Source: Halovenus rubra (GTDB taxonomy: Archaea; Halobacteriota; Halobacteria; Halobacteriales; Haloarculaceae). Taken from it: 64,000 bases of DNA. The stretch covers positions 60,533-124,532 of the forward strand of contig NZ_JAODIY010000011.1 in NCBI RefSeq assembly GCF_026586665.1. Direction: 5' to 3'. This document shows, piece by piece, positions 1 to 64,000 of the stretch; position 1 is the first letter of the stretch, and every line of letters begins with the position of its first letter. The notes below the pieces were generated by a model, which saw only the letters and a list, made by a program, of their open reading frames with translations, was not told the DNA's origin and did no database searches. A program made the translations under genes and the position numbers.

Positions 1-1
1 C

Positions 2-598
2 ATCCGTCCCGACATCAACGAGGATGTGTCCGACTCCTGTGCTGCCGAACTTGGCGTGTCGGCCGTAGCCACGACTGTAGGCGGCTCGGGCACTGTTGGC
101 GCGCTGGCGACAGGCAATAGTAATGGACTGTTGGTGAGCAGCCGTATCTCAAGCCGAGAGCGAAAACAGATTACGGACGCAGTCGATGTCCCGGTCACTG
201 AACTGCCGGGCCGTATCAACGCTGCCGGAAATGTCGTTCTGGTCAATGATAACGGCGCTTACGTCCACCCAGACCTGTCTCGAGAAGCAGTTCAAGCTGT
301 GAAATCCGGCCTCAACGTCCCAGTTACCCGCGGCACAGTTGCCACTGTCGATACCGTCGGGACAGCTGCTGTTGCGACTAACGATGGTGTCCTCTGTCAT
401 CCGAAAACACCGGACGAACAGCTTGATGAGCTCGAATCTGTGTTGGACGTGCCTGCTGACATCGGGACGATCAATTACGGCGGCCCGCTTGTCGGCTCTG
501 GCCTCCTCGCAAATGACGACGGCTACGTTGTTGGTGAGCGAACAACTGGTCCAGAGCTCGGTCGTATCGAGTCAACACTGGACTATATCGAAGACTAG
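2..598 (+). CDS. eif6: Translation initiation factor aIF6 (5' end missing)
   Basis: Archaeal initiation factor 6, the anti-association factor that binds the large ribosomal subunit and keeps it from joining the small one. The reading frame is open from base 2, so the first roughly 20 residues lie outside the window; 198 residues are visible against about 220 for the family. The fold's repeated units are clear: RPDINEDV near the edge, [57 protein letters not shown], and [20 protein letters not shown] near the end. An internal GTG at base 26 is not the true start because homology continues upstream of it. Normally this gene sits with ribosomal proteins L39e and L31e upstream, which would be outside the window; crtB follows on the same strand after 140 bp. 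Confidence 0.93.
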
Positions 599-708
599 CT
601 CTCGTCGTTGGCCGTCGAAAATATCTATAACTCAGTTGTCAATTCGTAGTGTCCGGCTATCTGACCACCCATGATTAACCCTCTAAAAATAACAATGTTA
701 GGTTGGGG

Positions 709-716
709 CTTTATTA
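709..716 (+). promoter_or_regulatory. TATA box of the phytoene synthase gene
   Basis: The AT-rich element CTTTATTA is centred 26 nt upstream of the GTG at 739. This is the spacing expected for a leaderless haloarchaeal transcript. It supports GTG 739 as the start rather than the upstream in-frame TTG at 703, which would lie before the transcription start. Confidence 0.55.
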
Positions 717-738
717 TGAATCCCAACGAAAGAATACT

Positions 739-1698
739 GTGAACGAGTCCCAGCGAAAAAGAGGGAAAGCCATTCATCGGCAGACTGGCCAGACCTTCTA
801 CTATGCGACTCGGCTGTTACCGGAGCGAATCCGGGAGCAGACCTACGTCCTCTACGGGTTCTTTCGAGTCTCCGATGAAGTGGTCGATGGCGATACCGAG
901 TTGCCTCCAGACGCCAAAGAAGAAAAGTTGAATGCCCTCCGAGCGGCTGCCCTTGGCGAACAGCCTGCCGAGGACCCGGTCGTCGAAGCGTTTTCCGAGC
1001 TTCGGGCCGAAACAGGCATCTCCGAACACGAGGTTGATGCATTCATCGACGCGATGCTCACCGACGTCGATACAGACCGCTACGAGACGTTTGAAGACCT
1101 CAGAGAATATACACGTGGCTCGGCAGCCGCGGTCGGGAATATGATGCTTGCCATCATGGATGCCGACGAACCTGATGCCGCGCGTGACCACGCGATGGCC
1201 TTGGGTGAAGCGTTCCAGTTAACGAACTTTATCCGAGATGTAGACGAGGACATCACGGACCTGGACCGCATCTACCTACCCATGGAAACGTTAAACCGGT
1301 ACGATGTAACGTCTGACCAGCTCCGGCGCGGAGTGTGTACCCCTGAATTCCGACAGGCAATCCGGGTTGAGCTGTCTCGGGCCGAGCAACTTTATCGGAA
1401 CGGCGTTCGTGGTATCAAATATCTTCCTGAAGACTGCCAGTTTCCAGTACTGCTCGCGGCAGTGCTCTACGCAGAGCACCACCGCCTGATTCGGGCACAG
1501 GAGTTTGATGTGCTCACGACGCGACCATCCCTATCACACCGCCGAAAGCTCTGGACGGTTGCTAAAACCTGGTGGAACTGGCGGCGCTTCCGTGACCCAG
1601 TGTCTGTCTTTGAGCGTGTCAGCGCGATTCCAGAAGATGCAGAATCCCCTGCTGGGGCGACAACTGAAGTAGAACATACCACGGCGTCAACGGACTAA
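739..1698 (+). CDS. crtB: Phytoene synthase (squalene/phytoene synthase family)
   Basis: Condenses two geranylgeranyl diphosphates to phytoene, the first committed step of C40/C50 carotenoid (bacterioruberin) synthesis. From GTG 739 the protein has 319 residues, usual for the family. It starts with the conserved TGQTFYYATRLLPERIR and YGFFRVSDEVVD; the two aspartate-rich Mg-diphosphate sites are DEVVD (about residue 45) and DVDED (about residue 165, within FIRDVDEDITDLDRIYLP). The start was chosen from homology and the TATA box 26 nt upstream. No other carotenoid genes are in the window. It follows aIF6 at a distance, which is an unusual neighbour. The C-terminal 20 residues are low-complexity and likely disordered. 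Confidence 0.92.
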   Translation: MNESQRKRGKAIHRQTGQTFYYATRLLPERIREQTYVLYGFFRVSDEVVDGDTELPPDAKEEKLNALRAAALGEQPAEDPVVEAFSELRAETGISEHEVDAFIDAMLTDVDTDRYETFEDLREYTRGSAAAVGNMMLAIMDADEPDAARDHAMALGEAFQLTNFIRDVDEDITDLDRIYLPMETLNRYDVTSDQLRRGVCTPEFRQAIRVELSRAEQLYRNGVRGIKYLPEDCQFPVLLAAVLYAEHHRLIRAQEFDVLTTRPSLSHRRKLWTVAKTWWNWRRFRDPVSVFERVSAIPEDAESPAGATTEVEHTTASTD

Positions 1699-1730
1699 AG
1701 AGCTATTGTACTCCTGCTCCAGTTCGAAAT

Positions 1731-2141
1731 ATGGACGCAGTTGATTACCGTACAGAAATCGAGTCGTTGCACACGTTTTTTGTTGACTGGTTTACCGGTG
1801 TTGCCAACAGCACCGCGTTCGACCAGGTTGAGCGAGCGCTTGCCCCGGATTACGAGATGGTGACACCATCAGGAGCTGTTCACGATAGAGACGCAACTTT
1901 GTCGAGTATTCGAGACTCTCATGCAGTATATGAGCCGGGTTCGTTCGATATCGATATTCGGAACGTCGAGATCATCTCTCAGCGTAGCGAAGTGAGCATC
2001 GTGCGATACGAAGAATGGCAACAGTACGAAGAAGTAACGGGTAGGCTCAGTACTGCTGTTTTCGCCCCTGTACAGACAGGAGCTGCCGATCAGCAAGCAC
2101 TCGAATGGCGCTATCTGCAAGAGACATGGCTCGACGAATGA
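1731..2141 (+). CDS. NTF2-like (SnoaL/DUF4440-type) protein
   Basis: A 136-residue protein with the outline of a cystatin/NTF2-like alpha+beta barrel: an N-terminal helix (YRTEIESLHTFFVDWFTG), ALAPDYEMVTPSGAVHDRDA, and later strands ending in LEWRYLQETWL. Proteins of this kind include small-molecule isomerases, hydrolases and orphan ligand-binding domains, and no catalytic residues can be assigned. It lies 32 bp after crtB on the same strand and 44 bp before the NDH-2-like gene, so it may be cotranscribed with crtB. Function unknown; the family call rests on overall pattern only. Confidence 0.6.
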   Translation: MDAVDYRTEIESLHTFFVDWFTGVANSTAFDQVERALAPDYEMVTPSGAVHDRDATLSSIRDSHAVYEPGSFDIDIRNVEIISQRSEVSIVRYEEWQQYEEVTGRLSTAVFAPVQTGAADQQALEWRYLQETWLDE

Positions 2142-2185
2142 TAGGTCGGGACAAGTGATATGTTGTCTCTGTCGTAACTCCGTGT

Positions 2186-3319
2186 ATGCACGTCGTCGTT
2201 CTGGGAGCAGGGTATGCGGGGGTTACGCTGGTTCGAAAGCTGGAGCGGACACTGCCCAAGACAGCAGCGATTACACTCGTTGACAAACGTGAAACACATC
2301 TCGTCCAACACCTCCTGCACCGCGCTGTTCGGACACCAGAAATAGCAGACCAACTGTGTGTCCCGCTTGACGATTGCTGTGAGCGCGCCACTGTCCGGCA
2401 CGCAACAGTCGATGCTGTCGAATATGACGCTGGACAGGTCACGCTCAGTGATGGAACCCTGGAGTTCGACGCCGGGGCTGTCTGTCTTGGCGCACAGACG
2501 GCCTACTACGGGCTGCCTGGTCTGGCTGAGCATGGAACACCGCTAAAACGCCCTGAAGACGCTGAAGACATCCGTAAGCGCTTCCTTGAGCTCTGTGAGA
2601 CCGGTGGCCGCGTGGTAATCGGAGGAGCCGGGCTGTCAGGTATCCAAGTGGCTGGCGAGCTCGCGGAACTTGCCAATGATGAGCGTGCCGACGACACGGT
2701 GGCAGTCGAGCTGATTGAACAGCAACCAACGGTCGCACCCGGCTTTCCCGCTCCGTTTCAGGACGCTATTGCCGAGAAGCTGACTGAACGCGGTATCAGC
2801 ATCAAGACAGATACGACAGTCAAATCAGCGACGGATGGCACACTCGATGTGGCCGATAGCTCGTCGATACCGTACGACCAACTCGTCTGGACAGGTGGTA
2901 TTACCGGACCTGGTGCGCTCTCGAATGTACGGCCACAGGTCCGGTCAACACTCAGACTCGGCCAGCGAACGTTCGGCGTCGGCGACGCGGTCCGTGTCAT
3001 CGATGACAACGGAACAATGGCGCCAGCGACCGCTCAGACGGCCGTACGGCAAGCTGCTATCGCCGCGGAGAATATCGAGGCGCTGGTCCGAAGAGATGGC
3101 GGTGGATTCGACCCGCGCTTGTCACGGTACGTATACGACTCGTTGGGGTGGGTAGCGACAGTTGGGGATGGCACTGTTGCACAGGTCGGCTCAAACGTTC
3201 TTACGGGGACGCCAGCAAAGACACTCAAGGCAACAATTGGGATTCAGCATCTCGCTGGTATCGGTGCCGTCGAGGAAGCAATCGATTTCGCTCAGGACAC
3301 CTTCGGGACAGAGTCCTAA
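2186..3319 (+). CDS. NAD(P)/FAD-dependent oxidoreductase, type II NADH dehydrogenase-like
   Basis: A 377-residue two-dinucleotide-binding flavoprotein of the pyridine nucleotide-disulfide oxidoreductase fold. The FAD site is VVVLGAGYAGVTLVRKL (GxGxxG, residues 7-12); a second Rossmann motif GRVVIGGAGLSGIQVAGELA lies near residues 140-160; the C-terminal FAD-binding GVGDAVRVIDDNG with PATAQTAVRQA is near 270-295. This order is that of NDH-2 and sulfide:quinone reductases. The paired redox cysteines diagnostic of SQR are not evident, so a membrane-peripheral NADH:quinone oxidoreductase is favoured. The gene ends 2 bp before the end of convergent rps19e. Confidence 0.8.
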   Translation: MHVVVLGAGYAGVTLVRKLERTLPKTAAITLVDKRETHLVQHLLHRAVRTPEIADQLCVPLDDCCERATVRHATVDAVEYDAGQVTLSDGTLEFDAGAVCLGAQTAYYGLPGLAEHGTPLKRPEDAEDIRKRFLELCETGGRVVIGGAGLSGIQVAGELAELANDERADDTVAVELIEQQPTVAPGFPAPFQDAIAEKLTERGISIKTDTTVKSATDGTLDVADSSSIPYDQLVWTGGITGPGALSNVRPQVRSTLRLGQRTFGVGDAVRVIDDNGTMAPATAQTAVRQAAIAAENIEALVRRDGGGFDPRLSRYVYDSLGWVATVGDGTVAQVGSNVLTGTPAKTLKATIGIQHLAGIGAVEEAIDFAQDTFGTES

Positions 3320-3321
3320 TT

Positions 3322-3783
3322 TTACGCGTAGCGCTGGAGCGCAGGGTCGTCAAGGGACTCTAACACATCGGCTGCAGTCTCGTCAAGCAGGCTGTGACCG
3401 TCGGCAGTGACGGTTCGGCCCTCGCCTTCTGCAACTTCGACGTAGCCCGCTTCTTCGAGTTGCTGGAGGATTGTCCGGACGATGTTACCGGAGCCGTCGG
3501 ACTTGTTTCGTGGTCGCACGCGATATCGCGTCGTCCCCTGCTTTGCGCTGCCGTACTCGGCTTTGAGGCTACCGACACCCACAGGTCCGTCAATAGCGAC
3601 TTTGCGGAGAAGGCTTGCAGCACGGCGCGACCAGAAGTCTTCCTGTTCGGGCGGGAGCTCGCGGTCGACACCGGTGGTCGTAAACTGAAGCCATTCCGGT
3701 TCTTCGATAGCTGCTTGTGCCTGTAGCGTTTCAGTAAGCGCCTCGATAACGTCTTCGGCAGGCGCGTCGTAGAGACTTGTCAT
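3322..3783 (-). CDS. rps19e: Ribosomal protein S19e
   Basis: Small-subunit protein S19e, found in archaea and eukaryotes only. The 153-residue protein begins MTSLYDAPAEDVIEALTETL and carries the typical EEPEWLQFTTTGVDRELPP, FWSRRAASLLRKVAIDGPVG, YGSAKQGTTRYRVRP and GSGNIVRTILQQLEEAGYVE blocks. The frame stays open upstream to base 3996, but the homology starts at ATG 3783 and a TATA box lies 27 nt before it, so the longer form is rejected. It is divergent from thiL and convergent with the flavoprotein gene. Confidence 0.95.
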   Translation of the reverse strand: MTSLYDAPAEDVIEALTETLQAQAAIEEPEWLQFTTTGVDRELPPEQEDFWSRRAASLLRKVAIDGPVGVGSLKAEYGSAKQGTTRYRVRPRNKSDGSGNIVRTILQQLEEAGYVEVAEGEGRTVTADGHSLLDETAADVLESLDDPALQRYA

Positions 3784-3806
3784 TGCCACGTTCTTCCCGA
3801 TGCCGT

Positions 3807-3814
3807 CATTTAAC
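3807..3814 (-). promoter_or_regulatory. TATA box of rps19e
   Basis: On the minus strand the element reads GTTAAATG, centred about 27 nt before the S19e ATG at 3783. This fits leaderless transcription and fixes the start. The 108-bp gap to thiL must also hold the thiL promoter on the plus strand (a weaker GTTTTGTA at about 3863-3870). Confidence 0.5.
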
Positions 3815-3891
3815 TGTTGTGAACCGGACTTGCGGGAGGGCTCGCCGGCCATGATGACCGATGTTTTGTACGGGAGGGTGCTACGTGGCGT

Positions 3892-4758
3892 ATGGACGAA
3901 CCGGAGGCGCTTCGACGACTTTCCGAAGTCGTTCCCAACGCGGGTGACGACGCGGCCGTTGTCGATGGACTCATCGTCACCACAGATATGCTCCACGAGA
4001 CGACGGACTTTCCAGACGGAACGACAGCGTACACGGCCGGGTGGCGCGCTGTGGGTGCCTCACTCTCCGATATTGCAGCGATGGGGGGTGTGCCCGTCGC
4101 AGCGGTTGCTGTCTACGGTGTGCCTGCCTTCGAGTGGGACGAGGTTTCTGCCTTCGTCGACGGCGCACAAGCCGTCTGCGCGCAGGTTGGCAGCGAGTAC
4201 GTCGGTGGGGACCTCGATAGTCACAAGGAGTTTACCACGGCGACAACTGCAGTTGGTCGTGCCGACGAGCCAGTCCGTCGGTCCGGTGCAACCCCGGGAG
4301 AGATAGTCTGTGTGACCGGAACGCTTGGCCGGAGTGCAGTGGCGCTTGAACTATTCGAGCGCGGAGAGACTGAGCGGGCGAACCAGCTGTTCCAGTTCAC
4401 GCCACGAACCGCTGCAGGACAGACACTCCGAACGTATGCAACTGCGATGATGGATAGTAGCGATGGCTTAGCCCGCTCGCTTTATCAGCTTGGGGATGCG
4501 AGCGACTGTGGGTTCGCAATCGAGACACCGTTACCCCTCGACGACCGCATCGGTGAGGTCGCTGACAGCCCAGAGCAGCGTCTGGAACACGGCTTGCACT
4601 TCGGAGAGGATTTCGAACTCGTCTGTACACTTCCCGAAGAGGCAGTCACACAAGCATCGGCGGAGCTTTCGGTGCCACTAACTCCAATCGGGAAAGTAAC
4701 CGAGAGCAGTGTGACATTGGACGGCGAGTTGCTTCCGGACCGAGGCTACTCGCATTAA
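3892..4758 (+). CDS. thiL: Thiamine-monophosphate kinase
   Basis: Phosphorylates thiamine monophosphate to the cofactor thiamine diphosphate using ATP. The 288-residue protein has the PurM/AIRS-like fold signatures: NAGDDAAVVDG (about 16-26), VTTDMLHETTDF, WRAVGASLSDIAAMGGVP, GGDLDSHKEF, the GEIVCVTGTLG start of the C-terminal domain, and MMDSSDGLARSLYQL (about 185). Slightly short for ThiL because the N-terminus lacks a few residues. The gene is divergent from rps19e and ends 1 bp before the stop codon of the convergent protease gene. Confidence 0.93.
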   Translation: MDEPEALRRLSEVVPNAGDDAAVVDGLIVTTDMLHETTDFPDGTTAYTAGWRAVGASLSDIAAMGGVPVAAVAVYGVPAFEWDEVSAFVDGAQAVCAQVGSEYVGGDLDSHKEFTTATTAVGRADEPVRRSGATPGEIVCVTGTLGRSAVALELFERGETERANQLFQFTPRTAAGQTLRTYATAMMDSSDGLARSLYQLGDASDCGFAIETPLPLDDRIGEVADSPEQRLEHGLHFGEDFELVCTLPEEAVTQASAELSVPLTPIGKVTESSVTLDGELLPDRGYSH

Positions 4759-4759
4759 C

Positions 4760-5920
4760 TCAGGCAGCAAGCTCCGCCGCGTCGACAATTTCTATTGGAA
4801 TCGGTGTAAAACAAAGCGCCGCAAGAACGAACGTAACAATGCCAAGCACGAATCGCTTGCGGTCGATTTTGGCGTCTTCAATCGGCGTAACCGGGCCAGC
4901 GTAGGCCAGACCAATCGCGAAAATACCCCACAGAATCCAGATGGTCATTGACCGCCAACTAGAGGTAACGAACACGTACACTGCAAGGCCAAAAAGTGCG
5001 CCTGGGACCAACGTAGAGATTGTCCGGTGTCGCTCGCCGAACATGGCCCGGACGATGTGCCCGCCATCAAGTTGTCCGACCGGGAGCATATTTAGCAACG
5101 TTACTAACATACCGACCCAACCGCCAAAGACAACCGGATGAACGACACGGTTCTCAAGTTGCCCACTTGCGCCGACAACTCTGGCAATCAGTTCGAGCAA
5201 TGGCGGATGGTTGAATAACACCACAGGCTCGTCACCAGCAGCCTGTGCGGGCTCTTGGACTGCAAGCGGGTCGAGATGGAGTCCAATTGCGGTGACAATA
5301 AACGTCGCTATCAATCCTGCAAGCGGCCCAGCAACGCCAATATCGAACAGTGCCTTCCGATTGGGGATTCGGCCCTTGATTTTAATAACCGCACCGAGCG
5401 AGCCGATGATAGTCGGAACTGGGATGAAGTAGGGCAAACTGGCGTCGACACCGTGATATCGACTCATAACGTAGTGGCCAAGCTCGTGGACACCAAGGAC
5501 ACCCATGATAGCGACGACAAACGGCCACGCTTCGAAAACACGCAAAGGGTGTTCGGTCAGTGGAACCTGATACCAGAAGACAGCACCGGCAAGCAACGTA
5601 GAGAAGGTAGTCATAACAAATAGGAGAAGATTCGTTCGCGGGATACCGCCACCACTGTCACTGGATTGTGGTTCCGCAATCAGGACGAACTCGCCACGAG
5701 AGAACTGGACATCATCCCCGCTGTATCCTCGTTGGAAACGAATCTTGTACCCATGGCTGTCAAAGAACTTCCAGAGTTTTCGTTCGAGTTCGTCACTGTG
5801 TGGTGTCGGGTCGCCGACATACAACACCTTGTCACCATCACGCTGAATTTCGTAGACATCAAAGAGAGTACTAAACTCCTCGGGGTTTGGCGGCGGGCCG
5901 GCCTCCTGGCTACCAGACAT
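4760..5920 (-). CDS. Site-2 protease family membrane metalloprotease (M50)
   Basis: An intramembrane zinc protease of the S2P/SREBP family, 386 residues from ATG 5920. A cytosolic N-terminal domain of about 95 residues (EIQRDGDKVLYVGDP, WKFFDSHGYKIRFQRGY) precedes the membrane part. Zinc-binding HELGH is at residues 145-149 within a hydrophobic segment, and the second motif with the third ligand, LDGGH, has Asp near 285. Around six to seven hydrophobic segments are visible. The frame runs further upstream to 6031 without homology. Members release membrane-bound regulators by cleavage; the substrate here cannot be told. The small DUF7123 gene lies immediately upstream on the same strand. Confidence 0.88.
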   Translation of the reverse strand: MSGSQEAGPPPNPEEFSTLFDVYEIQRDGDKVLYVGDPTPHSDELERKLWKFFDSHGYKIRFQRGYSGDDVQFSRGEFVLIAEPQSSDSGGGIPRTNLLLFVMTTFSTLLAGAVFWYQVPLTEHPLRVFEAWPFVVAIMGVLGVHELGHYVMSRYHGVDASLPYFIPVPTIIGSLGAVIKIKGRIPNRKALFDIGVAGPLAGLIATFIVTAIGLHLDPLAVQEPAQAAGDEPVVLFNHPPLLELIARVVGASGQLENRVVHPVVFGGWVGMLVTLLNMLPVGQLDGGHIVRAMFGERHRTISTLVPGALFGLAVYVFVTSSWRSMTIWILWGIFAIGLAYAGPVTPIEDAKIDRKRFVLGIVTFVLAALCFTPIPIEIVDAAELAA

Positions 5921-5985
5921 CAACTGCTGTAGGAAGTGTGTCGAGATAAATCCACGGCTACGGGTGCAATCTGGCTCTGCACAGC

Positions 5986-6231
5986 TTACATCGGCTCGAC
6001 ACGCCACGTGGTCGCGCTCGTGTACGACCACTTTTCGATTTCGAGGTCGGTTGCCGAATCTTTGAGCTTGACCATCAAGGCGCCAATCTCCTTGGGCGAA
6101 AGTTCAACTTCGTCTGCAATGAACTTGCTCTTGAAGTACATTTCTCCGTCCGATGCCTTCTGCTGGAGAAACGAACAAAGACGTTCCTCTTTCGAGCGAG
6201 TCTCGTTTTGGGAGGGCGTTGTAGCGCTCAT
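5986..6231 (-). CDS. DUF7123 family small protein
   Basis: An 81-residue haloarchaeal protein of unknown function. The middle, YFKSKFIADEVELSPKEIGA, followed by LMVKLKDSATDLEIEKW and ending SYTSATTWRV, looks like a winged helix-turn-helix and matches what I know as DUF7123, a family widespread in Halobacteria and often next to pyrH. ATG 6231 is preferred over an in-frame ATG at 6267 because the TATA box lies at 6265-6274. Followed by the S2P gene after 65 bp on the same strand; joint transcription is possible. Confidence 0.75.
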   Translation of the reverse strand: MSATTPSQNETRSKEERLCSFLQQKASDGEMYFKSKFIADEVELSPKEIGALMVKLKDSATDLEIEKWSYTSATTWRVEPM

Positions 6232-6264
6232 TGTTTCCTCGTTTCTCTCATTGACCCCAGTAGG

Positions 6265-6274
6265 CATATAAATG
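6265..6274 (-). promoter_or_regulatory. TATA box of the DUF7123 gene
   Basis: The minus-strand sequence CATTTATATG is centred 38 nt before ATG 6231. Transcription would start about 12 nt before that codon, giving a very short leader. Confidence 0.5.
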
Positions 6275-6517
6275 GAAGAACGTTTGTGCGACTTCGGTTG
6301 CTTTCAGAGAAATACGAAGAATTCAATGAATTTACGAGTTGCTCTTAGATATTTAGACGTTTTATTACTGTACCTAAGACAGTTTCACTGATAGTAGTGC
6401 CACACATAATTTCACTTTTGCAAATAAGGAATAATGCTAGAGAAGGGTGTAAAAACAAGAAACGATTGCCGTTTCTATCCGACCACCACCTTTCTGTGGG
6501 GTAATGTCTTGACAACC
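6275..6517. other. AT-rich divergent intergenic region
   Basis: This is the core of a 317-bp gap between the divergent DUF7123 and pyrH genes. It is clearly richer in A and T than its surroundings, with runs such as GTTTTATTACTG near 6357, and no open frame with a haloarchaeal amino-acid profile. Beyond the two promoters at its edges I see no tRNA, strong hairpin or repeat. Confidence 0.5.
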
Positions 6518-6525
6518 CTTAATAG
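6518..6525 (+). promoter_or_regulatory. TATA box of pyrH
   Basis: CTTAATAG is centred 27 nt before the ATG at 6549, the spacing of a leaderless haloarchaeal gene. It would drive the pyrH-lysS pair. Confidence 0.5.
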
Positions 6526-6548
6526 CCAATCGTTGCTACAGCGAGACA

Positions 6549-7244
6549 ATGAAGGTCATTGTTTCTATCGGCGGGAGCGTCCTCGCACCGGAAGTCGGCT
6601 CGGAGCGAGTCGGCGCGTACGCGGACGCAATAGAGTCACTATCAGATGCAGGTCACGAGCTCGGTATTGTCGTCGGCGGTGGACCGACTGCACGCGAGTA
6701 CATCGGCGCAGCCCGCGACCTCGGTGCCGACGAAATGGAACTGGACAACCTCGGCATCGCAGTCACACGGCTCAACGCCCGGCTGCTTATCGCTGCACTC
6801 GACAACCGCGCGGCGCCGACACCGCCGACCGACCACGAGACTGCACTCGAAGCGTTTAGGCACGATGATATCCCGGTCATGGGTGGAACAGTCGCCGGAC
6901 ACACGACAGATGCCGTCGCAACAGGGCTTGCCGAGTACGTCGACGCTGACCTGCTTGTCTACGCCACGAGTGTTCCAGGCGTCTTCGATGCCGACCCGAA
7001 CGAGGACCCAGAAGCAACCAAGTACGATTCGCTGTCGGCGTCAGAGCTATTAGACGTGGTGTCAGGAATCGACCTCGACGCAGGAAGCAATGCTCCGGTC
7101 GATTTGTTGGCGACGAAGTTGCTCGAACGCTCGGGGCTGGCAGCAGTCGTTATTGACGGGAGTGACCCAGAGGGCCTTGCTTCCGCTATCGACGGAGACC
7201 ACAGTGGCACTGACATTGTTCCCGACTCCACCGAACACCGATGA
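6549..7244 (+). CDS. pyrH: Uridylate kinase, archaeal type
   Basis: Converts UMP to UDP with ATP. The 231-residue amino acid kinase-fold protein has the glycine-rich N-terminus VIVSIGGSVLAPE, the second loop GIVVGGGPTAREYIG (about 38-52), NARLLIAAL, the VMGGTVAGHTTDAVA loop, YATSVPGVFDADP and the C-terminal GSNAPVDLLATKLLERS. The archaeal subfamily is the short form without an N-terminal extension. Its stop codon overlaps the start of lysS by 4 bp (ATGA), implying translational coupling. Confidence 0.94.
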   Translation: MKVIVSIGGSVLAPEVGSERVGAYADAIESLSDAGHELGIVVGGGPTAREYIGAARDLGADEMELDNLGIAVTRLNARLLIAALDNRAAPTPPTDHETALEAFRHDDIPVMGGTVAGHTTDAVATGLAEYVDADLLVYATSVPGVFDADPNEDPEATKYDSLSASELLDVVSGIDLDAGSNAPVDLLATKLLERSGLAAVVIDGSDPEGLASAIDGDHSGTDIVPDSTEHR

Positions 7245-8893
7245 CATCAGACATACCAGACACTGACCCATACGCCGTACTGAGCGATAGCGACCGTGCA
7301 TTTTGGGCTGATGCTGTCGCTGACGCAATCGAAGATCGAGACCCCCAAGAGCCACTCGTTATCAAAGGGGGTGTCTCGCCGTCGGGGATACCACACATCG
7401 GTCACGTCAACGAAATTCTGCGGGCCTACTACGTGGCCGCGGTACTCAGAGAGCGCGGTTACGAGGTCAGGCAGGTATTCACTTCGGACGACCGCGACCG
7501 CCTCCGGAAGCTTCCCCGACAGCTCGCAGACCTAGATGGCAACATCGTCAGCCTCGGAGAGGTCGACGCCGGTGCGCTCGGCCGAAACCTTGGCCGTCCT
7601 TACACAGAGATTCCCGATCCGTTTGGAGTCAGCGACTCATACGGTGACCACTTCACCAAGTTGCTCAAGCAAAGCGTACAGGAACTCGATATCGATGTTG
7701 AGTTCGTCTCGAACACTAGTCTCTACAAAGAGGGTGTGTTCGACGAAGTCGTACAGCATGTCCTCAAAAACCAAGAGACTGCACGAGAGGTACTTACTGC
7801 CTATCAGGATAAGGTCGACGAGGACTACGTTCCCTTCTTTGCCATCTGTGAGGAGTGTGGTCAGTTGACAGAGACAATAACCGATGTGAATATCGAAGCT
7901 GGCGAAATTTCCTACACCTGTACCGACATCGAAACCGGAGACGACACCATTGCAGGCTGTGGACATGAGGGAACAACATCAGTGCGCGACGGAAAACTCC
8001 CGTGGCGGTTCGAGTGGCCCGCCCAATGGAAAGAACTCGACGTCGACTTCGAACCCTTTGGCAAAGACCACGCCGAGGGGTCCTGGCCAAGCGGTGTAGA
8101 TGTTGCACAAAATGTTGTCGATATCGAGCCGCCGGTACCGATGGTCTATGAGTGGTTTACGCTCGAAGGGAAAGCTCTCTCCTCATCTAGCGGCCACGTC
8201 GTTCGGGTTGATGAGGTGCTTGACTTACTTGAACCCGAAGTACTTCGTTACTTCTTCGTGAAAGAGCCACTCAAGCAGCGCGACTTCAGTATCCAGCGTA
8301 TTGACCAGTTGGTCGACGAGTTCGACCGCTTCGAAGCGACGTACTTCGGTGAACGCGACGCGACTGAGAGCGAACGTGCATTCGCCGACCGGGCGTACCC
8401 ACTTGTTGTCGACGAGGTCCGCGAAGAGCGTGTCCGGATTCCATACACATTCGCTGCTGTGCTTGGCATGACAGAGGACGAACAACTCCGGGAAGACATT
8501 GCACGAAAACAAGGGCACATCACCGAGGATACGCCGGAGTGGGCAGTCGAGGAAGCACTGGCACGGGTCGAGCGTGCGCGAAACTGGGCACGCGAGACAG
8601 GCAACGAGTTCGATTACAAACTCAAGCGACAGGAGATGCCTGATGTGAGCTTCGGCGAAGCGATGGAAACTGCACTCGATGAACTCGCGGAGTTTGTCGC
8701 AGCAGGTCACGATGGTGAGGCGATTCAGTCTGAGATATACGAGACAGCAAAGCGCCATGACATCGACATGAGTGAGTTCTTTAGCGCAGGGTATCGGCTG
8801 TTTTTCGATGACGATGAGGGGCCACAGCTCGGGACATTCCTCGGAAACCTCGACAGAGAGTTCGTCGTCGGTCGCCTGCGCCGCGAAAAATAA
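7241..8893 (+). CDS. lysS: Lysyl-tRNA synthetase, class I
   Basis: Charges tRNA-Lys. The 550-residue enzyme is the class I (Rossmann) form common in archaea, not the class II enzyme of most bacteria. The HIGH motif appears as PSGIPHIGHVNE (about residues 46-57); the KMSKS equivalent is degenerate, as SSSSGHVVRVDEVLD near 310, which is known for this class. A zinc-binding region with ICEECGQ, ISYTCTD and AGCGHEG lies near 200-245. The C-terminal helical domain is complete. Start overlaps the pyrH stop. Confidence 0.95.
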   Translation: MTSDIPDTDPYAVLSDSDRAFWADAVADAIEDRDPQEPLVIKGGVSPSGIPHIGHVNEILRAYYVAAVLRERGYEVRQVFTSDDRDRLRKLPRQLADLDGNIVSLGEVDAGALGRNLGRPYTEIPDPFGVSDSYGDHFTKLLKQSVQELDIDVEFVSNTSLYKEGVFDEVVQHVLKNQETAREVLTAYQDKVDEDYVPFFAICEECGQLTETITDVNIEAGEISYTCTDIETGDDTIAGCGHEGTTSVRDGKLPWRFEWPAQWKELDVDFEPFGKDHAEGSWPSGVDVAQNVVDIEPPVPMVYEWFTLEGKALSSSSGHVVRVDEVLDLLEPEVLRYFFVKEPLKQRDFSIQRIDQLVDEFDRFEATYFGERDATESERAFADRAYPLVVDEVREERVRIPYTFAAVLGMTEDEQLREDIARKQGHITEDTPEWAVEEALARVERARNWARETGNEFDYKLKRQEMPDVSFGEAMETALDELAEFVAAGHDGEAIQSEIYETAKRHDIDMSEFFSAGYRLFFDDDEGPQLGTFLGNLDREFVVGRLRREK

Positions 8894-8967
8894 CCTTTGG
8901 GGTGCGTTGACAAGCTGTCGCACACCAAAGAAAAAGGTATAGCATAGTCGGCCCCACACCAAGGTAT

Positions 8968-11640
8968 ATGAGCAACTCCGACGTGACAGAGGACCGCGGC
9001 TTTGACCACGCGGCAATTGAGCCAAAATGGCAACAAGAGTGGGACAAAGCAGATGTCTTTCGTATCGAAGATGATGCCACGGACCCCGAGTACGTTCTGG
9101 CGATGTTCCCCTACCCCTCGGGAGAGATGCATATGGGGCATGTCAGAAACTACGCAATAACCGACGCACACGCCCGGTTCAAACGAATGCAAGGAGAAGA
9201 CGTCCTCCATCCAATGGGGTGGGATTCGTTTGGGTTGCCTGCTGAGAACGCGGCAAACGACCGGGATACGAACCCCCGTGCGTGGACAATGGATTGTATC
9301 GACGATATGAAAGCGCAGATGAGCATGCTGGGGTTGGGCTTCAATTGGGACCGTGAAATTACGACCTGTGAGCCGGAGTACTACCGGTGGAACCAGTGGC
9401 TCTTCCAGCAGTTCCATGACGCGGGGCTGGTCGAACGCCAGACTGCCGAACTCAACTGGTGTCCGGACTGTGAGACAGTGTTAGCTGACGAAAACGTCGA
9501 GGGTGAAGACGAGCTATGCTGGCGGTGTGACACGCCAATCAACCGACGTGAGATGGACCAGTGGTTCTTTACGATTACCGACTACGCCGAGGAGCTTACC
9601 GAAGACCTTGACAGCCTCCATAACTGGCCGGACAACGTCCGAGAGATGCAACGCAACTGGATCGGGATACAAGAGGGTGCCTCCGTTGCCTTCGAGTTGA
9701 CAACAGGCGACAGTGTTGATATCTTCACGACACGTCTAGACACCATCTACGGCGCGACATTTTTTGCCCTCTCACCCGGACACGAGGTCGCTCAGGAACT
9801 TGCCGAAGAGAACGACGCGATAGCGGACTACGTCGAGCGCGTTAAAGATGCAGACGAAGACGAGATTGAGCAGACATCAGGTGTCTTCACCGGCGAGTAC
9901 GCAACCAACCCTGCAACTGGGGAAGAGATCCCTGTGTACGTCGCTGACTACGTTCTCGACGACATTGGCACGGGAGCGTTGTATGCAGTTCCGGGCCACG
10001 ACGAGCGTGACCACGCGTTTGCAGAGGAACACGATATTGAGATTCAACAAGTCGTCGAGCCAACCAAAGACACAGCGGTCGACGCCGAGGAAATTGACGT
10101 ACAGAGTAAGGCGTACACCAAAGACGGCAGACTGGTCAACAGTGGTGAGTTCGATGGACTGGCAAGCCAAGCGGCTCGCGAGCAGTTCGTCGAAGAGTTT
10201 GACGGCGAGTTCCGGACGACACACAGCCTTCGGGACTGGTGTATTTCCCGGCAGCGCTACTGGGGCACCCCGATTCCGTTCGTCAACTGCCCCGACTGTG
10301 GAGAGGTCCAGGTGCCTGAAACGGACCTGCCCGTCGAACTGCCGGAGTTTATCCAGACGACCGGTAATCCCCTCGACGCAGCCGACGAATGGAAAGCGAC
10401 GACCTGTCCCGAGTGCGGTGGCAAAGCAACGCGCGAGACCGATACGATGAACACGTTCATCGATTCGTCGTGGTATTTCCTGCGGTTCATCTCACCCGGG
10501 TTCGAAGATGGTCCCTTCGACACCGAACAGGCAAGCACGTGGTTGCCTGTCGACCAGTACGTTGGCGGCATCGAGCACGCGACGATGCACCTACTGTATG
10601 CACGCTTTTTCACGAAAGTACTCGACGACATCGACCTACTGGAAGATTGCCGTGAGCCTTTCGAGAGTCTGTTGACTCAGGGGATGGTACTCGGTTCCAA
10701 TGGGAATAAGATGTCAAAAAGTAAAGGAAACGGCGTCTCTCCAGTTCGTATCGTCGAAGAGTATGGAGCTGACACAGCTCGATTGTTCATTATGGAGGCA
10801 GCCCAGCCCGACAAGGATTTCCCGTGGGACCCTGAGGGCGTCGAGTCAGCATCACAGTTCCTGCAGAATGTCTATCGTCTGACCACATCGTTTACCGAAG
10901 GCGACATTGAGACCGGAGACGGTAGCACTGTCGACGACCAGATTACACAGGAAATTCAGGCGACAGCCGCGACTGCGACCACGGAGTTCGAGCAGATGCG
11001 GTACAACCACGCACTCCAAGCCGTTCGTGACCTGGTCTCACTGCTGTGGCAGTACGCCGAGTACACCGAGCCGGACGCCGAAACATTCGAACACGGCCTT
11101 TCGACGGTTGCAAAGTTGCTGTCACCGACTGCGCCACACCTCGCAGAGGAGGTCTGGCAGGCTCTTGGTAACGACACCGTGGTCGCAAAAGCAGCGTGGC
11201 CCGCCGTCGAGATGCCTGAAAACTATGAGATGGCGGACAAGTTAATCGAGAACACACAGGAGGACATCCGCGATATCATCGATGTTGCAAATATCGACGA
11301 TGCCAGCCGTGTTGAGATTGCAGTCGCCCCCGAATGGAAACATCGCGTGCGTGAAATCGCAAAAGAAACCGACGGCGACGTGGTTGGTGCAGTGATGAGC
11401 GACGGCGACCTTAGAGAACACGGCGAGGCCGCCGCCGACTTCGCCAAGGAGTTTATTGGACAGGAACACTTCGACGAACAGCTCTCACCTGCCGAGGAGT
11501 CAACAGCGCTTGACCGCGCGATGTGGCTCATCGAGCGCGAGTTCGATGCTGACGTTACAGTGTACGGTCCAACGGAGAGTCCTGACTCGCTTGCGTCGAA
11601 AGCAACGCCGGGCCGTCCGGGTATCAATATCGAGGAGTAG
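8968..11640 (+). CDS. leuS: Leucyl-tRNA synthetase
   Basis: Class Ia enzyme of 890 residues that charges tRNA-Leu. Motifs in order: MFPYPSGEMHMGHVRNY (HIGH-like, about 48-57), zinc-type cysteines in NWCPDCETVLADE and LCWRCDTPINRREM, the CP1 editing domain (about 235-410, with TTRLDTIYGATF and GHDERDHAFA), CISRQRYWGTPIPF, NCPDCGEV, KMSKS at 581-585, and an anticodon-binding domain with LLSPTAPHLAEEVW. The layout is closer to the bacterial-type LeuRS used by many haloarchaea. It has its own short upstream gap with an AT-rich element about 27 nt before the ATG. Confidence 0.95.
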   Translation: MSNSDVTEDRGFDHAAIEPKWQQEWDKADVFRIEDDATDPEYVLAMFPYPSGEMHMGHVRNYAITDAHARFKRMQGEDVLHPMGWDSFGLPAENAANDRDTNPRAWTMDCIDDMKAQMSMLGLGFNWDREITTCEPEYYRWNQWLFQQFHDAGLVERQTAELNWCPDCETVLADENVEGEDELCWRCDTPINRREMDQWFFTITDYAEELTEDLDSLHNWPDNVREMQRNWIGIQEGASVAFELTTGDSVDIFTTRLDTIYGATFFALSPGHEVAQELAEENDAIADYVERVKDADEDEIEQTSGVFTGEYATNPATGEEIPVYVADYVLDDIGTGALYAVPGHDERDHAFAEEHDIEIQQVVEPTKDTAVDAEEIDVQSKAYTKDGRLVNSGEFDGLASQAAREQFVEEFDGEFRTTHSLRDWCISRQRYWGTPIPFVNCPDCGEVQVPETDLPVELPEFIQTTGNPLDAADEWKATTCPECGGKATRETDTMNTFIDSSWYFLRFISPGFEDGPFDTEQASTWLPVDQYVGGIEHATMHLLYARFFTKVLDDIDLLEDCREPFESLLTQGMVLGSNGNKMSKSKGNGVSPVRIVEEYGADTARLFIMEAAQPDKDFPWDPEGVESASQFLQNVYRLTTSFTEGDIETGDGSTVDDQITQEIQATAATATTEFEQMRYNHALQAVRDLVSLLWQYAEYTEPDAETFEHGLSTVAKLLSPTAPHLAEEVWQALGNDTVVAKAAWPAVEMPENYEMADKLIENTQEDIRDIIDVANIDDASRVEIAVAPEWKHRVREIAKETDGDVVGAVMSDGDLREHGEAAADFAKEFIGQEHFDEQLSPAEESTALDRAMWLIEREFDADVTVYGPTESPDSLASKATPGRPGINIEE

Positions 11641-11660
11641 CCCGAAACTAGCTGCGTGGC

Positions 11661-12974
11661 TTAGCGTGTGGCATGGTCGAGGAACATGTCGAACGCGCCA
11701 CTTTCTGCGTGAAGATGTGAGTACGTCCCCAGCGTCGCGTACTCGGTGAGGCCGTCATGCTCGCCGTCGATTCCATCGCCACGTTGCATCGTGAACGCAA
11801 AGCTCGCATCTGCTGGGACCGATGCACTGGAGTAGTGAAACTCGTGGCCACGATAGGTATCACCGGTCGTTGCTGTCACTGTCTCCGTTCGAGCAACCAA
11901 TTCGACGTGGTCGAGTGCCTGATATCGGTCGTGCATCTCAACAGCAGCAGGTAGCACACCAGCCATCTCGTAGGACTCCCCGTCGGCAGTCGTCAAGCTA
12001 TCTGAGAGAGCCATTAGCCCACCGCACTCACCGAGTATCGGGAGTCCCGCAACTGCTCGGTCAGACAGCGTTTCGAGTGCCGGGCTGCGTGTGAGTTCCG
12101 GCCCGTGTAGCTCGGGGTACCCGCCCGGGAGATAGACACCGTCGCAGTCCGGAAGGTCATCTCCGTCGACGGGTGCGAACGTGACAACATCCGCATGCGT
12201 GTCGAGACGTTCGCGGACAGCCGGGTAGACAAACCGGAATGCGCTGTCGTGTGCGACCGCAATCGTGGGCATGTCGTCGGTTTCAGCTTGCAGCGAGCCA
12301 TTCGCCTCAGGCTGGGGTGGTGTACGGGCAGTCTCGGCGATTCCATCGGCATCGATATACTGGGCAGCCTCGTCGAGCGTCGCCATCTCAAGCGGAGCTT
12401 CCGCTCCCATGTGGAGACCGAGGTGTCGCTCGGGAATCGAGAGGTCAGTCATCGGTGGCACGCGGCCGAAGTACTGGAGGCTGTCGGGAAGTGCATTCCG
12501 TATACCTCGCTCATGGCGGCCGCCGTGTGTCTGCTGGCTGATGACGCCAATCATCTCGATATCTCGGCCGGCCTGGCTAGCATACTGTTGGAAGCCATAC
12601 GCAGTAGCAGCAACGCTCTCCATCCCGCCGCTCCCGTCGACAACGAGGATAACCGGAACGTCGAGTGTCTCTGCGACTGCAGCCGTGCTTGAGTGGTCGC
12701 CGTCGTACATTCCCATGACGCCTTCGACAACACAAATATCGCCTGAGCCGCGGTGATAGTTCCGGCGCAGTCCATCTTCGCCTTCGAGCCAACTGTCGAG
12801 CGTCCGAGAGGGTTTTCCCGCGACAGCAGCGTGATGGCTGGGGTCGATAAAGTCTGCCCCGGCCTTTGCAGGCTGGACTGTGTATCCTGCTTGCTCCAGC
12901 GCTTGGAGCGTCACAAGCGTGGCGACAGTCTTTCCGACACCCGACTCCGTCCCCGCAAGCACAAACCCGTCCAT
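11661..12974 (-). CDS. cbiA: Cobyrinate a,c-diamide synthase
   Basis: Amidates the a- and c-side chains of cobyrinate in adenosylcobalamin synthesis or salvage, using glutamine. The 437-residue protein has an N-terminal dethiobiotin synthetase-like ATPase domain with GTESGVGKTVATL (P-loop, about 8-16) and VVEGVMGMYDGD (about 84-95), and a C-terminal class I glutamine amidotransferase domain with PILGECGGLMALSD containing the nucleophilic Cys (near 318) and a final THLH-type His region (TYSHLHAES). No other cob genes are nearby. The gene is convergent with leuS and divergent from the glycosyltransferase. Confidence 0.92.
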   Translation of the reverse strand: MDGFVLAGTESGVGKTVATLVTLQALEQAGYTVQPAKAGADFIDPSHHAAVAGKPSRTLDSWLEGEDGLRRNYHRGSGDICVVEGVMGMYDGDHSSTAAVAETLDVPVILVVDGSGGMESVAATAYGFQQYASQAGRDIEMIGVISQQTHGGRHERGIRNALPDSLQYFGRVPPMTDLSIPERHLGLHMGAEAPLEMATLDEAAQYIDADGIAETARTPPQPEANGSLQAETDDMPTIAVAHDSAFRFVYPAVRERLDTHADVVTFAPVDGDDLPDCDGVYLPGGYPELHGPELTRSPALETLSDRAVAGLPILGECGGLMALSDSLTTADGESYEMAGVLPAAVEMHDRYQALDHVELVARTETVTATTGDTYRGHEFHYSSASVPADASFAFTMQRGDGIDGEHDGLTEYATLGTYSHLHAESGAFDMFLDHATR

Positions 12975-13074
12975 ATGTACAACTGGTTTTGCACAACTGA
13001 AAGCAAAGATGTGTTGGATAGCCTGCCACGCGAAAACACGAAGTTTTTATCGCCAGGTTCGGTTCTTTCAGGCA

Positions 13075-13839
13075 ATGGCATCTACTATCGGGCTCGTGGT
13101 TCCAGCGTACAAGCCCGACGTCGAACAGCTCTCTGCCTACATCGACGATATTGTTTCGGAGATTGAGCCGGAGACAGTTCGTATTGAGCTCGATGCGGCA
13201 ACTGAAGAGACTGTCAATCAGCTCTCTGCCCTCCCTGCAGAGGTGGCATCAGTCCCGTATCGTCGGGGAAAAGGTGCGGCGGTTACGTCCGGCTTCGAAG
13301 CACTGGAAACGGACATTTTGTCGTTTGCCGACGCCGATGGTGCGACGCCGGCAGCCGAGCTTGCGCGAGTTGTCAACACGGTAAACGAACCGTACTGTGA
13401 CCTCGCTGTTGGCTCCCGCCGCCACCCAGAGTCGACAGTAGCAACACACCAGACGTTCGCTCGACGGCATCTCGGAGATACGTTTGCCTGGATTGCCCGC
13501 AAACTACTGACTGTCGACATTCACGATTTCCAGTGTGGTGCAAAGGCAATTACAGCAGACGGGTGGGCCCAGGTACGGGACCACCTCTACAAGCCGGGGT
13601 TCGCCTGGGATATTGAGCTTATCGCGATAGCGGGCGCACAAGGCGTCCACGTCGAAGAGGTACCCATCGAGTGGCACGACAGGCCAAACTCGACGGTGTC
13701 ACCGGTGAATGACTCGTTCCGACTGGCTCAGACACTCCTCGATGCTCGACACCGTGCGAAACAGCTCAGAGACAGCCGGCTACATACTGCAATCGCTGAG
13801 CATCGTGAACAGCCACCCGCACTTGTCGAACAGGAATGA
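13075..13839 (+). CDS. GT2 family glycosyltransferase, polyprenyl-phosphate type
   Basis: A 254-residue GT-A fold enzyme of the dolichyl-phosphate mannose/glucose synthase type. It begins IGLVVPAYKPDVEQL, has RRGKGAAVTSGFEAL (about 60-75), a metal/nucleotide DxD in SFADADGATP (about 80), the acceptor region FQCGAKAITADGW, and VEEVPIEWHDRPNSTVSP near 200. Members transfer a sugar from a nucleotide donor to dolichol phosphate for protein or lipid glycosylation. ATG 13075 is chosen because the longer frame (from 12880) overlaps divergent cbiA and has no homology. It overlaps the GtrA gene by 4 bp, the classical partner. Confidence 0.85.
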   Translation: MASTIGLVVPAYKPDVEQLSAYIDDIVSEIEPETVRIELDAATEETVNQLSALPAEVASVPYRRGKGAAVTSGFEALETDILSFADADGATPAAELARVVNTVNEPYCDLAVGSRRHPESTVATHQTFARRHLGDTFAWIARKLLTVDIHDFQCGAKAITADGWAQVRDHLYKPGFAWDIELIAIAGAQGVHVEEVPIEWHDRPNSTVSPVNDSFRLAQTLLDARHRAKQLRDSRLHTAIAEHREQPPALVEQE

Positions 13840-14300
13840 GCAGTAACACGATGGAGACGCTGAATGCACTTCGGTCGCGTGCACGACTCGGTAAGTTCGT
13901 CTCGGTCGGTGTCGTCGGGTCGGTAAGCGATAACTCTGTGCTTGCGGTGCTCGGTCTTCTGTTTGGATTTCCAGAGATGCTGGCGAAGGTTGCTGGTATT
14001 CAGACCTCGATTCTGGTGATGTTTCTGGTCAACGAACATTGGACGTTCGCTGAGCAGGGTAAGCAGGGTGTCGTACCGTTCGCCAAGCGACTCGGGAAGT
14101 CACATCTGGTCCGCGCCGGTGGTGTGTCAGTCCAGCTCGTGGTCTACTGGGTGCTCACACAACGGCTTACGTTCGAACTGCAGGTGTTTGGGGCTGACCT
14201 CTGGTTTATTGCCGCAAGTCCGGTCGCCACCGCTTTCGCGATGACAGTCAACTATGTCTTCGAGAGCCTGTTCACGTGGCAGGTACACGCTGATAACTAA
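13836..14300 (+). CDS. GtrA family membrane protein
   Basis: A 154-residue protein with four predicted membrane helices (about 20-42, 52-70, 92-110, 118-145) and the GtrA hallmarks: KFVSVGVVGSVSDNSVLAVL, then FLVNEHWTFAE after helix 2 and MTVNYVFESLFTW at the end. GtrA proteins are thought to flip or help use undecaprenyl/dolichyl-phosphate-linked sugars across the membrane. The start overlaps the stop of the glycosyltransferase gene (ATGA), so the two are almost certainly translated together and work on the same lipid-linked sugar. Confidence 0.87.
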   Translation: MSSNTMETLNALRSRARLGKFVSVGVVGSVSDNSVLAVLGLLFGFPEMLAKVAGIQTSILVMFLVNEHWTFAEQGKQGVVPFAKRLGKSHLVRAGGVSVQLVVYWVLTQRLTFELQVFGADLWFIAASPVATAFAMTVNYVFESLFTWQVHADN

Positions 14301-14346
14301 GAGGAAGAACCTGGTACTAATTCACAGACGGGACCCGAAACGCAAT

Positions 14347-14354
14347 GCTTAAAC
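14347..14354 (+). promoter_or_regulatory. TATA box of the initiator tRNA gene
   Basis: GCTTAAAC is centred 27 nt before the first base of the tRNA at 14378, as expected for an archaeal tRNA promoter. Confidence 0.5.
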
Positions 14355-14377
14355 AGTGACCTTGGTTAAAAGTAGGT

Positions 14378-14452
14378 AGCGGGATGGGATAGCTAGGAGA
14401 TTCCGGCGGGCTCATAACCCGCAGACCGGTGGTTCAAATCCACTTCCCGCTA
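14378..14452 (+). tRNA. Initiator tRNA-Met (CAU)
   Basis: A 75-nt cloverleaf without encoded CCA. The acceptor stem pairs AGCGGGA with TCCCGCT, followed by discriminator A. The anticodon stem-loop is GCGGG-CTCATAA-CCCGC with anticodon CAT. The T arm is GGTGG-TTCAAAT-CCACT, with one G-U pair. An A1-U72 first pair and three consecutive G:C pairs at the base of the anticodon loop mark archaeal initiators, so this is tRNA-iMet rather than elongator Met. No intron is present. Confidence 0.95.
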
Positions 14453-14628
14453 CTTCTCAAGGGTAATTATACGACAATAGCTACTCAAAAGCGACAGTGA
14501 GTTCCTTAGAGAACACTCACAGTGATGGAAACTGGGCCGTAGAGTGAACGAAAAGAGTACTTCGAGGTCGTTTACAGCTACACCCGGTAATATTCTCTGA
14601 AATATCTATTTTGATAATTGCCAGAAGC

Positions 14629-14636
14629 GTTTATCT
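14629..14636 (+). promoter_or_regulatory. TATA box of the first histidine kinase gene
   Basis: GTTTATCT is centred about 28 nt before ATG 14661. The stretch from the tRNA end to this site (14453-14628) is noncoding; I see no further RNA gene in it. Confidence 0.4.
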
Positions 14637-14660
14637 AATTCGGTATATAATAGATAACAA

Positions 14661-16712
14661 ATGTCCCCGTCGCTGGGAATTGTCGGACAGGTGTATATAA
14701 GTATTTTTGCTCTCAGTGGAATTGTTTGTTTCGCTGCTATTAGACGGGCACAGAAGTTTGACAACCCAGACGTACGGCGTGGACTCGTCTGGTTACTTGC
14801 AACGGCAGGCAGTTGGGCACTGCTCAAGAGCGCATATTTCGTGTTGCCTTCCCCATTCGAAAGGGTGTCATATATTATCGGACTCGCCGTCGGGTTCGCA
14901 ACTGTCTGGGCGTGGCTCTATTTCTGTTCAGCATACACTGGCCAAGACTACCACCGCAACAAGTCACTCCGACAACTCAGTGCGGCCGTTTTTCTTGTCG
15001 TGGTCTCGGTCAAAGTCACGAACTGGATACACGGACTGTACTTTACAACAACTGAGACGACAACACCCTTTGAGTATCTCGCAATCGAACATGGACTCCT
15101 TCACTGGGCGGCGACGGGCCTTGCGTACTCGCTGTCGATGATTGGCCTGTTCATGCTCTTTCAGCTGTTTCAGGAGTCAGGCTACGACACGCGTTCACTT
15201 GGGGTACTGACTGGGCTAATTGCCGTCCCTGTTATTTTCGATATTGCCGCACTGTTCATTCCGGGCGTAATCGAGATTATTTACGCGCCAATCGGTGTCG
15301 CAGCGTTTGCCGTCGGTGTTCTCTTCGTGTTTGAGCGCCGCTTTCTGGCAATACAACGAACCGCACGCGGTGACGATATCTCGATATATCTTGACGAAAG
15401 CGGGAGTATCCGCGACTATTCAAGCGCGACAGCAGAGATTCTCCCAGAAGTTGTGGGGGCGACAGGAAACCGTCTGGATGATGTTTTACCGGCAGTGACA
15501 GATGCACTGGACAGCGAGAACCAAATACTAGATTGTGAGAATTCAGGCAAGCAGCGATTCTACTTCGTTTCAAGTAGCACCGTCAAACTCGGAGATGTCG
15601 GTGCACAGGTCGTACAACTTTCCGATGTGACCAAGACCGAAAGCCAGCGTCAGGAACTTGTCGAACGCGAACAGAAACTCAACGAGCAAAACGAGCTATA
15701 TCGCGCTGTCATCGACGCCAGTTTCGCGTCGGTGTTTCGTCTTGATCTTGATGGTATGTTCACCTTCATTTCCCCCTCTGTTGAAGATTTTCTTGGCTAC
15801 ACCCCAGTAGAACTTGAAGGCCAGCAGATGTCGGTTACGCATCCCGACGAGGAGATAACGGAACGTGCATGGAACCAAATCGAACCAATACTGCGCGGGG
15901 AATCCAACAGAGTGCATGGGTTCCCGCTGGAGACAAAGTCCGGGCGGACAGTGTACACAGATGTCCGTGGCGTCCCAATCTACAACGCAGAGGTGTCAGT
16001 TGAGAAACGGACGCCCGACGATATCGTCGGGATTCAATTGATGGTCCGTGATGCAACAGCACGTCGCCAACGAGAAGGACTCATCAGCGTTATCAATCGC
16101 GTGTTACGCCACAACTTGCGGAACAAAATGAGTATCATCACCAGCTATGCGGAGATGCTCGAGGCAAAACTTGAGGAAGATGATGAGGACAAGGCGACAC
16201 ATATCAGAGACACCGCAGACCGGTTGCTCGACCTCACCGAATCTGCACAAAAAATAGAAGAGAATCGAGAGCTATCGCCCGAATTGGAGCCAATCAACCT
16301 TCGCCCGATGCTGGACCGAACAATCTCACAGGTTGAGATGCAGTATCCGGATGTCTCTGTCACGGTTACTGGGCCGGAAACTGTCGTCGCACAGACACAC
16401 AAGCGTCTGGAAACAGCCCTGTCTGAGATTATTGACAATGCTGCGAAACACGGCGACACCCCGCCGTCAGTCGATATCGAGATGCGTGTCGACGGCACGC
16501 AGATAGCGGTTGCAATCAGTGATAACGGGCCGGGGATTTCAGAGATGGAACGGGACGTACTGGAATCAAACACAGAGACACAACTCGTACACGGAGAAGG
16601 GCTTGGCCTCTGGCTTGTGTTCTGGATTGTGACGAGTCTTGACGGCGAAGTCGATGCAGCGGTGTCACCGGAAGGAACGACCGTAACTATCTGGCTCCCG
16701 AAGCCGTCATAA
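14661..16712 (+). CDS. Membrane sensor histidine kinase (7TM-PAS-HisKA-HATPase)
   Basis: A 683-residue sensor. The first 230 residues hold about seven hydrophobic helices of the HisKA_7TM type found in haloarchaea. Then comes a degenerate PAS-like stretch with ISIYLDESGSIRDYSS (about 236-330), a coiled linker, and a PAS domain (about 350-470: VIDASFASVFRLDLDGMFTF, SVEDFLGYTPVELEGQ). The phosphoacceptor is His484 in NRVLRHNLRNKMS, and the ATPase has DNAAKHGD, DNGPGI (Asp621) and GEGLGLWLVFWIV. No response regulator gene is adjacent, as is usual in haloarchaea. The input signal is unknown. Confidence 0.9.
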   Translation: MSPSLGIVGQVYISIFALSGIVCFAAIRRAQKFDNPDVRRGLVWLLATAGSWALLKSAYFVLPSPFERVSYIIGLAVGFATVWAWLYFCSAYTGQDYHRNKSLRQLSAAVFLVVVSVKVTNWIHGLYFTTTETTTPFEYLAIEHGLLHWAATGLAYSLSMIGLFMLFQLFQESGYDTRSLGVLTGLIAVPVIFDIAALFIPGVIEIIYAPIGVAAFAVGVLFVFERRFLAIQRTARGDDISIYLDESGSIRDYSSATAEILPEVVGATGNRLDDVLPAVTDALDSENQILDCENSGKQRFYFVSSSTVKLGDVGAQVVQLSDVTKTESQRQELVEREQKLNEQNELYRAVIDASFASVFRLDLDGMFTFISPSVEDFLGYTPVELEGQQMSVTHPDEEITERAWNQIEPILRGESNRVHGFPLETKSGRTVYTDVRGVPIYNAEVSVEKRTPDDIVGIQLMVRDATARRQREGLISVINRVLRHNLRNKMSIITSYAEMLEAKLEEDDEDKATHIRDTADRLLDLTESAQKIEENRELSPELEPINLRPMLDRTISQVEMQYPDVSVTVTGPETVVAQTHKRLETALSEIIDNAAKHGDTPPSVDIEMRVDGTQIAVAISDNGPGISEMERDVLESNTETQLVHGEGLGLWLVFWIVTSLDGEVDAAVSPEGTTVTIWLPKPS

Positions 16713-17025
16713 CTGCTCCGTTGGTAGGCAAATGGCTGTACTGTACGTCGAATAGAAATCGGAGATTCTCCCGGCATTGTTCGAATGTCAGAGAGAATTC
16801 CATGTTCGGCGGTCAGTGTTAGAGAGATGTCTCGCTGCTGTGAGAGCACCGGATGAACGTCAAGTCGATGCCTGCATTGTGTAAAAACATGGTCTCGTGT
16901 GCTGAGTTACCGACAGAGAGCACTCTGGGAATTAAATTCCGCCAGCGCAGCGACACGACAGCATGGCCCGGGATTCGGTTGTTATAAATTCTCAACCGTC
17001 ACCGGTCGACCGTATCTCGCGTCTA
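16713..17025. other. Intergenic stretch with no recognised gene
   Basis: Some 310 bp after the histidine kinase gene hold only short frames without family resemblance. I see no tRNA, obvious terminator or repeat. A plus-strand frame starting at 16963 is the complement of the small minus-strand gene described next. Confidence 0.45.
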
Positions 17026-17346
17026 TCAAGACACGTCGACATCGAAGTCAAACGAGTTACAGACAGCAACGACGTAAGAAACTGTACCGTCGTAGACGAA
17101 GTTTCGGATATAATCGGGGTTGAGTGTGTCGACGCTGTGGGTAGGAAACACAGTGTCGAAAGCATTCTCGAAGGCTGCGCGGTCGTCGCTGGTCTGTTCG
17201 AGCAAAACTCCGTTGTTGTCGAGAAACGTTACGTTATAGCTATCTCTTCGGTATAGTACGATCACTCCAATACTTTGAGGAGTTGGCTTCAGTTGCAGAA
17301 ACTGCCGCCTAAAGCTGTTAGTGTCAGTCGTCTGCGTTGTCCTCAA
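17026..17346 (-). CDS. Small haloarchaeal hypothetical protein
   Basis: A frame of 106 residues rich in Asp with a plausible alpha/beta profile: GVIVLYRRDSYNVTFLDNNG, DDRAAFENAFDTVF and NFVYDGTVSYVVAVCN. The pattern of a strand pair carrying YRRDSY followed by an acidic helix resembles small single-domain haloarchaeal DUF proteins, but I cannot name the family. The longest start is a TTG at 17346 that overlaps the end of the SPFH gene by 23 bp; GTG codons further in are possible starts. It would be the last gene of that transcript. The opposite-strand frame is the likelier shadow. Confidence 0.45.
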   Translation of the reverse strand: MRTTQTTDTNSFRRQFLQLKPTPQSIGVIVLYRRDSYNVTFLDNNGVLLEQTSDDRAAFENAFDTVFPTHSVDTLNPDYIRNFVYDGTVSYVVAVCNSFDFDVDVS

Positions 17347-18520
17347 TTTCGCTGATGACCTCGTCAGGGTCTTTCATCTCCGCGTCCGATGCTGTTGGCC
17401 GTTCCGACTCCGGTCCGCCGAGGTTTGTTTCATCGAACTGGGCCAGAATCTCCTCGATTTCATCGAGACCGAGCATCTCGCGGGTCTCGTCGTCGAACTC
17501 TAAGCTTTCGAGTTCGTGTCCATTCTCTTTGATATCACTGCCTTGCAGGTGACGACCGTACCGTGACACCAGCGAGGTCAGTTCCTGTGGCAACACGAAC
17601 GTGTTGGACTCGCCTTGGCCGATACCTTCGAGTGTCTCCATTCCTTTGTCGATGACCGCACGCTCGCCCATCGAGTCTGCTGCTTTCGCCCGCAGAACCG
17701 TCGAAACCGAGTCACCCTGTGCTTCGAGAATCTGGCTTTGCTTTTCACCTTGTGCGCGGATGATGTTCGACTGCTTTTCACCCTGGGCAGTCTCAATGGC
17801 GCTCCGGCGTTCACCTTGTGCTTCTAAAATCATCGCGCGGCGACGACGCTCGGCAGAGGTCTGTTCCTCCATGGCCCGCTGGACATCTGTCGACGGGTTG
17901 ACTTCGCGGACCTCAACGCTCTCGACGCGAATCCCCCACTCGTCTGTTGGTTCGTCCAGTTCTGTCCGGATTTTCGCGTTGATTTGCTGACGTCGGCTGA
18001 GCGTGTCGTCGAGTTCCATATCACCAAGCACAGCCCGAAGCGTCGTCTGGGCAAGGTTCGACACCGCGCGCTTGTAGTCGTCCACTTCGAGGAACGCCTT
18101 CTCTGCGTCCATCACTTTGATGTAGACAACAGCGTCGGCTGTCACCGGTGAGTTGTCCCGTGTGATAGCTTCTTGATGAGGAACGTCAAGCGTCTGTGTC
18201 CGCATGTCGAACCGATACGTACGGTTGACAAACGGAACGACAAAGTGAATACCGGGGTCGAGCAACTTCTGGAACTTGCCGAAGATTGTCAGTGCTTCCT
18301 TGTCGTATGCTTCAACAATCTTGACGCTCGAACTAACCGTTACGAGCGCCAGCCCAAGCAAGAGAACTCCGATGACGACACCAGGGTTGGTGTCGATCGA
18401 GCCGCCGAACACCGGAATCCCGACAACGACAGCGAGGACGGCAACCAGTATAACACCGGCCAGCAGTGAATTCATATGTCGGAGGAACGCTCGCCGTGGG
18501 TCTTGTGGGTCGGCAGCCAT
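17324..18520 (-). CDS. SPFH/band 7 domain protein (stomatin/prohibitin-like)
   Basis: A 398-residue membrane-scaffold protein. Two hydrophobic segments (about 15-35 and 45-62) are followed by the SPFH domain: KIVEAYDKEALTIFGKFQKL, LDPGIHFVVPFVNRTYRFDM, QEAITRDNSPVTADAVVYIK and LRAVLGDMELDDTLS. A long coiled coil follows, with repeating QGE(K/R)(Q/R)S units (about 235-290). Band-7 proteins form ring or raft-like oligomers and often work with an NfeD partner, which is absent here. ATG 18520 is preferred; the frame extends to 18703 without homology. The acidic C-terminal tail (last 70 residues) is probably disordered. Confidence 0.9.
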   Translation of the reverse strand: MAADPQDPRRAFLRHMNSLLAGVILVAVLAVVVGIPVFGGSIDTNPGVVIGVLLLGLALVTVSSSVKIVEAYDKEALTIFGKFQKLLDPGIHFVVPFVNRTYRFDMRTQTLDVPHQEAITRDNSPVTADAVVYIKVMDAEKAFLEVDDYKRAVSNLAQTTLRAVLGDMELDDTLSRRQQINAKIRTELDEPTDEWGIRVESVEVREVNPSTDVQRAMEEQTSAERRRRAMILEAQGERRSAIETAQGEKQSNIIRAQGEKQSQILEAQGDSVSTVLRAKAADSMGERAVIDKGMETLEGIGQGESNTFVLPQELTSLVSRYGRHLQGSDIKENGHELESLEFDDETREMLGLDEIEEILAQFDETNLGGPESERPTASDAEMKDPDEVISEIEDNADD

Positions 18521-18677
18521 ATACAATCTAATCGGTAGTGAGGTGAAAACCCTCTCGTGGTCGCTCAGTCTCTGACAAGCGTCCAGTTTCACTTCAAATA
18601 GCGCGATTAACTGCCAGTTAGACACCAAAAGAAGATATTTATCGACAAAATAGTAGGAGTTAGCGTTTTTTGCCGAG

Positions 18678-19487
18678 CTACTCGACAGAGCGGACAGCGT
18701 CAACCATATCTGTTACACGCTCGGCGTCGACTCTCTGTTCGGTCTCCTCTTTGTGTTTAAGCGCCGTTCCGACGATAGCCCCGTCGGCCCGGTCGAGTAA
18801 CGTCGCCGCGTTACTCAGAGTAACACCACTTCCGAGGAACACCGGGACATCACGGTCTGCCTCGTCGCGCGCAGCAAGCACCGTACGGAGGTCTTCGGTA
18901 TCGGCCGGCTTACCGGTTTCTGGCCCGGAAACCACGAGTCCATCAGCAAGTCCTCGGTCGATTGTTTCCCGGGCAACCGCCGCCAGTTCGCGTGTCCCAA
19001 GTGGGGAAGCATGCTTCACGTCGATATCAGCAAGGATAGCCACATCAGCGTCCAGTTGTTCTCTGAGCCGGAGCGTCTTGTGTGCATCTCCTGACAGCAG
19101 TCCTTGGTCAGTCACCTGCGCGCCAGTGTGGACGTTGACCCGGATAAACGAGCCACCAGCTCCCGCGGCGATAGCTAGTGCAGCTTCGGCGTCATTTCGG
19201 AGGACGTTGACACCGAGAGGCGCGTCGACGGCAAGCGCGATTTCTCGGGTGATAGCAGTCATCTCGGCGACGACGTGTTTTGGCACGTCCTCGGGGTAGA
19301 ACGGCGCATCACCGAAGTTCTCAATGAGAACGCTATCGAAACCGTTGGCGACGAGCGTTCTGGCGTCAGCGAGTGCATGCGCCCGAATTTCTTCACGGCT
19401 CCCGTCGTAGCCCGGTGCGCCGGGAAGCGATGGGAGGTGGACCATTCCGACAAGCGGCGTATTTGTGTCGAACAGCTGAGAAACCAT
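18678..19487 (-). CDS. BtpA/SgcQ family TIM-barrel protein
   Basis: A 269-residue protein starting MVSQLFDTNTPLVGMVHLP with LPGAPGYDGSREEI, ENFGDAPFYPEDVPKHVVAE, LGVNVLRNDAEAALAIA, DVAILADIDVKHASPLG and GADGAIVGTAL-type (RADGAIVGTALKHK) ends. In cyanobacteria BtpA stabilises photosystem I, but archaea have no photosystem, so that role cannot apply; the fold suggests a phosphate-binding barrel enzyme of unknown substrate. The downstream half of the frame beyond 19487 overlaps the thioredoxin-like gene and is not coding. Spacing of 10 bp from that gene suggests an operon. Confidence 0.85.
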   Translation of the reverse strand: MVSQLFDTNTPLVGMVHLPSLPGAPGYDGSREEIRAHALADARTLVANGFDSVLIENFGDAPFYPEDVPKHVVAEMTAITREIALAVDAPLGVNVLRNDAEAALAIAAGAGGSFIRVNVHTGAQVTDQGLLSGDAHKTLRLREQLDADVAILADIDVKHASPLGTRELAAVARETIDRGLADGLVVSGPETGKPADTEDLRTVLAARDEADRDVPVFLGSGVTLSNAATLLDRADGAIVGTALKHKEETEQRVDAERVTDMVDAVRSVE

Positions 19488-19497
19488 CTTGTGGACG

Positions 19498-20106
19498 TTA
19501 CGTTTCCCAGTAGTCGGGTTCGTTATCGGCTTTCCACTTGATTGAGCAGCCACGAGCGGGTTCGAACTCCTCGCTTTCGAGTTCCCCAGCGAGCAGGGCT
19601 TCGATGTGGTTTGCCATCTCACGTTCGGTCACCGTATCATCAGGGTTGACCCCATCGTCGAGTCGACCGTGATAGACCAGAGAAAAGCTGTCCCCATCAT
19701 GTTCGAACAGGAATGGGTCAGGGGTGCATTTCGCCCCATACGCCGCTGCAGTTTGCTGTGATTCGTCGCGGAGATACGCGTCCCACTGTATTGTCCCCTT
19801 GTCGACGCGTTCGACCATCGTCTCAAAGTCGTCTTCAGGATACTCTTCGGCGTCGTTGGGGTTGATGCCAACGACGGCAACATCGTCGTAGTCCATAGTA
19901 AGCTGGTTCATTTCTTCGAACTTAGCTTTCGCGTACGGGCAGTGATTGCAGGTAAAGACAACAAGTAGTCCTTCATACTCTTGGAAGTCAGAAAGCGAGT
20001 AGGACTCGCCGTCAGTTCCATCGAGTTCGAACTCCGGTGCCTTGTCGCCAACAGTCAGAACTGCTTCCGATTCGAGTTCAACCATAGTCGGCAGTTTGAC
20101 TGCCAT
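19498..20106 (-). CDS. Thioredoxin-fold protein (AhpC/TSA/redoxin type)
   Basis: A 202-residue thioredoxin-like protein. The N-terminus gives the peroxiredoxin-like VGDKAPEFELDGTDGESYSL, then LLVVFTCNHCPYAKAKFEEM with a CNHC redox pair (near residue 55), VVGINPNDAEEYPEDDFETM, QQTAAAYGAKCTPDPFLF with the cis-Pro region, and a C-terminal RGCSIKW. This is the family with the CNHCPY signature, usually called thioredoxin family protein; the actual substrate is unknown. No signal peptide, so cytoplasmic. Alternative ATG 20085 is equally possible. Likely cotranscribed with btpA. Confidence 0.85.
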   Translation of the reverse strand: MAVKLPTMVELESEAVLTVGDKAPEFELDGTDGESYSLSDFQEYEGLLVVFTCNHCPYAKAKFEEMNQLTMDYDDVAVVGINPNDAEEYPEDDFETMVERVDKGTIQWDAYLRDESQQTAAAYGAKCTPDPFLFEHDGDSFSLVYHGRLDDGVNPDDTVTEREMANHIEALLAGELESEEFEPARGCSIKWKADNEPDYWET

Positions 20107-20174
20107 CGTCTTACTCGTTCTGGCATTGTGACGGCACAGCGTCAGGGCGAGCTAGTCGACAGCGCACAGTGGCC

Positions 20175-20486
20175 CTATTCTAGACTCGCAACGGCCTGGT
20201 CAAACTGTTTTGCGGCCAGGTACACATCACTGTCCTCGTTGATGCGATAGCTTGCCTCGGAGTCAGCTGCCGAATTATCGACACGGTCAAGCATTCCGAC
20301 AGATTCGAGATCGTCAAAAATATCGATTAGGTATAATGTTTTCAGAGGGACACCAGCAGCCTCAGCGATTTCGGACCTCGTGTACTCTCTGGCCGTATCA
20401 ACCGAAAGTAGTCCAGCAATAACCGTTGCCGCCTCATCCTCGGCAGCAACCAGCTCCCACCCCGATGTTACAGTCTTGTCGTCCAT
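20175..20486 (-). CDS. Small winged-helix transcriptional regulator
   Basis: A 103-residue protein with an N-terminal helical region and a winged helix: EYTRSEIAEAAGVPLKTLYL followed by the second helix and wing LESVGMLDRVDN...ASYRINEDSDVYLAAKQF. This resembles the MarR/ArsR-type small regulators of haloarchaea. ATG 20486 is preferred to GTG 20492. It lies head-to-head with the pilus operon across a 319-bp gap, so it is a candidate regulator of that operon, although nothing in the sequence proves this. Confidence 0.7.
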   Translation of the reverse strand: MDDKTVTSGWELVAAEDEAATVIAGLLSVDTAREYTRSEIAEAAGVPLKTLYLIDIFDDLESVGMLDRVDNSAADSEASYRINEDSDVYLAAKQFDQAVASLE

Positions 20487-20805
20487 CACCACAGAGTTTG
20501 CAACCGGCGAAAATAAGTAGGGTGGTTCCGGACGCGACAGGACGGCACTGTTTGGTCGAGGCTACGGTAGAGGACTGTTACAACTGGACAGTCTCGATGC
20601 TTTGATACATAGATAGTCTCTGTGCTGAAAAAGATAGGTAACGAGAGTATACGTTCGTCATAAGCAGCGTGCTAAAGCGATAAAACCAAACAACAGCACA
20701 GATAGAGGGATGAGAGATGGTTGCTATCACCAGGAACAAGGACAACCAGTTAGGTGATACTTACAGCACAAACTTTTTTCGTGTGTTTACAGTAATGAGT
20801 TCATA
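20487..20805. other. Intergenic region upstream of the pilus operon
   Basis: This 319-bp gap separates the small winged-helix gene from pilB. It must carry the promoters of both. No strong TATA box stands at 26-28 nt before pilB ATG 20806; a T-rich run (AACTTTTTTC, 20771-20780) lies 26-35 nt before it and is the best candidate. A short ATG-AGT-TCA-TAA frame immediately before pilB is noise. No repeat seen. Confidence 0.4.
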
Positions 20806-23313
20806 ATGGCAATTGATGACCCCGGGGGGGAAGAAAATACTAGCACTGGGGGTGTTGTGAGCTTCGACGATAGCGTAGTCGTTGGAGAGTACTCGTGGAG
20901 CGACTTTCGCCGCGAAGAACATGAAGAAGGTCGGTTTGATCGGAGCAAATACCTGAAATTCGATCCACGGGAAGCGAGTGACCGGCTGACGTCTGGCGCA
21001 GGTCATGCAAAAACGCTACACAACGCTGTTGAACAGTATCGCGACCCAAGTGGACAGAGAATTGTCGTCGGACGCTACACCTGGGAACATTTCAAGCAGG
21101 AATACTATTATAACGAGGACGGCGAGCGACCCGAAGATGCCGACCCGTTCGATCCTGAAGAGTATCTGGGTTTCGACCCCGACGAGACAGAGAGTCGAAT
21201 CAACAGCGCGCAATCTGCAGCGAGCACGCTCGCAAACCTCGTCGACAAACGGACAGTTGATGTAAACGCCGAGCTTGACGAGGACGAATTCTTCTCGACT
21301 CGTGACGAGACAGCAACAGTGGTCAACCGGTACGACCTCGAAAAGGCCGTCCCGATTGAAAAGAAGAGCCACTTCATCGAACAGCATCGTTACTGGGTCA
21401 ACAAGCCTTACGCGTGTGTTATCGTTTTCAAATCACAGAAAGAAAACGAGATCAAGTATTACGTTATTGAACCACATCTCAACGATATCGAGGCGGACCT
21501 CCGTGAGTTCCTCTCACGGAAACTCAAAACCGCAATCAAGTACTCCGAAGATGATGTCATTGTTCAAGGGAGCGAACAGGACCGCGCCGAGGTTATCGAG
21601 CGCGAGTCAGAGCGCCTGCTACGGCGGTACAACATCTTCACCGGCGAGCGCACAGTCAAAGACGATGGCTCCGATGAGAGTTTCCTTGACTCAGTTAAGA
21701 GCCTGATTGGTGCTGGTGATGACGACGACGCTGATTGGGAGGAGCTTCCGGAACTGGATGGTGTCAAGTCACGGCCCGAACCGGCGGTACTGAAAGAGGA
21801 CAGCGACACCCTCAACGAGTATCAAGTCGAGAAGATGTTGTACATGCTCAAGCGAGACTTCATCGGGTATGCAAATATCGATCCGATTAAACACGATATC
21901 AACGTCGAAGATATTTCATGTGATGGGTACAACAGCCGCGTCTTCGTCTATCACACAGACTACGAGCAGATTATTACAAACATCGAACACGGCGAAGAGG
22001 GCCTCGACGATTTCGTTGTGAAACTCGCTCAGCGGTCAGGCAAAGGTATCTCGAAACGTCAGCCACAGGTAGACGCGACACTACCAGACGGGTCGCGTGC
22101 GCAGTTGACTCTCGGAGCAGAGGTTTCTGACCACGGAACAAATTACACCATCCGTCAGTTCAAAGATGTGCCGTTCACGCCGGTTGACCTTATCAACTGG
22201 AATACATTTAATCTCGATGAGATGGCATTCCTGTGGCTCTGTATCGAGAATCATAAGTCACTGATTTTTGCCGGCGGTACAGCGTCAGGGAAAACGACGA
22301 GCCTCAATGCGGTCTCGTTGTTTATTCCATCTAGTGCCAAGATTGTCTCCATTGAGGATACACGGGAAGTTGAGTTGCCACAGCGAAACTGGGTCGCAAG
22401 TGTCACCCGTCCTTCCTTCGGTGAGGATGACAAGGGAGATGTTGACGAGTTCGACCTACTGGAAGCCGCACTGCGTCAACGTCCTGACTATATCGTGATG
22501 GGTGAGATTCGTGGTGAGGAAGGGCGTGTTCTCTTCCAGGTGATGTCAACAGGCCACACGACTTACACCACGTTCCACGCAGACACTGTCGGTGAAGTTA
22601 TCAAGCGATTTACCACCGACCCGATTAATGTCTCAAAAACACTGTTCACCGCACTAGATCTGGTATCGATTCAGACTCAAACGCGGGTCGGCGGTCATAA
22701 GGTCCGGCGTAACAAGAAGCTGACCGAGATCAATGAGTATTCGCCGGAAAATGATGAAATCAACGTTCGAGATGTCTACGAGTGGCGCGCGGAAACCGAC
22801 CAGTACCTCCAGATGGGGTCATCGAGCACGCTCCAAGAGATCAAGTTCGACCGAGGCTGGTCCCAAGACCGACTCGACAGGGAACTGTTCAAGCGGAAAG
22901 TTGTCTTGTCCTACCTCATCCAAAACGGCCTAAACTCATACACCGAGGTAGCCGCGACAGTGCAGGCGTTTATTAATGATCCCGAAACCATACTCGCCAT
23001 TATCGCACAGGACCACCTCGAACGGTCCCTAGAAGACCTCCGCGAGATGGAGTCGGTTCAGATTGAAGTCGACCCCGAAAAAGAAGAACTCGTGCCACGG
23101 CCCGACCCGACCGACGCCGTCCACGAGGAAACCGAGGATATCTTGACAAGCGCAGAGCCGCTGCTCGAACAGTACCGCAAGATGGAGACGAGCGACCTTG
23201 TCTCGGCGTTGCAGGGCGGCGAAGACTCAAACACTGTCGAAGCCGACGAACAGAATGATATCGACTTTGGGCAGTTTGTTCCGAAGGCAGGGGCTGAAAA
23301 TGATGGGGAATAA
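20806..23313 (+). CDS. pilB: Type IV pilus assembly ATPase
   Basis: The hexameric secretion ATPase of the archaeal pilus machinery (type II/IV secretion family), 835 residues. The catalytic core has Walker A GGTASGKTT (Lys496), the Asp box SIEDTREVELPQRNW, Walker B YIVMGEIRG with Glu567, and the His box TGHTTYTTFHAD. The N-terminal region is unusual: a motif VxVGxYxWxxF followed by Y-L-x-F-D-P occurs twice, at about 24-78 and 86-147. The acidic linker around 300-320 is low-complexity. Cytoplasmic, working with PilC encoded 6 bp downstream to assemble pilin-like proteins encoded further on. Confidence 0.92.
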   Translation: MAIDDPGGEENTSTGGVVSFDDSVVVGEYSWSDFRREEHEEGRFDRSKYLKFDPREASDRLTSGAGHAKTLHNAVEQYRDPSGQRIVVGRYTWEHFKQEYYYNEDGERPEDADPFDPEEYLGFDPDETESRINSAQSAASTLANLVDKRTVDVNAELDEDEFFSTRDETATVVNRYDLEKAVPIEKKSHFIEQHRYWVNKPYACVIVFKSQKENEIKYYVIEPHLNDIEADLREFLSRKLKTAIKYSEDDVIVQGSEQDRAEVIERESERLLRRYNIFTGERTVKDDGSDESFLDSVKSLIGAGDDDDADWEELPELDGVKSRPEPAVLKEDSDTLNEYQVEKMLYMLKRDFIGYANIDPIKHDINVEDISCDGYNSRVFVYHTDYEQIITNIEHGEEGLDDFVVKLAQRSGKGISKRQPQVDATLPDGSRAQLTLGAEVSDHGTNYTIRQFKDVPFTPVDLINWNTFNLDEMAFLWLCIENHKSLIFAGGTASGKTTSLNAVSLFIPSSAKIVSIEDTREVELPQRNWVASVTRPSFGEDDKGDVDEFDLLEAALRQRPDYIVMGEIRGEEGRVLFQVMSTGHTTYTTFHADTVGEVIKRFTTDPINVSKTLFTALDLVSIQTQTRVGGHKVRRNKKLTEINEYSPENDEINVRDVYEWRAETDQYLQMGSSSTLQEIKFDRGWSQDRLDRELFKRKVVLSYLIQNGLNSYTEVAATVQAFINDPETILAIIAQDHLERSLEDLREMESVQIEVDPEKEELVPRPDPTDAVHEETEDILTSAEPLLEQYRKMETSDLVSALQGGEDSNTVEADEQNDIDFGQFVPKAGAENDGE

Positions 23314-23319
23314 TAAGAG

Positions 23320-25512
23320 ATGAGTCTTGACAAACAGCGTGGTAGGCAGGTCAACGCTGGAGAAAGCTCGCTTGGCGGTGCGTTCTATCCGCTGTACCAG
23401 TGGCTGTTCGACGACGAGAGTGAGTTTGTCACGAGCGTCGAAGAAAAGCTGGCCCAGTCACGGATGTCCGACAACGTCGAGATGTTTCTCTCGCGGGCGC
23501 TTGCAGTCGGACTCATCGCCGGGCTCGGTCTGTGGGTTCTGGGGATGCTCATCGGCTGGCTATTCGTCCAAGTGCTTGTCGAGGGCGCACTTATTGGAAT
23601 CCAACTACCCGAATCAGTGAGCTTTCTCCGGCTGCTCCGGACGCCGTTTATCGTGCTCTTTTCGGGTCTTCTCTTTGGCTCAATTGGCTTTGCCATTGGC
23701 TTCGGTTCAGTTGTCTCGATTCCGTACTTCCGTTCTGGCGGCCGCGAGCGTGAGATTAATACATTGATGCCTGACGGGATTGCGTTCATGTATGCGCTCT
23801 CGGTCGGAGGCATGAACCAGCTCGAAATCCTGAAAGCGATGGCAAAGGCTGACGACACTTACGGCGAGCTTTCCCGGGAGTTCCAGTCCATTGCACTGGA
23901 GACAGAGTATTTCGATACGGACTACCGGACAGCTGTCCGGAACCAAGCATTGACAACCCCGAGTGACGAGCTTGCACAGTTCCTGACTGATATGCTCTCT
24001 ATTCTGGACTCGGGTGGAGATATGACCAATTTCCTCGAAGACCAGAAAGACAAACACCTCCGGACAGCAAAGCAAGAACAGCGTAAGTTGCTCGACACCC
24101 TCGAATTGTTCGGCGAAATGTACATGACGCTATCGTTGTTCCCGTTGTTGCTCATCATCATTCTGGTCATTATGAGCATGATGAATAGTGGCGACCAGAC
24201 GACGTTGCTGTACGGAACCGTCTATGGGCTGATTCCGTTGATTGGCGTGGGCTTTCTCGTGATGGTCTCGACCGTTACCCACGACGAAGTCGGTGATGGC
24301 TACCTTCGACCTGACGCAGGCGAGGAGTTCACCGTTGACGAGGGGATTGGCGTGTTCAACCCGGGACTCGTCGAGGAATACACCGGCGAGCGGGACCTCT
24401 TTGACAAGATCAAACGGCAAGAAGGTACCCACGAGTTGATGGAGATTGTTACAGCCCCACACTTGTTCTTCCGGGACCACCCTACGCTGGTTTTGATTCT
24501 GACGCTGCCGCTAACACTGTTAGCCATGCTGGGTGCGCTGGCGAGCGGAAATATGCCACTTTCCATCGACGCGATGAAGGCTGATCCGGTAGTGGGAACG
24601 ATAATGTGGGTGTACGTCCCACTGTACGTGAATTTATTGCCGCTTGCAATTTTTTACGAGTGGAACGTCCGTTCACGCAAAGCCATTCTGGACGACCTCT
24701 CGGAGAATCTGCGAAAGCTTGCGAGCGCAAACGACACCGGGATGACGCTGCTAGACTCGATTAAGGTCGTCTCTGAAACGTCTTCGGGCAAGCTATCACG
24801 GGAGTTCGAGACGATGCACTCAAAGGTGAACTACGGGACAAGCCTGAAAGATGCGATGCGGGAGTTCAATAATAAGTATCACGTTCCACGGCTGTCCCGC
24901 AGCATCAAACTCATCAGCGAGGCTCAAGAGGCATCCAGCCAAATCCATGATGTTCTTGCAACGGCAGCGACGGCCTCCGAAAACCAAGACGAAATCGAGC
25001 GCGAGCGCAAGGCACGGACGTTGATGCAGACAGTCATTATTATTATGACCTACCTCACACTGCTTGCTGTGATGGCACTGCTAAAAGTCCAGTTCTTGGA
25101 GACGATGGGTGGGCTGGCAAGCACCGGACAAGCAGCCGGAGAAAAAGGAGCCCAAGCAACTGGAGGGGGGGCTGGGGAGTTCGCTGGCGGCATTGATACC
25201 CAGTTCCTCTCGATGCTGTTCTTCCATGCAGTCACGCTGCAAGCGATTATTTCGTCGTTCATCGCAGGATACATCCGCAACGTCGAGTTGCTCTCAGGAG
25301 CCAAGTATGCAGTTGTTCTGTCGACAATTGCCCTCATTACGTGGATTATTGTCGAGCAGATAACCGGCGGTGGCGGAGAAGAGACAGCGGAGGCGTTGCT
25401 AGTGTTTGGAGTCGGGTCAGTCGGCTGGTCCGTCCGAGACCGAATTGAGTTGGCGTGGCGACAGCGAGATGAGCAGGAAACAAACACAGCCACAAACCAC
25501 ACGGGGAGGTGA
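23320..25512 (+). CDS. pilC: Type IV pilus platform membrane protein
   Basis: The inner-membrane platform of the pilus machine, 730 residues with two type II secretion F domains, the archaeal duplicated form. The first is around 145-290 with GIAFMYALSVGGMNQLEILK, FLTDMLSILDSGGDMTNFLE and a membrane helix LFPLLLIIILVIMSM; the second is around 450-600 with RKLASANDTGMTLLDSIK, LSREFETMHSKVNYGTSLKDA and TVIIIMTYLTLLAVMALL. Extra helices lie at 65-90, 105-130, 315-340, 390-430 and the C-terminus. There is a glycine-rich loop near 610. The start follows pilB by 6 bp; the end overlaps the ribosome binding site of the next gene. Confidence 0.92.
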   Translation: MSLDKQRGRQVNAGESSLGGAFYPLYQWLFDDESEFVTSVEEKLAQSRMSDNVEMFLSRALAVGLIAGLGLWVLGMLIGWLFVQVLVEGALIGIQLPESVSFLRLLRTPFIVLFSGLLFGSIGFAIGFGSVVSIPYFRSGGREREINTLMPDGIAFMYALSVGGMNQLEILKAMAKADDTYGELSREFQSIALETEYFDTDYRTAVRNQALTTPSDELAQFLTDMLSILDSGGDMTNFLEDQKDKHLRTAKQEQRKLLDTLELFGEMYMTLSLFPLLLIIILVIMSMMNSGDQTTLLYGTVYGLIPLIGVGFLVMVSTVTHDEVGDGYLRPDAGEEFTVDEGIGVFNPGLVEEYTGERDLFDKIKRQEGTHELMEIVTAPHLFFRDHPTLVLILTLPLTLLAMLGALASGNMPLSIDAMKADPVVGTIMWVYVPLYVNLLPLAIFYEWNVRSRKAILDDLSENLRKLASANDTGMTLLDSIKVVSETSSGKLSREFETMHSKVNYGTSLKDAMREFNNKYHVPRLSRSIKLISEAQEASSQIHDVLATAATASENQDEIERERKARTLMQTVIIIMTYLTLLAVMALLKVQFLETMGGLASTGQAAGEKGAQATGGGAGEFAGGIDTQFLSMLFFHAVTLQAIISSFIAGYIRNVELLSGAKYAVVLSTIALITWIIVEQITGGGGEETAEALLVFGVGSVGWSVRDRIELAWRQRDEQETNTATNHTGR
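25505..25512 (+). promoter_or_regulatory. Shine-Dalgarno site deciding the start of the first pilin-like gene
   Basis: GGAGGTGA matches the 3' end of archaeal 16S rRNA and lies 8 nt before ATG 25521. It decides for that codon over the GTG at 25509. The site overlaps the pilC stop codon, as expected for internal operon genes in haloarchaea, while first genes are leaderless. Confidence 0.6.
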
Positions 25513-25520
25513 CTGTGGAA

Positions 25521-25976
25521 ATGAGCGAACGTGCCCAGACGGTGAACGATTATCTGCTTGGAATTACAATTTTCCTCGTCTCAATAATCCTCGTTTTTGG
25601 GTACTTTCCAAATGTGTTTATGCCCTTTGAGGAGGAGGTTGGAAACGACGAATCGGTGATGGCCGAAAACATCGCTGCCGAACTTGTCGAGAACAGTTCG
25701 GTTGCCGAGGCAGAGCGAACAGTCGAGTTTGCCGCGCTCAATCGGAGCATGGACTCGCTTGCAAATGACGCCACACAAGTCGGCATTCCCGACTGGCTGC
25801 GCTGGAACGCCACAGTCCGCAACGGGACTGGGATGGTGGTAGAATCAGCTTCCGAGCGCCTGCAAAATGGGAGTGTCTGGCGGGATAAAACCGCAGCGAC
25901 GACGATTCGGTTCGTCCGGATAGAACAACCTGGTGTGTGTGATGACGGCTGTCGACTAATTGTGAGGGTATGGTGA
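25521..25976 (+). CDS. Pilin-like protein, DUF7287 type
   Basis: A 151-residue single-pass protein. The N-terminus has ERAQT followed at once by the hydrophobic helix DYLLGITIFLVSIILVFGYF, which is the arrangement of archaeal type IV pilin-like proteins processed by a prepilin peptidase; DUF7287 is the family I recall for this position behind PilB/PilC. The outer domain (about 40-151) is mostly helix then strands and has only two cysteines, close together in VCDDGCRL near the C-terminus. Start chosen by the Shine-Dalgarno site. Probable minor pilin or assembly factor; direct function not known. Confidence 0.75.
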   Translation: MSERAQTVNDYLLGITIFLVSIILVFGYFPNVFMPFEEEVGNDESVMAENIAAELVENSSVAEAERTVEFAALNRSMDSLANDATQVGIPDWLRWNATVRNGTGMVVESASERLQNGSVWRDKTAATTIRFVRIEQPGVCDDGCRLIVRVW

Positions 25977-26602
25977 CGATGGCAAAAGAACCAGACAGTA
26001 CACAGACGCGAACGGATAGAGGACAGGCGTACTCGTTGGAAGGCGTTATTGGTGCGATTCTCATCGTCAGTGCGCTTGTACTCGGACTTCAGGCAGTCAG
26101 CGTCGCACCGTGGGCAGACAGCGGTTTCGAGCAGGGGACTGACATACGAGAGCAAATGGAGGACACGCTCGATATACTCGAAGACCAAGACGCGCTCCGG
26201 ACCGGAGTACTTTGCCTAGGTGGTGAGAACGAAAGAACACCCCACGTTGGGGTAGTGTCAGCTGATCCAGCAGTGGACCCTTTCGGAACGGTACTGAACC
26301 AAACGGCAAGCACGACAACAGATTACAATATCTATGTTGATTACCCGTCGAACGGAAACGTTAATCGGACGCTACTGGGAACCCGCTCACAGCCAACTGG
26401 GTCAACCGTCACCGTGACGCGTGAGATTGCGCTTTTTGACTCCGACACGATGTTTGAATTTAATCCGAACACGCCTGCGTGTGTTGTGGATTCCCAGTAC
26501 GACGACCTCGGAGATGTCCCGGACAGTGATATTTACCTCGAAAACCAGAATGAGGATACTGAACTCTACGCAGTCGTGCAAATCAGGGTGGTAGCATGGT
26601 AA
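25970..26602 (+). CDS. Pilin-like protein, DUF7288 type
   Basis: About 210 residues, overlapping the previous gene by 7 bp. After a short polar N-terminus, DRGQAYSLEG leads into the helix VIGAILIVSALVLGLQAVSV, which is the pilin-like RG-Q motif plus N-terminal helix. The outer part is a beta-rich domain with two cysteines, in VLCLGGENE and PACVVDSQ, and NYTS-like N-glycosylation sequons (NQTAS, NRTLL). ATG 25979 is an alternative start. A likely minor pilin in the same operon; the DUF7288 assignment rests on memory of the haloarchaeal operon pattern. Confidence 0.75.
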   Translation: MVTMAKEPDSTQTRTDRGQAYSLEGVIGAILIVSALVLGLQAVSVAPWADSGFEQGTDIREQMEDTLDILEDQDALRTGVLCLGGENERTPHVGVVSADPAVDPFGTVLNQTASTTTDYNIYVDYPSNGNVNRTLLGTRSQPTGSTVTVTREIALFDSDTMFEFNPNTPACVVDSQYDDLGDVPDSDIYLENQNEDTELYAVVQIRVVAW

Positions 26603-27471
26603 ACCAACGGGGGCAATTGATTCTGACTGCGGCGATTCTAGTCTCACTGACCATCGTCGCTTCCGCAATCCTGTTGAACGGCATCCATGCCTCTGCTGAT
26701 GTAAACTCCTATCAGGAACGACAGGGCCTGTCGGAGACAGAGCGAAGCGTCGCGCAGGTACAGGAAAACTTGGAGACACTCTTTTTAGCAAACGGTTCAC
26801 AGGAGAGTCTACCCTATGTCACCGACAAAAGCGCGTTCAAGTCGGCCATTCAAGAGTATCAAGAGCAGTATCTGAACCTATCAATCAAAGAGAGTTCAAG
26901 GTTTATGAATGTATCACTAGCTGGGGCAGATGATACTGGTGGCAATGCGATATGGCAAAATGAGACGAATACATTTCCATCAGGGCCTATCGTAAACGGA
27001 GCCCCAGAGAACTTGACAGCCATGTCATTCTCTTTTGTAGAAATTGACACGGAATTTACTATCGAGATCAAAGGCAGTGGATCGTTCCCGATAACGGTTC
27101 GGGATAACGAAGTCGAGATTGACGGAGAAGTCGTCTGTAACGGATACAGCGTAGATGCTGATAATCCAGTAGAGATAGAGCTAGCCCACGGGGAAGGGAC
27201 AATCAGTGCAGACCAGCAGGTCTGTACAACAGTCTCGTTCGGTTCCGCATATCACAATACCAACAAGCACGTGACCTTCGATAATGTTGGCAATGATAAA
27301 GGAACATTCAGCATTGTGGCCGACGATGGAAACGTGCAGATGGCACAGGACCCCAGTAAGGACAGATACAAAAAAGAGAATGTTCTCATCAATCCGATAA
27401 TTCATCTCACCATGCAAGACTCGCAGGTAACCTACGAAGGGAACAGTACGCTCTTTGGAGGAGGTTCGTAA
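26596..27471 (+). CDS. Pilin-like protein, DUF7261 type
   Basis: A 291-residue protein overlapping its upstream neighbour by 7 bp. The N-terminus NQRGQLILTAAILVSLTIV is a pilin-like RGQ motif plus helix (about 4-28). A helical section (about 38-100, SYQERQGLSETERSVAQVQE) is followed by a beta-sandwich-like region with the strand pattern FTIEIKGSGSFPITVRDNEV and two cysteines (EVVCNGYS, QQVCTTV). Several N-x-S/T sites (NGS, NLS, NVS, NET, NLT) suit an exported glycoprotein. Family name is an inference from position and motif. Confidence 0.72.
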   Translation: MVNQRGQLILTAAILVSLTIVASAILLNGIHASADVNSYQERQGLSETERSVAQVQENLETLFLANGSQESLPYVTDKSAFKSAIQEYQEQYLNLSIKESSRFMNVSLAGADDTGGNAIWQNETNTFPSGPIVNGAPENLTAMSFSFVEIDTEFTIEIKGSGSFPITVRDNEVEIDGEVVCNGYSVDADNPVEIELAHGEGTISADQQVCTTVSFGSAYHNTNKHVTFDNVGNDKGTFSIVADDGNVQMAQDPSKDRYKKENVLINPIIHLTMQDSQVTYEGNSTLFGGGS

Positions 27472-27935
27472 TGGTCGATAACAGGGCAGTCTCGATAGCC
27501 GTCGCACATGGATTGACACTTGCGATTACGACGATTCTCATTTCAGGGCTGCTCCTCGGGGCAGGCGATCTGCTTGAGGCACAGGAACAACGGGCTGCAA
27601 AGGCACAGTTCGACGAAATTGGAGGCGATCTTGTCGCACAGTTGAACACGCTCGACCGTCTCAATAGCACCGGCGACGAGGTCAACGTCACAGTCCAGCC
27701 AGAGTATCCCGAACAGGTCGCTAGTGGGAGGTGGAATCTTGAACTGCAAAGTGGCTCCGAGAGTTCCACATACACAACAGCGAGCGTCATACGAATCGAA
27801 TCACCAAGCCATGACCGCACAATCGAGTATCCGCTCAGTAACAGTACCAGTATCAACTATGGCACGCCAGCAAACAGCTACAAGCCAGTTATCAGCCTCT
27901 GCAACGGCGAGATTACGTTTGGTGAGTGCTCATGA
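27471..27935 (+). CDS. Pilin-like protein, DUF7266 type
   Basis: A 154-residue protein; the start shares one base with the previous stop (TAATG) and has a good Shine-Dalgarno site GGAGGAGG 6 nt upstream. DNRAVSIAVAHGL leads into the helix TLAITTILISGLLLGAGDLL, the RA-V-S variant of the pilin motif, then an amphipathic helix (AQEQRAAKAQFDEIGGDLVA) and beta strands. The two cysteines are at the extreme C-terminus in LCNGEITFGECS. It resembles DUF7266 in the known haloarchaeal series. Probably a minor pilin. Confidence 0.72.
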   Translation: MVDNRAVSIAVAHGLTLAITTILISGLLLGAGDLLEAQEQRAAKAQFDEIGGDLVAQLNTLDRLNSTGDEVNVTVQPEYPEQVASGRWNLELQSGSESSTYTTASVIRIESPSHDRTIEYPLSNSTSINYGTPANSYKPVISLCNGEITFGECS

Positions 27936-28795
27936 ATCGACAACAGCCGCCGAATAACGGGAACGGAAAGCAAACCACAGAGCGTGGAGTCTCTGATGCG
28001 ATTGGGTTTACCTTGATGTTCTCGATAATCATCGTCGGGGTTGGACTGATTTCGCTTGCAGGCGGGACCCAAATCACGGACTTGAGCGATGCCGAAGAGC
28101 TACACAGTGCAGAACGCGGGATGCAATCGACGGCAGCGACTCTTCAGCCAATGGCGACGAACGGTGACCTACAGCGGAGTTTCAGCCTTGCATTCTCTAA
28201 CAGTAACATCTGGATGAACCAGAGTACACTAAACATAACGGCGGCTGATAACTCGGTGAACTATCCAGCGTTGGATATCAGTTCGTTCGAACAACGGTTT
28301 GACCGGTCAAATGGAGATATAACCATCCGCTACGAGGGTGGTGGTGTCTTCCGAGACAACGCAATTCCTGCGTATGACCCGATGTTTACGTGTCGAGAGG
28401 GCCCGGGGGGAACGAACACCGCGATTGTGACAGTAGTAAATCTCACGCTGGCAGAGCGAGATGGACTCTATATTTCTCAGGGATATAACCCGAACGTTCG
28501 GTTCAATGAGTTTGCTGGAACAGATGAAGCACCAGTGTCAAATACCGATAAAACATTGAATTTCGACGCAACACTGGTCAGTACAGAAGCAAACCGCTCG
28601 GAGAGCGATACCGAACTCTATGTGAACACCAGTCAGACCGCTGGTCCTGACCAGTGGGATATCTACTTCGAAAATAAAGAAAGCTGGGAGTCAAAAACGA
28701 ACCCAGAGCACGTTCACAAGTGTGATGTTGACCAGACTCTTATCAGGGTAGTGACTATCGAAGTGGAGATTATCGAGCCGCGGTTCTCAAACTGA
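27932..28795 (+). CDS. Pilin-like protein, DUF7289 type
   Basis: A 287-residue protein with a 4-bp ATGA overlap with the preceding gene. After about 19 polar residues, ERGVSDAIGFTLMFSIIIVG is a textbook archaeal type IV pilin motif (RGVS plus helix). The helix SDAEELHSAERGMQSTAATL follows, then a long beta-rich domain. Its two cysteines are in FTCREGP and HKCDVD, far apart in sequence. The strand ending IRVVTIEVEIIEPRF closes the domain. It is the last gene of the tight operon; 208 bp separate it from the giant VWA gene. Confidence 0.75.
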   Translation: MNRQQPPNNGNGKQTTERGVSDAIGFTLMFSIIIVGVGLISLAGGTQITDLSDAEELHSAERGMQSTAATLQPMATNGDLQRSFSLAFSNSNIWMNQSTLNITAADNSVNYPALDISSFEQRFDRSNGDITIRYEGGGVFRDNAIPAYDPMFTCREGPGGTNTAIVTVVNLTLAERDGLYISQGYNPNVRFNEFAGTDEAPVSNTDKTLNFDATLVSTEANRSESDTELYVNTSQTAGPDQWDIYFENKESWESKTNPEHVHKCDVDQTLIRVVTIEVEIIEPRFSN

Positions 28796-28966
28796 CGATC
28801 GCAGTGTAGAACCGAAGAGTTTGTGGCTGCAGATATCGCATCTGAAAATAGTTGGTACAGGCCGGCAATTAGCGGTACCATAGATAATACTGGCATTAAG
28901 AATTTGCATTTTATCGCAGTAATGTGGTCCAAACGGCCAGAGCCTAGAGCAATTTGAAGACTCAAT

Positions 28967-28976
28967 AGTATTAAAT
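28967..28976 (+). promoter_or_regulatory. TATA box of the giant VWA pilin gene
   Basis: AGTATTAAAT lies about 32 nt (centre) before ATG 29004, so the giant gene has a promoter of its own and an almost absent leader. It can therefore be expressed apart from the pilB-pilC operon. Confidence 0.5.
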
Positions 28977-29003
28977 AGTTGAAGAACGCTAATTTCAGTA
29001 AGA

Positions 29004-32000
29004 ATGGATATTCGCCACATCATTGATGATGAACGTGGTGTATCAGAAGTATACGGGGCATTCCTTATCATTTCGATTGTGGTGGTAATGGGTGTTCTTA
29101 TAGTGGGATTAGGATTTCTCGCGTTCAATGATAGTACCGATAACGTAGACGATGACTTGGTCAAGCAGTCGATGCAGGAGTTCGATAGCCGTGTAAACGA
29201 ATTGAGTGAAGCTGATGTAAGTGAAACCGTGACGATGGAGTTCCCGGAGGGAGCCGCGGATAAAATCGATGCACAACCAGACCATGGGACAGTCAATATC
29301 TCAATCAAGACGGGCGATATGTATTGGGATATCACCAACCCCAACGGTACGCTTCTCGATAATGCGAGTAGCCAGCAGAATACGACCGAAATTACGCTGG
29401 GAAGTCTTGTCTACGAGAACAAAGATGGGCAGATGACCGCGTTTCAGGGCGGTGCAGTCTGGCAAAAAGAGGGAGACAGCGTAACGATGGTCTCACCACC
29501 TGACCTCCATGTCAGCGACGGAACCGTTGACTTCTCGTTTGTCAATATTTCGGCAATTGATTTAGTACAGGAAGGACAAGAGGTTGCGCTAAAGAAAGAC
29601 CCCAAAGCGTCAGCTGTCCGGTCAGAGTCAGTGATGCAAATCGTTGAGCAACAACTCTTGAGCCATTACCCCGATGGCCGGAACGTCGCAAACGCGACCA
29701 TTTCGATGAACATCACCAGCAAGTTTGCCGAAGGGTGGAAGCAGTACGCAGATTCGAATCTTGAAGTCGCGGGTACAGAACTCCACGATGCAAGTGAGGT
29801 TGCTGGAGACCTTGATAAAGTGGAAATTACGATTGGAACGTACGGTGATGGGCTTGCAAACGTCGACGGTAATCGTACGTACGATACGAACGTCACCTAC
29901 AGCGGTTACACTGAGTTTGCACAGGACCTCTACGATAACGGTACTGCTCACACCAGTTCGTCGTGGAACGCTAACATCACAAATAGTACAGCAAAGACGT
30001 TCAACGTCACAAAACCGGGATGGAATACCAACGAGTATACCGTCGGAGTGTTGCACAACAACGAGAGCCGCGGAAATGGGCCGGAGTGGTGGGCCTGGAA
30101 CGGGTCACATTGGCGAAATGTCGAGGACCCACACGCAGCGCCGCTAGATTTACCCGATTTCTCTGCAGTAAACAGGGCACCGACAGGGAGCGGAAACGAA
30201 TTTGAGTTCAATTCCTCAGAGACGTGGAGTTGTGTCGCCGCCACTGCAGATAAACACGACCCCGACGATTTCAGGGAGTTCATTCCAAACGAAACAGAGT
30301 ACAAGAGCACGTCAGTCTCGAACGGTTGTCTTGCTGGACCTGCTGGAATCAACATTACGAAAAACGACGGCTGGAAAGATTATGTTGGAGATTTCAAGAC
30401 AGATTTCAACATCACAGGGTTCGACGTAACTGTCAAAGATAAAAACGGGAACAAACTGTCAACCTTTGACCCGAAAAACGACTATCTCCAACCCGGGTAC
30501 ACGCTCAACATGACCGTGGAGGGCAAAAACGAGGGGTACCGTAACGCGACTAGCAACGAAATACCGCTTGGTGTCCTCTATGGCCAGAATTCAACCAGTA
30601 AAGCAAAGATAGCCGAGGACCCCCGGATAATCAACGGAACTCGGTTGGGGACGAACATGGGAGAGACATTCTCGCGAAGCTACACCTTCGATGTAAACGA
30701 CGCAAACGACCAGTACTTCCTCGGCGTCGGCGCTGGCACGCCACACGATGCTGCTGGCTTTGCAGACAACTACACGGTTGAAGTAGTCACAAAAAGCAAT
30801 TTCAACGTCACGATTACAGATAACAAGGTCGGTGGCTCAAACACTATCGAAGGAGATTCTGTCTCCGTTGGTCTCAATGTGACCAACGTGGGGCCAATTA
30901 AGGACAACCAGACGGTGTTCATCTGGGGAGAAAAAGAAAACCAAAAGGTGCTCACAACGTCGGAATTCTCGTTGAATCCTGGACAATCTAATACTACATC
31001 ATTGACTTGGAAAACCGAGGTGGGCCGGGAAGCGAGCTGGACGAAAATAACTGCAAGTGCGCCATTATCGAAAGATTCGGTGAACAACGACACTGTCCCG
31101 CTTGACGTACAAAAGCCGCCAAATGGGCCCAAGTTCGACGTGACAATACTCGGGACGAACGCGACTGCGCCGACGCGGAGCGTAACGGAGGGAGAACAAC
31201 TCACAGTCGATATCAAGGTCAAGAACACAGGTGATGCGCCGGGGAAGCCTACAGCAGTGCTGTATAACTCGACTGCCGGAGCGGACAAGCCCGTAGACGG
31301 CGTGGAAGCTCCCAAAATCGCGGATGGAAATACCTGGAGTACAACGCTCACGTGGTATACATTTGTCAACGACTCATCAGGAGACACGCACGTAAAAGTT
31401 GAAGTCGGCAGCGACACTGCCCAAAAGAATGTCACCATCGAACCACGGGAGCCAACTCGTAAACCAGCGGACGTGGTGTTCGCTATCGACGAAACTGGAT
31501 CGATGGGAGAACCGGGAGGGTATCAGGACGACGTGGTATTCTATAATCCACCAACGCCAGTCAAAAAGGTCGTTCCAGATGACGAGATGTGGAAGGTTGA
31601 GGTTTATGAAAAGCCGTGTAATGGTAATGGTAATTGTCCCTACAACAAAGTCAACACAGACAAGTTCTTTGTCACCGGGCAAGTTGTCAATCTCACCGAG
31701 TACAACGTAGCCGACAGCAGCCGCGCGGTGCAAGTTATCAAATACGGCTACCCGGACGATTGGGACGATCAGGACAAAGACATCGAACGGATTCCGGCAA
31801 TGTGGACCGCAATAGAGGCGATGAACACCTCGCTGGATCGGGGCGCAGCCCTGCAGTTCGATACCGAACAGTCGTTCCACCACAGCCTGACTTCGGACCT
31901 GACAGCACTGAACGAATCGCTCAGAGTCGACCCAGAAGGTGGTACGAATATTGGTGGCGGGTTGGGTGCCGCAATGACCGAACTCGTCGATGAAACAGCC

Positions 32001-33395
32001 CTTGACGTTGGAAACCCGGACCAGGATAGAGCGCAGGTCGTCATTCTGCTCACCGACGGACAGCACAACGATGGGACGAACCCGGTGTCGGTCGCAGAGG
32101 AAACGAATGTGACGAACGGCGATGATCCACTCGACCTGTCGGTATACACCGTCGGTTTCGGAAACGCCAACGAGGGACAGCTCAAGCAAGTTTCCAACAT
32201 CGCTGGCAACGGCCAAGGCAACTTCACCTGGGCAGATAATCCAGAAGATATCGCAGGTATCTTCGAGGGACTCATCAAAGACGTCACCTCCGAACGCCCC
32301 AAAATCAAAATCACAGACATGACTCCCCTCGGCGGGAGCACAATCAAAGAAGGTGACTCGCTCACAGTCGAGGTAGAGGTCAAAAACGTCGGAAGCGGGA
32401 CGGGAAAAGTTCCGATCATGCTCCGTGAGCAACTCACTACCACCGGCATCGGCATCCCAGTCAACGCGACGAGCGTCGATATCGCTCCAGGGAGTACAGA
32501 GACATTCAATCTGTCGTGGGATACCACCGGGGCAGTTGACCCCGGAAATAATGTGACCGACGGTATCGTCGTCGAATCACCGCAGAATGAAGATGGAACA
32601 ACAATAACCGTCGAGAACCCCCTAGCGAGTTTCGTCGTCAACGACGTTGTGACAAACGCCGACGACGGCACAAATTCGATTACATCCGGTGAGGACCTTG
32701 TCGTCGATGTCAACGTCACCAATGCCGGCTCAAAGACAGAGAAACAGGACCTGATATTCAAACGGAACGATACGAATATAGGGAGTCCACTACCGATTAC
32801 GACCAACAAAACGAAAACGTTCATCCCTGGCGAGACTTCCTGGGTTAATGGGACAGTCATTTCGTCGGCCGAGATAGTGGCAAACACCACGAAGCTCGTC
32901 GTCGAAACCGAGGACGGCAGCGTCGAAAAACAGGCCGTTAACATCACAACGAATACTGCCACAAACGTTACGGTGAGTATCGACCCGAACAATATTCCGC
33001 CAACTGATAGTTCACAGGCGGTCGACGCCGGCAAAACTGTCACTGTACCGGTCAATATAACGAACACCGCCAGCACCTCAATTACGGACAATCTCGTGGT
33101 TAGCCTCTACAAACAACTCGATGTTGCTGGCAGCCCGGAATCGCTGGCAAACATTACGACGGTGACACAAAATATCGGAGCTGGAAATAGCATCTTTGTG
33201 GATGTCGAGTGGGATACGACTGGCAATGGCTGGGAGGACGACCCGTGGGTGCTCACTGCTGAAGTCGAGACCGAGGCAGACACGGTCGATGTCTGGGTCA
33301 ACGAAGCGGATGGACCCCCACTTAGTGGTCCTCAGTTCGGGAACGGTGGTTCGGGAATTAGCTTTGGAATCGAGGACATCGAGGTCGCTGACTGA
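29004..33395 (+). CDS. Giant pilin-like VWA adhesin with CARDB-like repeats
   Basis: A 1463-residue exported protein. Residues 10-37 are a pilin signal: DERGVSEVYGAFLIISIVVV, as in the neighbouring small proteins. A DUF-like region follows to about 600. Then CARDB-like adhesive beta-sandwich repeats at about 604-675 and 712-812, a von Willebrand A domain (about 823-1043), and three more repeats at about 1099-1205, 1209-1315 and 1320-1430. The metal site is complete: DETGS (829-833), Thr981 in GGTNIGGG, Asp1018 in LLTDG. About 80-90 extra residues sit directly after DETGS, with CNGNGNC (872-878). Cysteines number four (410, 442, 872, 878). No C-terminal anchor; many N-glycosylation sites. Confidence 0.85.
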   Translation: MDIRHIIDDERGVSEVYGAFLIISIVVVMGVLIVGLGFLAFNDSTDNVDDDLVKQSMQEFDSRVNELSEADVSETVTMEFPEGAADKIDAQPDHGTVNISIKTGDMYWDITNPNGTLLDNASSQQNTTEITLGSLVYENKDGQMTAFQGGAVWQKEGDSVTMVSPPDLHVSDGTVDFSFVNISAIDLVQEGQEVALKKDPKASAVRSESVMQIVEQQLLSHYPDGRNVANATISMNITSKFAEGWKQYADSNLEVAGTELHDASEVAGDLDKVEITIGTYGDGLANVDGNRTYDTNVTYSGYTEFAQDLYDNGTAHTSSSWNANITNSTAKTFNVTKPGWNTNEYTVGVLHNNESRGNGPEWWAWNGSHWRNVEDPHAAPLDLPDFSAVNRAPTGSGNEFEFNSSETWSCVAATADKHDPDDFREFIPNETEYKSTSVSNGCLAGPAGINITKNDGWKDYVGDFKTDFNITGFDVTVKDKNGNKLSTFDPKNDYLQPGYTLNMTVEGKNEGYRNATSNEIPLGVLYGQNSTSKAKIAEDPRIINGTRLGTNMGETFSRSYTFDVNDANDQYFLGVGAGTPHDAAGFADNYTVEVVTKSNFNVTITDNKVGGSNTIEGDSVSVGLNVTNVGPIKDNQTVFIWGEKENQKVLTTSEFSLNPGQSNTTSLTWKTEVGREASWTKITASAPLSKDSVNNDTVPLDVQKPPNGPKFDVTILGTNATAPTRSVTEGEQLTVDIKVKNTGDAPGKPTAVLYNSTAGADKPVDGVEAPKIADGNTWSTTLTWYTFVNDSSGDTHVKVEVGSDTAQKNVTIEPREPTRKPADVVFAIDETGSMGEPGGYQDDVVFYNPPTPVKKVVPDDEMWKVEVYEKPCNGNGNCPYNKVNTDKFFVTGQVVNLTEYNVADSSRAVQVIKYGYPDDWDDQDKDIERIPAMWTAIEAMNTSLDRGAALQFDTEQSFHHSLTSDLTALNESLRVDPEGGTNIGGGLGAAMTELVDETALDVGNPDQDRAQVVILLTDGQHNDGTNPVSVAEETNVTNGDDPLDLSVYTVGFGNANEGQLKQVSNIAGNGQGNFTWADNPEDIAGIFEGLIKDVTSERPKIKITDMTPLGGSTIKEGDSLTVEVEVKNVGSGTGKVPIMLREQLTTTGIGIPVNATSVDIAPGSTETFNLSWDTTGAVDPGNNVTDGIVVESPQNEDGTTITVENPLASFVVNDVVTNADDGTNSITSGEDLVVDVNVTNAGSKTEKQDLIFKRNDTNIGSPLPITTNKTKTFIPGETSWVNGTVISSAEIVANTTKLVVETEDGSVEKQAVNITTNTATNVTVSIDPNNIPPTDSSQAVDAGKTVTVPVNITNTASTSITDNLVVSLYKQLDVAGSPESLANITTVTQNIGAGNSIFVDVEWDTTGNGWEDDPWVLTAEVETEADTVDVWVNEADGPPLSGPQFGNGGSGISFGIEDIEVAD

Positions 33396-33423
33396 AGGCT
33401 GTACGTCCCGGTCGGTTTCAAAT

Positions 33424-33431
33424 CATTTATT
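33424..33431 (+). promoter_or_regulatory. TATA box of tyrS
   Basis: CATTTATT is centred 27 nt before ATG 33455, giving a leaderless transcript for tyrS and probably the methyltransferase gene after it. Confidence 0.5.
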
Positions 33432-33454
33432 CAAGACAACGTGGAAGCGACTGT

Positions 33455-34492
33455 ATGGACACAGCCGAGCGTCTGGACCTCGTTACACAGTACGCCGAAG
33501 AGGTAATCGAGGAGGATGAGTTACGGGAACTGCTCGAGGCCGAAGACGACCCATCAGTGTACATCGGATACGCACCCACGGGCGAGATGCACATCGGCCA
33601 CTTCACGACGATTCGGAAACTGGCCGACTTTCTACAGGCCGACCTCGACGTGACCGTTCTCGTCGCAGACCTCCATGCACATCTCGATGATGAGAAAAGC
33701 CCCTTCGATTTGCTCGACGCACGAACCGAGTACTACCAAGAAGCAATCGAAGGGATGGTCGAGGCCGCGGGAGCCAACCCCGACGATATCTCGTTCGTCC
33801 GTGGCATGGACTATCAGCTTGATGAAGAGTACTCGCTTGAACTGTATCGCATGGCGGCGGAGACGACACTCGCTCGTTCACAGCGCGCGGCCAGTGAAGT
33901 CGTCCGGGAAAGTGAGAGTCCAAACCTCGGCGGCGTCATCTACCCACTTATGCAGTCACTCGACGTGAAATCACTGGATGCCGATATCGCCTATGGAGGT
34001 ATCGACCAGCGTGGTATCTACATGCTCAGCCGCGAGATGCTCCCAGAACATGGTCATGATAAGCCAGTCTGTCTGTTTGCCCCGCTGCTGGCCGGCCTGA
34101 CTGGTGACAAAATGAGTTCTTCGAAAGACGCCTCAAAGGTAAACCTCACCGACGACCCCGATACTGTCGAGTCGAAAATTGACGACGCGTACTGTCCGAT
34201 GGGTGAAGTTGAGGACAACGGTGTTCTTGAGTACGTCCGTTATCTTGTGTTTCCGGTGCTCGACGAGTGGGACGACTCGTTTGTCGTCGAGCGCCCAGAA
34301 CAGTACGGCGGCGACCTCGTTTATGAGCGCTATGAAGAGCTCGAAGCCGATTTCGAAAGCGAGGAACTCCACCCGGCAGACCTCAAAAGCGCGACTGGAA
34401 GCTATATCTCCGAGGTTATCGACCCAGTTCGCAAGCGTTTGACCAGCCAATCCGACCTACTCGCCAAAGCCTACCCCGAAAGCCACGAGTAG
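33455..34492 (+). CDS. tyrS: Tyrosyl-tRNA synthetase, archaeal/eukaryotic type
   Basis: Charges tRNA-Tyr. The 345-residue class I enzyme is the short archaeal form without the bacterial S4-like domain. Motifs: VYIGYAPTGEMHIGHF (HIGH, about 36-49), VLVADLHAHLDDEKSPFD, YPLMQSLDVKSLDADIAYGG with the tyrosine site, GIDQRGIYMLSRE, and GDKMSSSK (about 218-223). The C-terminal helices (HPADLKSATGSYISEV) match the anticodon-binding region. The start is supported by a TATA box and by homology. Followed after 6 bp by the methyltransferase gene. Confidence 0.95.
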   Translation: MDTAERLDLVTQYAEEVIEEDELRELLEAEDDPSVYIGYAPTGEMHIGHFTTIRKLADFLQADLDVTVLVADLHAHLDDEKSPFDLLDARTEYYQEAIEGMVEAAGANPDDISFVRGMDYQLDEEYSLELYRMAAETTLARSQRAASEVVRESESPNLGGVIYPLMQSLDVKSLDADIAYGGIDQRGIYMLSREMLPEHGHDKPVCLFAPLLAGLTGDKMSSSKDASKVNLTDDPDTVESKIDDAYCPMGEVEDNGVLEYVRYLVFPVLDEWDDSFVVERPEQYGGDLVYERYEELEADFESEELHPADLKSATGSYISEVIDPVRKRLTSQSDLLAKAYPESHE

Positions 34493-34498
34493 GAGACA

Positions 34499-35194
34499 AT
34501 GAAAGACGACCAGCAACAAGACACGATAGACGACCACCGCCAGCCAGCCCGTCTCCGTGCAGTCTACGACGATATCGCAGCCCACTTTTCAGAGACGCGT
34601 GCGTATCCCTGGCCAGAGGTCGAAACGTTTCTCGACTCAGTTTCGGGCGGAGCGGTCGGGCTTGACCTTGGCTGTGGAAACGGGCGGCATACAGAACTGC
34701 TCGATACCGTCGTCAAGCGGGCTGTTGGGTGCGATGTGAGCCGTGGACTCCTTCACGAAGCGATGACGAAAATGACTGAGAACAACTGGGAAGGCCAACT
34801 GCTTCACGGCAACGCCGCTACGCTGCCACTCGACGCGGACACAGTCGACGTGGGAGTGTACGTGGCGACGCTACATCACCTTCCTGACAAGGAGACACGA
34901 GTTGAAAGCTTACGGGAACTCTCCCGAGTTCTCTCGGCCAGTGGGCGTGCACTCGTGAGTGCATGGAGCACTGCACACGACCGGTTCAATGCTGACGCTG
35001 ATGCCAAGACAGGGTTCGAAACTACCGTCGACTGGACGCTTCCCGGCGGTGAGACGGTGCCACGCTTCTATTATATTTACACACCGACAGAGTTCGAACG
35101 TGATCTCGAAGCGAGCGGTCTGGCAGTCGACGATTCGTTTGTTTCAAGTGGGAACTGCTACGCGACGGTACGAGCCACCGCTAATCGACAGTAG
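34499..35194 (+). CDS. Trm9-like class I SAM-dependent methyltransferase
   Basis: A 231-residue Rossmann methyltransferase. Motif I is VGLDLGCGNGRHTELL (about 58-73), followed by VGCDVSRGLLHEA, LHGNAATLPLDADTVDVGVYV and ATLHHLPDKETRVESLRELS. The central WSTAHDRF and PRFYYIYTPTEFERDLEASG match the Trm9/ALKBH8 tRNA wobble-uridine methyltransferase branch, which in archaea is often a short Trm9-like protein. It follows tyrS after 6 bp and may be translated with it, consistent with a role in tRNA modification. Substrate not shown by the sequence. Confidence 0.75.
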   Translation: MKDDQQQDTIDDHRQPARLRAVYDDIAAHFSETRAYPWPEVETFLDSVSGGAVGLDLGCGNGRHTELLDTVVKRAVGCDVSRGLLHEAMTKMTENNWEGQLLHGNAATLPLDADTVDVGVYVATLHHLPDKETRVESLRELSRVLSASGRALVSAWSTAHDRFNADADAKTGFETTVDWTLPGGETVPRFYYIYTPTEFERDLEASGLAVDDSFVSSGNCYATVRATANRQ

Positions 35195-35307
35195 CGACGG
35201 CTGTTGTCTCTTTCGTGACTCAGAGCGAAGCTGTTAAAACAGCAATTTGGATATATTTTGTGAATATTTTATAAAAATTCGAGATAGTGGAAGGGCTGGG
35301 ACCGAAT

Positions 35308-35317
35308 AATATAAATA
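35308..35317 (+). promoter_or_regulatory. TATA box of the Liv-type operon
   Basis: AATATAAATA is centred about 32 nt before the lipoprotein ATG at 35345. Just upstream, 35230-35285 is extremely AT-rich (for example GAATATTTTATAAAAATTC), a candidate regulator- or transcription factor-binding patch. This promoter would serve all six transporter-ligase genes. Confidence 0.5.
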
Positions 35318-35344
35318 ACACTCATTAGATAGTTGGAGTAGACC

Positions 35345-36607
35345 ATGAGAAATGGTGACAAAACACTTGGGAGAGATTCGCAGAGCCGACGGCAGTTTCT
35401 CACTCGTGGATTGAGTGTAGCATCTGCAGGCGCAATGCTTGGCTTTGCAGGCTGTATCGGCGGAGACAGTGGTGACAGCGATGGGGTCCAGGTTGGCGGG
35501 ATTCACGATTTGAGTGGCGCAACTTCGGACGTGGGCCAGCCGACCGGACGCGGGACAAGGGATGCTCTCAAATGGGTAAACCAAAACGAGGACCTCAGTT
35601 TCGATATCAACCATGACTGGGTCGACTACGCCTATGAGGTTCCACAGGCTCAAAACCAGTACGACAGCCTGACGTCGGGCGATAATCCACCGGTTATTAT
35701 CGGCTGGGGAACAGCAGACACCGAAGCGCTGGCTCCGGACGTTGCCAACGACGAAATCGTCTACATTTCAGCGTCGTATTCGGACAAACTGCTGGCCGAG
35801 GATACACAGTACAACTTCTTTATCAATCTCGACTATACGAGTCAGGGCCGCGCTCACGCCAAATGGATTGCAGACAACGACCCTGACGCCAAAGTCGCGA
35901 TGATTCACAACACCACGCCGTTCGGGAAGTCGCCTGTCGATGGGACAGAGTCCTACGCTGAGGAGCTTGGGCTTGATGTCGGCGATAACATCACGCTCGA
36001 ACTCGCGGCGAATACAGCCGACACGCAGGTCGAACGAGCGATGGACAATGATATCGACTATCTCATTCATCAGAACACGGCCGCCCCGATGCAGGTGTTG
36101 TTGAGTTCAGTCAGCGACCTCGAAGCAGACCTGACAGTCATGGGCCTAACCTGGACTGTTGATGAGTTCCGGGCAACATCAGCCGCGGACGCATTCGAGG
36201 GCGTCCGATACGTCAACACCAACAAGACATGGGGCCAAGTCGAGGAAGCAGCCCCTGATGGCTGGCAAATCATCCAGGATTCCTTCGAACGGGAAGGTCA
36301 CGATATGAGCAATCCCGAGATTGCGAATGTCAACTATGTTCGGGGCGTTGCCCACGCACTGTTGGCCGTCGAAGCAATCAAACGAGTCGACGATGACGGT
36401 GGAGATATCCGGTCAGGCGCTGCAGTCCGCGAGAAACTCCTCGAACTGGACGATTTCGATGCCCGAGGACTCCTGCCAGTTACGCTGGACTACCAAGAAG
36501 GCGACCGCCGAGCGACAATGTTCGGTCAGACATACGAAGTTAGCGACGGCAACATGGTTCCCGATCAAAACATAGAGCTGGACCGCCGCGAGGAGTGGTT
36601 GCCATAA
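35345..36607 (+). CDS. Liv-type ABC transporter substrate-binding lipoprotein
   Basis: A 420-residue periplasmic-binding-protein-like receptor of the branched-chain amino acid (HAAT) type I fold. The N-terminus is a twin-arginine signal (SRRQFLTRG, about 14-22) ending in a lipobox GFAGC with lipidated Cys37; then a Gly/Ser/Asp linker and IHDLSGATSDVGQPTGRG. The two lobes are seen with VIIGWGTADTEALAPDVAND and AKVAMIHNTTPFGKSPVDG. Outside the cell, anchored by lipid. First gene of the operon. Receptors of this kind in aromatic-acid degraders bind aromatic or dicarboxylic acids as often as amino acids, so the ligand is open. Confidence 0.88.
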   Translation: MRNGDKTLGRDSQSRRQFLTRGLSVASAGAMLGFAGCIGGDSGDSDGVQVGGIHDLSGATSDVGQPTGRGTRDALKWVNQNEDLSFDINHDWVDYAYEVPQAQNQYDSLTSGDNPPVIIGWGTADTEALAPDVANDEIVYISASYSDKLLAEDTQYNFFINLDYTSQGRAHAKWIADNDPDAKVAMIHNTTPFGKSPVDGTESYAEELGLDVGDNITLELAANTADTQVERAMDNDIDYLIHQNTAAPMQVLLSSVSDLEADLTVMGLTWTVDEFRATSAADAFEGVRYVNTNKTWGQVEEAAPDGWQIIQDSFEREGHDMSNPEIANVNYVRGVAHALLAVEAIKRVDDDGGDIRSGAAVREKLLELDDFDARGLLPVTLDYQEGDRRATMFGQTYEVSDGNMVPDQNIELDRREEWLP

Positions 36608-36608
36608 T

Positions 36609-37427
36609 ATGAGTTCGGCACAAGAGGAAGAGCCACCGGTCATCGAGTTGGATAACGCCGAAATCGTCTATGACCGGAACTTTCTGGCGGTCCAAGGTGT
36701 CTCGATGGAAGCAGAGCGGGGCGATATCGTCGCATTACTCGGCCCAAACGGCGCAGGCAAGTCGACAATCCTGAAAATGATTTCAGGTATCGGGCGCAGC
36801 GAGCGCGGCGAAGTCACTCGCGGCTCAGTCTACTACGAAGGCGAGGGAGTGACAAACGCCGATACCAACGAGATGGTTGACCGAAACGTCACTCACATCC
36901 TTGAAGGGCGGCGTGTCTTTGAGGACCTGACTGTCGAAGAAAACCTCCGCTGTGGCCTCTATCGAGGCGGCCGGCGGGTCCGCTATAGCAAGTCAGATTA
37001 TGACATCGCCTTCGAGTACTTTCCGCAACTAGAGGAACTGCTCGACACCGAAGCGGGCTACTGCAGCGGCGGTGAACAACAAATGCTCGTCATCGCGCGG
37101 GCACTCATTCATCGCCCAAACCTGCTGTTGCTCGATGAGCCATCACTGGGACTGGCTCCGAAGTTGGTCGTGGATATCTACGATACGCTTCGAGAGATAA
37201 ACCGTGAGGAGAATATCACGATGATTATCGCCGACCAGAACGCCAAGGAGACGCTGGAAATCGCCGACTACGGCTATGTTCTCGAAAACGGGCAGGTCGA
37301 ACTACACGACCCGGCAGGGGTCTTGATGGACCGCGAGGAAATCAAGGAGTTCTATCTTGGCACGAGTTCCGAAGAAAGTCGGTACTCGGAGATTCGGCAC
37401 TACAAAATCCGCAAGAGGTGGAAATAG
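36609..37427 (+). CDS. livF: ABC transporter ATP-binding protein, LivF type
   Basis: A 272-residue ATPase. Walker A GPNGAGKST (about 46-54), Q-loop region, signature CSGGEQQM (about 158; first residue Cys instead of Leu), Walker B LLLLDEPSLGLAP, and the ADQN H-loop equivalent, typical of LivF where the His is replaced. The C-terminal tail rich in basic residues (IRHYKIRKRWK) is found in LivF members linked to acyl-CoA ligase clusters. Starts 1 bp after the lipoprotein stop; its own stop is followed immediately by livG. Cytoplasmic. Confidence 0.9.
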   Translation: MSSAQEEEPPVIELDNAEIVYDRNFLAVQGVSMEAERGDIVALLGPNGAGKSTILKMISGIGRSERGEVTRGSVYYEGEGVTNADTNEMVDRNVTHILEGRRVFEDLTVEENLRCGLYRGGRRVRYSKSDYDIAFEYFPQLEELLDTEAGYCSGGEQQMLVIARALIHRPNLLLLDEPSLGLAPKLVVDIYDTLREINREENITMIIADQNAKETLEIADYGYVLENGQVELHDPAGVLMDREEIKEFYLGTSSEESRYSEIRHYKIRKRWK

Positions 37428-38261
37428 ATGAGCGGACAACACGCTCCACCACCCGAAACGGGACTCCGAACTGGGCCGCCAATCGACCCGTCTGTGGCTG
37501 CACTTGGTTGTCAGAGCGTAACGAAGACGTTTGGCGCAATCACAGCAGTTGACGATGTCTCGATTGGCATCGACCAAGGTGAATGGGTATCGATTGTCGG
37601 CCCAAACGGGGCCGGCAAGACGACGTTACTCAACGTCTTGAACGGGTTCTACGACCCTGATACGGGTGGCAACATCTATCTCAGTGGTGAAGATGTGACA
37701 ACCGAACCCTCGTATAAGCGCGCCCGGAAGGGCTTGGGTCGGACATTTCAGGGACTGGAGCTGTTCGAAGACGAAGACGTTCTCGAAAACATCATGACGA
37801 CAAGAGCGGTCAAGCAGCGACCGAACCTGCTGTCCGCACTGTTGTTTTATGTCGGCGGTGGACGGCGGACCGAGGCCGAGAACATGCGCCGTGTCGAGGA
37901 GATTCTGGATTATCTGGAGCTGTGGGAATATCGTCACAGCACCATCGGGAGCCTCCCGCTTGGTATCCAACGCCGAGTCGACCTCGCGCGGTCGCTCGCA
38001 CTGGAGCCAGATGTCCTGTTGCTTGATGAGGCGATGAGCGGACTAACCTTCGACGAGAAGTACGATATGGTCCGGTTTCTCGCCGACCTCCACGAGAAAG
38101 AGGGGCTAACGCTCGTCATGATTGAACACGACCTCGAAGTCGTCACGGATGTCTCCCAGCGGATGATCGTCCTCGACCAAGGAGCGATTATCGCTCGGGG
38201 CGAACCCGACAGTGTGGTCGACGACCCCGAGGTCCAGCGTATCTACACGGGGGTAGAATAA
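37428..38261 (+). CDS. livG: ABC transporter ATP-binding protein, LivG type
   Basis: A 277-residue ATPase partner of LivF. After about 25 variable residues: VTKTFGAITAVDDVSIGIDQ, Walker A GPNGAGKTT (about 61-69), GLGRTFQGLELFEDEDVLEN (Q-loop), the degenerate signature LPLGIQRRVDLARSLAL, Walker B VLLLDEAMSGL (Ala in place of Pro), and the H-loop in MIEHDLEV. The start codon follows the livF stop directly. It would form a heterodimer with LivF under the LivH/LivM channel. Confidence 0.9.
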   Translation: MSGQHAPPPETGLRTGPPIDPSVAALGCQSVTKTFGAITAVDDVSIGIDQGEWVSIVGPNGAGKTTLLNVLNGFYDPDTGGNIYLSGEDVTTEPSYKRARKGLGRTFQGLELFEDEDVLENIMTTRAVKQRPNLLSALLFYVGGGRRTEAENMRRVEEILDYLELWEYRHSTIGSLPLGIQRRVDLARSLALEPDVLLLDEAMSGLTFDEKYDMVRFLADLHEKEGLTLVMIEHDLEVVTDVSQRMIVLDQGAIIARGEPDSVVDDPEVQRIYTGVE

Positions 38262-38262
38262 G

Positions 38263-40275
38263 ATGGCAACAGAGATCTCAATTGACCAGATTGTGAGCGC
38301 ACCGGATGGAGACACCGAAATTATCGACGATACCACGCTCCCTGAAATCATGCTCAACCACGTACAAGAACACGGGGATGAGGTGGCACTCCGGTGGAAG
38401 CGGTACGGCATTTGGGAGGAGTACGACTGGAACGAATACTACGAGCGCGTCAAGCACATCACGCTTGGACTGGAGACACTCGGGTTCGAGTCCGACGACA
38501 TCCTCTTTACCATCGGCTACAACCGTCCCCATCAACTGTGGGCATGGCTGGCCGCACAGACGATGGGTGGGATGGCGGCTCCGAACTACGAGGATACCCT
38601 GCCCGAAGGTATTGGCGACCAACTTGAGCTGTTGTCGCCGAAAGTCGCCTACGCAGAGGACCAAGAGATGGTCGACAAGCTACTCCAGGTTGCCGACCGT
38701 GCACCCTCACTCGAAGCAATCGTTTACCGTGACGAGAAGGGGATGTTCCGCTACGACGACACGGTCGTTCCGGTTATGAGCTACGAGGAAATCGAAGACC
38801 GTGGTCGGGAGCGAGCAGGCAAGGAAGTAACCGACACCGAGTTCGAGGAGCGTATCCGATCGCTCGACCCCCAGTCGCCAGCGATGTTGCCCCCGACCTC
38901 GGGGACAACCGGGATGCCAAAGCGAGTGAAGCTCTCGCACTTTAATTTCGTCAATCTGGCGAACGCGGCAATCGAAATCGACCCGCTACCCGAAGGTTCA
39001 GATTATTTCTCGTATCTTCCGATGGCCTGGATTGGCGAGCAGATGATATTGATGGCCGCTGCCTTCCTTGGCGGCTGGACTGCCAACTTCCCAGAAGAAC
39101 CTGAAACAGAGAGCGAGGACCTCCGGGAAATCGGTCCAGAAATCATCTTCTCGTCGCCGGGTGCCTACGAAGGCTGGGTGGCTGATATTAAGGCCCAAAT
39201 AGAGAACACCACCTGGCTGAAACGGAAAGTCTACGAGACGGCAATGAACATCGGCGAACAGTACGCCGAGTACGTAAGCGGTGACAAACGCGACGAGGAA
39301 CCCTCGTCGTGGCTCAAGTTCAAACACTGGGCCTCGTACTGGGTTGCGTATCGCCCGATTCTCGACAAAATCGGCCTCAAGCGGGCAAAGAACGTCTACA
39401 CGGGCGGTGGTCCTCTCGGCGAGGACCACTTCCAGTACTACCACGCACTGGGTGTCCCCCTCAAACAGATATGGGGACAAAGCGAAGTCTGTGGGTTCGT
39501 GACGATGCACCGTGACAACGATATCCAGGTCGACACCGTCGGCGAGGTGTTCCCAAACGTCGAAGTCGGTATTACGCCGGGCGGGGAGTTGCTCGTCAGA
39601 GGACCAGTCGTCACCTCGGGTTACTACAATCAGCCCGAAAAGACAGAGGAAGCTCTCGAAGGCGAGTGGCTCCATACCGATGACTTCGGCGCAATCACCG
39701 ACGATGGCCACATCAAAGTGTTCGACCGGATGGACGACGTGCTTGAACTAAACGACGGGTCAGCTGTTGCTCCAATCAGCGTCGAGACAAAGCTCAAATT
39801 CAACCCCTACATCAAGGAGGCACTAGTCGTTGGTGACAAGCGAGAGTCACTGGCGACAGTGCTCAATATCCGTTTCGACAACGTTTCAGAGTGGGCCGAC
39901 CAGCGAGACATCCAGTACGCCGGCTATCGCGACCTGACACAGAAAGAGCCAGTGCTTGACCTGCTCAAAGGGGTCATCGAAGAGACCAACGAGAAACTGG
40001 ACGAGCACAAAATCGAACGGTTTGTCATCCTGTTCAAGGAGTTCGACGCCGACGACGGAGAAATGACACGAACCGGAAAAATTCGGCGAGAAATCGTCAC
40101 GAACCGGTACCAAGAGATTATCGACGGCATGTACGCCGGACAGGAGACAGTCGAGATGGATGTAACAATCACCTACCAAGACGGGCGAGAGTCGGTCGAG
40201 CATGGCGAAATGACGGTCGTTGACGTCCCGATAGCTACAGAGGCAATCGCCGACGGAGGTGGTGTCGATGGTTGA
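38263..40275 (+). CDS. AMP-dependent acyl-CoA ligase in the transporter operon
   Basis: A 670-residue adenylate-forming enzyme of the long-chain/FAA1 type. A3 P-loop TSGTTGMPK (Thr212-Lys220), A5 QIWGQSEVCGFV, the region HTDDFGAITDDG where the usual TGD reads TDD (Gly to Asp), DRMDDVLELNDGSAVAP, and the catalytic A10 lysine in EMTRTGKIRREIV. Activates a carboxylic acid to its CoA ester. It sits between livG (1 bp gap) and livH (8-bp overlap), so import and CoA-trapping are coupled. Substrate unknown; the neighbours suggest a fatty or aromatic acid. Confidence 0.88.
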   Translation: MATEISIDQIVSAPDGDTEIIDDTTLPEIMLNHVQEHGDEVALRWKRYGIWEEYDWNEYYERVKHITLGLETLGFESDDILFTIGYNRPHQLWAWLAAQTMGGMAAPNYEDTLPEGIGDQLELLSPKVAYAEDQEMVDKLLQVADRAPSLEAIVYRDEKGMFRYDDTVVPVMSYEEIEDRGRERAGKEVTDTEFEERIRSLDPQSPAMLPPTSGTTGMPKRVKLSHFNFVNLANAAIEIDPLPEGSDYFSYLPMAWIGEQMILMAAAFLGGWTANFPEEPETESEDLREIGPEIIFSSPGAYEGWVADIKAQIENTTWLKRKVYETAMNIGEQYAEYVSGDKRDEEPSSWLKFKHWASYWVAYRPILDKIGLKRAKNVYTGGGPLGEDHFQYYHALGVPLKQIWGQSEVCGFVTMHRDNDIQVDTVGEVFPNVEVGITPGGELLVRGPVVTSGYYNQPEKTEEALEGEWLHTDDFGAITDDGHIKVFDRMDDVLELNDGSAVAPISVETKLKFNPYIKEALVVGDKRESLATVLNIRFDNVSEWADQRDIQYAGYRDLTQKEPVLDLLKGVIEETNEKLDEHKIERFVILFKEFDADDGEMTRTGKIRREIVTNRYQEIIDGMYAGQETVEMDVTITYQDGRESVEHGEMTVVDVPIATEAIADGGGVDG

Positions 40276-41188
40276 TGTAGGTGCGCTGTTCAGCGTGCTG
40301 GTTACCGGTATCGGTGTCGGAGCGCTGTACTCTCTTATCGCGATTGGGTTCTCGCTTATCTACAAGATTACCGGCGTGTTGAACTTCGCTCAGGGCCAAT
40401 TTGCTCTGCTCGGCGCGTTTCTCGTTGTAACACTGTCGACCTCGCTGCCGCTCTGGATGTTCGACGTGCAGGTTCCAGTGGTTGCGGCGCTGATACTGAC
40501 AGTGCTCATCGGTGCAGCTCTTGGCCTGTTGCTCGAACGGTTCGTCTTCCGGTATTTCATCGGCGAACCGGTGCTGTCGGTCATCATCGTCACACTAGCA
40601 TTTCTCAGCATCATCGACGGCGGTGTGCGGTTTTTCATCAGCTCGCAGTACCGAGCGTATCCTGATGCACTCCAGCCGGACTGGAGTGTATCGCTACCGT
40701 TCGATACAGCGGTGCAGGCACCGTTTGTTCTTGGTGTCGTGCTAGCGCTTTTAACGGTGGCCGGGCTGATGGCGTTCTTCCGATACACCGTCATGGGCTC
40801 AATTCTGCGGGCAAGCGCAAGCGACCAGCAGGCAGCGATGGTGCTTGGCGTCTCCATCGAGCGAACGATTGTCGTCGCGTGGGCGTTGTCGATTGCAATC
40901 ACGTCTATCGGCGGCATTCTGCTCGCGATGTCTTCTGGTGGTGCCGGATTTACCATCGGAGACGTGACTATTCTCGTCTTTGCGGCCGTCGTCTTTGGCG
41001 GTCTCGATAGCATTCCAGGAGCGTTCATCGGCGGCCTCGTCGTCGGTGTCCTCCGACAGTTTGGCGTGTATCTTGAAGAGTTCCTGATGCCAGGGCTGGA
41101 TTCTGTGTTGCCGATGGTGTTCCTGCTCGTGGTCATCATGGTGATGCCCTACGGACTGTTCGGAACTGAACGAATCGAGAGGTTGTAA
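40268..41188 (+). CDS. livH: Branched-chain-type ABC transporter permease, LivH
   Basis: A 306-residue integral membrane protein with about eight helices. Hallmarks include ALYSLIAIGFSLIYKITGVLN, FAQGQFALLGAF, ASDQQAAMVLGVSIERT and VFGGLDSIPGAFIGGLVVG. ATG 40268 overlaps the ligase stop by 8 bp; GTG codons at 40259 and 40262 are less likely. It forms the channel with LivM. The length and motif order match LivH. Confidence 0.92.
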   Translation: MVDVGALFSVLVTGIGVGALYSLIAIGFSLIYKITGVLNFAQGQFALLGAFLVVTLSTSLPLWMFDVQVPVVAALILTVLIGAALGLLLERFVFRYFIGEPVLSVIIVTLAFLSIIDGGVRFFISSQYRAYPDALQPDWSVSLPFDTAVQAPFVLGVVLALLTVAGLMAFFRYTVMGSILRASASDQQAAMVLGVSIERTIVVAWALSIAITSIGGILLAMSSGGAGFTIGDVTILVFAAVVFGGLDSIPGAFIGGLVVGVLRQFGVYLEEFLMPGLDSVLPMVFLLVVIMVMPYGLFGTERIERL

Positions 41189-41190
41189 TC

Positions 41191-41274
41191 ATGAAGGAAC
41201 GATATCGCTCATGGACGAATCAGGAATCAACTGTCGCTGTCCCAACAGGAGGTGTGTGTGATGCCAAGTGGTGA
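41191..41274 (+). CDS. Possible 27-residue small protein between livH and livM
   Basis: An open frame, ATG AAG GAA ... TGG TGA, of 27 codons sits in the only sizeable gap of this operon (about 70 bp) and overlaps the start of livM by 14 bp. Its start follows the livH stop by 2 bp, the same close spacing as the other genes. The product, rich in polar residues, has no recognised relative. It may be a real small protein, a coupling leader for livM, or chance. Confidence 0.25.
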   Translation: MKERYRSWTNQESTVAVPTGGVCDAKW

Positions 41275-42298
41275 GTATTTCACCTCCTACGAAGACCGGA
41301 TGGGATTGTTACGCTGGCGTATCGAGTACGTCGCGTTCGCGCTCGGGTTGCCGATTCCGTTGCTCGCGCCGTTCGTGATGACGGGCCAGCTTGTCTCAGT
41401 ATTCACGCTGGTGTTTATCTTTATCATCGGCGTGCTCGGGTTACACGTGATGTTGAGTTACGCCGGCGAAATTGTCCTCGCGCAAGGGGTATTTATGGGT
41501 ATCGGCGCGTACACAGCCTCGCGTATTATCAACGAACTCGCGCTCGGTATCCTGCCAGCGATGCTCATTGCCGGCCTCGTTACAGCGTTTATCGCTCTCG
41601 TATTCGGGCTGCCAGCCTGGCGTGTCAAAGGGTTTTACGTCGCCATCTCGACGCTGGCGTTGCAGTTTATCGCTATCCAGTTTTTCTTCCGGCGCTCAGA
41701 GTTCGCAGTTATCCACGGCGGAACCCAACAGTCACTACCGAGTAACATCGGTCTTGTGACTGACGTGATAACAATCGGTTCAGCGACCGAAGAGTACTTT
41801 TTCGCCTTTGTAGTGATGGTCGTCTTTGCGGTACTGACGATGAATCTCAGTCGAACTGGCATCGGCCGAATGTTCCGTGCGCTCCACGAGAATGACCTTT
41901 CGGCACAGGTGCTTGGCATCAACCGTTTCCGGAACAAACTCATGGCCTACGCTATCGGCGGGTTCATGGTCGGTGTCTCCGGAGCACTCTATGCCATCTA
42001 CATCGGCTTTATCACGCCTGAGTTCTACTCTATTGACATTACCCTGTTGCAGTACGTGATGTTGTTGCTGGGTGGGATGGGACGGGTCTGGGGTGTCATC
42101 CTCGGTGTCACCACCGTCGAACTGCTTAACCACTACCTCTTAGAGACGCTTATCAACGCGTTCCCCGAAGCGACCGCGCTTGAACCGGTCTTCTTCGGTG
42201 TCATCATCATCGTCGTACTTATCGTTGAGCCGAAAGGTATCATGGCCGCACTCGGGCAATTAAAGGAGTATTTACGCAAGTGGCCATACGCCTACTAA
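41261..42298 (+). CDS. livM: Branched-chain-type ABC transporter permease, LivM
   Basis: A 345-residue membrane protein with eight to ten helices. Conserved parts: LHVMLSYAGEIVLAQGVFMG, VFGLPAWRVKGFYVAISTLA, the loop RMFRALHENDLSAQVLGINR and KLMAYAIGGFMVGVSGALYA. ATG 41261 has a purine-rich AGGAGGTG upstream (41240s); a GTG at 41252 is in the same frame. Last gene of the transporter operon; a gap of 87 bp follows. Confidence 0.9.
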   Translation: MPSGEYFTSYEDRMGLLRWRIEYVAFALGLPIPLLAPFVMTGQLVSVFTLVFIFIIGVLGLHVMLSYAGEIVLAQGVFMGIGAYTASRIINELALGILPAMLIAGLVTAFIALVFGLPAWRVKGFYVAISTLALQFIAIQFFFRRSEFAVIHGGTQQSLPSNIGLVTDVITIGSATEEYFFAFVVMVVFAVLTMNLSRTGIGRMFRALHENDLSAQVLGINRFRNKLMAYAIGGFMVGVSGALYAIYIGFITPEFYSIDITLLQYVMLLLGGMGRVWGVILGVTTVELLNHYLLETLINAFPEATALEPVFFGVIIIVVLIVEPKGIMAALGQLKEYLRKWPYAY

Positions 42299-42385
42299 GA
42301 CGTAGGCATCGACCCAGTGTATAGTTTTCAGACGGCCGATCTACCCAGTGTGACGGTCTAAGCGCAGACTAAATATTGCCACACA

Positions 42386-43240
42386 ATGTCCACAGAAAGA
42401 ACTCCATTCGAACCCGCAATCGACCCGCACACTCACCAGTTTCCCGAGCGACTCATGGATGCGATTCGGGGGTCACTGACCGAGGAAACTGGCTGGGAGT
42501 TCGACCACCCTGTCACACGGGCTGGCATCGAAGAAATTCTGGCCGCTGCAGGTGTTGAACGCTACGTGGCGTTGCCGTACGTCCACGAAGCAGGCATGGC
42601 AGCCGACCTGAACACATGGCTCTGTAAGCAGGCTACCGGCTCGGAACGATTGCTTCCCTTCGCGACGGTCCACCCAGAAGACGAAAATACCAAGCAAATC
42701 GTCCGAGATGCCTTCGAATCCGGCGCTCGCGGGTTGAAGTTTCACTGCCCGGTACAGGAGTGTGCCCCGGCAGACCCGCGTATCGAGCCTGCGCTGTCGG
42801 TCGCCGCCGAGTACAACGCACCGATTACGTATCACGGTGGCACAGCTCCGATGTTCGAGGATAATCCGTATGTTGGTGCAGACCTGTTCGAAGAGTTGCT
42901 CGATTCGTATCCCGAGATTCGGGTCTGTTGTGCCCACATGGGCACGTACGAAACTGACCGGTTCATCGAGTTTGCCCGTGAGTACGACAACGCCTATCTG
43001 GATACGACATTCGCGATGTCCACTCGGGCCGAGGAAACGATGAGTTTTGAGCCTGCTTCGATACCTGATGAGAGACTTATCGAGCTCTCCGAGTCGATTA
43101 TGTACGGGAGCGACTTGCCGAACATTCCGTACCCGTACCGCGAGGAACGCGCCGGCTTACTGGCGCGTGATCTTGAAAAGGAGACGTATCGAGATCTGTT
43201 TTACCGGACTGCCGCCGAGTATCTCGGACTAGACGAGTAA
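42386..43240 (+). CDS. Amidohydrolase family 2 (PF04909) metal-dependent hydrolase or decarboxylase
   Basis: A 284-residue TIM-barrel protein with all expected metal ligands: HxH at residues 15 and 17 (DPHTHQF), GLKFHCPVQE, ITYHGGTAPM, CCAHMGTYETDRFIEFA and the catalytic Asp in MYGSDLPNIPYPY. Family members include 2,3-dihydroxybenzoate, gamma-resorcylate and ACMSD-type decarboxylases and hydrolases. It follows the Liv-ligase operon on the same strand after 87 bp, so it could process the imported acid or its breakdown product. The exact reaction cannot be read from the sequence. Confidence 0.8.
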   Translation: MSTERTPFEPAIDPHTHQFPERLMDAIRGSLTEETGWEFDHPVTRAGIEEILAAAGVERYVALPYVHEAGMAADLNTWLCKQATGSERLLPFATVHPEDENTKQIVRDAFESGARGLKFHCPVQECAPADPRIEPALSVAAEYNAPITYHGGTAPMFEDNPYVGADLFEELLDSYPEIRVCCAHMGTYETDRFIEFAREYDNAYLDTTFAMSTRAEETMSFEPASIPDERLIELSESIMYGSDLPNIPYPYREERAGLLARDLEKETYRDLFYRTAAEYLGLDE

Positions 43241-43256
43241 CATCATAAAGCCCACT

Positions 43257-44162
43257 TCAGACGGGAACGAGACTGGCAAGGTGGCGTTTCATCTGCTGGC
43301 GACCGCGACGTGAGAGCAGGTGTCGACAGACGCGGTCGGCCGACTGTGCGAGCCAGACAGCCTTGTAGAAAGACGCGAGTTCGGGATACTCGGCCGGGAG
43401 CGGCCGATGCTGTCGGTATCCTCTCCTAAGCGCGCTCCGAAGGCGCTTGCGTTCCTTAGCGGGAAACTGAAACCAGTCGACGAAGCGCATCTCAGCGCGA
43501 GCTAGTGCATAACTAGCCGTCGTGACCTGTGCATTTCCCCAGTCAAGAAGCGCCGTCACCGTGCCGTCTTTGTCTACAAGCAGGTTTCCGGGAAACAGGT
43601 CGCCGTGAGACAGAACAGGTACCCGGTCGCGGTCGCGATATGTGGGAGTGATGCCGACCAGTTCTCGCCCACGCTTGGGGAAGTTCAGTCCGTCAGGGTC
43701 ACAGATACAGAGCGTGTCGGCGCTCCGCCCGAGTCCGCCAAGCCGGTCGAACTGGTGTTTCGCATGAAGCTGGCCAAGTATCGCGCCCGTCTCCGAGAGA
43801 ATCCGGCGACGAACAGAGACAGCACGCGCATCAAACGGCGTCGGTGTCACTCCTTCCCGATGCTCGTAGACCGCCCAGTGTTTTTGAAACCCCGTTTCTT
43901 CGTCGAAGACACCCGTTGCGAGGACAGACGGCACCGGCAACTCAGTCGTCGAATTCACTAGTTGCGTTGCCAGCGGTTCGATCACGTCACCGGTTCGAAC
44001 ACTCGGCCCACCGATTTTGCAGACGGCTTGCCAGGGGGTGTCAGCTAGCTCTAACAGGTAGGTCTCTCCAATCCGGCCGTCCGCTGGCACCTCAACGGAG
44101 GAAACCGAGCAATCAAGCGAAGCTGCAATCAGGCTTTCGACGTGCGCTGGAACCGAATCCAT
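43257..44162 (-). CDS. Aminoglycoside phosphotransferase-like (APH fold) kinase
   Basis: A 301-residue protein with a protein-kinase-like fold: ETYLLELADTPWQAVCKIGG (N-lobe with the ATP lysine), the hinge AVYEHREGVTPTPF, the catalytic loop LSHGDLFPGNLLVDKDG (about 190-206, Asp and Asn in place), and the metal Asp in ALLDWGNAQ. Members phosphorylate small molecules such as choline, homoserine or acyl-type substrates; antibiotic resistance should not be assumed. ATG 44162 is chosen over GTG 44177. Opposite in direction to its neighbours; convergent with the amidohydrolase and divergent from the CoA-transferase. Confidence 0.82.
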   Translation of the reverse strand: MDSVPAHVESLIAASLDCSVSSVEVPADGRIGETYLLELADTPWQAVCKIGGPSVRTGDVIEPLATQLVNSTTELPVPSVLATGVFDEETGFQKHWAVYEHREGVTPTPFDARAVSVRRRILSETGAILGQLHAKHQFDRLGGLGRSADTLCICDPDGLNFPKRGRELVGITPTYRDRDRVPVLSHGDLFPGNLLVDKDGTVTALLDWGNAQVTTASYALARAEMRFVDWFQFPAKERKRLRSALRRGYRQHRPLPAEYPELASFYKAVWLAQSADRVCRHLLSRRGRQQMKRHLASLVPV

Positions 44163-44256
44163 TGAGCGTGATAACACCCACGGCGACCGCTTACTTAGTG
44201 ATTCTCGTCTCTGGGTGTGACAAAGCTCTATTACCCCCTCGCCCGATTGCTACGCT

Positions 44257-45408
44257 ATGGATTTGGAGGGTGTCACGATACTCGACCTCTCACAGCTGCT
44301 CCCGGGCCCATACGCGACCCAGTTGCTCGCTGACTTTGGGGCCGACGTAATCAAAATCGAGAAACCATCAACCGGTGATCCGGCACGGACGCTGTCGTTT
44401 TCGGATGGAGACCGGAGCCTATTCGAGACAGTCAACCGCGGCAAGCGAAGCGTCGCAATCGATCTCAAATCCAGAGAGGGGCAGGAGATATTTTACTCGC
44501 TTGTCGGTAACGCTGACGCTGTTCTTGAACAGTTCCGTCCTGGTGTTGTCGACCGGCTTGGCATCGATTACGGGACGCTCACCGACCACACTGACAATCT
44601 CGTTTATTGCTCGCTTTCGGGCTACGGACAGACAGGTCCTTACGCCGACCGTGCTGGCCACGATATCAACTTCGTTGGCCTCGCGGGACTCCTTGACGTG
44701 ACTCGTGAGGACGAGGCAGCGAACCCACAGATACCCGGCTACCAAGTTGCCGACATGGCTGGTGGGCTGTTTGCTGCGTTTTCACTTCTCGGAGGCATCC
44801 TCTCGCAGGCACTTGGCAACGGTGGTGGCTATATCGACGTGTCGATGACTGATGTCGTCGCTTCCTTCTCACAGACACTTACCGCAGAAGCACTAAGCGA
44901 AGGGAATCCTCGCCCCGGCAAAACGCCACTCACCGGCGCGTTGCCGTGGTATGACAGCTACGAGACGGCCGACGGAGCGTATGTCACTCTCGGTGCGCTC
45001 GAACCAGTGTTCTGGGAGCAGTTCTGTCACGAAGTCGACCGCGATGACCTCGTCGCTGTTCACGGCACCGAAGACCCCGCCAAGCGTGAGGCCTTACGAG
45101 CCGAACTGGCTGACCTGTTCGCCCAGCAGCCCCGTGACGAGTGGGTCAAACGGTTGAGCAACGACACAACAACTGCACCAGTTCTCACGCCAGCGGAGGC
45201 TCTTGAGCATCCACAGATAGCCACCCGAGTCGTGAATCGTCCAGAAGCTGCGCCGCCACGTGTCGGCTTTCCAGCCTGTGGAAAAAGCCTTCCTGAAAGC
45301 GACGAATCGATTCCTGTCCATGGTGAACACACCGACGAGGTGCTCCACGAGGCCGGGTACGACGAGAACATAATCTCTCAGTTGCGCGAGAACGGCACAG
45401 TTGTGTAG
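44257..45408 (+). CDS. CaiB/BaiF family (class III) CoA-transferase
   Basis: A 383-residue family III CoA-transferase, moving CoA between carboxylic acids through an aspartyl-CoA thioester. It starts GVTILDLSQLLPGPYATQLL, has GADVIKIEKPSTGDPARTL, NRGKRSVAIDLKSREGQE, the catalytic Asp in RAGHDINFVGLAGLL (Asp136) and PGYQVADMAGGLFAAFSLLG. Several members are alpha-methylacyl-CoA racemases, which share the fold; the presence of the two CoA ligase-like genes nearby suits an organic-acid pathway. The gene's end faces the paaK-like gene. Confidence 0.87.
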   Translation: MDLEGVTILDLSQLLPGPYATQLLADFGADVIKIEKPSTGDPARTLSFSDGDRSLFETVNRGKRSVAIDLKSREGQEIFYSLVGNADAVLEQFRPGVVDRLGIDYGTLTDHTDNLVYCSLSGYGQTGPYADRAGHDINFVGLAGLLDVTREDEAANPQIPGYQVADMAGGLFAAFSLLGGILSQALGNGGGYIDVSMTDVVASFSQTLTAEALSEGNPRPGKTPLTGALPWYDSYETADGAYVTLGALEPVFWEQFCHEVDRDDLVAVHGTEDPAKREALRAELADLFAQQPRDEWVKRLSNDTTTAPVLTPAEALEHPQIATRVVNRPEAAPPRVGFPACGKSLPESDESIPVHGEHTDEVLHEAGYDENIISQLRENGTVV

Positions 45409-45514
45409 GAGTTACACTCTCGTCCGGACCGGCCTCTCGTGGCCTGAAAAAAACGTCCGCTCGTACGTATTCGTGTCTCTCTTTTGGCGTGGGTATCGCA
45501 CTGTTCACAGCCCG

Positions 45515-46678
45515 TCAGTACCGCTCGTCGACGACGCCGCTCTCGTCCAGTTCGGAGACGACTGTGACCTCGTCGGGTGAGATGAGCAACCGTTCGGACA
45601 GCGCCGCGTCAAGGTCGTCTTCATCGGCTTTCCCTTCACATGTGATTTCTAGATGGTCCGTCGAGTCGGGCCGAGTAGCACGGACGGCGTACTCGCCGGT
45701 TAAGCCGTCGAATCCCGCCAGTACTGCGGGAACCGCCTCGGGGTAAAATTTCACGCCTTTGATTTTGAGACGGTCATCGGTCCGCCCGATGACGCCGTCT
45801 GGTAACACGAGGTCGCCGTCGCGACGCTCAAGTTCCGCAAGATCGCCGGTCCGGTACCGGACAAGCGGGAACCCTTCTTTATGACGGTGTGTGACAACAA
45901 CTTCGCCACGTTCGCCGAGTTCTAAGGGCTCGCCAGTATCCGGGTCGACGAGTTCGACAATAGCGTACTCTTCGACGACCGAAAGGCCGTCCTCTTGGGC
46001 GGTCTCACTAGCGATTGGCAATACCTGTCGGCTACCGAAATAATCCACCGCCGTCTCACAGTCGAGAGCTGCTTTCATCTCTTCGCGAAAGCCCGGAATC
46101 GACGTGAACGGTTCGCCCGCGCCGACAAACGTCTCGACGGTGGCTCCTTCCTCGGCAATTTTCATTGCAAAGCTGGGATTGCCGATGAGAACATCGACGT
46201 CGAACTGCTCGATAGTACCGGCGGCCTGCTCGGAGTCACCTGGACCGATAGGAAACACTTCGGCACCCAACTCTTCGAGCGCGCGGTGGAGGAGATACCC
46301 CGTACCGAACAGGTGATACCCGAAGGTGTTGATTACGCGATCTCCCGGCTCGATGCCGATATCCGCAAGCACATCAGCGTTAACTTTAGCCTCGTAGTCG
46401 AGGTCAGCCTGCGTGTCAAACATCGGGGCGAGGTCGTCGCCCAGCGGTGAGAACGAAATCATCGCACCCTCCGTGTACAGGGATCCCTCCGGTCCGTAGT
46501 CGTCAAAATCTGCTTTCAAATCGCTCGGCTCAGTGAACGGGACCTGCTGGAAGTCTTCCCAGCTCTCGATATCTGTCGGGTCGATACCAGCGTCCGCAAA
46601 CGCCTGACTATACAGTTCGTGCTCGGACGCCCGTTCGAGCTGGTCCGTGAGGTCAGCTAGCACGTTACTATCGTACAT
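45515..46678 (-). CDS. PaaK-like protein with degenerate adenylation motifs
   Basis: A 387-residue relative of phenylacetate-CoA ligase. The core alignment is good: EDFQQVPFTEPSDLKADF, RVINTFGYHLFGTGYLLHRA, GNPSFAMKIAEEG, the A5 region AVDYFGSRQVLPIASE, YRTGDLAELERRDG and GRTDDRLKIKGVKFYPEAVP. However the glycine-rich A3 P-loop (SSGTTG in PaaK) is missing; its place has ISFSPLGDDLAPMFDT. The C-terminal catalytic Lys segment is also absent, where the sequence ends LDESGVVDERY. Either a regulatory or thioester-transfer relative or an enzyme with an altered reaction. ATG 46678 chosen over the TTG/GTG-extended frame to 46714. Confidence 0.78.
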   Translation of the reverse strand: MYDSNVLADLTDQLERASEHELYSQAFADAGIDPTDIESWEDFQQVPFTEPSDLKADFDDYGPEGSLYTEGAMISFSPLGDDLAPMFDTQADLDYEAKVNADVLADIGIEPGDRVINTFGYHLFGTGYLLHRALEELGAEVFPIGPGDSEQAAGTIEQFDVDVLIGNPSFAMKIAEEGATVETFVGAGEPFTSIPGFREEMKAALDCETAVDYFGSRQVLPIASETAQEDGLSVVEEYAIVELVDPDTGEPLELGERGEVVVTHRHKEGFPLVRYRTGDLAELERRDGDLVLPDGVIGRTDDRLKIKGVKFYPEAVPAVLAGFDGLTGEYAVRATRPDSTDHLEITCEGKADEDDLDAALSERLLISPDEVTVVSELDESGVVDERY

Positions 46679-46737
46679 TACACAGCCATACGGCGAATCG
46701 GTACTTAAAACCACCCCGGCCAGACACCACTGCCGGC

Positions 46738-47502
46738 TCAGCCGACCATCGTCAGCCCACCAGAAACGCTGAGTACCTGCCCTGTCACGAAGCCAGCATC
46801 ATCGCTAGCAAGGAAGGCAACAACCCCAGCCACATCGTCGGGTTCAGTCATGCGGCCCAGCGGAGTTTGGTCTTCCATCGCGTCAAAAATCGACGTAGCG
46901 AGGTCAGATTCGTCCCGCATTCTGCGTGTCATTGGCGTGTCTGCCGGCCCGGGACAGACAACATTGCAGGTGACACCGTCACGGGCTAGTTCTCGGGCCA
47001 GTGTCTTTGTAAACGCGATGACCCCTCCTTTCGTCCCGGCGTAGACCGCTTCTCCCGAAGAGCCAACCCGGCCAGCGTCCGATGAGACGGCGATGAGAGT
47101 GCCACCCCCCTGTGCCGAAAACAGTTCACCAGCAGCGCGAGCGCAGTTAATCTGCCCCCTGAGGTTGACATCAAGAATCCGTCTCCACTTGTCGGGGTCC
47201 TGATCGAGAAACCAAGAGATACGGTCCCAGCCCGCGTTGTTGACCAGTACGTCCAGCCCCTGTTTTTCGTAGACATCTGTAACCATCGATTGGACAGCAT
47301 CGAGGTCAGTTACGTCAGCAACTGCTGGGAATGCGTCGCCGCCCTCAGCGCGGATGGTGTCGACAGTTTCGTTGGCCCGTTGTTCGTCGATATCATTCAC
47401 CGCAACTGTCACACCCTCCTCAGCAAGACGACGAGCAATTGCCGTGCCAAACCCACCACCACCGCCCGTTACGAGTGCTGTTTTCGAGTCTAAGCCGCGC
47501 AT
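46738..47502 (-). CDS. Short-chain dehydrogenase/reductase (FabG type)
   Basis: A 254-residue classical SDR. The cofactor motif is TALVTGGGGGFGTAIARRLA (TGxxxGxG, 10-18), NNAG is at about 88-91, the catalytic Ser in IAVSSDAGRVG (about 140), the YxxxK in AVYAGTKGG (about 154-158), and the final PGPADTPM and DDVAGVVAFLASDDAGFVTG. Family members act on 3-hydroxyacyl-CoA or ACP substrates and on many alcohols. It lies 59 bp upstream of the PaaK-like gene on the same strand, probably one transcript. NAD versus NADP preference: VNDID after the second strand suggests NAD. Confidence 0.9.
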   Translation of the reverse strand: MRGLDSKTALVTGGGGGFGTAIARRLAEEGVTVAVNDIDEQRANETVDTIRAEGGDAFPAVADVTDLDAVQSMVTDVYEKQGLDVLVNNAGWDRISWFLDQDPDKWRRILDVNLRGQINCARAAGELFSAQGGGTLIAVSSDAGRVGSSGEAVYAGTKGGVIAFTKTLARELARDGVTCNVVCPGPADTPMTRRMRDESDLATSIFDAMEDQTPLGRMTEPDDVAGVVAFLASDDAGFVTGQVLSVSGGLTMVG

Positions 47503-47618
47503 GCCCACGATATCGGCGCGTCATCATATAGTCCTACGGGCTCAACGAGAGGTTGTGTCTGGGTCGAAAGCTTGTGCTATTGCTATACTGACACCAGATT
47601 AAGACAGAAGACACGTCG

Positions 47619-48044
47619 TTACTGCTGGGCCTCGTTGATGCGTTCGGCGATAGCAGCCATCTCGTCGTCAGGCACTTCTTCCATATCGAACAGTCGGTGG
47701 ATTGATTTCGGACCTCCTTCCGAACTCTGGGGCACGATGTGAAGGTGAGCGTGTGGTACCTCCTGGCCGGCATCCTCACCGTTGTTGATAGCAAGTGTTG
47801 TCGCCGTTGCATCCGTTGCTTCCTCGACGGCGTCAGCAATCTTGCCCGCTGTTGAGAACACGTCACCGATAACGTCGGGTGGCATGTCGTTCAGTCGCTC
47901 GTAGGGTTCTTTTGGGATAACTAGCGTGTGACCCGGCGCGAGCGGGTTCGCGTCGAGAAACGCGTAGGTTGTCTCGTCCTCGTAGATTGTATAGCTCGGT
48001 ATCTCACCCTCGATTATCCGTGTAAAGATTGTTTCTTCGCTCAT
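47619..48044 (-). CDS. HIT family nucleotide-binding hydrolase
   Basis: A 141-residue histidine triad protein. It begins with TIFTRIIEGEIPSYTIYED and AFLDANPLAPGHTLVIPKE, and has the active-site HxHxH in VPHAHLHIVPQ (His98, His100, His102). HIT hydrolases cleave nucleotide-phosphoramidates or AMP-adducts, sometimes diadenosine polyphosphates. The gene stands alone: 116 bp from the SDR and divergent from the metal ATPase. Confidence 0.92.
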   Translation of the reverse strand: MSEETIFTRIIEGEIPSYTIYEDETTYAFLDANPLAPGHTLVIPKEPYERLNDMPPDVIGDVFSTAGKIADAVEEATDATATTLAINNGEDAGQEVPHAHLHIVPQSSEGGPKSIHRLFDMEEVPDDEMAAIAERINEAQQ

Positions 48045-48174
48045 ATCCGGGTGGTCGCTCTCCGGCCCAATGAATATTTTCCCCGAGAGACTCAGCGTTA
48101 CCTGCGTGTGTTATTAAAATAGAGTGGTGTATTTACCAAATATGACCATAAACATCCGCCTCTAAAACAGTTGA

Positions 48175-48183
48175 GTTAATAAC
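48175..48183 (+). promoter_or_regulatory. TATA box of the metal ATPase gene
   Basis: GTTAATAAC is centred 28 nt before ATG 48207, indicating a leaderless transcript. About 35 bp upstream, a small inverted repeat TATGACCATA (48141-48150) could be an operator half-site pair for a metal sensor, but the arms are only 4 bp. Confidence 0.45.
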
Positions 48184-48206
48184 TATGGAAAACATACCCT
48201 CTCGTA

Positions 48207-50480
48207 ATGACAGAATCAGCCGAGACAACGGATCCGGAGGTGACAACAGTCCGTATGAGTGTTCCTGACATGGATTGTGCCTCCTGTGCCGAGACAGTAG
48301 AGGAAGTCCTCGTCGACCGTAACGGTGTGTTGGCGGTTCAGCCGGCGGCTGCAACCGGTAGAGTCACTGTCGAGTACGATGCCGACACCGTCGAGGAGAA
48401 AACAGTCGTCGCGGCCATCGAAGGAGCCGGCTACAATGTGGTTGATGCATCGGGAACGGACGCGGCCCGGGGATTTAGGGATATCTGGCTGAGCCCCCGC
48501 GCCATTAAGACGTGGGTGAGTGGCCTGTTCCTGTTTGCAGGGTTAGCTGCAGTTGTCATCCCTACACTCGATGTCGAGCTGGTGACGGTACTTGGGACGC
48601 CACATAGGATCGGTGACATGCTCTTTGTTGTGGGGGCGGCCGTCGGCGGCGAGGTCATCCTTCGAAACGGAGTGGTGTCGGCAAGAAATCGGCAACTCGA
48701 CATCGACTTCTTGATGAGCGTTGCCCTTCTCGGTGCCGTGACAGCAAGTCTCGGCTTTGGGGAAGCACTCTATTTTGAGGCGGCGACACTTGCGTTCCTG
48801 TTCAATATCGCGGAGTTGCTCGAATCCTACTCGATGGACCGCGCTCGGAACTCACTTCGGGAGCTGATGGACCTCTCGCCCGATGAGGCACGGGTTCGTC
48901 ACAACGGGAAAGCCGTGACAGTGCCGGCCGAGGACGTCGAAGTCGGCGAGACAGTCATCGTCAAGCCGGGAGAGAAAATCCCCGTCGACGGCGAGGTACT
49001 TGACGGTGAAAGTGCTGTCGACCAATCACCGGTGACTGGCGAGAGCGTCCCAGTCGACAAGACAACCGGGGGCGAGGTCTATGCAGGCACACTCGCTGAG
49101 TCGGGGTATCTCGAGGTCGAAACGACAGCAGGTGCAGGCGAGCACACCCTCGCTCGCATCGTTGACCTCGTCGAGGACTCGGGAACCGGAACGACCGAGC
49201 GCGAACAGTTCGTCGACCGCTTTTCTGGCTATTATACGCCCGCTGTGGTTGGTCTCGCGATACTCGCAGCCGTTGGCGCACCGCTCATACTGGGTGGATG
49301 GCAGACCTGGTTCGTTCGGGGACTCACGCTGTTGGTTCTGGCTTGTCCCTGCGCTTTCGTCATCAGTACGCCCGTCTCTGTTGTCTCGGGAATCACCAGC
49401 GCTGCCCGCAACGGCGTCCTCATCAAAGGTGGCTCGCATCTAGAGGCCATGGGTGAGGTCAATGCAGTTGCGCTCGACAAGACAGGAACACTGACGAAAG
49501 GCGAATTGACTGTTACTGACGTGATTCCGCTCAACGGGAACTCCGAGGAAGATGTCCTCCGCTGTGCAAGCGGGCTCGAACGGCGCAGCGAGCATCCAAT
49601 CGGTGAGGCAATCGTCGACCGCGCCGACGACAGAGACGTCCCGAAAACGGAGGTGAGCGAGTTCGAGGCTCTGACCGGAAAGGGCGTGCAAGCAACCGTC
49701 CGTGGTCGTCAGCACTACGCTGGAAAGCCCGCACTGTTCGAAGAGTTAGGCTTCGATCTGACACACGTTCATGCCGCAACCGACGGCGGTGTTATCACGA
49801 CGCGTTCACGGGAGCTATGTGAGCACAACAACTGTCTCGACCTGCTCGCCGAGACGGTGCCACAGCTACAGGAAGACGGGAAGACAGTCGTTCTCGTCGG
49901 AACCGAGGACGAGATTGAGGGTGTCGTCGCGGTTGCTGATGAAATCCGTCCAGGTGGGCTAGAGATGGTCAACCAGCTTCGTAAATACGGAGTCGAACAT
50001 GTCGTCATGCTCACAGGCGACAACAAGCGGACAGCGACTGCAATCGGGGCCGAGGTCGGTGTCGACGAGGTGAGGGCTGAACTTCTCCCCGAAGACAAGG
50101 CTGTGGTGCTCGAAGAGCTGTCGGAGACGTACGACGGCATTGCCATGGTCGGTGACGGAATCAACGACGCCCCAGCACTAGCAACCGCAACCGTTGGAGT
50201 GGCTATGGGAGCTGCCGGAACGGATACAGCAATCGAAACAGCAGATATCGCGCTGATGGGTGACGAGATATCGAAGCTCGGCTATCTGCGCTCGCTTTCG
50301 GGGCAAGCCAACGGCGTCATCAGGCAGAATATCTGGGCGAGCCTCGGGGTGAAAGCGTTGCTGGTTGTGTTGGTTCCATTCGGGATTGTGCCGATATGGG
50401 TCGCTGTACTGGTCGGCGACGCCGGGATGACCGTCAGCGTCACTGGAAACGCGATGCGTCTCTCTCAAATTGAACCCTAG
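48207..50480 (+). CDS. zntA: P1B-type ATPase, zinc/cadmium class
   Basis: Exports divalent soft metals with ATP hydrolysis. The 757-residue protein has an N-terminal heavy-metal-associated domain with MDCASC (Cys24, Cys27), eight membrane helices, the permeation motif CPC (380-382), the phosphorylation motif DKTGTLT (Asp424), TGDNKRTA and GDGINDAPALA. The last helix contains VGDAGMTVSVTGN, where Asp marks the Zn/Cd/Pb class (P1B-2) rather than Cu. The nucleotide domain has an extra Cys/His cluster (THVHAATDGG and SRELCEHNNCLDLL, Cys538 and Cys543). Gene symbol by class, not by proven metal. Confidence 0.88.
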   Translation: MTESAETTDPEVTTVRMSVPDMDCASCAETVEEVLVDRNGVLAVQPAAATGRVTVEYDADTVEEKTVVAAIEGAGYNVVDASGTDAARGFRDIWLSPRAIKTWVSGLFLFAGLAAVVIPTLDVELVTVLGTPHRIGDMLFVVGAAVGGEVILRNGVVSARNRQLDIDFLMSVALLGAVTASLGFGEALYFEAATLAFLFNIAELLESYSMDRARNSLRELMDLSPDEARVRHNGKAVTVPAEDVEVGETVIVKPGEKIPVDGEVLDGESAVDQSPVTGESVPVDKTTGGEVYAGTLAESGYLEVETTAGAGEHTLARIVDLVEDSGTGTTEREQFVDRFSGYYTPAVVGLAILAAVGAPLILGGWQTWFVRGLTLLVLACPCAFVISTPVSVVSGITSAARNGVLIKGGSHLEAMGEVNAVALDKTGTLTKGELTVTDVIPLNGNSEEDVLRCASGLERRSEHPIGEAIVDRADDRDVPKTEVSEFEALTGKGVQATVRGRQHYAGKPALFEELGFDLTHVHAATDGGVITTRSRELCEHNNCLDLLAETVPQLQEDGKTVVLVGTEDEIEGVVAVADEIRPGGLEMVNQLRKYGVEHVVMLTGDNKRTATAIGAEVGVDEVRAELLPEDKAVVLEELSETYDGIAMVGDGINDAPALATATVGVAMGAAGTDTAIETADIALMGDEISKLGYLRSLSGQANGVIRQNIWASLGVKALLVVLVPFGIVPIWVAVLVGDAGMTVSVTGNAMRLSQIEP

Positions 50481-50651
50481 TACGACCCAGTGCCAGCCAC
50501 TCTACAAACCGTCTACAGGACCCATCTCTTGGTTGACTAGAACGAATACCAGTTACGGAAACCCGAGCCAAGTGGAGGTCCGGAACGCTGTGGCGAGGAG
50601 CCGAATCGTTAATACCCGGGCAAGCCAACACATGAGTAACTATCTACAGCG

Positions 50652-51521
50652 ATGAAAGAGGGTGAAACACAGCTCACAGATCAAAAAGGGAAGTTCGCAC
50701 AGGTCGTCAATGACGGCCGAAAAGTCCCGGACATCGAATGGGTTCCGGGCCGCATTCTGCTCTCGAATAAGCGGCTTATCCTCGCGAGCAAGCAGGGAAA
50801 GCGGATGATTCCCCTCCCAAAGCTCAGTAGCATCAAAAGCAGGGAGGACGCTGAAAACCCGCTAGCCAAAGTATCGAGCTATATTTCGTTGCAGGTCGAT
50901 AGCGATGTTACCCTCATCTCGCCACAGCACCACCAGCAGTTTGAGCAGATACTCTACAATGCTGTCCTCGATCAACAGGTTATCGCTGTCAAACACCCCG
51001 CAGTCAAAGGGGGCGTCGTCCAGAATACAGGCTGGGAGAAGGCTCGTCTCGTCCCCGAGCTTGAAGAAGAGACAATTTCGCTGGCAATGACCAGTGGCCA
51101 GTTTGTCCAGGTTGAACTCAACGATGTTGGCATGGTCGAAGAAAACGAAGGAGACGTACTCGGCGATGAGCGGTTTTTTATCGAGGTCGAACACACACAG
51201 GAGAAAGCCGCCGTGCAGACGTACATTTCGGGCCCTAAACAGAAAGTAACAATACTCAAAGAATTGCTCAGAAAGAACGAGCAACAAAACGAGGTTGACG
51301 TTGAGCTTACCGAGGAGGAAAACGAAGTGTTGATGGCATTGTACTCCGGTGTCTCACCGTTCCAGATTCCGGAGTTTGTGGGCATGGAAATCGAGACTGT
51401 CGAAGCAATCTACGACGACCTCATCGACGCCGGAATTCTCCAAGAACAGCGAGTTCGTCGCGATGTACAGCTTAAAGCACGCGGGCGAAACATTGCAAGC
51501 GAAGCGATGGACGAAGAGTAA
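50652..51521 (+). CDS. cheF: Chemotaxis protein CheF, first copy
   Basis: CheF links the bacterial-type chemotaxis system to the archaellum: it binds CheY-phosphate and the archaellum switch proteins. The 289-residue protein has a PH/GRAM-like N-terminal half (WVPGRILLSNKRLILASKQG, PLPKLSSIKSREDAENPL) and a middle region KRQ-type IAVKHPAVKGGVVQNTGWEK, and ends in a winged-helix-like tail (EIETVEAIYDDLIDAGILQE). The family, PF04283, is restricted to archaea. The neighbouring convergent gene is a second CheF. No che or archaellum genes are adjacent. Confidence 0.85.
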   Translation: MKEGETQLTDQKGKFAQVVNDGRKVPDIEWVPGRILLSNKRLILASKQGKRMIPLPKLSSIKSREDAENPLAKVSSYISLQVDSDVTLISPQHHQQFEQILYNAVLDQQVIAVKHPAVKGGVVQNTGWEKARLVPELEEETISLAMTSGQFVQVELNDVGMVEENEGDVLGDERFFIEVEHTQEKAAVQTYISGPKQKVTILKELLRKNEQQNEVDVELTEEENEVLMALYSGVSPFQIPEFVGMEIETVEAIYDDLIDAGILQEQRVRRDVQLKARGRNIASEAMDEE

Positions 51522-51584
51522 GCTGTGGTCCGAACACGGAGTGTGTGACGTGATAGAAGCATGTCGGCACAGTCACACGCTATT

Positions 51585-52463
51585 TCAGGCGTTGACGTCT
51601 TCGAGGTGGCGGTTGACAAGCACTTGCCCCTTTGGCGTAAGCTTCGTGCCGTCGCTCGAATCTACCACAAGTTCTTGCTCTTGGAGTTCGTTTAGGAGGT
51701 ACGTCACCTCTGATGGGTCCATATCAAGGACTTGTGGGAGCGACAATCCTTTTTCGCCGGCCCCGGAGTAGATTGCGACGAGGAGCTCTTTTTCATCTTC
51801 GGAGGGCGAAAGGTCTTTGAGCTCGGACATCAAGTCAGAGTATTCGAGCCGGAGATACCGCCCGAGAATTGACATCTTTCGCGAAGAGTCTGTCGTTACC
51901 TGCGTCAGCAACGCGTCGCCAAAGGGCAGATGATGGACTTCGAGGACGGGACGTTTCGCTCCCCCAATTTGGCGTTTCATCTGGTCGAACTCGGTCACTG
52001 CTGAGAGCTTGATTGTGACCGTCTCGTCACTGTTTTTGAGTTCGACTTGCTGTGGCTTGAGAAACATTTTTGCCGCCTGAAACTCTGCGTCTGTCACGCG
52101 ACCACCAACCCGTGCTGGGTGTTTGATTGTCATCTCAGTGCCGTTGAGCAGGGCTTTGAACAACACGTTTGAGAACTTTTCAATCTTATCGCTGTCTGCC
52201 TCAATTGCGGCAACAAAGCGCTTGTTGTTTTTCTCGAATGCGACAGTGACCGTCGATTCAAAGAAGCCATGGAGCTCATCAGGCACCTGACCAACTGCTA
52301 CGTCGAAAATTGAGGTGAGCGGAATCGTGAGCTTGTCGGCATTGCGCACTGCTAACACCAGGCGCTTTTCGCTCAACAGCACCCGGCCTTTGACCGGCTC
52401 CGATGTCTTGAGCACGTTCGAGTCGAACGTACCGACGAAATCTGCAATGACTGACTCCGACAT
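51585..52463 (-). CDS. cheF: Chemotaxis protein CheF, second copy
   Basis: A 292-residue paralogue of the preceding gene, on the other strand. The same outline is visible: VKGRVLLSEKRLVLAVRNAD, then TEMTIKHPARVGGRVTDAEF, KNSDETVTIKLSAV, and a C-terminal winged helix MDPSEVTYLLNELQEQELVV. The two CheF genes are convergent with a 63-bp gap, as in Halobacterium (OE2402F and OE2404R), where both are needed for normal tactic switching. The start MSESVIADF is supported by homology with the other copy's beginning. Confidence 0.85.
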   Translation of the reverse strand: MSESVIADFVGTFDSNVLKTSEPVKGRVLLSEKRLVLAVRNADKLTIPLTSIFDVAVGQVPDELHGFFESTVTVAFEKNNKRFVAAIEADSDKIEKFSNVLFKALLNGTEMTIKHPARVGGRVTDAEFQAAKMFLKPQQVELKNSDETVTIKLSAVTEFDQMKRQIGGAKRPVLEVHHLPFGDALLTQVTTDSSRKMSILGRYLRLEYSDLMSELKDLSPSEDEKELLVAIYSGAGEKGLSLPQVLDMDPSEVTYLLNELQEQELVVDSSDGTKLTPKGQVLVNRHLEDVNA

Positions 52464-52626
52464 CCCTTGTTCCTACATATAAGTGGCCGAGTAATGAGCA
52501 TTTCGTGCGAGTATCATCTGAAAGAACGGTTTTTGCGTGCCGCTGTCTGTGCACCACTCGGGCTGTGTTCCTGAAAACCGTTGGTTACGAGTTATCGCAG
52601 GTGGCAAGAAACTCTCTTTGTTGCTG

Positions 52627-53055
52627 TCAGCTATCAAGATCACGAGCGATATCGGTCAGTGTCGAATCTGGTGGGTCCGGCGGCGAGTAGACAACGCGCT
52701 CACCCGGACGCCGCAGTCCGAACGCGTAGCCGGTTCGTAACACGTCGAACATCAGCGCGTCGCCGTCGGCGAGAGTGTGTTTATCAAGCCACGCATGAAA
52801 TGCATTCTCTCCATCCTGCGTCCGAGCAGCCTTGCGCGTCCGGAACGCTCCATTTATCGTCCACTTGCTGTCAAGTCCGGAATGCACCTGTGCGTGAACG
52901 CCATCTCCTTCGAGCGAGAGGTAAATCACATCTTCGAGCTCACAGTCGAGATCTGGAGGAAGCTGAAGCTGGAACCGTCCCGTTCGTCCAATTGTCGCAA
53001 GGTGAATGCGGCGGGATTCGACGGTAGTATGGTCCGATGGAATCCGGTCGCTCAC
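52627..53055 (-). CDS. DUF7112 family protein
   Basis: A 142-residue haloarchaeal protein of unknown function. The N-terminal half is beta-rich (TTVESRRIHLATIGRTGRFQ, LEDVIYLSLEGDGVHAQVHS) and the C-terminal half holds ALMFDVLRTGYAFGLRRPGE and a proline-rich end. This agrees with my recollection of DUF7112, a family often next to rps6e in Halobacteria. It starts 3 bp after the end of rps6e on the same strand, so the two are one operon. Confidence 0.75.
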   Translation of the reverse strand: MSDRIPSDHTTVESRRIHLATIGRTGRFQLQLPPDLDCELEDVIYLSLEGDGVHAQVHSGLDSKWTINGAFRTRKAARTQDGENAFHAWLDKHTLADGDALMFDVLRTGYAFGLRRPGERVVYSPPDPPDSTLTDIARDLDS

Positions 53056-53058
53056 GCG

Positions 53059-53442
53059 TTACTCGTCGTCGAGTAGTTCCTCGACTGGCTGGCCGCCGTG
53101 GTCGGTGATTTTCGCATTAATCTGGCGCGTATTGTCGCTAATCTCACGGCCACGGACGGTAACGCGCTTGCGTTCACCATCACGTGAGGGTTCATAGCCT
53201 GTCCCTCCTTCAAGCATGACTGATTGCAGGCTTGCTCCGCGCACATCGTCACGCATGGGTCGTCCAGCGTTGTCGGAGCCACCGGTCAGCTCAAGCGAGT
53301 AGCCGCTGAGACCGACGGCGCTGCCGTCGACTTCTTCGCCAAGGTCTCGTCCAATGAATCGGTTTGCGTCTTGATCCGATACGTCAACTTGGTAGGTCAT
53401 GCCGTCTTCTGGGTCGGAAACGGTGACTGTGAATTCGGCCAT
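53059..53442 (-). CDS. rps6e: Ribosomal protein S6e
   Basis: A 127-residue small-subunit protein specific to archaea and eukaryotes. It begins [21 protein letters not shown] and has [60 protein letters not shown] and [10 protein letters not shown]. The eukaryotic C-terminal phosphorylation tail is absent, as in all archaea. Followed after 3 bp by DUF7112. Confidence 0.95.
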
Positions 53443-53891
53443 ATGTGTGACAGAATCAACCCGTAATCAAAAGCCCGTCGAACCGGTCCGAGGAGAGCAC
53501 CGGGGCGTGACAGGCCGTTATCTTCACAGAAGAATCAAGGCGGATGCCACGGGGCTTGACCCCGAGGCCGTTGACTAGTTCGAACTGAAACGGAGCCGTG
53601 TGCCGAGACACCGTTTACCGCGACAAGATGAGAGAGTCATCTTCCCTCTTTCTGTGTCAGCTAAGAAAGGACAAACTGTTATACAGAATAAAGCGAGCGA
53701 GTGAGACGCTCATTACAGACGGCACACAGCCAGAGGAGCCCATCAAATCAAGCAAAAACGTTCAAATCAGAAACAATAATGACTAAATAGAGGAATAGGA
53801 CGGCGGAGAGGTGACAAAAAACCAATTTATGTCAAAGTTTCAAATACATTGGCAAAAGAATTTGTAAGTTCAGTACAATTCCTAGCTGTTC
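53443..53891. other. 450-bp gene-free interval with a possible transposon end
   Basis: Between divergent rps6e and the REC-PAS-PAS gene. A plus-strand frame at 53598-53786 has no haloarchaeal amino-acid profile. The interval contains a GC-rich hairpin (53547-53567, separate entry) and then an A-rich stretch up to the next start codon. Promoters for both flanking genes must lie here; TTTGTAAG at 53861 is about 27 nt before ATG 53892. Confidence 0.5.
53547..53567 (+). mobile_element. Hairpin resembling an IS200/IS605 right end (remnant)
   Basis: CCACGGGG and CCCCGAGG pair around a CTTGA loop, with one A-A mismatch. The surrounding text, GCGGATG before and GGCCGTTGAC after, is like the right ends of TnpB-type IS200/IS605 elements in haloarchaea, where such a hairpin lies beyond the tnpB stop. 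No TnpA or TnpB coding remains here, so it would be a solo end. The match is from memory of that sequence pattern. Confidence 0.4.
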
Positions 53892-55031
53892 ATGGAACAG
53901 GATGTGGTCAATATTCTGCACGTCGACGATGAGCCAATAGCCACAGACCTGTGCAAGGAGCTTCTTGAGAGCAAAGACTTTGGTTTTGCTGTTGAAACAG
54001 CCAACAGTGCCAAAGACGGGCTAACAATACTGGACTCTCAGCCAGTCGACTGTATCGTCTCAGATTACAACATGCCCGGGACAGATGGGCTTGAGTTTCT
54101 GGCCTCTGTCCGTAACAAGTACCCGGAGTTGCCGTTTATTCTCTTTACCGGGAAGGGGAGCGAGGCGATAGCAAGCGAAGCAGTCTCAGCCGGAGTCACA
54201 GATTACCTTCAGAAGGGGGGCGGAACAGAGCAGTATGAACTGCTAGCCAACCGAATCCGTAACGCCGTCGAGCAACACCACTCAGAACAACAGCTCCAGG
54301 AGACACGTAAAGAGTACGCCGCTGTATTCAAGAACGCACGAAGCGGTCTGTTACTCATCGACGTGGAACCGAATTGCTTCAGATTCCGGCGGTGTAACCC
54401 ACAGGCGAGCAATCTAACTGGCATAGATGAAGAACAGTTCATCGGCAAGACACCGCGTGAGTTACTCGGTCCAGAAGGCCACAAGAAAGTTACCGGGGCC
54501 TATCGGGCGTGTGTCAACCGACGTGAACCGGTCGAATACACAGTCACACTGGACCATCCAGTTGGAGAGGTTGTTCACGAAAGTATCGTCACGCCGGTCA
54601 TCACTGCTGGCGAGGTCGAACAGCTAGTCGTCGCCTTCGTTAGTATCACCGACCGACGTGAATCACAAAAAGCATTGCGAGTCGAACGAGCCTTCAGCCA
54701 GCACGCACTGGACGCGCTCGCAGACCCATGTGCTATCATCGACACAGAAAACACGGTGGTTCGGTGGAACGACCGTATCCTCAGGCTGAGTGGCTACACT
54801 CCGCACGCACTCGATGAATCCAACATTCTTGAATTATTCCCCGAGAGCGAACGGCAAACAGTAACCGAGGCAATCAGATCGGGCGAACGAGATGGCGCTA
54901 CGACGACCAAAACACGCTTACAAACCGCCGACGGTACGGGGATTGACTGCAGTGTTACGATTACTGCAATGACTGAAGACACTGACAATACTGTTGGGCT
55001 ATTTATACGCTGGCAGAACGTGGAAAAATAG
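53892..55031 (+). CDS. Receiver-PAS-PAS protein without kinase domain
   Basis: A 379-residue signalling protein. The receiver domain (about 5-120) has ILHVDDEP, phosphoacceptor Asp58 in IVSDYNMPGTDG, ILFTGKGS (Thr/Ser) and the conserved Lys in DYLQKGG. A coiled linker (HHSEQQLQETRKEYAAVFKN) joins a first PAS domain (about 140-250) and a second (about 265-375, ALADPCAIIDTENTVVRWND). The gene then stops (TAG); the next 40 bp show no kinase remnant. Most haloarchaeal REC-PAS proteins end in HisKA/HATPase, so this may be a truncated kinase or a freestanding phospho-relay adaptor. Confidence 0.85.
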   Translation: MEQDVVNILHVDDEPIATDLCKELLESKDFGFAVETANSAKDGLTILDSQPVDCIVSDYNMPGTDGLEFLASVRNKYPELPFILFTGKGSEAIASEAVSAGVTDYLQKGGGTEQYELLANRIRNAVEQHHSEQQLQETRKEYAAVFKNARSGLLLIDVEPNCFRFRRCNPQASNLTGIDEEQFIGKTPRELLGPEGHKKVTGAYRACVNRREPVEYTVTLDHPVGEVVHESIVTPVITAGEVEQLVVAFVSITDRRESQKALRVERAFSQHALDALADPCAIIDTENTVVRWNDRILRLSGYTPHALDESNILELFPESERQTVTEAIRSGERDGATTTKTRLQTADGTGIDCSVTITAMTEDTDNTVGLFIRWQNVEK

Positions 55032-55074
55032 AAAACGGGAGCTACCGACCGGCTTAGTCTGGCTGGTCAGGAGT

Positions 55075-56307
55075 TCAAGCGTCGAGAATTTCGTCGGCCA
55101 GTCGCGGAACAAACGTGCCGATATCGGTGACCATCCCGACAGCCTGGCCGCTTCCCCGGTCAGCGAGTTGAGTGACGGTGGCCTGGTTGATATCCACACA
55201 GATTACCTTCGTCTTGGAGGGGAGACAGTTGCCCACAGCGACAGAATGGAGGAGAGTCGCCATCATGAGAACGAGGTCTGCTTCGTGAGCCTGCTTGCGG
55301 ATAGCATTCTGTGCCTCGACCGCGTCGGTAATTGTGTCCGGGAGCGGACCATCGTCCCTAATCGACCCCGCAAGAACGTAGGGGACATCGTTGCGAACAC
55401 ACTGGTACATCACACCTTCATCGATAATGTCTGCTTCAATCGCCTCCTCAATGCCTCCGGCCCGGATGATTTGTGAGATAGTGTATATGTGGTGTTTGTG
55501 CCCTTTCCGTGGGTGGTCGAGGTCCTCTACATCCATGCCAAGCGAGGTTCCATAAAGGTCGCGTTCGAGGTCGTGGACTGCAAAGCCGTTGCCTGCAGAG
55601 AGGTAGTCAACGTAGCCAGCATCGACAAGTCTCGCGAGGTCATCACGAGCGCCAGAGTGGATGACCGCCGGGCCGGGGACAGCAAGAATATCACCGCCGG
55701 ACTCGGTTGTTTCGACAATTGCTGTTGCAATATCTTCGATTAACGACTCTGAAGGACGCTCCGCGGAGACACCACCCTGCATGAAGCCAAAGGGTCCAGA
55801 TGCATCACGGGGCCGTTCAGGGGGCTGGACGCGGATGCCCGCCTCACCCGTGACAACGAGGTCATCTTCCTCGATAGCGTTGAGCACTTTCGTGTACGCC
55901 CGTGTCCCATCTGCTTGGTCAGGCTCAACGACGATTGCACAGTCCATCTCGATCTGTTCAACCTCAACCCACTCGCCATCGTGGCGAATCTGGGTCGGGT
56001 GGTTCGTCGTGGAGTAGAACTGCCGCGGAACGACCTGATTGCGAGGGGCGGGCTCCAGTTGGGCATCGACCGGGTCCGCGATGTTTGCACCAGTCTGGTG
56101 GAGTTCGTGAAGAATAGGCTGGAGCTCTGCCTCAGTATCTGCAGAGACGGTCATCTGACAGTAGCTTGTCTCGTCTTTTCGGGTACCCACCTCGAATGTC
56201 TCGACATGGAAGGAACCACCCATATCCATCACGAGCCCGAATACACGCTGCATCATCCCTGAATCGATGATATGTCCCTCAAGCTCGACAGTCCGTGACG
56301 TGGCCAT
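55075..56307 (-). CDS. TIGR00300/LOR-SDH domain protein (ornithine cyclodeaminase, NPN-dependent type)
   Basis: A 410-residue enzyme of the archaeal family TIGR00300. The N-terminal part is the LOR/SDH-like conserved domain (GHIIDSGMMQRVFGLVMDMG, FHVETFEVGTRKDETSYCQ), followed by VVPRQFYSTTNHPTQIRHDG, a loop with PFGFMQGGVSAERPSESL, and a C-terminal Rossmann-like region with TKVICVDINQATVTQLADRG. The family has been described as ornithine cyclodeaminase using a nickel-pincer nucleotide; older records list it only as LOR/SDH bifunctional enzyme. The open frame extends upstream to 56781 but only from ATG 56307 is there homology. Confidence 0.8.
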   Translation of the reverse strand: MATSRTVELEGHIIDSGMMQRVFGLVMDMGGSFHVETFEVGTRKDETSYCQMTVSADTEAELQPILHELHQTGANIADPVDAQLEPAPRNQVVPRQFYSTTNHPTQIRHDGEWVEVEQIEMDCAIVVEPDQADGTRAYTKVLNAIEEDDLVVTGEAGIRVQPPERPRDASGPFGFMQGGVSAERPSESLIEDIATAIVETTESGGDILAVPGPAVIHSGARDDLARLVDAGYVDYLSAGNGFAVHDLERDLYGTSLGMDVEDLDHPRKGHKHHIYTISQIIRAGGIEEAIEADIIDEGVMYQCVRNDVPYVLAGSIRDDGPLPDTITDAVEAQNAIRKQAHEADLVLMMATLLHSVAVGNCLPSKTKVICVDINQATVTQLADRGSGQAVGMVTDIGTFVPRLADEILDA

Positions 56308-56434
56308 AGATGCTCCGATGTAGGGAGTAGATATGAGCGTTGGGGACATCCTCGGTACATACTGTCGAGAGGTCTGGCCAAGCTGAGCAAACCGCACTCG
56401 AAAGACTGGTAGGGTCAGCCGGCGATACCCAGAT

Positions 56435-57991
56435 ATGGACGTCGGACTCGTCATTCTTGACGGTTGGGGACTGAACCCTGACAGCAACACACGGGACGCA
56501 GTCGCTGCAGCCGAGACGCCCACAGTCGATGACCTTCGACAGCGTGGCGCAACCACGACCCTCGAAACCGATGGTCGGCGTGTCGGTCTCCCGACGGGAC
56601 AGATGGGTAACAGCGAGGTCGGCCATCTCAACATCGGGGCCGGCCGCGTCGTCACACAGGAATCAGCCCGTATCACAGATGCTATTGCTCGCTGGCGTGG
56701 TGAGACAAGTACGTTTGATGCGCCTGCTGATCCACCACTTGACGAAAACGACGCCATCCAATCAGCGTTCGAGTATGCCAACGATAACGGGGGGCGTGTC
56801 CACCTGCTTGGATTGCTCAGTGATGGCGGCGTCCACTCCTATCAATCACATATTCAGGCACTCATCGACCTCGCCAGCGAGCACGGCGTAGAGGCGGTCA
56901 CGCACGCGTTTACCGACGGGCGAGATACGTCACCCACAGGTGGCAAGCAGTACCTTCGCAAACTCGAATCCTACACGGCAGACGCCGGAACTGGCCGTGT
57001 CGGGACTGTCTGTGGCCGCTACCACGCGATGGATCGCGATGAGAACTGGGACCGAACGAAGCACGCCTACGACGCTATCGTGAATCGTAAAGCAGCTCAC
57101 ACCGCCCCATCGGCAGTCACAGCAATCGAGCAGTCCTATGAGCGTGGCGTGACCGACGAGTTCGTCGAGCCAACACTCGTCGAGGGTCGTCCGTCCGTAC
57201 AGGCAGAAGATAGCGTTATTTTTGTCAACTTCCGGGCCGACCGCGCCCGACAACTGACACGGCTACTCGGGAACATCGAGCCGGTCTGGTCGTTCGAGAC
57301 TAGCCCGCCCGAAGCCTGCTTCGTGACCATGACAGAGTACGATAGCAACTTTGAGCTCCCCATCGCGTTCCCGGCTATCCAGCCAGAACAGACGCTTGGA
57401 GAGGTGCTCGCCGACGCCGGGCGAACACAGCTCCGTATTGCCGAGACCGAAAAATACGCCCACGTTACCTACTTCCTCAACGGCGGCCGTGAGGTCGAGT
57501 TCCAAGGCGAGCGCCGAGAAATCGTCCAGAGCCCGGACGTGCCGACCTACGACGAGCGGCCGGCAATGAGCGCAGCCGGCGTGACTTCCCGTGCTATCGA
57601 AGTTATCGACGATGACAACCCCGATGTGGTGGTGTTGAACTACGCGAACCCGGATATGATTGGTCACACCGGCGACTTCGAGGCGGCTGTGACTGCCGTC
57701 GAGGCCGTCGACACACAACTCGCTCGGCTCGTCGATGCGATGCAGGCTGCTGGGGCTGATGTGCTTGTTACGGCCGACCACGGCAACGCCGATGAGATGG
57801 GAACAACAGAAAACCCCCATACCGCCCATACGACAAACCCAGTACCGTTCGTCTACGTTTCCGATGCCAACGACAACGGAGACCGGAACGTACGAGACGG
57901 TGGTGCACTCGAAGATATCGCACCGACTGTTCTCGACCTCCTCTCGCTGGCAAAGCCACCGGAGATGACCGGCGAGTCGCTACTGGAGTGA
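56435..57991 (+). CDS. gpmI: 2,3-bisphosphoglycerate-independent phosphoglycerate mutase
   Basis: Interconverts 3- and 2-phosphoglycerate in glycolysis/gluconeogenesis. The 518-residue enzyme has the bimetal alkaline-phosphatase fold: LVILDGWGLN (metal Asp9), the phospho-Ser60 in GQMGNSEVGHLNIGAGR, the phosphotransferase-domain insert with HAFTDGRDTSP and CGRYHAMDRDENWDRT, and the metal sites in NYANPDMIGHTGD and TADHGNADEM near the end. It is the bacterial-type iPGM (about 515 residues), not the shorter archaeal ApgM. Upstream lies a divergent gap of 127 bp with the NPN-type gene. Confidence 0.94.
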   Translation: MDVGLVILDGWGLNPDSNTRDAVAAAETPTVDDLRQRGATTTLETDGRRVGLPTGQMGNSEVGHLNIGAGRVVTQESARITDAIARWRGETSTFDAPADPPLDENDAIQSAFEYANDNGGRVHLLGLLSDGGVHSYQSHIQALIDLASEHGVEAVTHAFTDGRDTSPTGGKQYLRKLESYTADAGTGRVGTVCGRYHAMDRDENWDRTKHAYDAIVNRKAAHTAPSAVTAIEQSYERGVTDEFVEPTLVEGRPSVQAEDSVIFVNFRADRARQLTRLLGNIEPVWSFETSPPEACFVTMTEYDSNFELPIAFPAIQPEQTLGEVLADAGRTQLRIAETEKYAHVTYFLNGGREVEFQGERREIVQSPDVPTYDERPAMSAAGVTSRAIEVIDDDNPDVVVLNYANPDMIGHTGDFEAAVTAVEAVDTQLARLVDAMQAAGADVLVTADHGNADEMGTTENPHTAHTTNPVPFVYVSDANDNGDRNVRDGGALEDIAPTVLDLLSLAKPPEMTGESLLE

Positions 57992-58117
57992 CATGGGCTG
58001 TGGTGTACTGTTTGTGTCGGTGTTAGTAGCGAATGCTCCGACTCCGACAGGGACACTGTTTCAATATGGATAAGTAACGTTATTGTCTATATCTATACTT
58101 TACACTCTACTCTGTAC

Positions 58118-58143
58118 GTGCCCAGAGACTTCCACTGGGTCAC
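58118..58143 (+). other. Hairpin in the leader of truA
   Basis: GTGCCCAG (58118-58125) pairs with CTGGG plus CAC (58135-58143) around a nine-base loop, with one bulged T. A TATA-like AT-rich element (TATATCTATACTT, about 58087-58100) lies upstream, so the hairpin falls in a probable 5' leader of about 60 nt before ATG 58186. A second small repeat of GCATGC follows (58145-58150 and 58164-58169). Confidence 0.4.
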
Positions 58144-58185
58144 CGCATGCGACATGCTAAGGGGCATGCCAGTCGAAACCAGCCC

Positions 58186-58995
58186 ATGCGCGCCTATCGT
58201 ATCGCATACGACGGCCAGCCCTATCACGGCTTCCAGCGACAGCCTGACGTTGACACCGTCGAGGACCGACTTATTGCTGCCCTAACCGCCCTTGGCGTTA
58301 CTGACGGCGAGGTGCCGCCCGGATACGCCGCTGCCGGTCGGACCGATGCCGGTGTCTCAGCGAAAGCACAGACGATTGCCTTCGACGCACCAGAGTGGCT
58401 CACACCACGGGCGCTCAACAGCGAACTACCTGAAACAGTGCAAGCCTGGGCATATACAGATGTCCCAACAGATTTCCATGCCACCCACGATGCGACCGAG
58501 CGGGAGTATACGTACTTCCTTTACGCAGCCGACAAGCACGAACACTTAGCTCGGAAAGCAGTCGATAGGCTCACAGGCGAACACGACTTCCATAATCTCA
58601 CAGTTGATGAGGCTGGGACTGAACGGACTCTGCTCGCAGAACTGGACTGTGACGACTCGTGTTTTATACTCCGGTTCCGCGCCGGTGGCTTTCCCCGTCA
58701 GTTTGTCCGCCGAGCCGTCACGCTGGTACGACAGATTGCAGGTGGAAGCAGGGAACTACCATTTCTCGAGCGAGTTCTTGCGCCGGATGCACTTTCAGGG
58801 CCGGACGGTATCGGCCCTGCCCCGCCTGCGCCACTCGTTCTGACCGATGTTTCATATACCGGTATAGAGTTTATCACAGAACAAGAGGCCGTCGAGCGCA
58901 CACAGCAGTATTTTGCCAAGAGGCACAGAGAATACGCGGCTAAGACGCGAATCACGGAGACACTTGCGCAGGTTGGAGTCGAGTCAGAAAGATGA
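58186..58995 (+). CDS. truA: tRNA pseudouridine synthase A
   Basis: Makes pseudouridine at positions 38-40 of tRNAs. The 269-residue protein has RIAYDGQPYHGFQRQPDVDTVE, the catalytic Asp54 in AAGRTDAGVSA, TEREYTYFLYAADKHEH, LTGEHDFHNLTVDEAG and a C-terminal FPRQFVRRAVTLVRQIAGG. ATG 58186 is preferred to the in-frame ATG at 58147, as homology begins at MRAYRIAYDG. The leader contains structured elements (separate entry). It ends before a gene-free stretch. Confidence 0.93.
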   Translation: MRAYRIAYDGQPYHGFQRQPDVDTVEDRLIAALTALGVTDGEVPPGYAAAGRTDAGVSAKAQTIAFDAPEWLTPRALNSELPETVQAWAYTDVPTDFHATHDATEREYTYFLYAADKHEHLARKAVDRLTGEHDFHNLTVDEAGTERTLLAELDCDDSCFILRFRAGGFPRQFVRRAVTLVRQIAGGSRELPFLERVLAPDALSGPDGIGPAPPAPLVLTDVSYTGIEFITEQEAVERTQQYFAKRHREYAAKTRITETLAQVGVESER

Positions 58996-59490
58996 GAGAC
59001 GATTGAGAGAGACACCCAATACGTGCCCCCACTTAACCAAGAACACGTAGGTACGGCCGCCATCGCAGAGCTTTTCTTTGGGTAGTCCAAGTCTGAGGCG
59101 CAGTCAGAGGCACCCCGGTTCGACCTGATACCACTTTTTATTTTGCTGTCTGCAGACCAGTTCCGAACGACTGTTTCAGTAAGGATTGTTTGGGAGTATC
59201 TTCGAATCGCCCAGAGTCAAAGGCGCGGTACGCCCAGAAAGCTGTTTCAAAGGATTGGCAAAAACGTCCCCTAGGAGACGTGGGGATAAGCGGACAACAG
59301 AAACCGCCAGCAACAAACCGTCTCTAGACTGGCTTGTCCAACCAAGCGTCTTGACAGCAGACAGTTCCTTGCTCACAGCCGGCTTATTACGTCACTACTG
59401 TTGGGGTCACCGTCGCGGCGAGCCGTGTATACTGAGAACAGACCAGCGCGCCCGAAGGCGGTGGAGTCACTGTGACCGACGGACTGGAAG
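58996..59490. other. 495-bp stretch with no recognised gene
   Basis: The interval between truA and the small minus-strand gene has no frame with a convincing haloarchaeal protein profile. A GGTTCGAC box near 59117 resembles a tRNA T-loop, but no acceptor or anticodon arm can be folded around it. The part 59220-59300 is rich in short complementary segments (ACGTCCCC ... GGGGATA), so a structured RNA is possible but not shown. Confidence 0.4.
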
Positions 59491-59688
59491 TTAGTGCTCG
59501 TCGAGAACGGCCTCACAGAGTTGCTCGTATAGCTCAGGCTCATGTGTCGCGAGTACATCAATATCAGCTTCGAGTTCACTGAGTCGATTGCGAACTCGAC
59601 TACGAACTGTTGACCGGTAGGCGCTGTTCCCAGCCTGCTGCCCCAAAACATCACGTTCGCGCTCAGTCAACAATGCTCTAGTCGGCAT
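59491..59688 (-). CDS. Small haloarchaeal protein (LTERERDVL type)
   Basis: A 65-residue protein: PTRALLTERERDVLGQQ, then YRSTVRSRVRNRLSELEADI and LATHEPELYEQLCEAVLDEH. The pattern of LTERER at the start, a basic RSRVRNRL helix and an acidic EPELYEQL end is common among small haloarchaeal proteins that are usually called hypothetical. It has no recognised catalytic motif; the two helices could pack as a small DNA- or protein-binding unit. ATG 59688 preferred to a TTG at 59694. Confidence 0.65.
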   Translation of the reverse strand: MPTRALLTERERDVLGQQAGNSAYRSTVRSRVRNRLSELEADIDVLATHEPELYEQLCEAVLDEH

Positions 59689-59878
59689 AGGCAAGATATG
59701 GCCTCGACAGTAATAGCCCCTCTGGCGATGTGAGCTGTGCCAAGATCCGATACGAGAACGTCAGCAATGAGTTGCTGTTAATATTTTTCATAAACATCAA
59801 TCGTTCAGTGCAAGCGTATCGAAGAAACAAGCGTCGTTGTCAGTGGATGTAGTCGGCATTAACTTCTAGGGAGAATGC

Positions 59879-60208
59879 TCAACAGTTCGGCCCACAGACC
59901 CCGTAGAACTGCGTTATATAAGCAGTAGTAGCGGTGAAGGAGACAAAGACAACAACAGCGATGAAGCGGGTCGTTCTACCGGTGTAGAGGCACCGAGCAA
60001 CAAGGGTAAGAACTGAGCTAAGAAGTACTGCAGGAACAACAATCATAAAGATGAAACTGGGTGTAACCGTGTCAAGTCCGGTTGCGTCGAAACTAATCAT
60101 GGAAACGAGTTGCACTGGAATAAGGAAAGCAAGAGACAGAAGCCCAGCGAGAGCAAATCCAGCATCTTGAACTCTAACATCATTGATGGAGAGTTGCTTC
60201 GACGACAT
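59879..60208 (-). CDS. Small three-helix membrane protein
   Basis: A 109-residue protein with three hydrophobic helices (about 15-38, 48-70 and 80-97). The sequence before the first helix, SSKQLSINDVRVQDAGFALA, is polar and short. No family recognised. It ends with GVCGPNC, containing two cysteines, perhaps exposed outside the membrane. A TATA box sits 26 nt upstream of the start, so it has its own leaderless promoter. Confidence 0.6.
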   Translation of the reverse strand: MSSKQLSINDVRVQDAGFALAGLLSLAFLIPVQLVSMISFDATGLDTVTPSFIFMIVVPAVLLSSVLTLVARCLYTGRTTRFIAVVVFVSFTATTAYITQFYGVCGPNC

Positions 60209-60230
60209 GTGTAATCGATACAGTGGCGTG

Positions 60231-60238
60231 TATAAATG
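60231..60238 (-). promoter_or_regulatory. TATA box of the small membrane protein gene
   Basis: On the minus strand this reads CATTTATA, centred 26 nt before ATG 60208, indicating a leaderless transcript. Confidence 0.5.
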
Positions 60239-60268
60239 AGGATGGGGTGGGTGTGTCGACCATCCGAG

Positions 60269-60294
60269 CCAAAGAGATGACTTCTCATCTTTGG
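60269..60294. repeat. Inverted repeat upstream of the membrane protein gene
   Basis: CCAAAG-AG-ATGA and TCATCTTTGG pair with a CTTC loop, a 10-bp stem with a two-base bulge. It lies 30 bp upstream of the TATA box of the minus-strand gene, where a regulator could bind. A hairpin terminator for a lost gene is another possibility. Confidence 0.45.
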
Positions 60295-60680
60295 TACGAA
60301 TTCGTTCTTACTCCGGGCGCTAATTGAGCAGATAATTCGGCGCTACCAGCGAGACCATCCTCTGTAGGAACTGTTCGATAACACCTACCCTGTAGAGAAC
60401 GTAAAATAGCGGGCTGGAAAAGCCACAGATTGGCTGTACCAAGACGCTGGTCTATCGTTGAGATACCTCAAGCTGTAAGCAGTATTGTTACAGATATAAA
60501 TCAAATAATGATATATAGAAAAGCAATCTGTCCCAAAACCTCAAAGAGTGCTAGACCTCAGCTAAGCATTTAACTGTTTTCAGTAGTTGTCAAGGCGACT
60601 TGGTGATTGCTGGCAGTGTATATCCCAGACAGTTTCGTATTGAATACCCTCTCATGGCTATGAGTTCAGAGGATACCCAG

Positions 60681-60730
60681 TTGTAGGCTTCATCCCTGTC
60701 CTAAAGCGGCGAGGCTTTTTTCGTGAAAGT
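60681..60730 (+). mobile_element. Possible degenerate IS200/IS605-type end
   Basis: The text GTAGGCTTCATCCCTGTCC, TAAAGCGGCGAGGCTT and a run of T before CGTGAAAG has the layout of ends of haloarchaeal IS200/IS605 elements (TnpB type): GGCTTCA-C-rich, TAAAG, G-rich, GGCTTT. The stem is largely mismatched, so if it is one it is decayed. No transposase remains nearby. Confidence 0.25.
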
Positions 60731-60799
60731 TCTGTAAGGTGTGGATATAGTTGACTTCGGTGAGAACCTAGCTGGAATTACAACAGTTTTTGAATAATA

Positions 60800-60808
60800 G
60801 GTATATGG
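60800..60808 (+). promoter_or_regulatory. TATA box of the second histidine kinase gene
   Basis: GGTATATGG-like sequence centred about 26 nt before ATG 60830, matching a leaderless promoter. Confidence 0.4.
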
Positions 60809-60829
60809 GTTGCCGATAAATACCATGGT

Positions 60830-62545
60830 ATGGTGGAGGAAACGGTCGTCAGCCAGATAGTAATTCTCGTCGCTGGAGTCGGACTAACTGCACTTGCTGC
60901 TCAGATATACCGGTCAGAGCAAACGCCGGTCGGCCGGTCGTTCAGTGCGCTGCTCGTATTACTGGGGGCAACCGCATTCTGCCTCGGCATTACACGAGGG
61001 GAAGGAGTTACAAACAAACTGATCTGGCTGTTCACGAACCTCTCGATTCCACTCGCGTTGCTTGCGTTCAGTTTTGAGTACTACGGCATCACGCTTCGTG
61101 GCTCCCGTGCCAGAATAATCGCCGTTATGACACCGGCGGTGCTTGGCTTTATTGGTGGCACACTCGTCATCCTCGGGACACCCGCACAGAGTCCGGGGTC
61201 AGACGTTCCATTGGATGCCCTCGCTTCGCTCCCGAGTGGTGTGTTCGATACTGCAACGACATTTGATAGAGTCGGGCTCTACTATACTGCTGGTGTCGTC
61301 ATCTTCGCGGTCGGGCTTGTAGCGGTGAACGTCTTCCGGTACGAACACCTCGACAACCGGCTCGCTGCGCTTATTGCTTTCATCGGGGCATGGCCTTGGC
61401 TCGGAAACTTCCTGTTTCCGGAGATAACACCGGTCTACGGTGCTGCTGCTGGGCTTGCCGTCTTGTCCGCAGGATACGCGACCGGTGGCATCGTCGCAGG
61501 GCTTGTAGTGAGCCCGCTTGGCTTATTTGACTCCTCACCTGCAGCCGGAAACGTCGGCCCAGACCGCGCACTCGATTCGATGACCGACGCCGTGGTTATC
61601 ACCGACGACAGTGACAACGTGCTCCGCTTGAACAGCGTTGCCACTGAAACCTTTGATACCACAGAAGAGACTGCTGTCGGTCAGTCTCTTGAGACAGTCA
61701 TTGACCACACAACGGACAACCTCGATAAAAAAGAGACAACAGAGTTAGAGACAGTAGACGGTCTTCGCCAGTTCGAGGTGACACAGTCACCGGTCACCGA
61801 CGACAGTAGCTTCCGACGCGGTACTGTCCTTGTATTCCGTGATGTGACACAGCGCCAGACAAGAGAGCAGCGACTAGAAGTACTCAACCGTGTTCTTCGA
61901 CATAACCTCCGGAACAACGCAACCAGTATTATCGGACGAGCACAGCTCATCAGCGATGGCGGCGATGTCGAGGGTGCTGCAGAGCAGATAATCGAAACGA
62001 CCGAGAACTTGGTTGGGGTCGCCGAGAGTGCACGCAATATCGAGAACATGATGAGCACGTCGGACATCGACGGGTCCATAGCGGTGGCACCGGTTGTCGA
62101 CAAAGTAGTCAACAATCTGTCGTATCCAGACGTCGAGCTTACCACTTCATTACCATCAGATGCCACCGCGGCAGTCGACGCACAGTCGCTCAAGATTGTT
62201 CTCTCCCAACTTGTCGAAAACGCCGCTAAACACAACGACAGTGAGGAGCCGTTCGTCATCATCTCAGGGGATATGACCGACAGTGGAAAGCTTCAGCTTG
62301 CCGTCTCAGATAACGGGCCCGGTATTCCTGAACACGAACGGGCAGTTCTCGACGCCGGCGAAGAAGACCAGCTTCAACACGGCAGCGGCCTCGGACTCTG
62401 GGCCGTTTACTGGGGAGTTACACAGATGGGCGGGACGCTATCTATTACGGACAATGACCCGCGAGGAACCACGGTCGTAGTTGCTGTCCCGTCCGGTGAA
62501 CAAACAAAGTCAGACCAGCGTACCGAGAGCGAAGTTACGGCCTGA
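60830..62545 (+). CDS. Membrane sensor histidine kinase (7TM-PAS-HisKA-HATPase)
   Basis: A 571-residue sensor of the same build as the one at 14.7 kb. About seven membrane helices occupy residues 8-228. A PAS domain follows (about 240-340, DRALDSMTDAVVITDDSDNV). His358 in LNRVLRHNLRNNATS is the phosphoacceptor, and DNGPGI (Asp494) and GSGLGLWAVYWGV mark the ATPase. The C-terminal tail is acidic. No response regulator gene is adjacent; korB is convergent. Confidence 0.9.
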   Translation: MVEETVVSQIVILVAGVGLTALAAQIYRSEQTPVGRSFSALLVLLGATAFCLGITRGEGVTNKLIWLFTNLSIPLALLAFSFEYYGITLRGSRARIIAVMTPAVLGFIGGTLVILGTPAQSPGSDVPLDALASLPSGVFDTATTFDRVGLYYTAGVVIFAVGLVAVNVFRYEHLDNRLAALIAFIGAWPWLGNFLFPEITPVYGAAAGLAVLSAGYATGGIVAGLVVSPLGLFDSSPAAGNVGPDRALDSMTDAVVITDDSDNVLRLNSVATETFDTTEETAVGQSLETVIDHTTDNLDKKETTELETVDGLRQFEVTQSPVTDDSSFRRGTVLVFRDVTQRQTREQRLEVLNRVLRHNLRNNATSIIGRAQLISDGGDVEGAAEQIIETTENLVGVAESARNIENMMSTSDIDGSIAVAPVVDKVVNNLSYPDVELTTSLPSDATAAVDAQSLKIVLSQLVENAAKHNDSEEPFVIISGDMTDSGKLQLAVSDNGPGIPEHERAVLDAGEEDQLQHGSGLGLWAVYWGVTQMGGTLSITDNDPRGTTVVVAVPSGEQTKSDQRTESEVTA

Positions 62546-62571
62546 AAAATACAAGGAGTGACAGACTTGAG

Positions 62572-63435
62572 TCAGTAGAACTCGCGGACGAGGTCCATTG
62601 CACCTTCAGGTGCGCCCTCGGGGATATCCGCCATGTTCTCGTCGACGCCTTCGCGTTTTTCCCACGGGACGCTGTTCTCGTCTTGGTAGATAACACCCGT
62701 GTACTCGGTATCAGCTTCGACAACCTTCTCACGAGCCGCGTCCTTGTCGTGGCGGTCGTGGTCGGTCTCGCCGAGGTCAACAATACTGTCTCGGAAGTAA
62801 TCGTAGGTGTCGACGTCATTGAACGTGACACACGGCGAGTAGACGTTGACGAAACCAAAGCCGTCGTGCTCGATTGCTTCTTTGACGATTTCGGTATGGC
62901 GCTGGCTGTCCGACGAGAACGACTGTGCGATAAAGGTCGCACCCGCAGACAGCGCAAGCGCGAGCGGGTTGACTGGGGGCATGCTGGTTCCCTCAGGCGA
63001 CGTCGCTGTCTCGAAGTCCTCGCGAGAGGTCGGCGACGCCTGGCCTTTCGTCAGTCCGTAGATACGGTTATCCATGACAACATAAGACATATCGACGTTG
63101 CGCCGGACAGCGTGGACGAAGTGTCCGGCACCGATGGAGTACCCGTCACCGTCACCGCCTGCGACCATTACCTCAAGCTCGGGGTTAGCGAGTTTTGCAC
63201 CGATGCCGACAGGCAGGGCGCGACCGTGGACGCCGTGGAGTGCATACGAGTGCATGTACGTCCCAATTTTGCCCGAACAGCCAATCCCTGCGACAACGAA
63301 CGTGTCGTCAGGGTGGTTGCCAGTTTCGGCAAGTCCTTTCATCATGCCGTTCATGGTGCCGAAGTCACCGCACCCGGGGCACCACGTCGGCTGTTTGTCC
63401 GATTTGAAGTCAATGAAGCGAACGTCTGAGCTCAT
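62572..63435 (-). CDS. korB: 2-oxoacid:ferredoxin oxidoreductase subunit beta
   Basis: Oxidatively decarboxylates 2-oxoacids (2-oxoglutarate or pyruvate) with CoA and ferredoxin as acceptor. The 287-residue beta subunit holds the thiamine diphosphate site, WCPGCGDFGTMNGMMKGL (about 18-35), GIGCSGKIGTYMHSY and GGDGDGYSIGAGHFVHAVRR with YVVMDNRIYGLTKGQ. The KTSPT-type tail is ASPTSR. The size and features fit the two-subunit haloarchaeal enzyme, though the choice between Kor and Por cannot be made with certainty from sequence alone. Start overlaps the korA stop by 4 bp. Confidence 0.88.
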   Translation of the reverse strand: MSSDVRFIDFKSDKQPTWCPGCGDFGTMNGMMKGLAETGNHPDDTFVVAGIGCSGKIGTYMHSYALHGVHGRALPVGIGAKLANPELEVMVAGGDGDGYSIGAGHFVHAVRRNVDMSYVVMDNRIYGLTKGQASPTSREDFETATSPEGTSMPPVNPLALALSAGATFIAQSFSSDSQRHTEIVKEAIEHDGFGFVNVYSPCVTFNDVDTYDYFRDSIVDLGETDHDRHDKDAAREKVVEADTEYTGVIYQDENSVPWEKREGVDENMADIPEGAPEGAMDLVREFY

Positions 63436-64000
63436 GCTTGTACCTCCTGTGGGGCGAGTACTGCCTCGATTTCGTTTGCAAGTTCGTCCGCCTTGAAGCG
63501 GACGCCGTTGTATTTGTTGATTCGCTCAACGCGTTCGAGAACATCGTGCTCGATTACGTCGGCGAGCTGACCAGTCGCGTTACATTCGACGACAATTGTC
63601 GTCTCTGCCTGTTCAATCGCGTCGCTGAGGTCTGGTCGTGGGAACAGGTACGGAACTGAGAGGAATCGGACATCGGTCTCACGCTCCGAGAGGATGTCCA
63701 GTGCCTCACGCATGGGTCCTTCGTTCGACCCCCACGAGATGACTAGTGTCTCCGCGTCTGTGTCGCCATACTCACGACACTCCCAGTCTTCGCGTTGTTT
63801 TGCCGTCTCAACTTTCTGCTGGCGCTTTTCGACTTGTTCGAGACGGACATCAGTATCTTCCGTCCGTCGACCAAGCGCGTCGTGCTCCAGACCGGTTGTC
63901 ATGTGTGCACCGTCGTCGGTGCCAGGGAACGCCCGCGGGCTGATTCCATCAGCAGTCGAGAAATGCGGCTGGAAGCGACCCTGCTCGTCAAGCCAAGAGT
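63432..64000 (-). CDS. korA: 2-oxoacid:ferredoxin oxidoreductase subunit alpha (C-terminal part)
   Basis: The C-terminal 189 residues of the alpha subunit; the N-terminal part, including the gamma-like domain of this fused form, lies beyond the window. The reading frame is open to the window edge. Motifs: FSTADGISPRAFPGTDDGAH near the edge, TGLEHDALGRRTEDTDVRLE, AETLVISWGSNEGPMREALDIL, LSVPYLFPRPDLSDAI and VVECNATGQLADVIEHDVLE, typical of KorA. An internal ATG at 63902 is not the start because homology continues beyond it. It overlaps korB by 4 bp (ATGA). Confidence 0.88.
   Translation of the reverse strand, partial: SWLDEQGRFQPHFSTADGISPRAFPGTDDGAHMTTGLEHDALGRRTEDTDVRLEQVEKRQQKVETAKQREDWECREYGDTDAETLVISWGSNEGPMREALDILSERETDVRFLSVPYLFPRPDLSDAIEQAETTIVVECNATGQLADVIEHDVLERVERINKYNGVRFKADELANEIEAVLAPQEVQA

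Follow-up and report, generated by a model that had tools for sequence, protein, structure and literature searches.

A giant modular pilin with a VWA domain at a type IV pilus locus of Halovenus rubra, a candidate pilus-tip adhesin

We analyzed a 64,000-nucleotide stretch of DNA from the haloarchaeon Halovenus rubra (the whole stretch is hereinafter the window), in which type IV pilus (T4P) genes are followed by a gene for a giant modular protein. Relatives of the pilB gene of this locus were found in 192 of the 194 genomes of the order. The locus comprises the following:

20806..23313, + strand: pilB, T4P assembly ATPase of the PilB3 type (Pfam T2SSE, E 2.3e-31; PilB3_C, E 6.4e-9)
23320..25512, + strand: pilC, T4P membrane platform protein (Pfam T2SSF in two stretches, E 2e-28)
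25509..25976, + strand: DUF7287 minor pilin-like protein (Pfam E 1.4e-30; fails the strict signal rule)
25970..26602, + strand: DUF7288 minor pilin-like protein (Pfam E 3.5e-35; passes the signal rule)
26596..27471, + strand: DUF7261-like minor pilin (Pfam E 8.1e-5, under the curated cut-off; signal MVNQRG/QLILTAA, the slash marking the cut; synteny)
27471..27935, + strand: DUF7266 minor pilin (Pfam E 6.4e-13; signal)
27926..28795, + strand: short DUF7289 minor pilin of 289 aa (Pfam E 1.3e-25 over the full profile; signal), of the same family as the head of the giant protein
28965..28975, + strand: AT-rich TATA-like element about 30 nt 5' of the giant gene, read by eye, a possible promoter of its own
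29004..33395, + strand: giant modular pilin, 1463 aa (ORF, Pfam domains, MIDAS residues, AF2 model, repeat HMM)
33455..34492, + strand: tyrS, the housekeeping gene bounding the slot (NCBIfam PRK08560, E 4e-121)

The order pilB-pilC-DUF7287-DUF7288-DUF7261-DUF7266-DUF7289-giant-tyrS is constant in the complete Halovenus loci. Within the giant protein, the following parts were delineated:

29004..29123, + strand: N-terminal hydrophobic helix with its class III signal peptide, predicted to be cut after Gly12 (aa 1-40)
29034..29819, + strand: DUF7289 pilin head with an AFQGGAVW motif (aa 11-272; Pfam E 6.6e-11)
30795..31421, + strand: two CARDB-like sandwiches N-terminal of the VWA domain (aa 598-678 and 718-806; HMM i-E 9.7e-6 and 7.5e-8; AF2 strands)
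31470..32279, + strand: VWA domain with MIDAS (aa ~823-1092; Pfam E 9.3e-11, residues, AF2 alternation)
31503..31787, + strand: MIDAS arm, an insertion with a Cys pair (872, 878) (aa 834-928; arm lengths in relatives)
32328..33224, + strand: three CARDB-like sandwiches C-terminal of the VWA domain (aa 1109-1182, 1218-1260 and 1334-1407; HMM i-E 6.7e-5, 1.3 and 15; AF2 strands)
33354..33392, + strand: conserved C-terminal strand GISFGIEDIEVAD (terminal pattern in modular relatives)

An earlier note, made from the letters of this DNA, had proposed a 1463-residue protein with an archaeal pilin signal, and both the ORF coordinates and the class III signal, DDERG/VSEVYGAFLIIS, bear this out. When the 110 ORFs of at least 120 aa in the window were screened with a FlaFind-type rule plus the requirement of a hydrophobic helix, only five passed, namely the giant and the four genes immediately upstream of it. 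In the AF2 model of a relative the DUF7289 head forms a long helix plus a sheet, with pLDDT mostly 70-95 in this block. In a Foldseek search with that model VWA folds came up, whereas the top 50 matches contained no pilin, so the assignment of a pilin fold to the head rests on the signal, the helix and the family. The head is assigned as a pilin module through DUF7289 rather than through the bacterial IPR012902 motif.

A class III signal alone is insufficient proof that the giant enters a pilus. We weighed an account in which it is an adhesin or receptor of the cell surface whose pilin helix, left uncleaved or unpolymerised, serves as its membrane anchor, in the bindosome-like way of proteins that have class III signals yet form no long pili, and in which it acts at the cell body and not at a pilus tip. 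Its great size and the many N-glycosylation sites predicted in it (51 sequons against 20 expected) would suit such a surface protein, as would the 208 nt that separate it from the short DUF7289 gene, a gap across which cotranscription with the minor pilins may be absent. In other genera, moreover, some modular DUF7289 genes are found apart from pilB-pilC or in the opposite orientation. Against this stand the constant position of the giant, which in the complete Halovenus loci closes the operon of pilB, pilC and minor pilins, and the membership of its head and the adjoining short minor pilin in one family, and we consider the surface-anchored account unlikely. A modular minor pilin displayed by the filament remains our preferred reading.

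The same note had held that there is no C-terminal anchor, and a scan of the giant indeed found no second hydrophobic segment, LPXTG or PGF motif. Its further claim that only the pilin helix can hold the protein is no more than plausible, because the giant also has a conserved C-terminal strand. This terminal pattern is present in 44 of the 47 modular relatives, whereas 2.8% of ends chosen at random in the interior show it, and it is kept whatever the module. One possibility is that the modules interrupt the DUF7289 head ahead of its final strand, with the C-terminal strand then completing the head. In the three proteins scored, the alignment to the DUF7289 profile has already run to positions 229-244 of 262 by the start of the insert; the scores of their tails on this profile were not consistently above those of random segments, which does not favour the idea. 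The AF2 model of a relative gives the C-terminal tail low confidence.

Beyond the head, the giant carries an extra module that is not specific to T4P biology, combining an integrin-like VWA domain with MIDAS and CARDB-like repeats. Pfam detects the VWA domain at aa 944-1083 (E 9.3e-11), and the MIDAS is complete, with DETGS at 829-833 (D829, T831, S833), T981 and D1018, the first motif being DxTxS in place of DxSxS; the numbering given in the note was right. Between DETGS and the start of the Pfam match sits the arm of about 95 residues, and the region behind the MIDAS serine varies from 25 to 400 residues across relatives. The AF2 model of aa 280-1463 places the Rossmann-like strand/helix alternation of a VWA domain between sandwiches, with moderate confidence in this arrangement and a mean pLDDT of 56.7 (57.0 for the relative), values that denote moderate to low confidence overall. 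Foldseek matches were to multi-sandwich proteins, I-domain integrins and the inter-alpha-inhibitor heavy chain, with low global TM because the domain orientation is undefined in the model; direct sequence search of the PDB returned nothing useful.

The Pfam CARDB model itself found no match in the giant. We hence ran on it a repeat HMM built from the Pfam CARDB matches of its relatives, which yielded three significant repeats (598-678, 718-806 and 1109-1182) and two weak ones (1218-1260 and 1334-1407) for a total of 57.9 bits, compatible with the at least five repeats around the VWA domain that had been proposed. The AF2 model points, with moderate confidence, to a possible sixth sandwich at about aa 468-578.

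The family to which the giant belongs is widespread. Open frames of at least 440 codons that clearly match DUF7289 occur in 37 of the 44 sampled haloarchaeal genomes (table count), and of 80 named PilC loci, 29 have a modular DUF7289 gene next to the operon. By Pfam, the modules borne on DUF7289 heads in haloarchaea include VWA, GLUG, CARDB, PKD, DUF7305 and DUF7308. In Halovenus, this one gene position is occupied by VWA in certain species and by GLUG, a different adhesin-like module, in others: two sister pairs with full branch support differ in this respect, and in one of them the flanking parts of the gene are still alignable (alignment A3, which wrongly placed VWA fragments on pilin heads, was left out). 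This module exchange at one gene position suggests an exchangeable pilus tip like the bacterial ones. NCBIfam has no family for modular DUF7289 proteins, and the archaeal combination of DUF7289 with a module appears to be undescribed in the open literature that we searched.

Such variability might also be read as that of a fast-diverging S-layer-like or decoy protein, shaped for example by virus or predator selection and using the pilin signal merely for export. The range of lengths (1378-2267 aa) and the repeated module exchange would accord with this, and we nonetheless deem it very improbable, as the head and the C-terminal strand are conserved and the MIDAS is kept in the VWA-type relatives examined, implying that the metal site has a function. 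That function could instead be chiefly mechanosensory or in assembly, in the manner of PilY1, with tip tension altering the conformation of the VWA domain and signalling surface contact, and adhesion being secondary. The Cys pair that several Halovenus proteins have in the MIDAS arm would be compatible with this, as would an operon logic like that of fimU-pilVWX-pilY1-pilE, in which a large VWA protein accompanies minor pilins (PMC5979040), and the VWA-dependent surface sensing reported for PilY1 (PMC8806160). However, no archaeal signalling partner was identified in our analysis, and the occurrence of GLUG in place of VWA in sister species speaks against a single conserved sensing role, leaving this an improbable account, if slightly less so than a decoy.

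Features established at the level of sequence, namely the signal, the head, the VWA domain with a complete MIDAS, the sandwiches, the operon and the module exchange, lead us to favour, with a probability of roughly 0.7, the giant as a modular type IV minor pilin with a VWA adhesin displayed at the T4P tip. A tip adhesin held by the pilin helix fits well with the operon, the N-terminal pilin module and the bulk of the protein; we infer tip placement from this bulk, easy to place only at the end of a filament, and from an operon that also encodes PilB, PilC and five minor pilins. Prepilin peptidase would cut the giant after Gly12, and its hydrophobic helix would polymerise jointly with the five minor pilins of the locus, forming the complex that is assembled first and comes to stand at the tip; the pilus itself would be the product of the adjacent PilB and PilC. 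The tower of CARDB-like Ig sandwiches would hold the VWA domain off the filament, and its putative Mg/Mn-binding MIDAS face, surrounded by the variable arm, may bind a surface ligand. Across haloarchaea the DUF7289 head would act as a constant carrier while the outer module is exchanged, and the pilus target could therefore change with the machine unchanged. Whether this amounts to a general exchangeable pilus-tip system in haloarchaea, with a constant DUF7289 carrier, a fixed slot by the T4P operon, a module (VWA, GLUG, DUF7305 or others) swapped within the gene between sister species, and a conserved C-terminal strand by which the chain may come back to the filament, we regard as evenly balanced; if true, one could read from the genome what archaeal pili target.

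To our knowledge, what archaeal pili grip, and through which subunit, is largely unknown. The Halovenus locus provides a specific candidate for the tip, whose metal site is open to mutation, sister species show that the candidate tip module is exchangeable, and the combination of DUF7289 with a variable module offers a family for finding adhesins in most haloarchaeal genomes.

Comparison with known systems places the design as known in kind, because T4P already have modular VWA pilins and minor-pilin/PilY1 tip complexes (PMC8179133, PMC12075869). The earlier note had instead seen convergence with sortase pili, a framing that is incomplete, the nearer precedent lying inside type IV filaments. 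Sortase tip adhesins such as RrgA similarly offer a VWA domain with arms at the pilus tip (a position that we only propose for the giant), whereas the giant has no sortase signal, would sit in a non-covalent archaeal type IV filament and is unrelated in assembly. Closer is Streptococcus sanguinis PilB, in which the modular VWA pilin mechanism works in a bacterium and which shares with the giant the class III signal, the N-terminal pilin module, the VWA domain with complete MIDAS, the MIDAS arms and the proposed tip position (PMC8179133); the variable arm of the giant's family resembles those of both PilB and RrgA. In contrast to this PilB, the giant is about three times larger, has an archaeal DUF7289 head, has five or more CARDB-like sandwiches stacked as a tower around its VWA domain, and belongs to a family with arms of 25-400 aa, in which GLUG replaces VWA in sister species. 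Pseudomonas aeruginosa PilY1 with FimU-PilVWXE parallels the locus in coupling minor pilins and one large VWA tip protein (a candidate one here) in one operon; however, PilY1 is not a pilin, whereas the giant unites pilin head and VWA in one polypeptide and has no Pfam match to the PilC/PilY1 C-terminal beta-propeller. In TadG and the Myxococcus KilLMN Tad tips, as proposed here, the tip is tailored by minor pilins whose outer modules can be exchanged (PMC12075869), but the pilin families differ (the DUF7289-headed giant has no TadE-like Pfam match) and the exchange seen here occurs inside one gene, in a fixed slot by tyrS. Among archaea, Haloferax volcanii pilB3-C3 and Halobacterium salinarum pil-1 are by Pfam of the same ATPase and platform class, and adhesion in the former (PMC6491452) and both pili and adhesion in the latter (PMC4292770) depend on these related genes; those loci are reported without adjoining pilin genes (PMC6491452, PMC4292770), whereas the Halovenus locus has six pilin-like genes. 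Thus, the modular-pilin principle is already known, and what is added is the archaeal family and its module exchange, which indicates that a strategy so far described from bacteria reaches archaea with a different pilin head.

The giant modular DUF7289 pilin gene next to tyrS, a pilus-tip adhesin candidate, lies in a pilus gene neighborhood with these features:

20806: pilB, upstream of the giant
23320: pilC, after pilB and upstream of the giant
29004-33395 (+): the giant ORF, 1463 aa
aa 11-272 of the giant: DUF7289 head (Pfam, E 6.6e-11)
31617-31637 (aa 872-878): Cys pair of the MIDAS arm, the insertion after the serine of the VWA metal site (MIDAS)
aa 944-1083 of the giant: VWA domain (Pfam, E 9.3e-11)

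After pilC come DUF7287, DUF7288, DUF7261, DUF7266 and short DUF7289 genes, then the giant, with tyrS and a methyltransferase gene 3' of it; this order is identical in the complete Halovenus loci examined. The ATPase is of the PilB3-like type by Pfam, and 192 of the order's 194 genomes contain a PilB relative. Another genome holds a second pilB-like match (G173:C3:283080-284963; 74% identity to aa 1-624), interrupted in frame by three TGA stops and probably a decayed copy. Since the 208-nt gap before the giant contains a TATA-like AT-rich stretch (read by eye), a promoter of its own is possible.

A FlaFind-type rule combined with a hydrophobic helix was passed by only five of the 110 window ORFs of at least 120 aa, namely the giant and the four genes directly upstream. 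This bears out the archaeal pilin signal proposed in the earlier note, with MDIRHIIDDERG, at the start of the protein, and VSEVYGAFLIISIVVVMGVLIVGLGF on either side of the predicted cleavage site. The complete MIDAS reported there was likewise recovered (DETGS 829-833, T981, D1018); about 95 residues inserted immediately after DETGS account for the late start of the Pfam VWA match. As to its at least five CARDB-like repeats, Pfam gave no CARDB match in the giant, whereas an HMM built from Pfam CARDB hits of its relatives detected five repeats, three of them significant. An AlphaFold2 model (aa 280-1463, 7 sequences, mean pLDDT 56.7) displays the strand/helix alternation of a VWA fold between sandwich domains. 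Foldseek matched it to multi-sandwich proteins, I-domain integrins and the inter-alpha-inhibitor heavy chain; global TM is low, the domain orientations being undefined. In line with the note, no C-terminal anchor was found: the protein has neither another hydrophobic segment nor an LPXTG or PGF motif. N-glycosylation sequons number 51, where shuffling predicts 20 (2.5x; maximum of 300 shuffles, 32), which suits a surface protein.

A strand-like terminal pattern occurs in 44 of 47 distinct modular proteins versus 2.8% of random interior ends, a descriptive contrast, as the pattern was picked after viewing the ends. A profile test gave no support for this strand being the last of the pilin head, and AlphaFold2 did not place it confidently.

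Scanning with PilC yielded 80 named haloarchaeal loci (including L055, Halovenus salina), 29 with a long DUF7289 protein close to the operon. In Halovenus its gene shares the operon's strand; in other genera the arrangement is mostly convergent. Natrialbaceae loci had none within the flank. Clear DUF7289 matches within open frames no shorter than 440 codons were present in 37 of the 44 genomes sampled from the order; frames were measured stop to stop, which makes their lengths upper bounds. One head bears varied outer modules:

Outer modules on the DUF7289 head (Pfam)
VWA + CARDB: Halovenus, Salinibaculum
VWA alone: Halorhabdus
VWA + PKD: Halapricum
VWA + DUF7305 + thrombospondin-3 repeats: a Haloarculaceae archaeon
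CARDB: several genera
GLUG: Halovenus
DUF7305 and DUF7308: many

Two loci (L045 1957-5810, L051 3071-6760) carry two tandem DUF7289-DUF7305 proteins of ~610 aa near a second DUF7287/7288/7261/7266/7289 gene set. Since neither pilB nor pilC was detected there, a second minor-pilin cluster may exist in some genomes.

Among Halovenus species, the content of the slot flanked by tyrS and the short DUF7289 gene varies: some have VWA there, others a GLUG-type module (L041, L042, L044, L047, L048). In a tree of operon proteins, VWA and GLUG species are sisters twice (L039/L041 and L038/L042, both 100/100; L039 covers only 40% of columns), from which at least three module changes are needed on this tree. 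L039 and L041 align over aa 13-938 and the C-terminal part (34% and 29% identity), with GLUG standing where VWA was. In its N-terminal part, L039 scores higher against its GLUG sister than against a VWA protein of another branch (333 vs 225 bits). This points to a swap of the central module within the gene, with replacement of larger parts a less likely alternative.

The MIDAS arm is variable too: the MIDAS serine and next core motif lie 25 to 400 aa apart among Halovenus VWA proteins, most with an arm Cys pair. Pairs similar to that of the giant occur in the otherwise cysteine-poor proteins of L036, L037, L038 and L039, and the L038 arm contains two PPC domains. In two closely related species the arm measures 25 aa (L035) versus 103 aa (L036), so it can change quickly.

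Most likely, the DUF7289 head would join the filament at its tip, alongside the minor pilins; the tower of CARDB-like sandwiches would then offer the VWA to a ligand. Beyond the observed sequence features, operon and module exchange, we infer cleavage, tip placement, metal binding and adhesion.

Adhesion of Hfx. volcanii needs PilB3-C3 (PMC6491452), and pili and adhesion of Hbt. salinarum need the related pil-1 locus (PMC4292770); unlike the Halovenus operon, both operons are reported to lack pilin genes (PMC6491452, PMC4292770). The consulted portions of an archaeal T4P census treat adhesins and minor pilins in general terms and vWA proteins as regulators, with no pilin-VWA fusion found there (PMC4858521). 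In the mostly open-access journal literature searched, we found no paper on archaeal proteins of the giant's type. The principle is already known from bacteria, where PilY1 is encoded with minor pilins. VWA modular pilins (PMC8179133) and adaptable Tad tips (PMC12075869) are further bacterial precedents, and the variable Halovenus arm resembles in design the pair of arms that has been described at the MIDAS of S. sanguinis PilB and of RrgA (PMC8179133).
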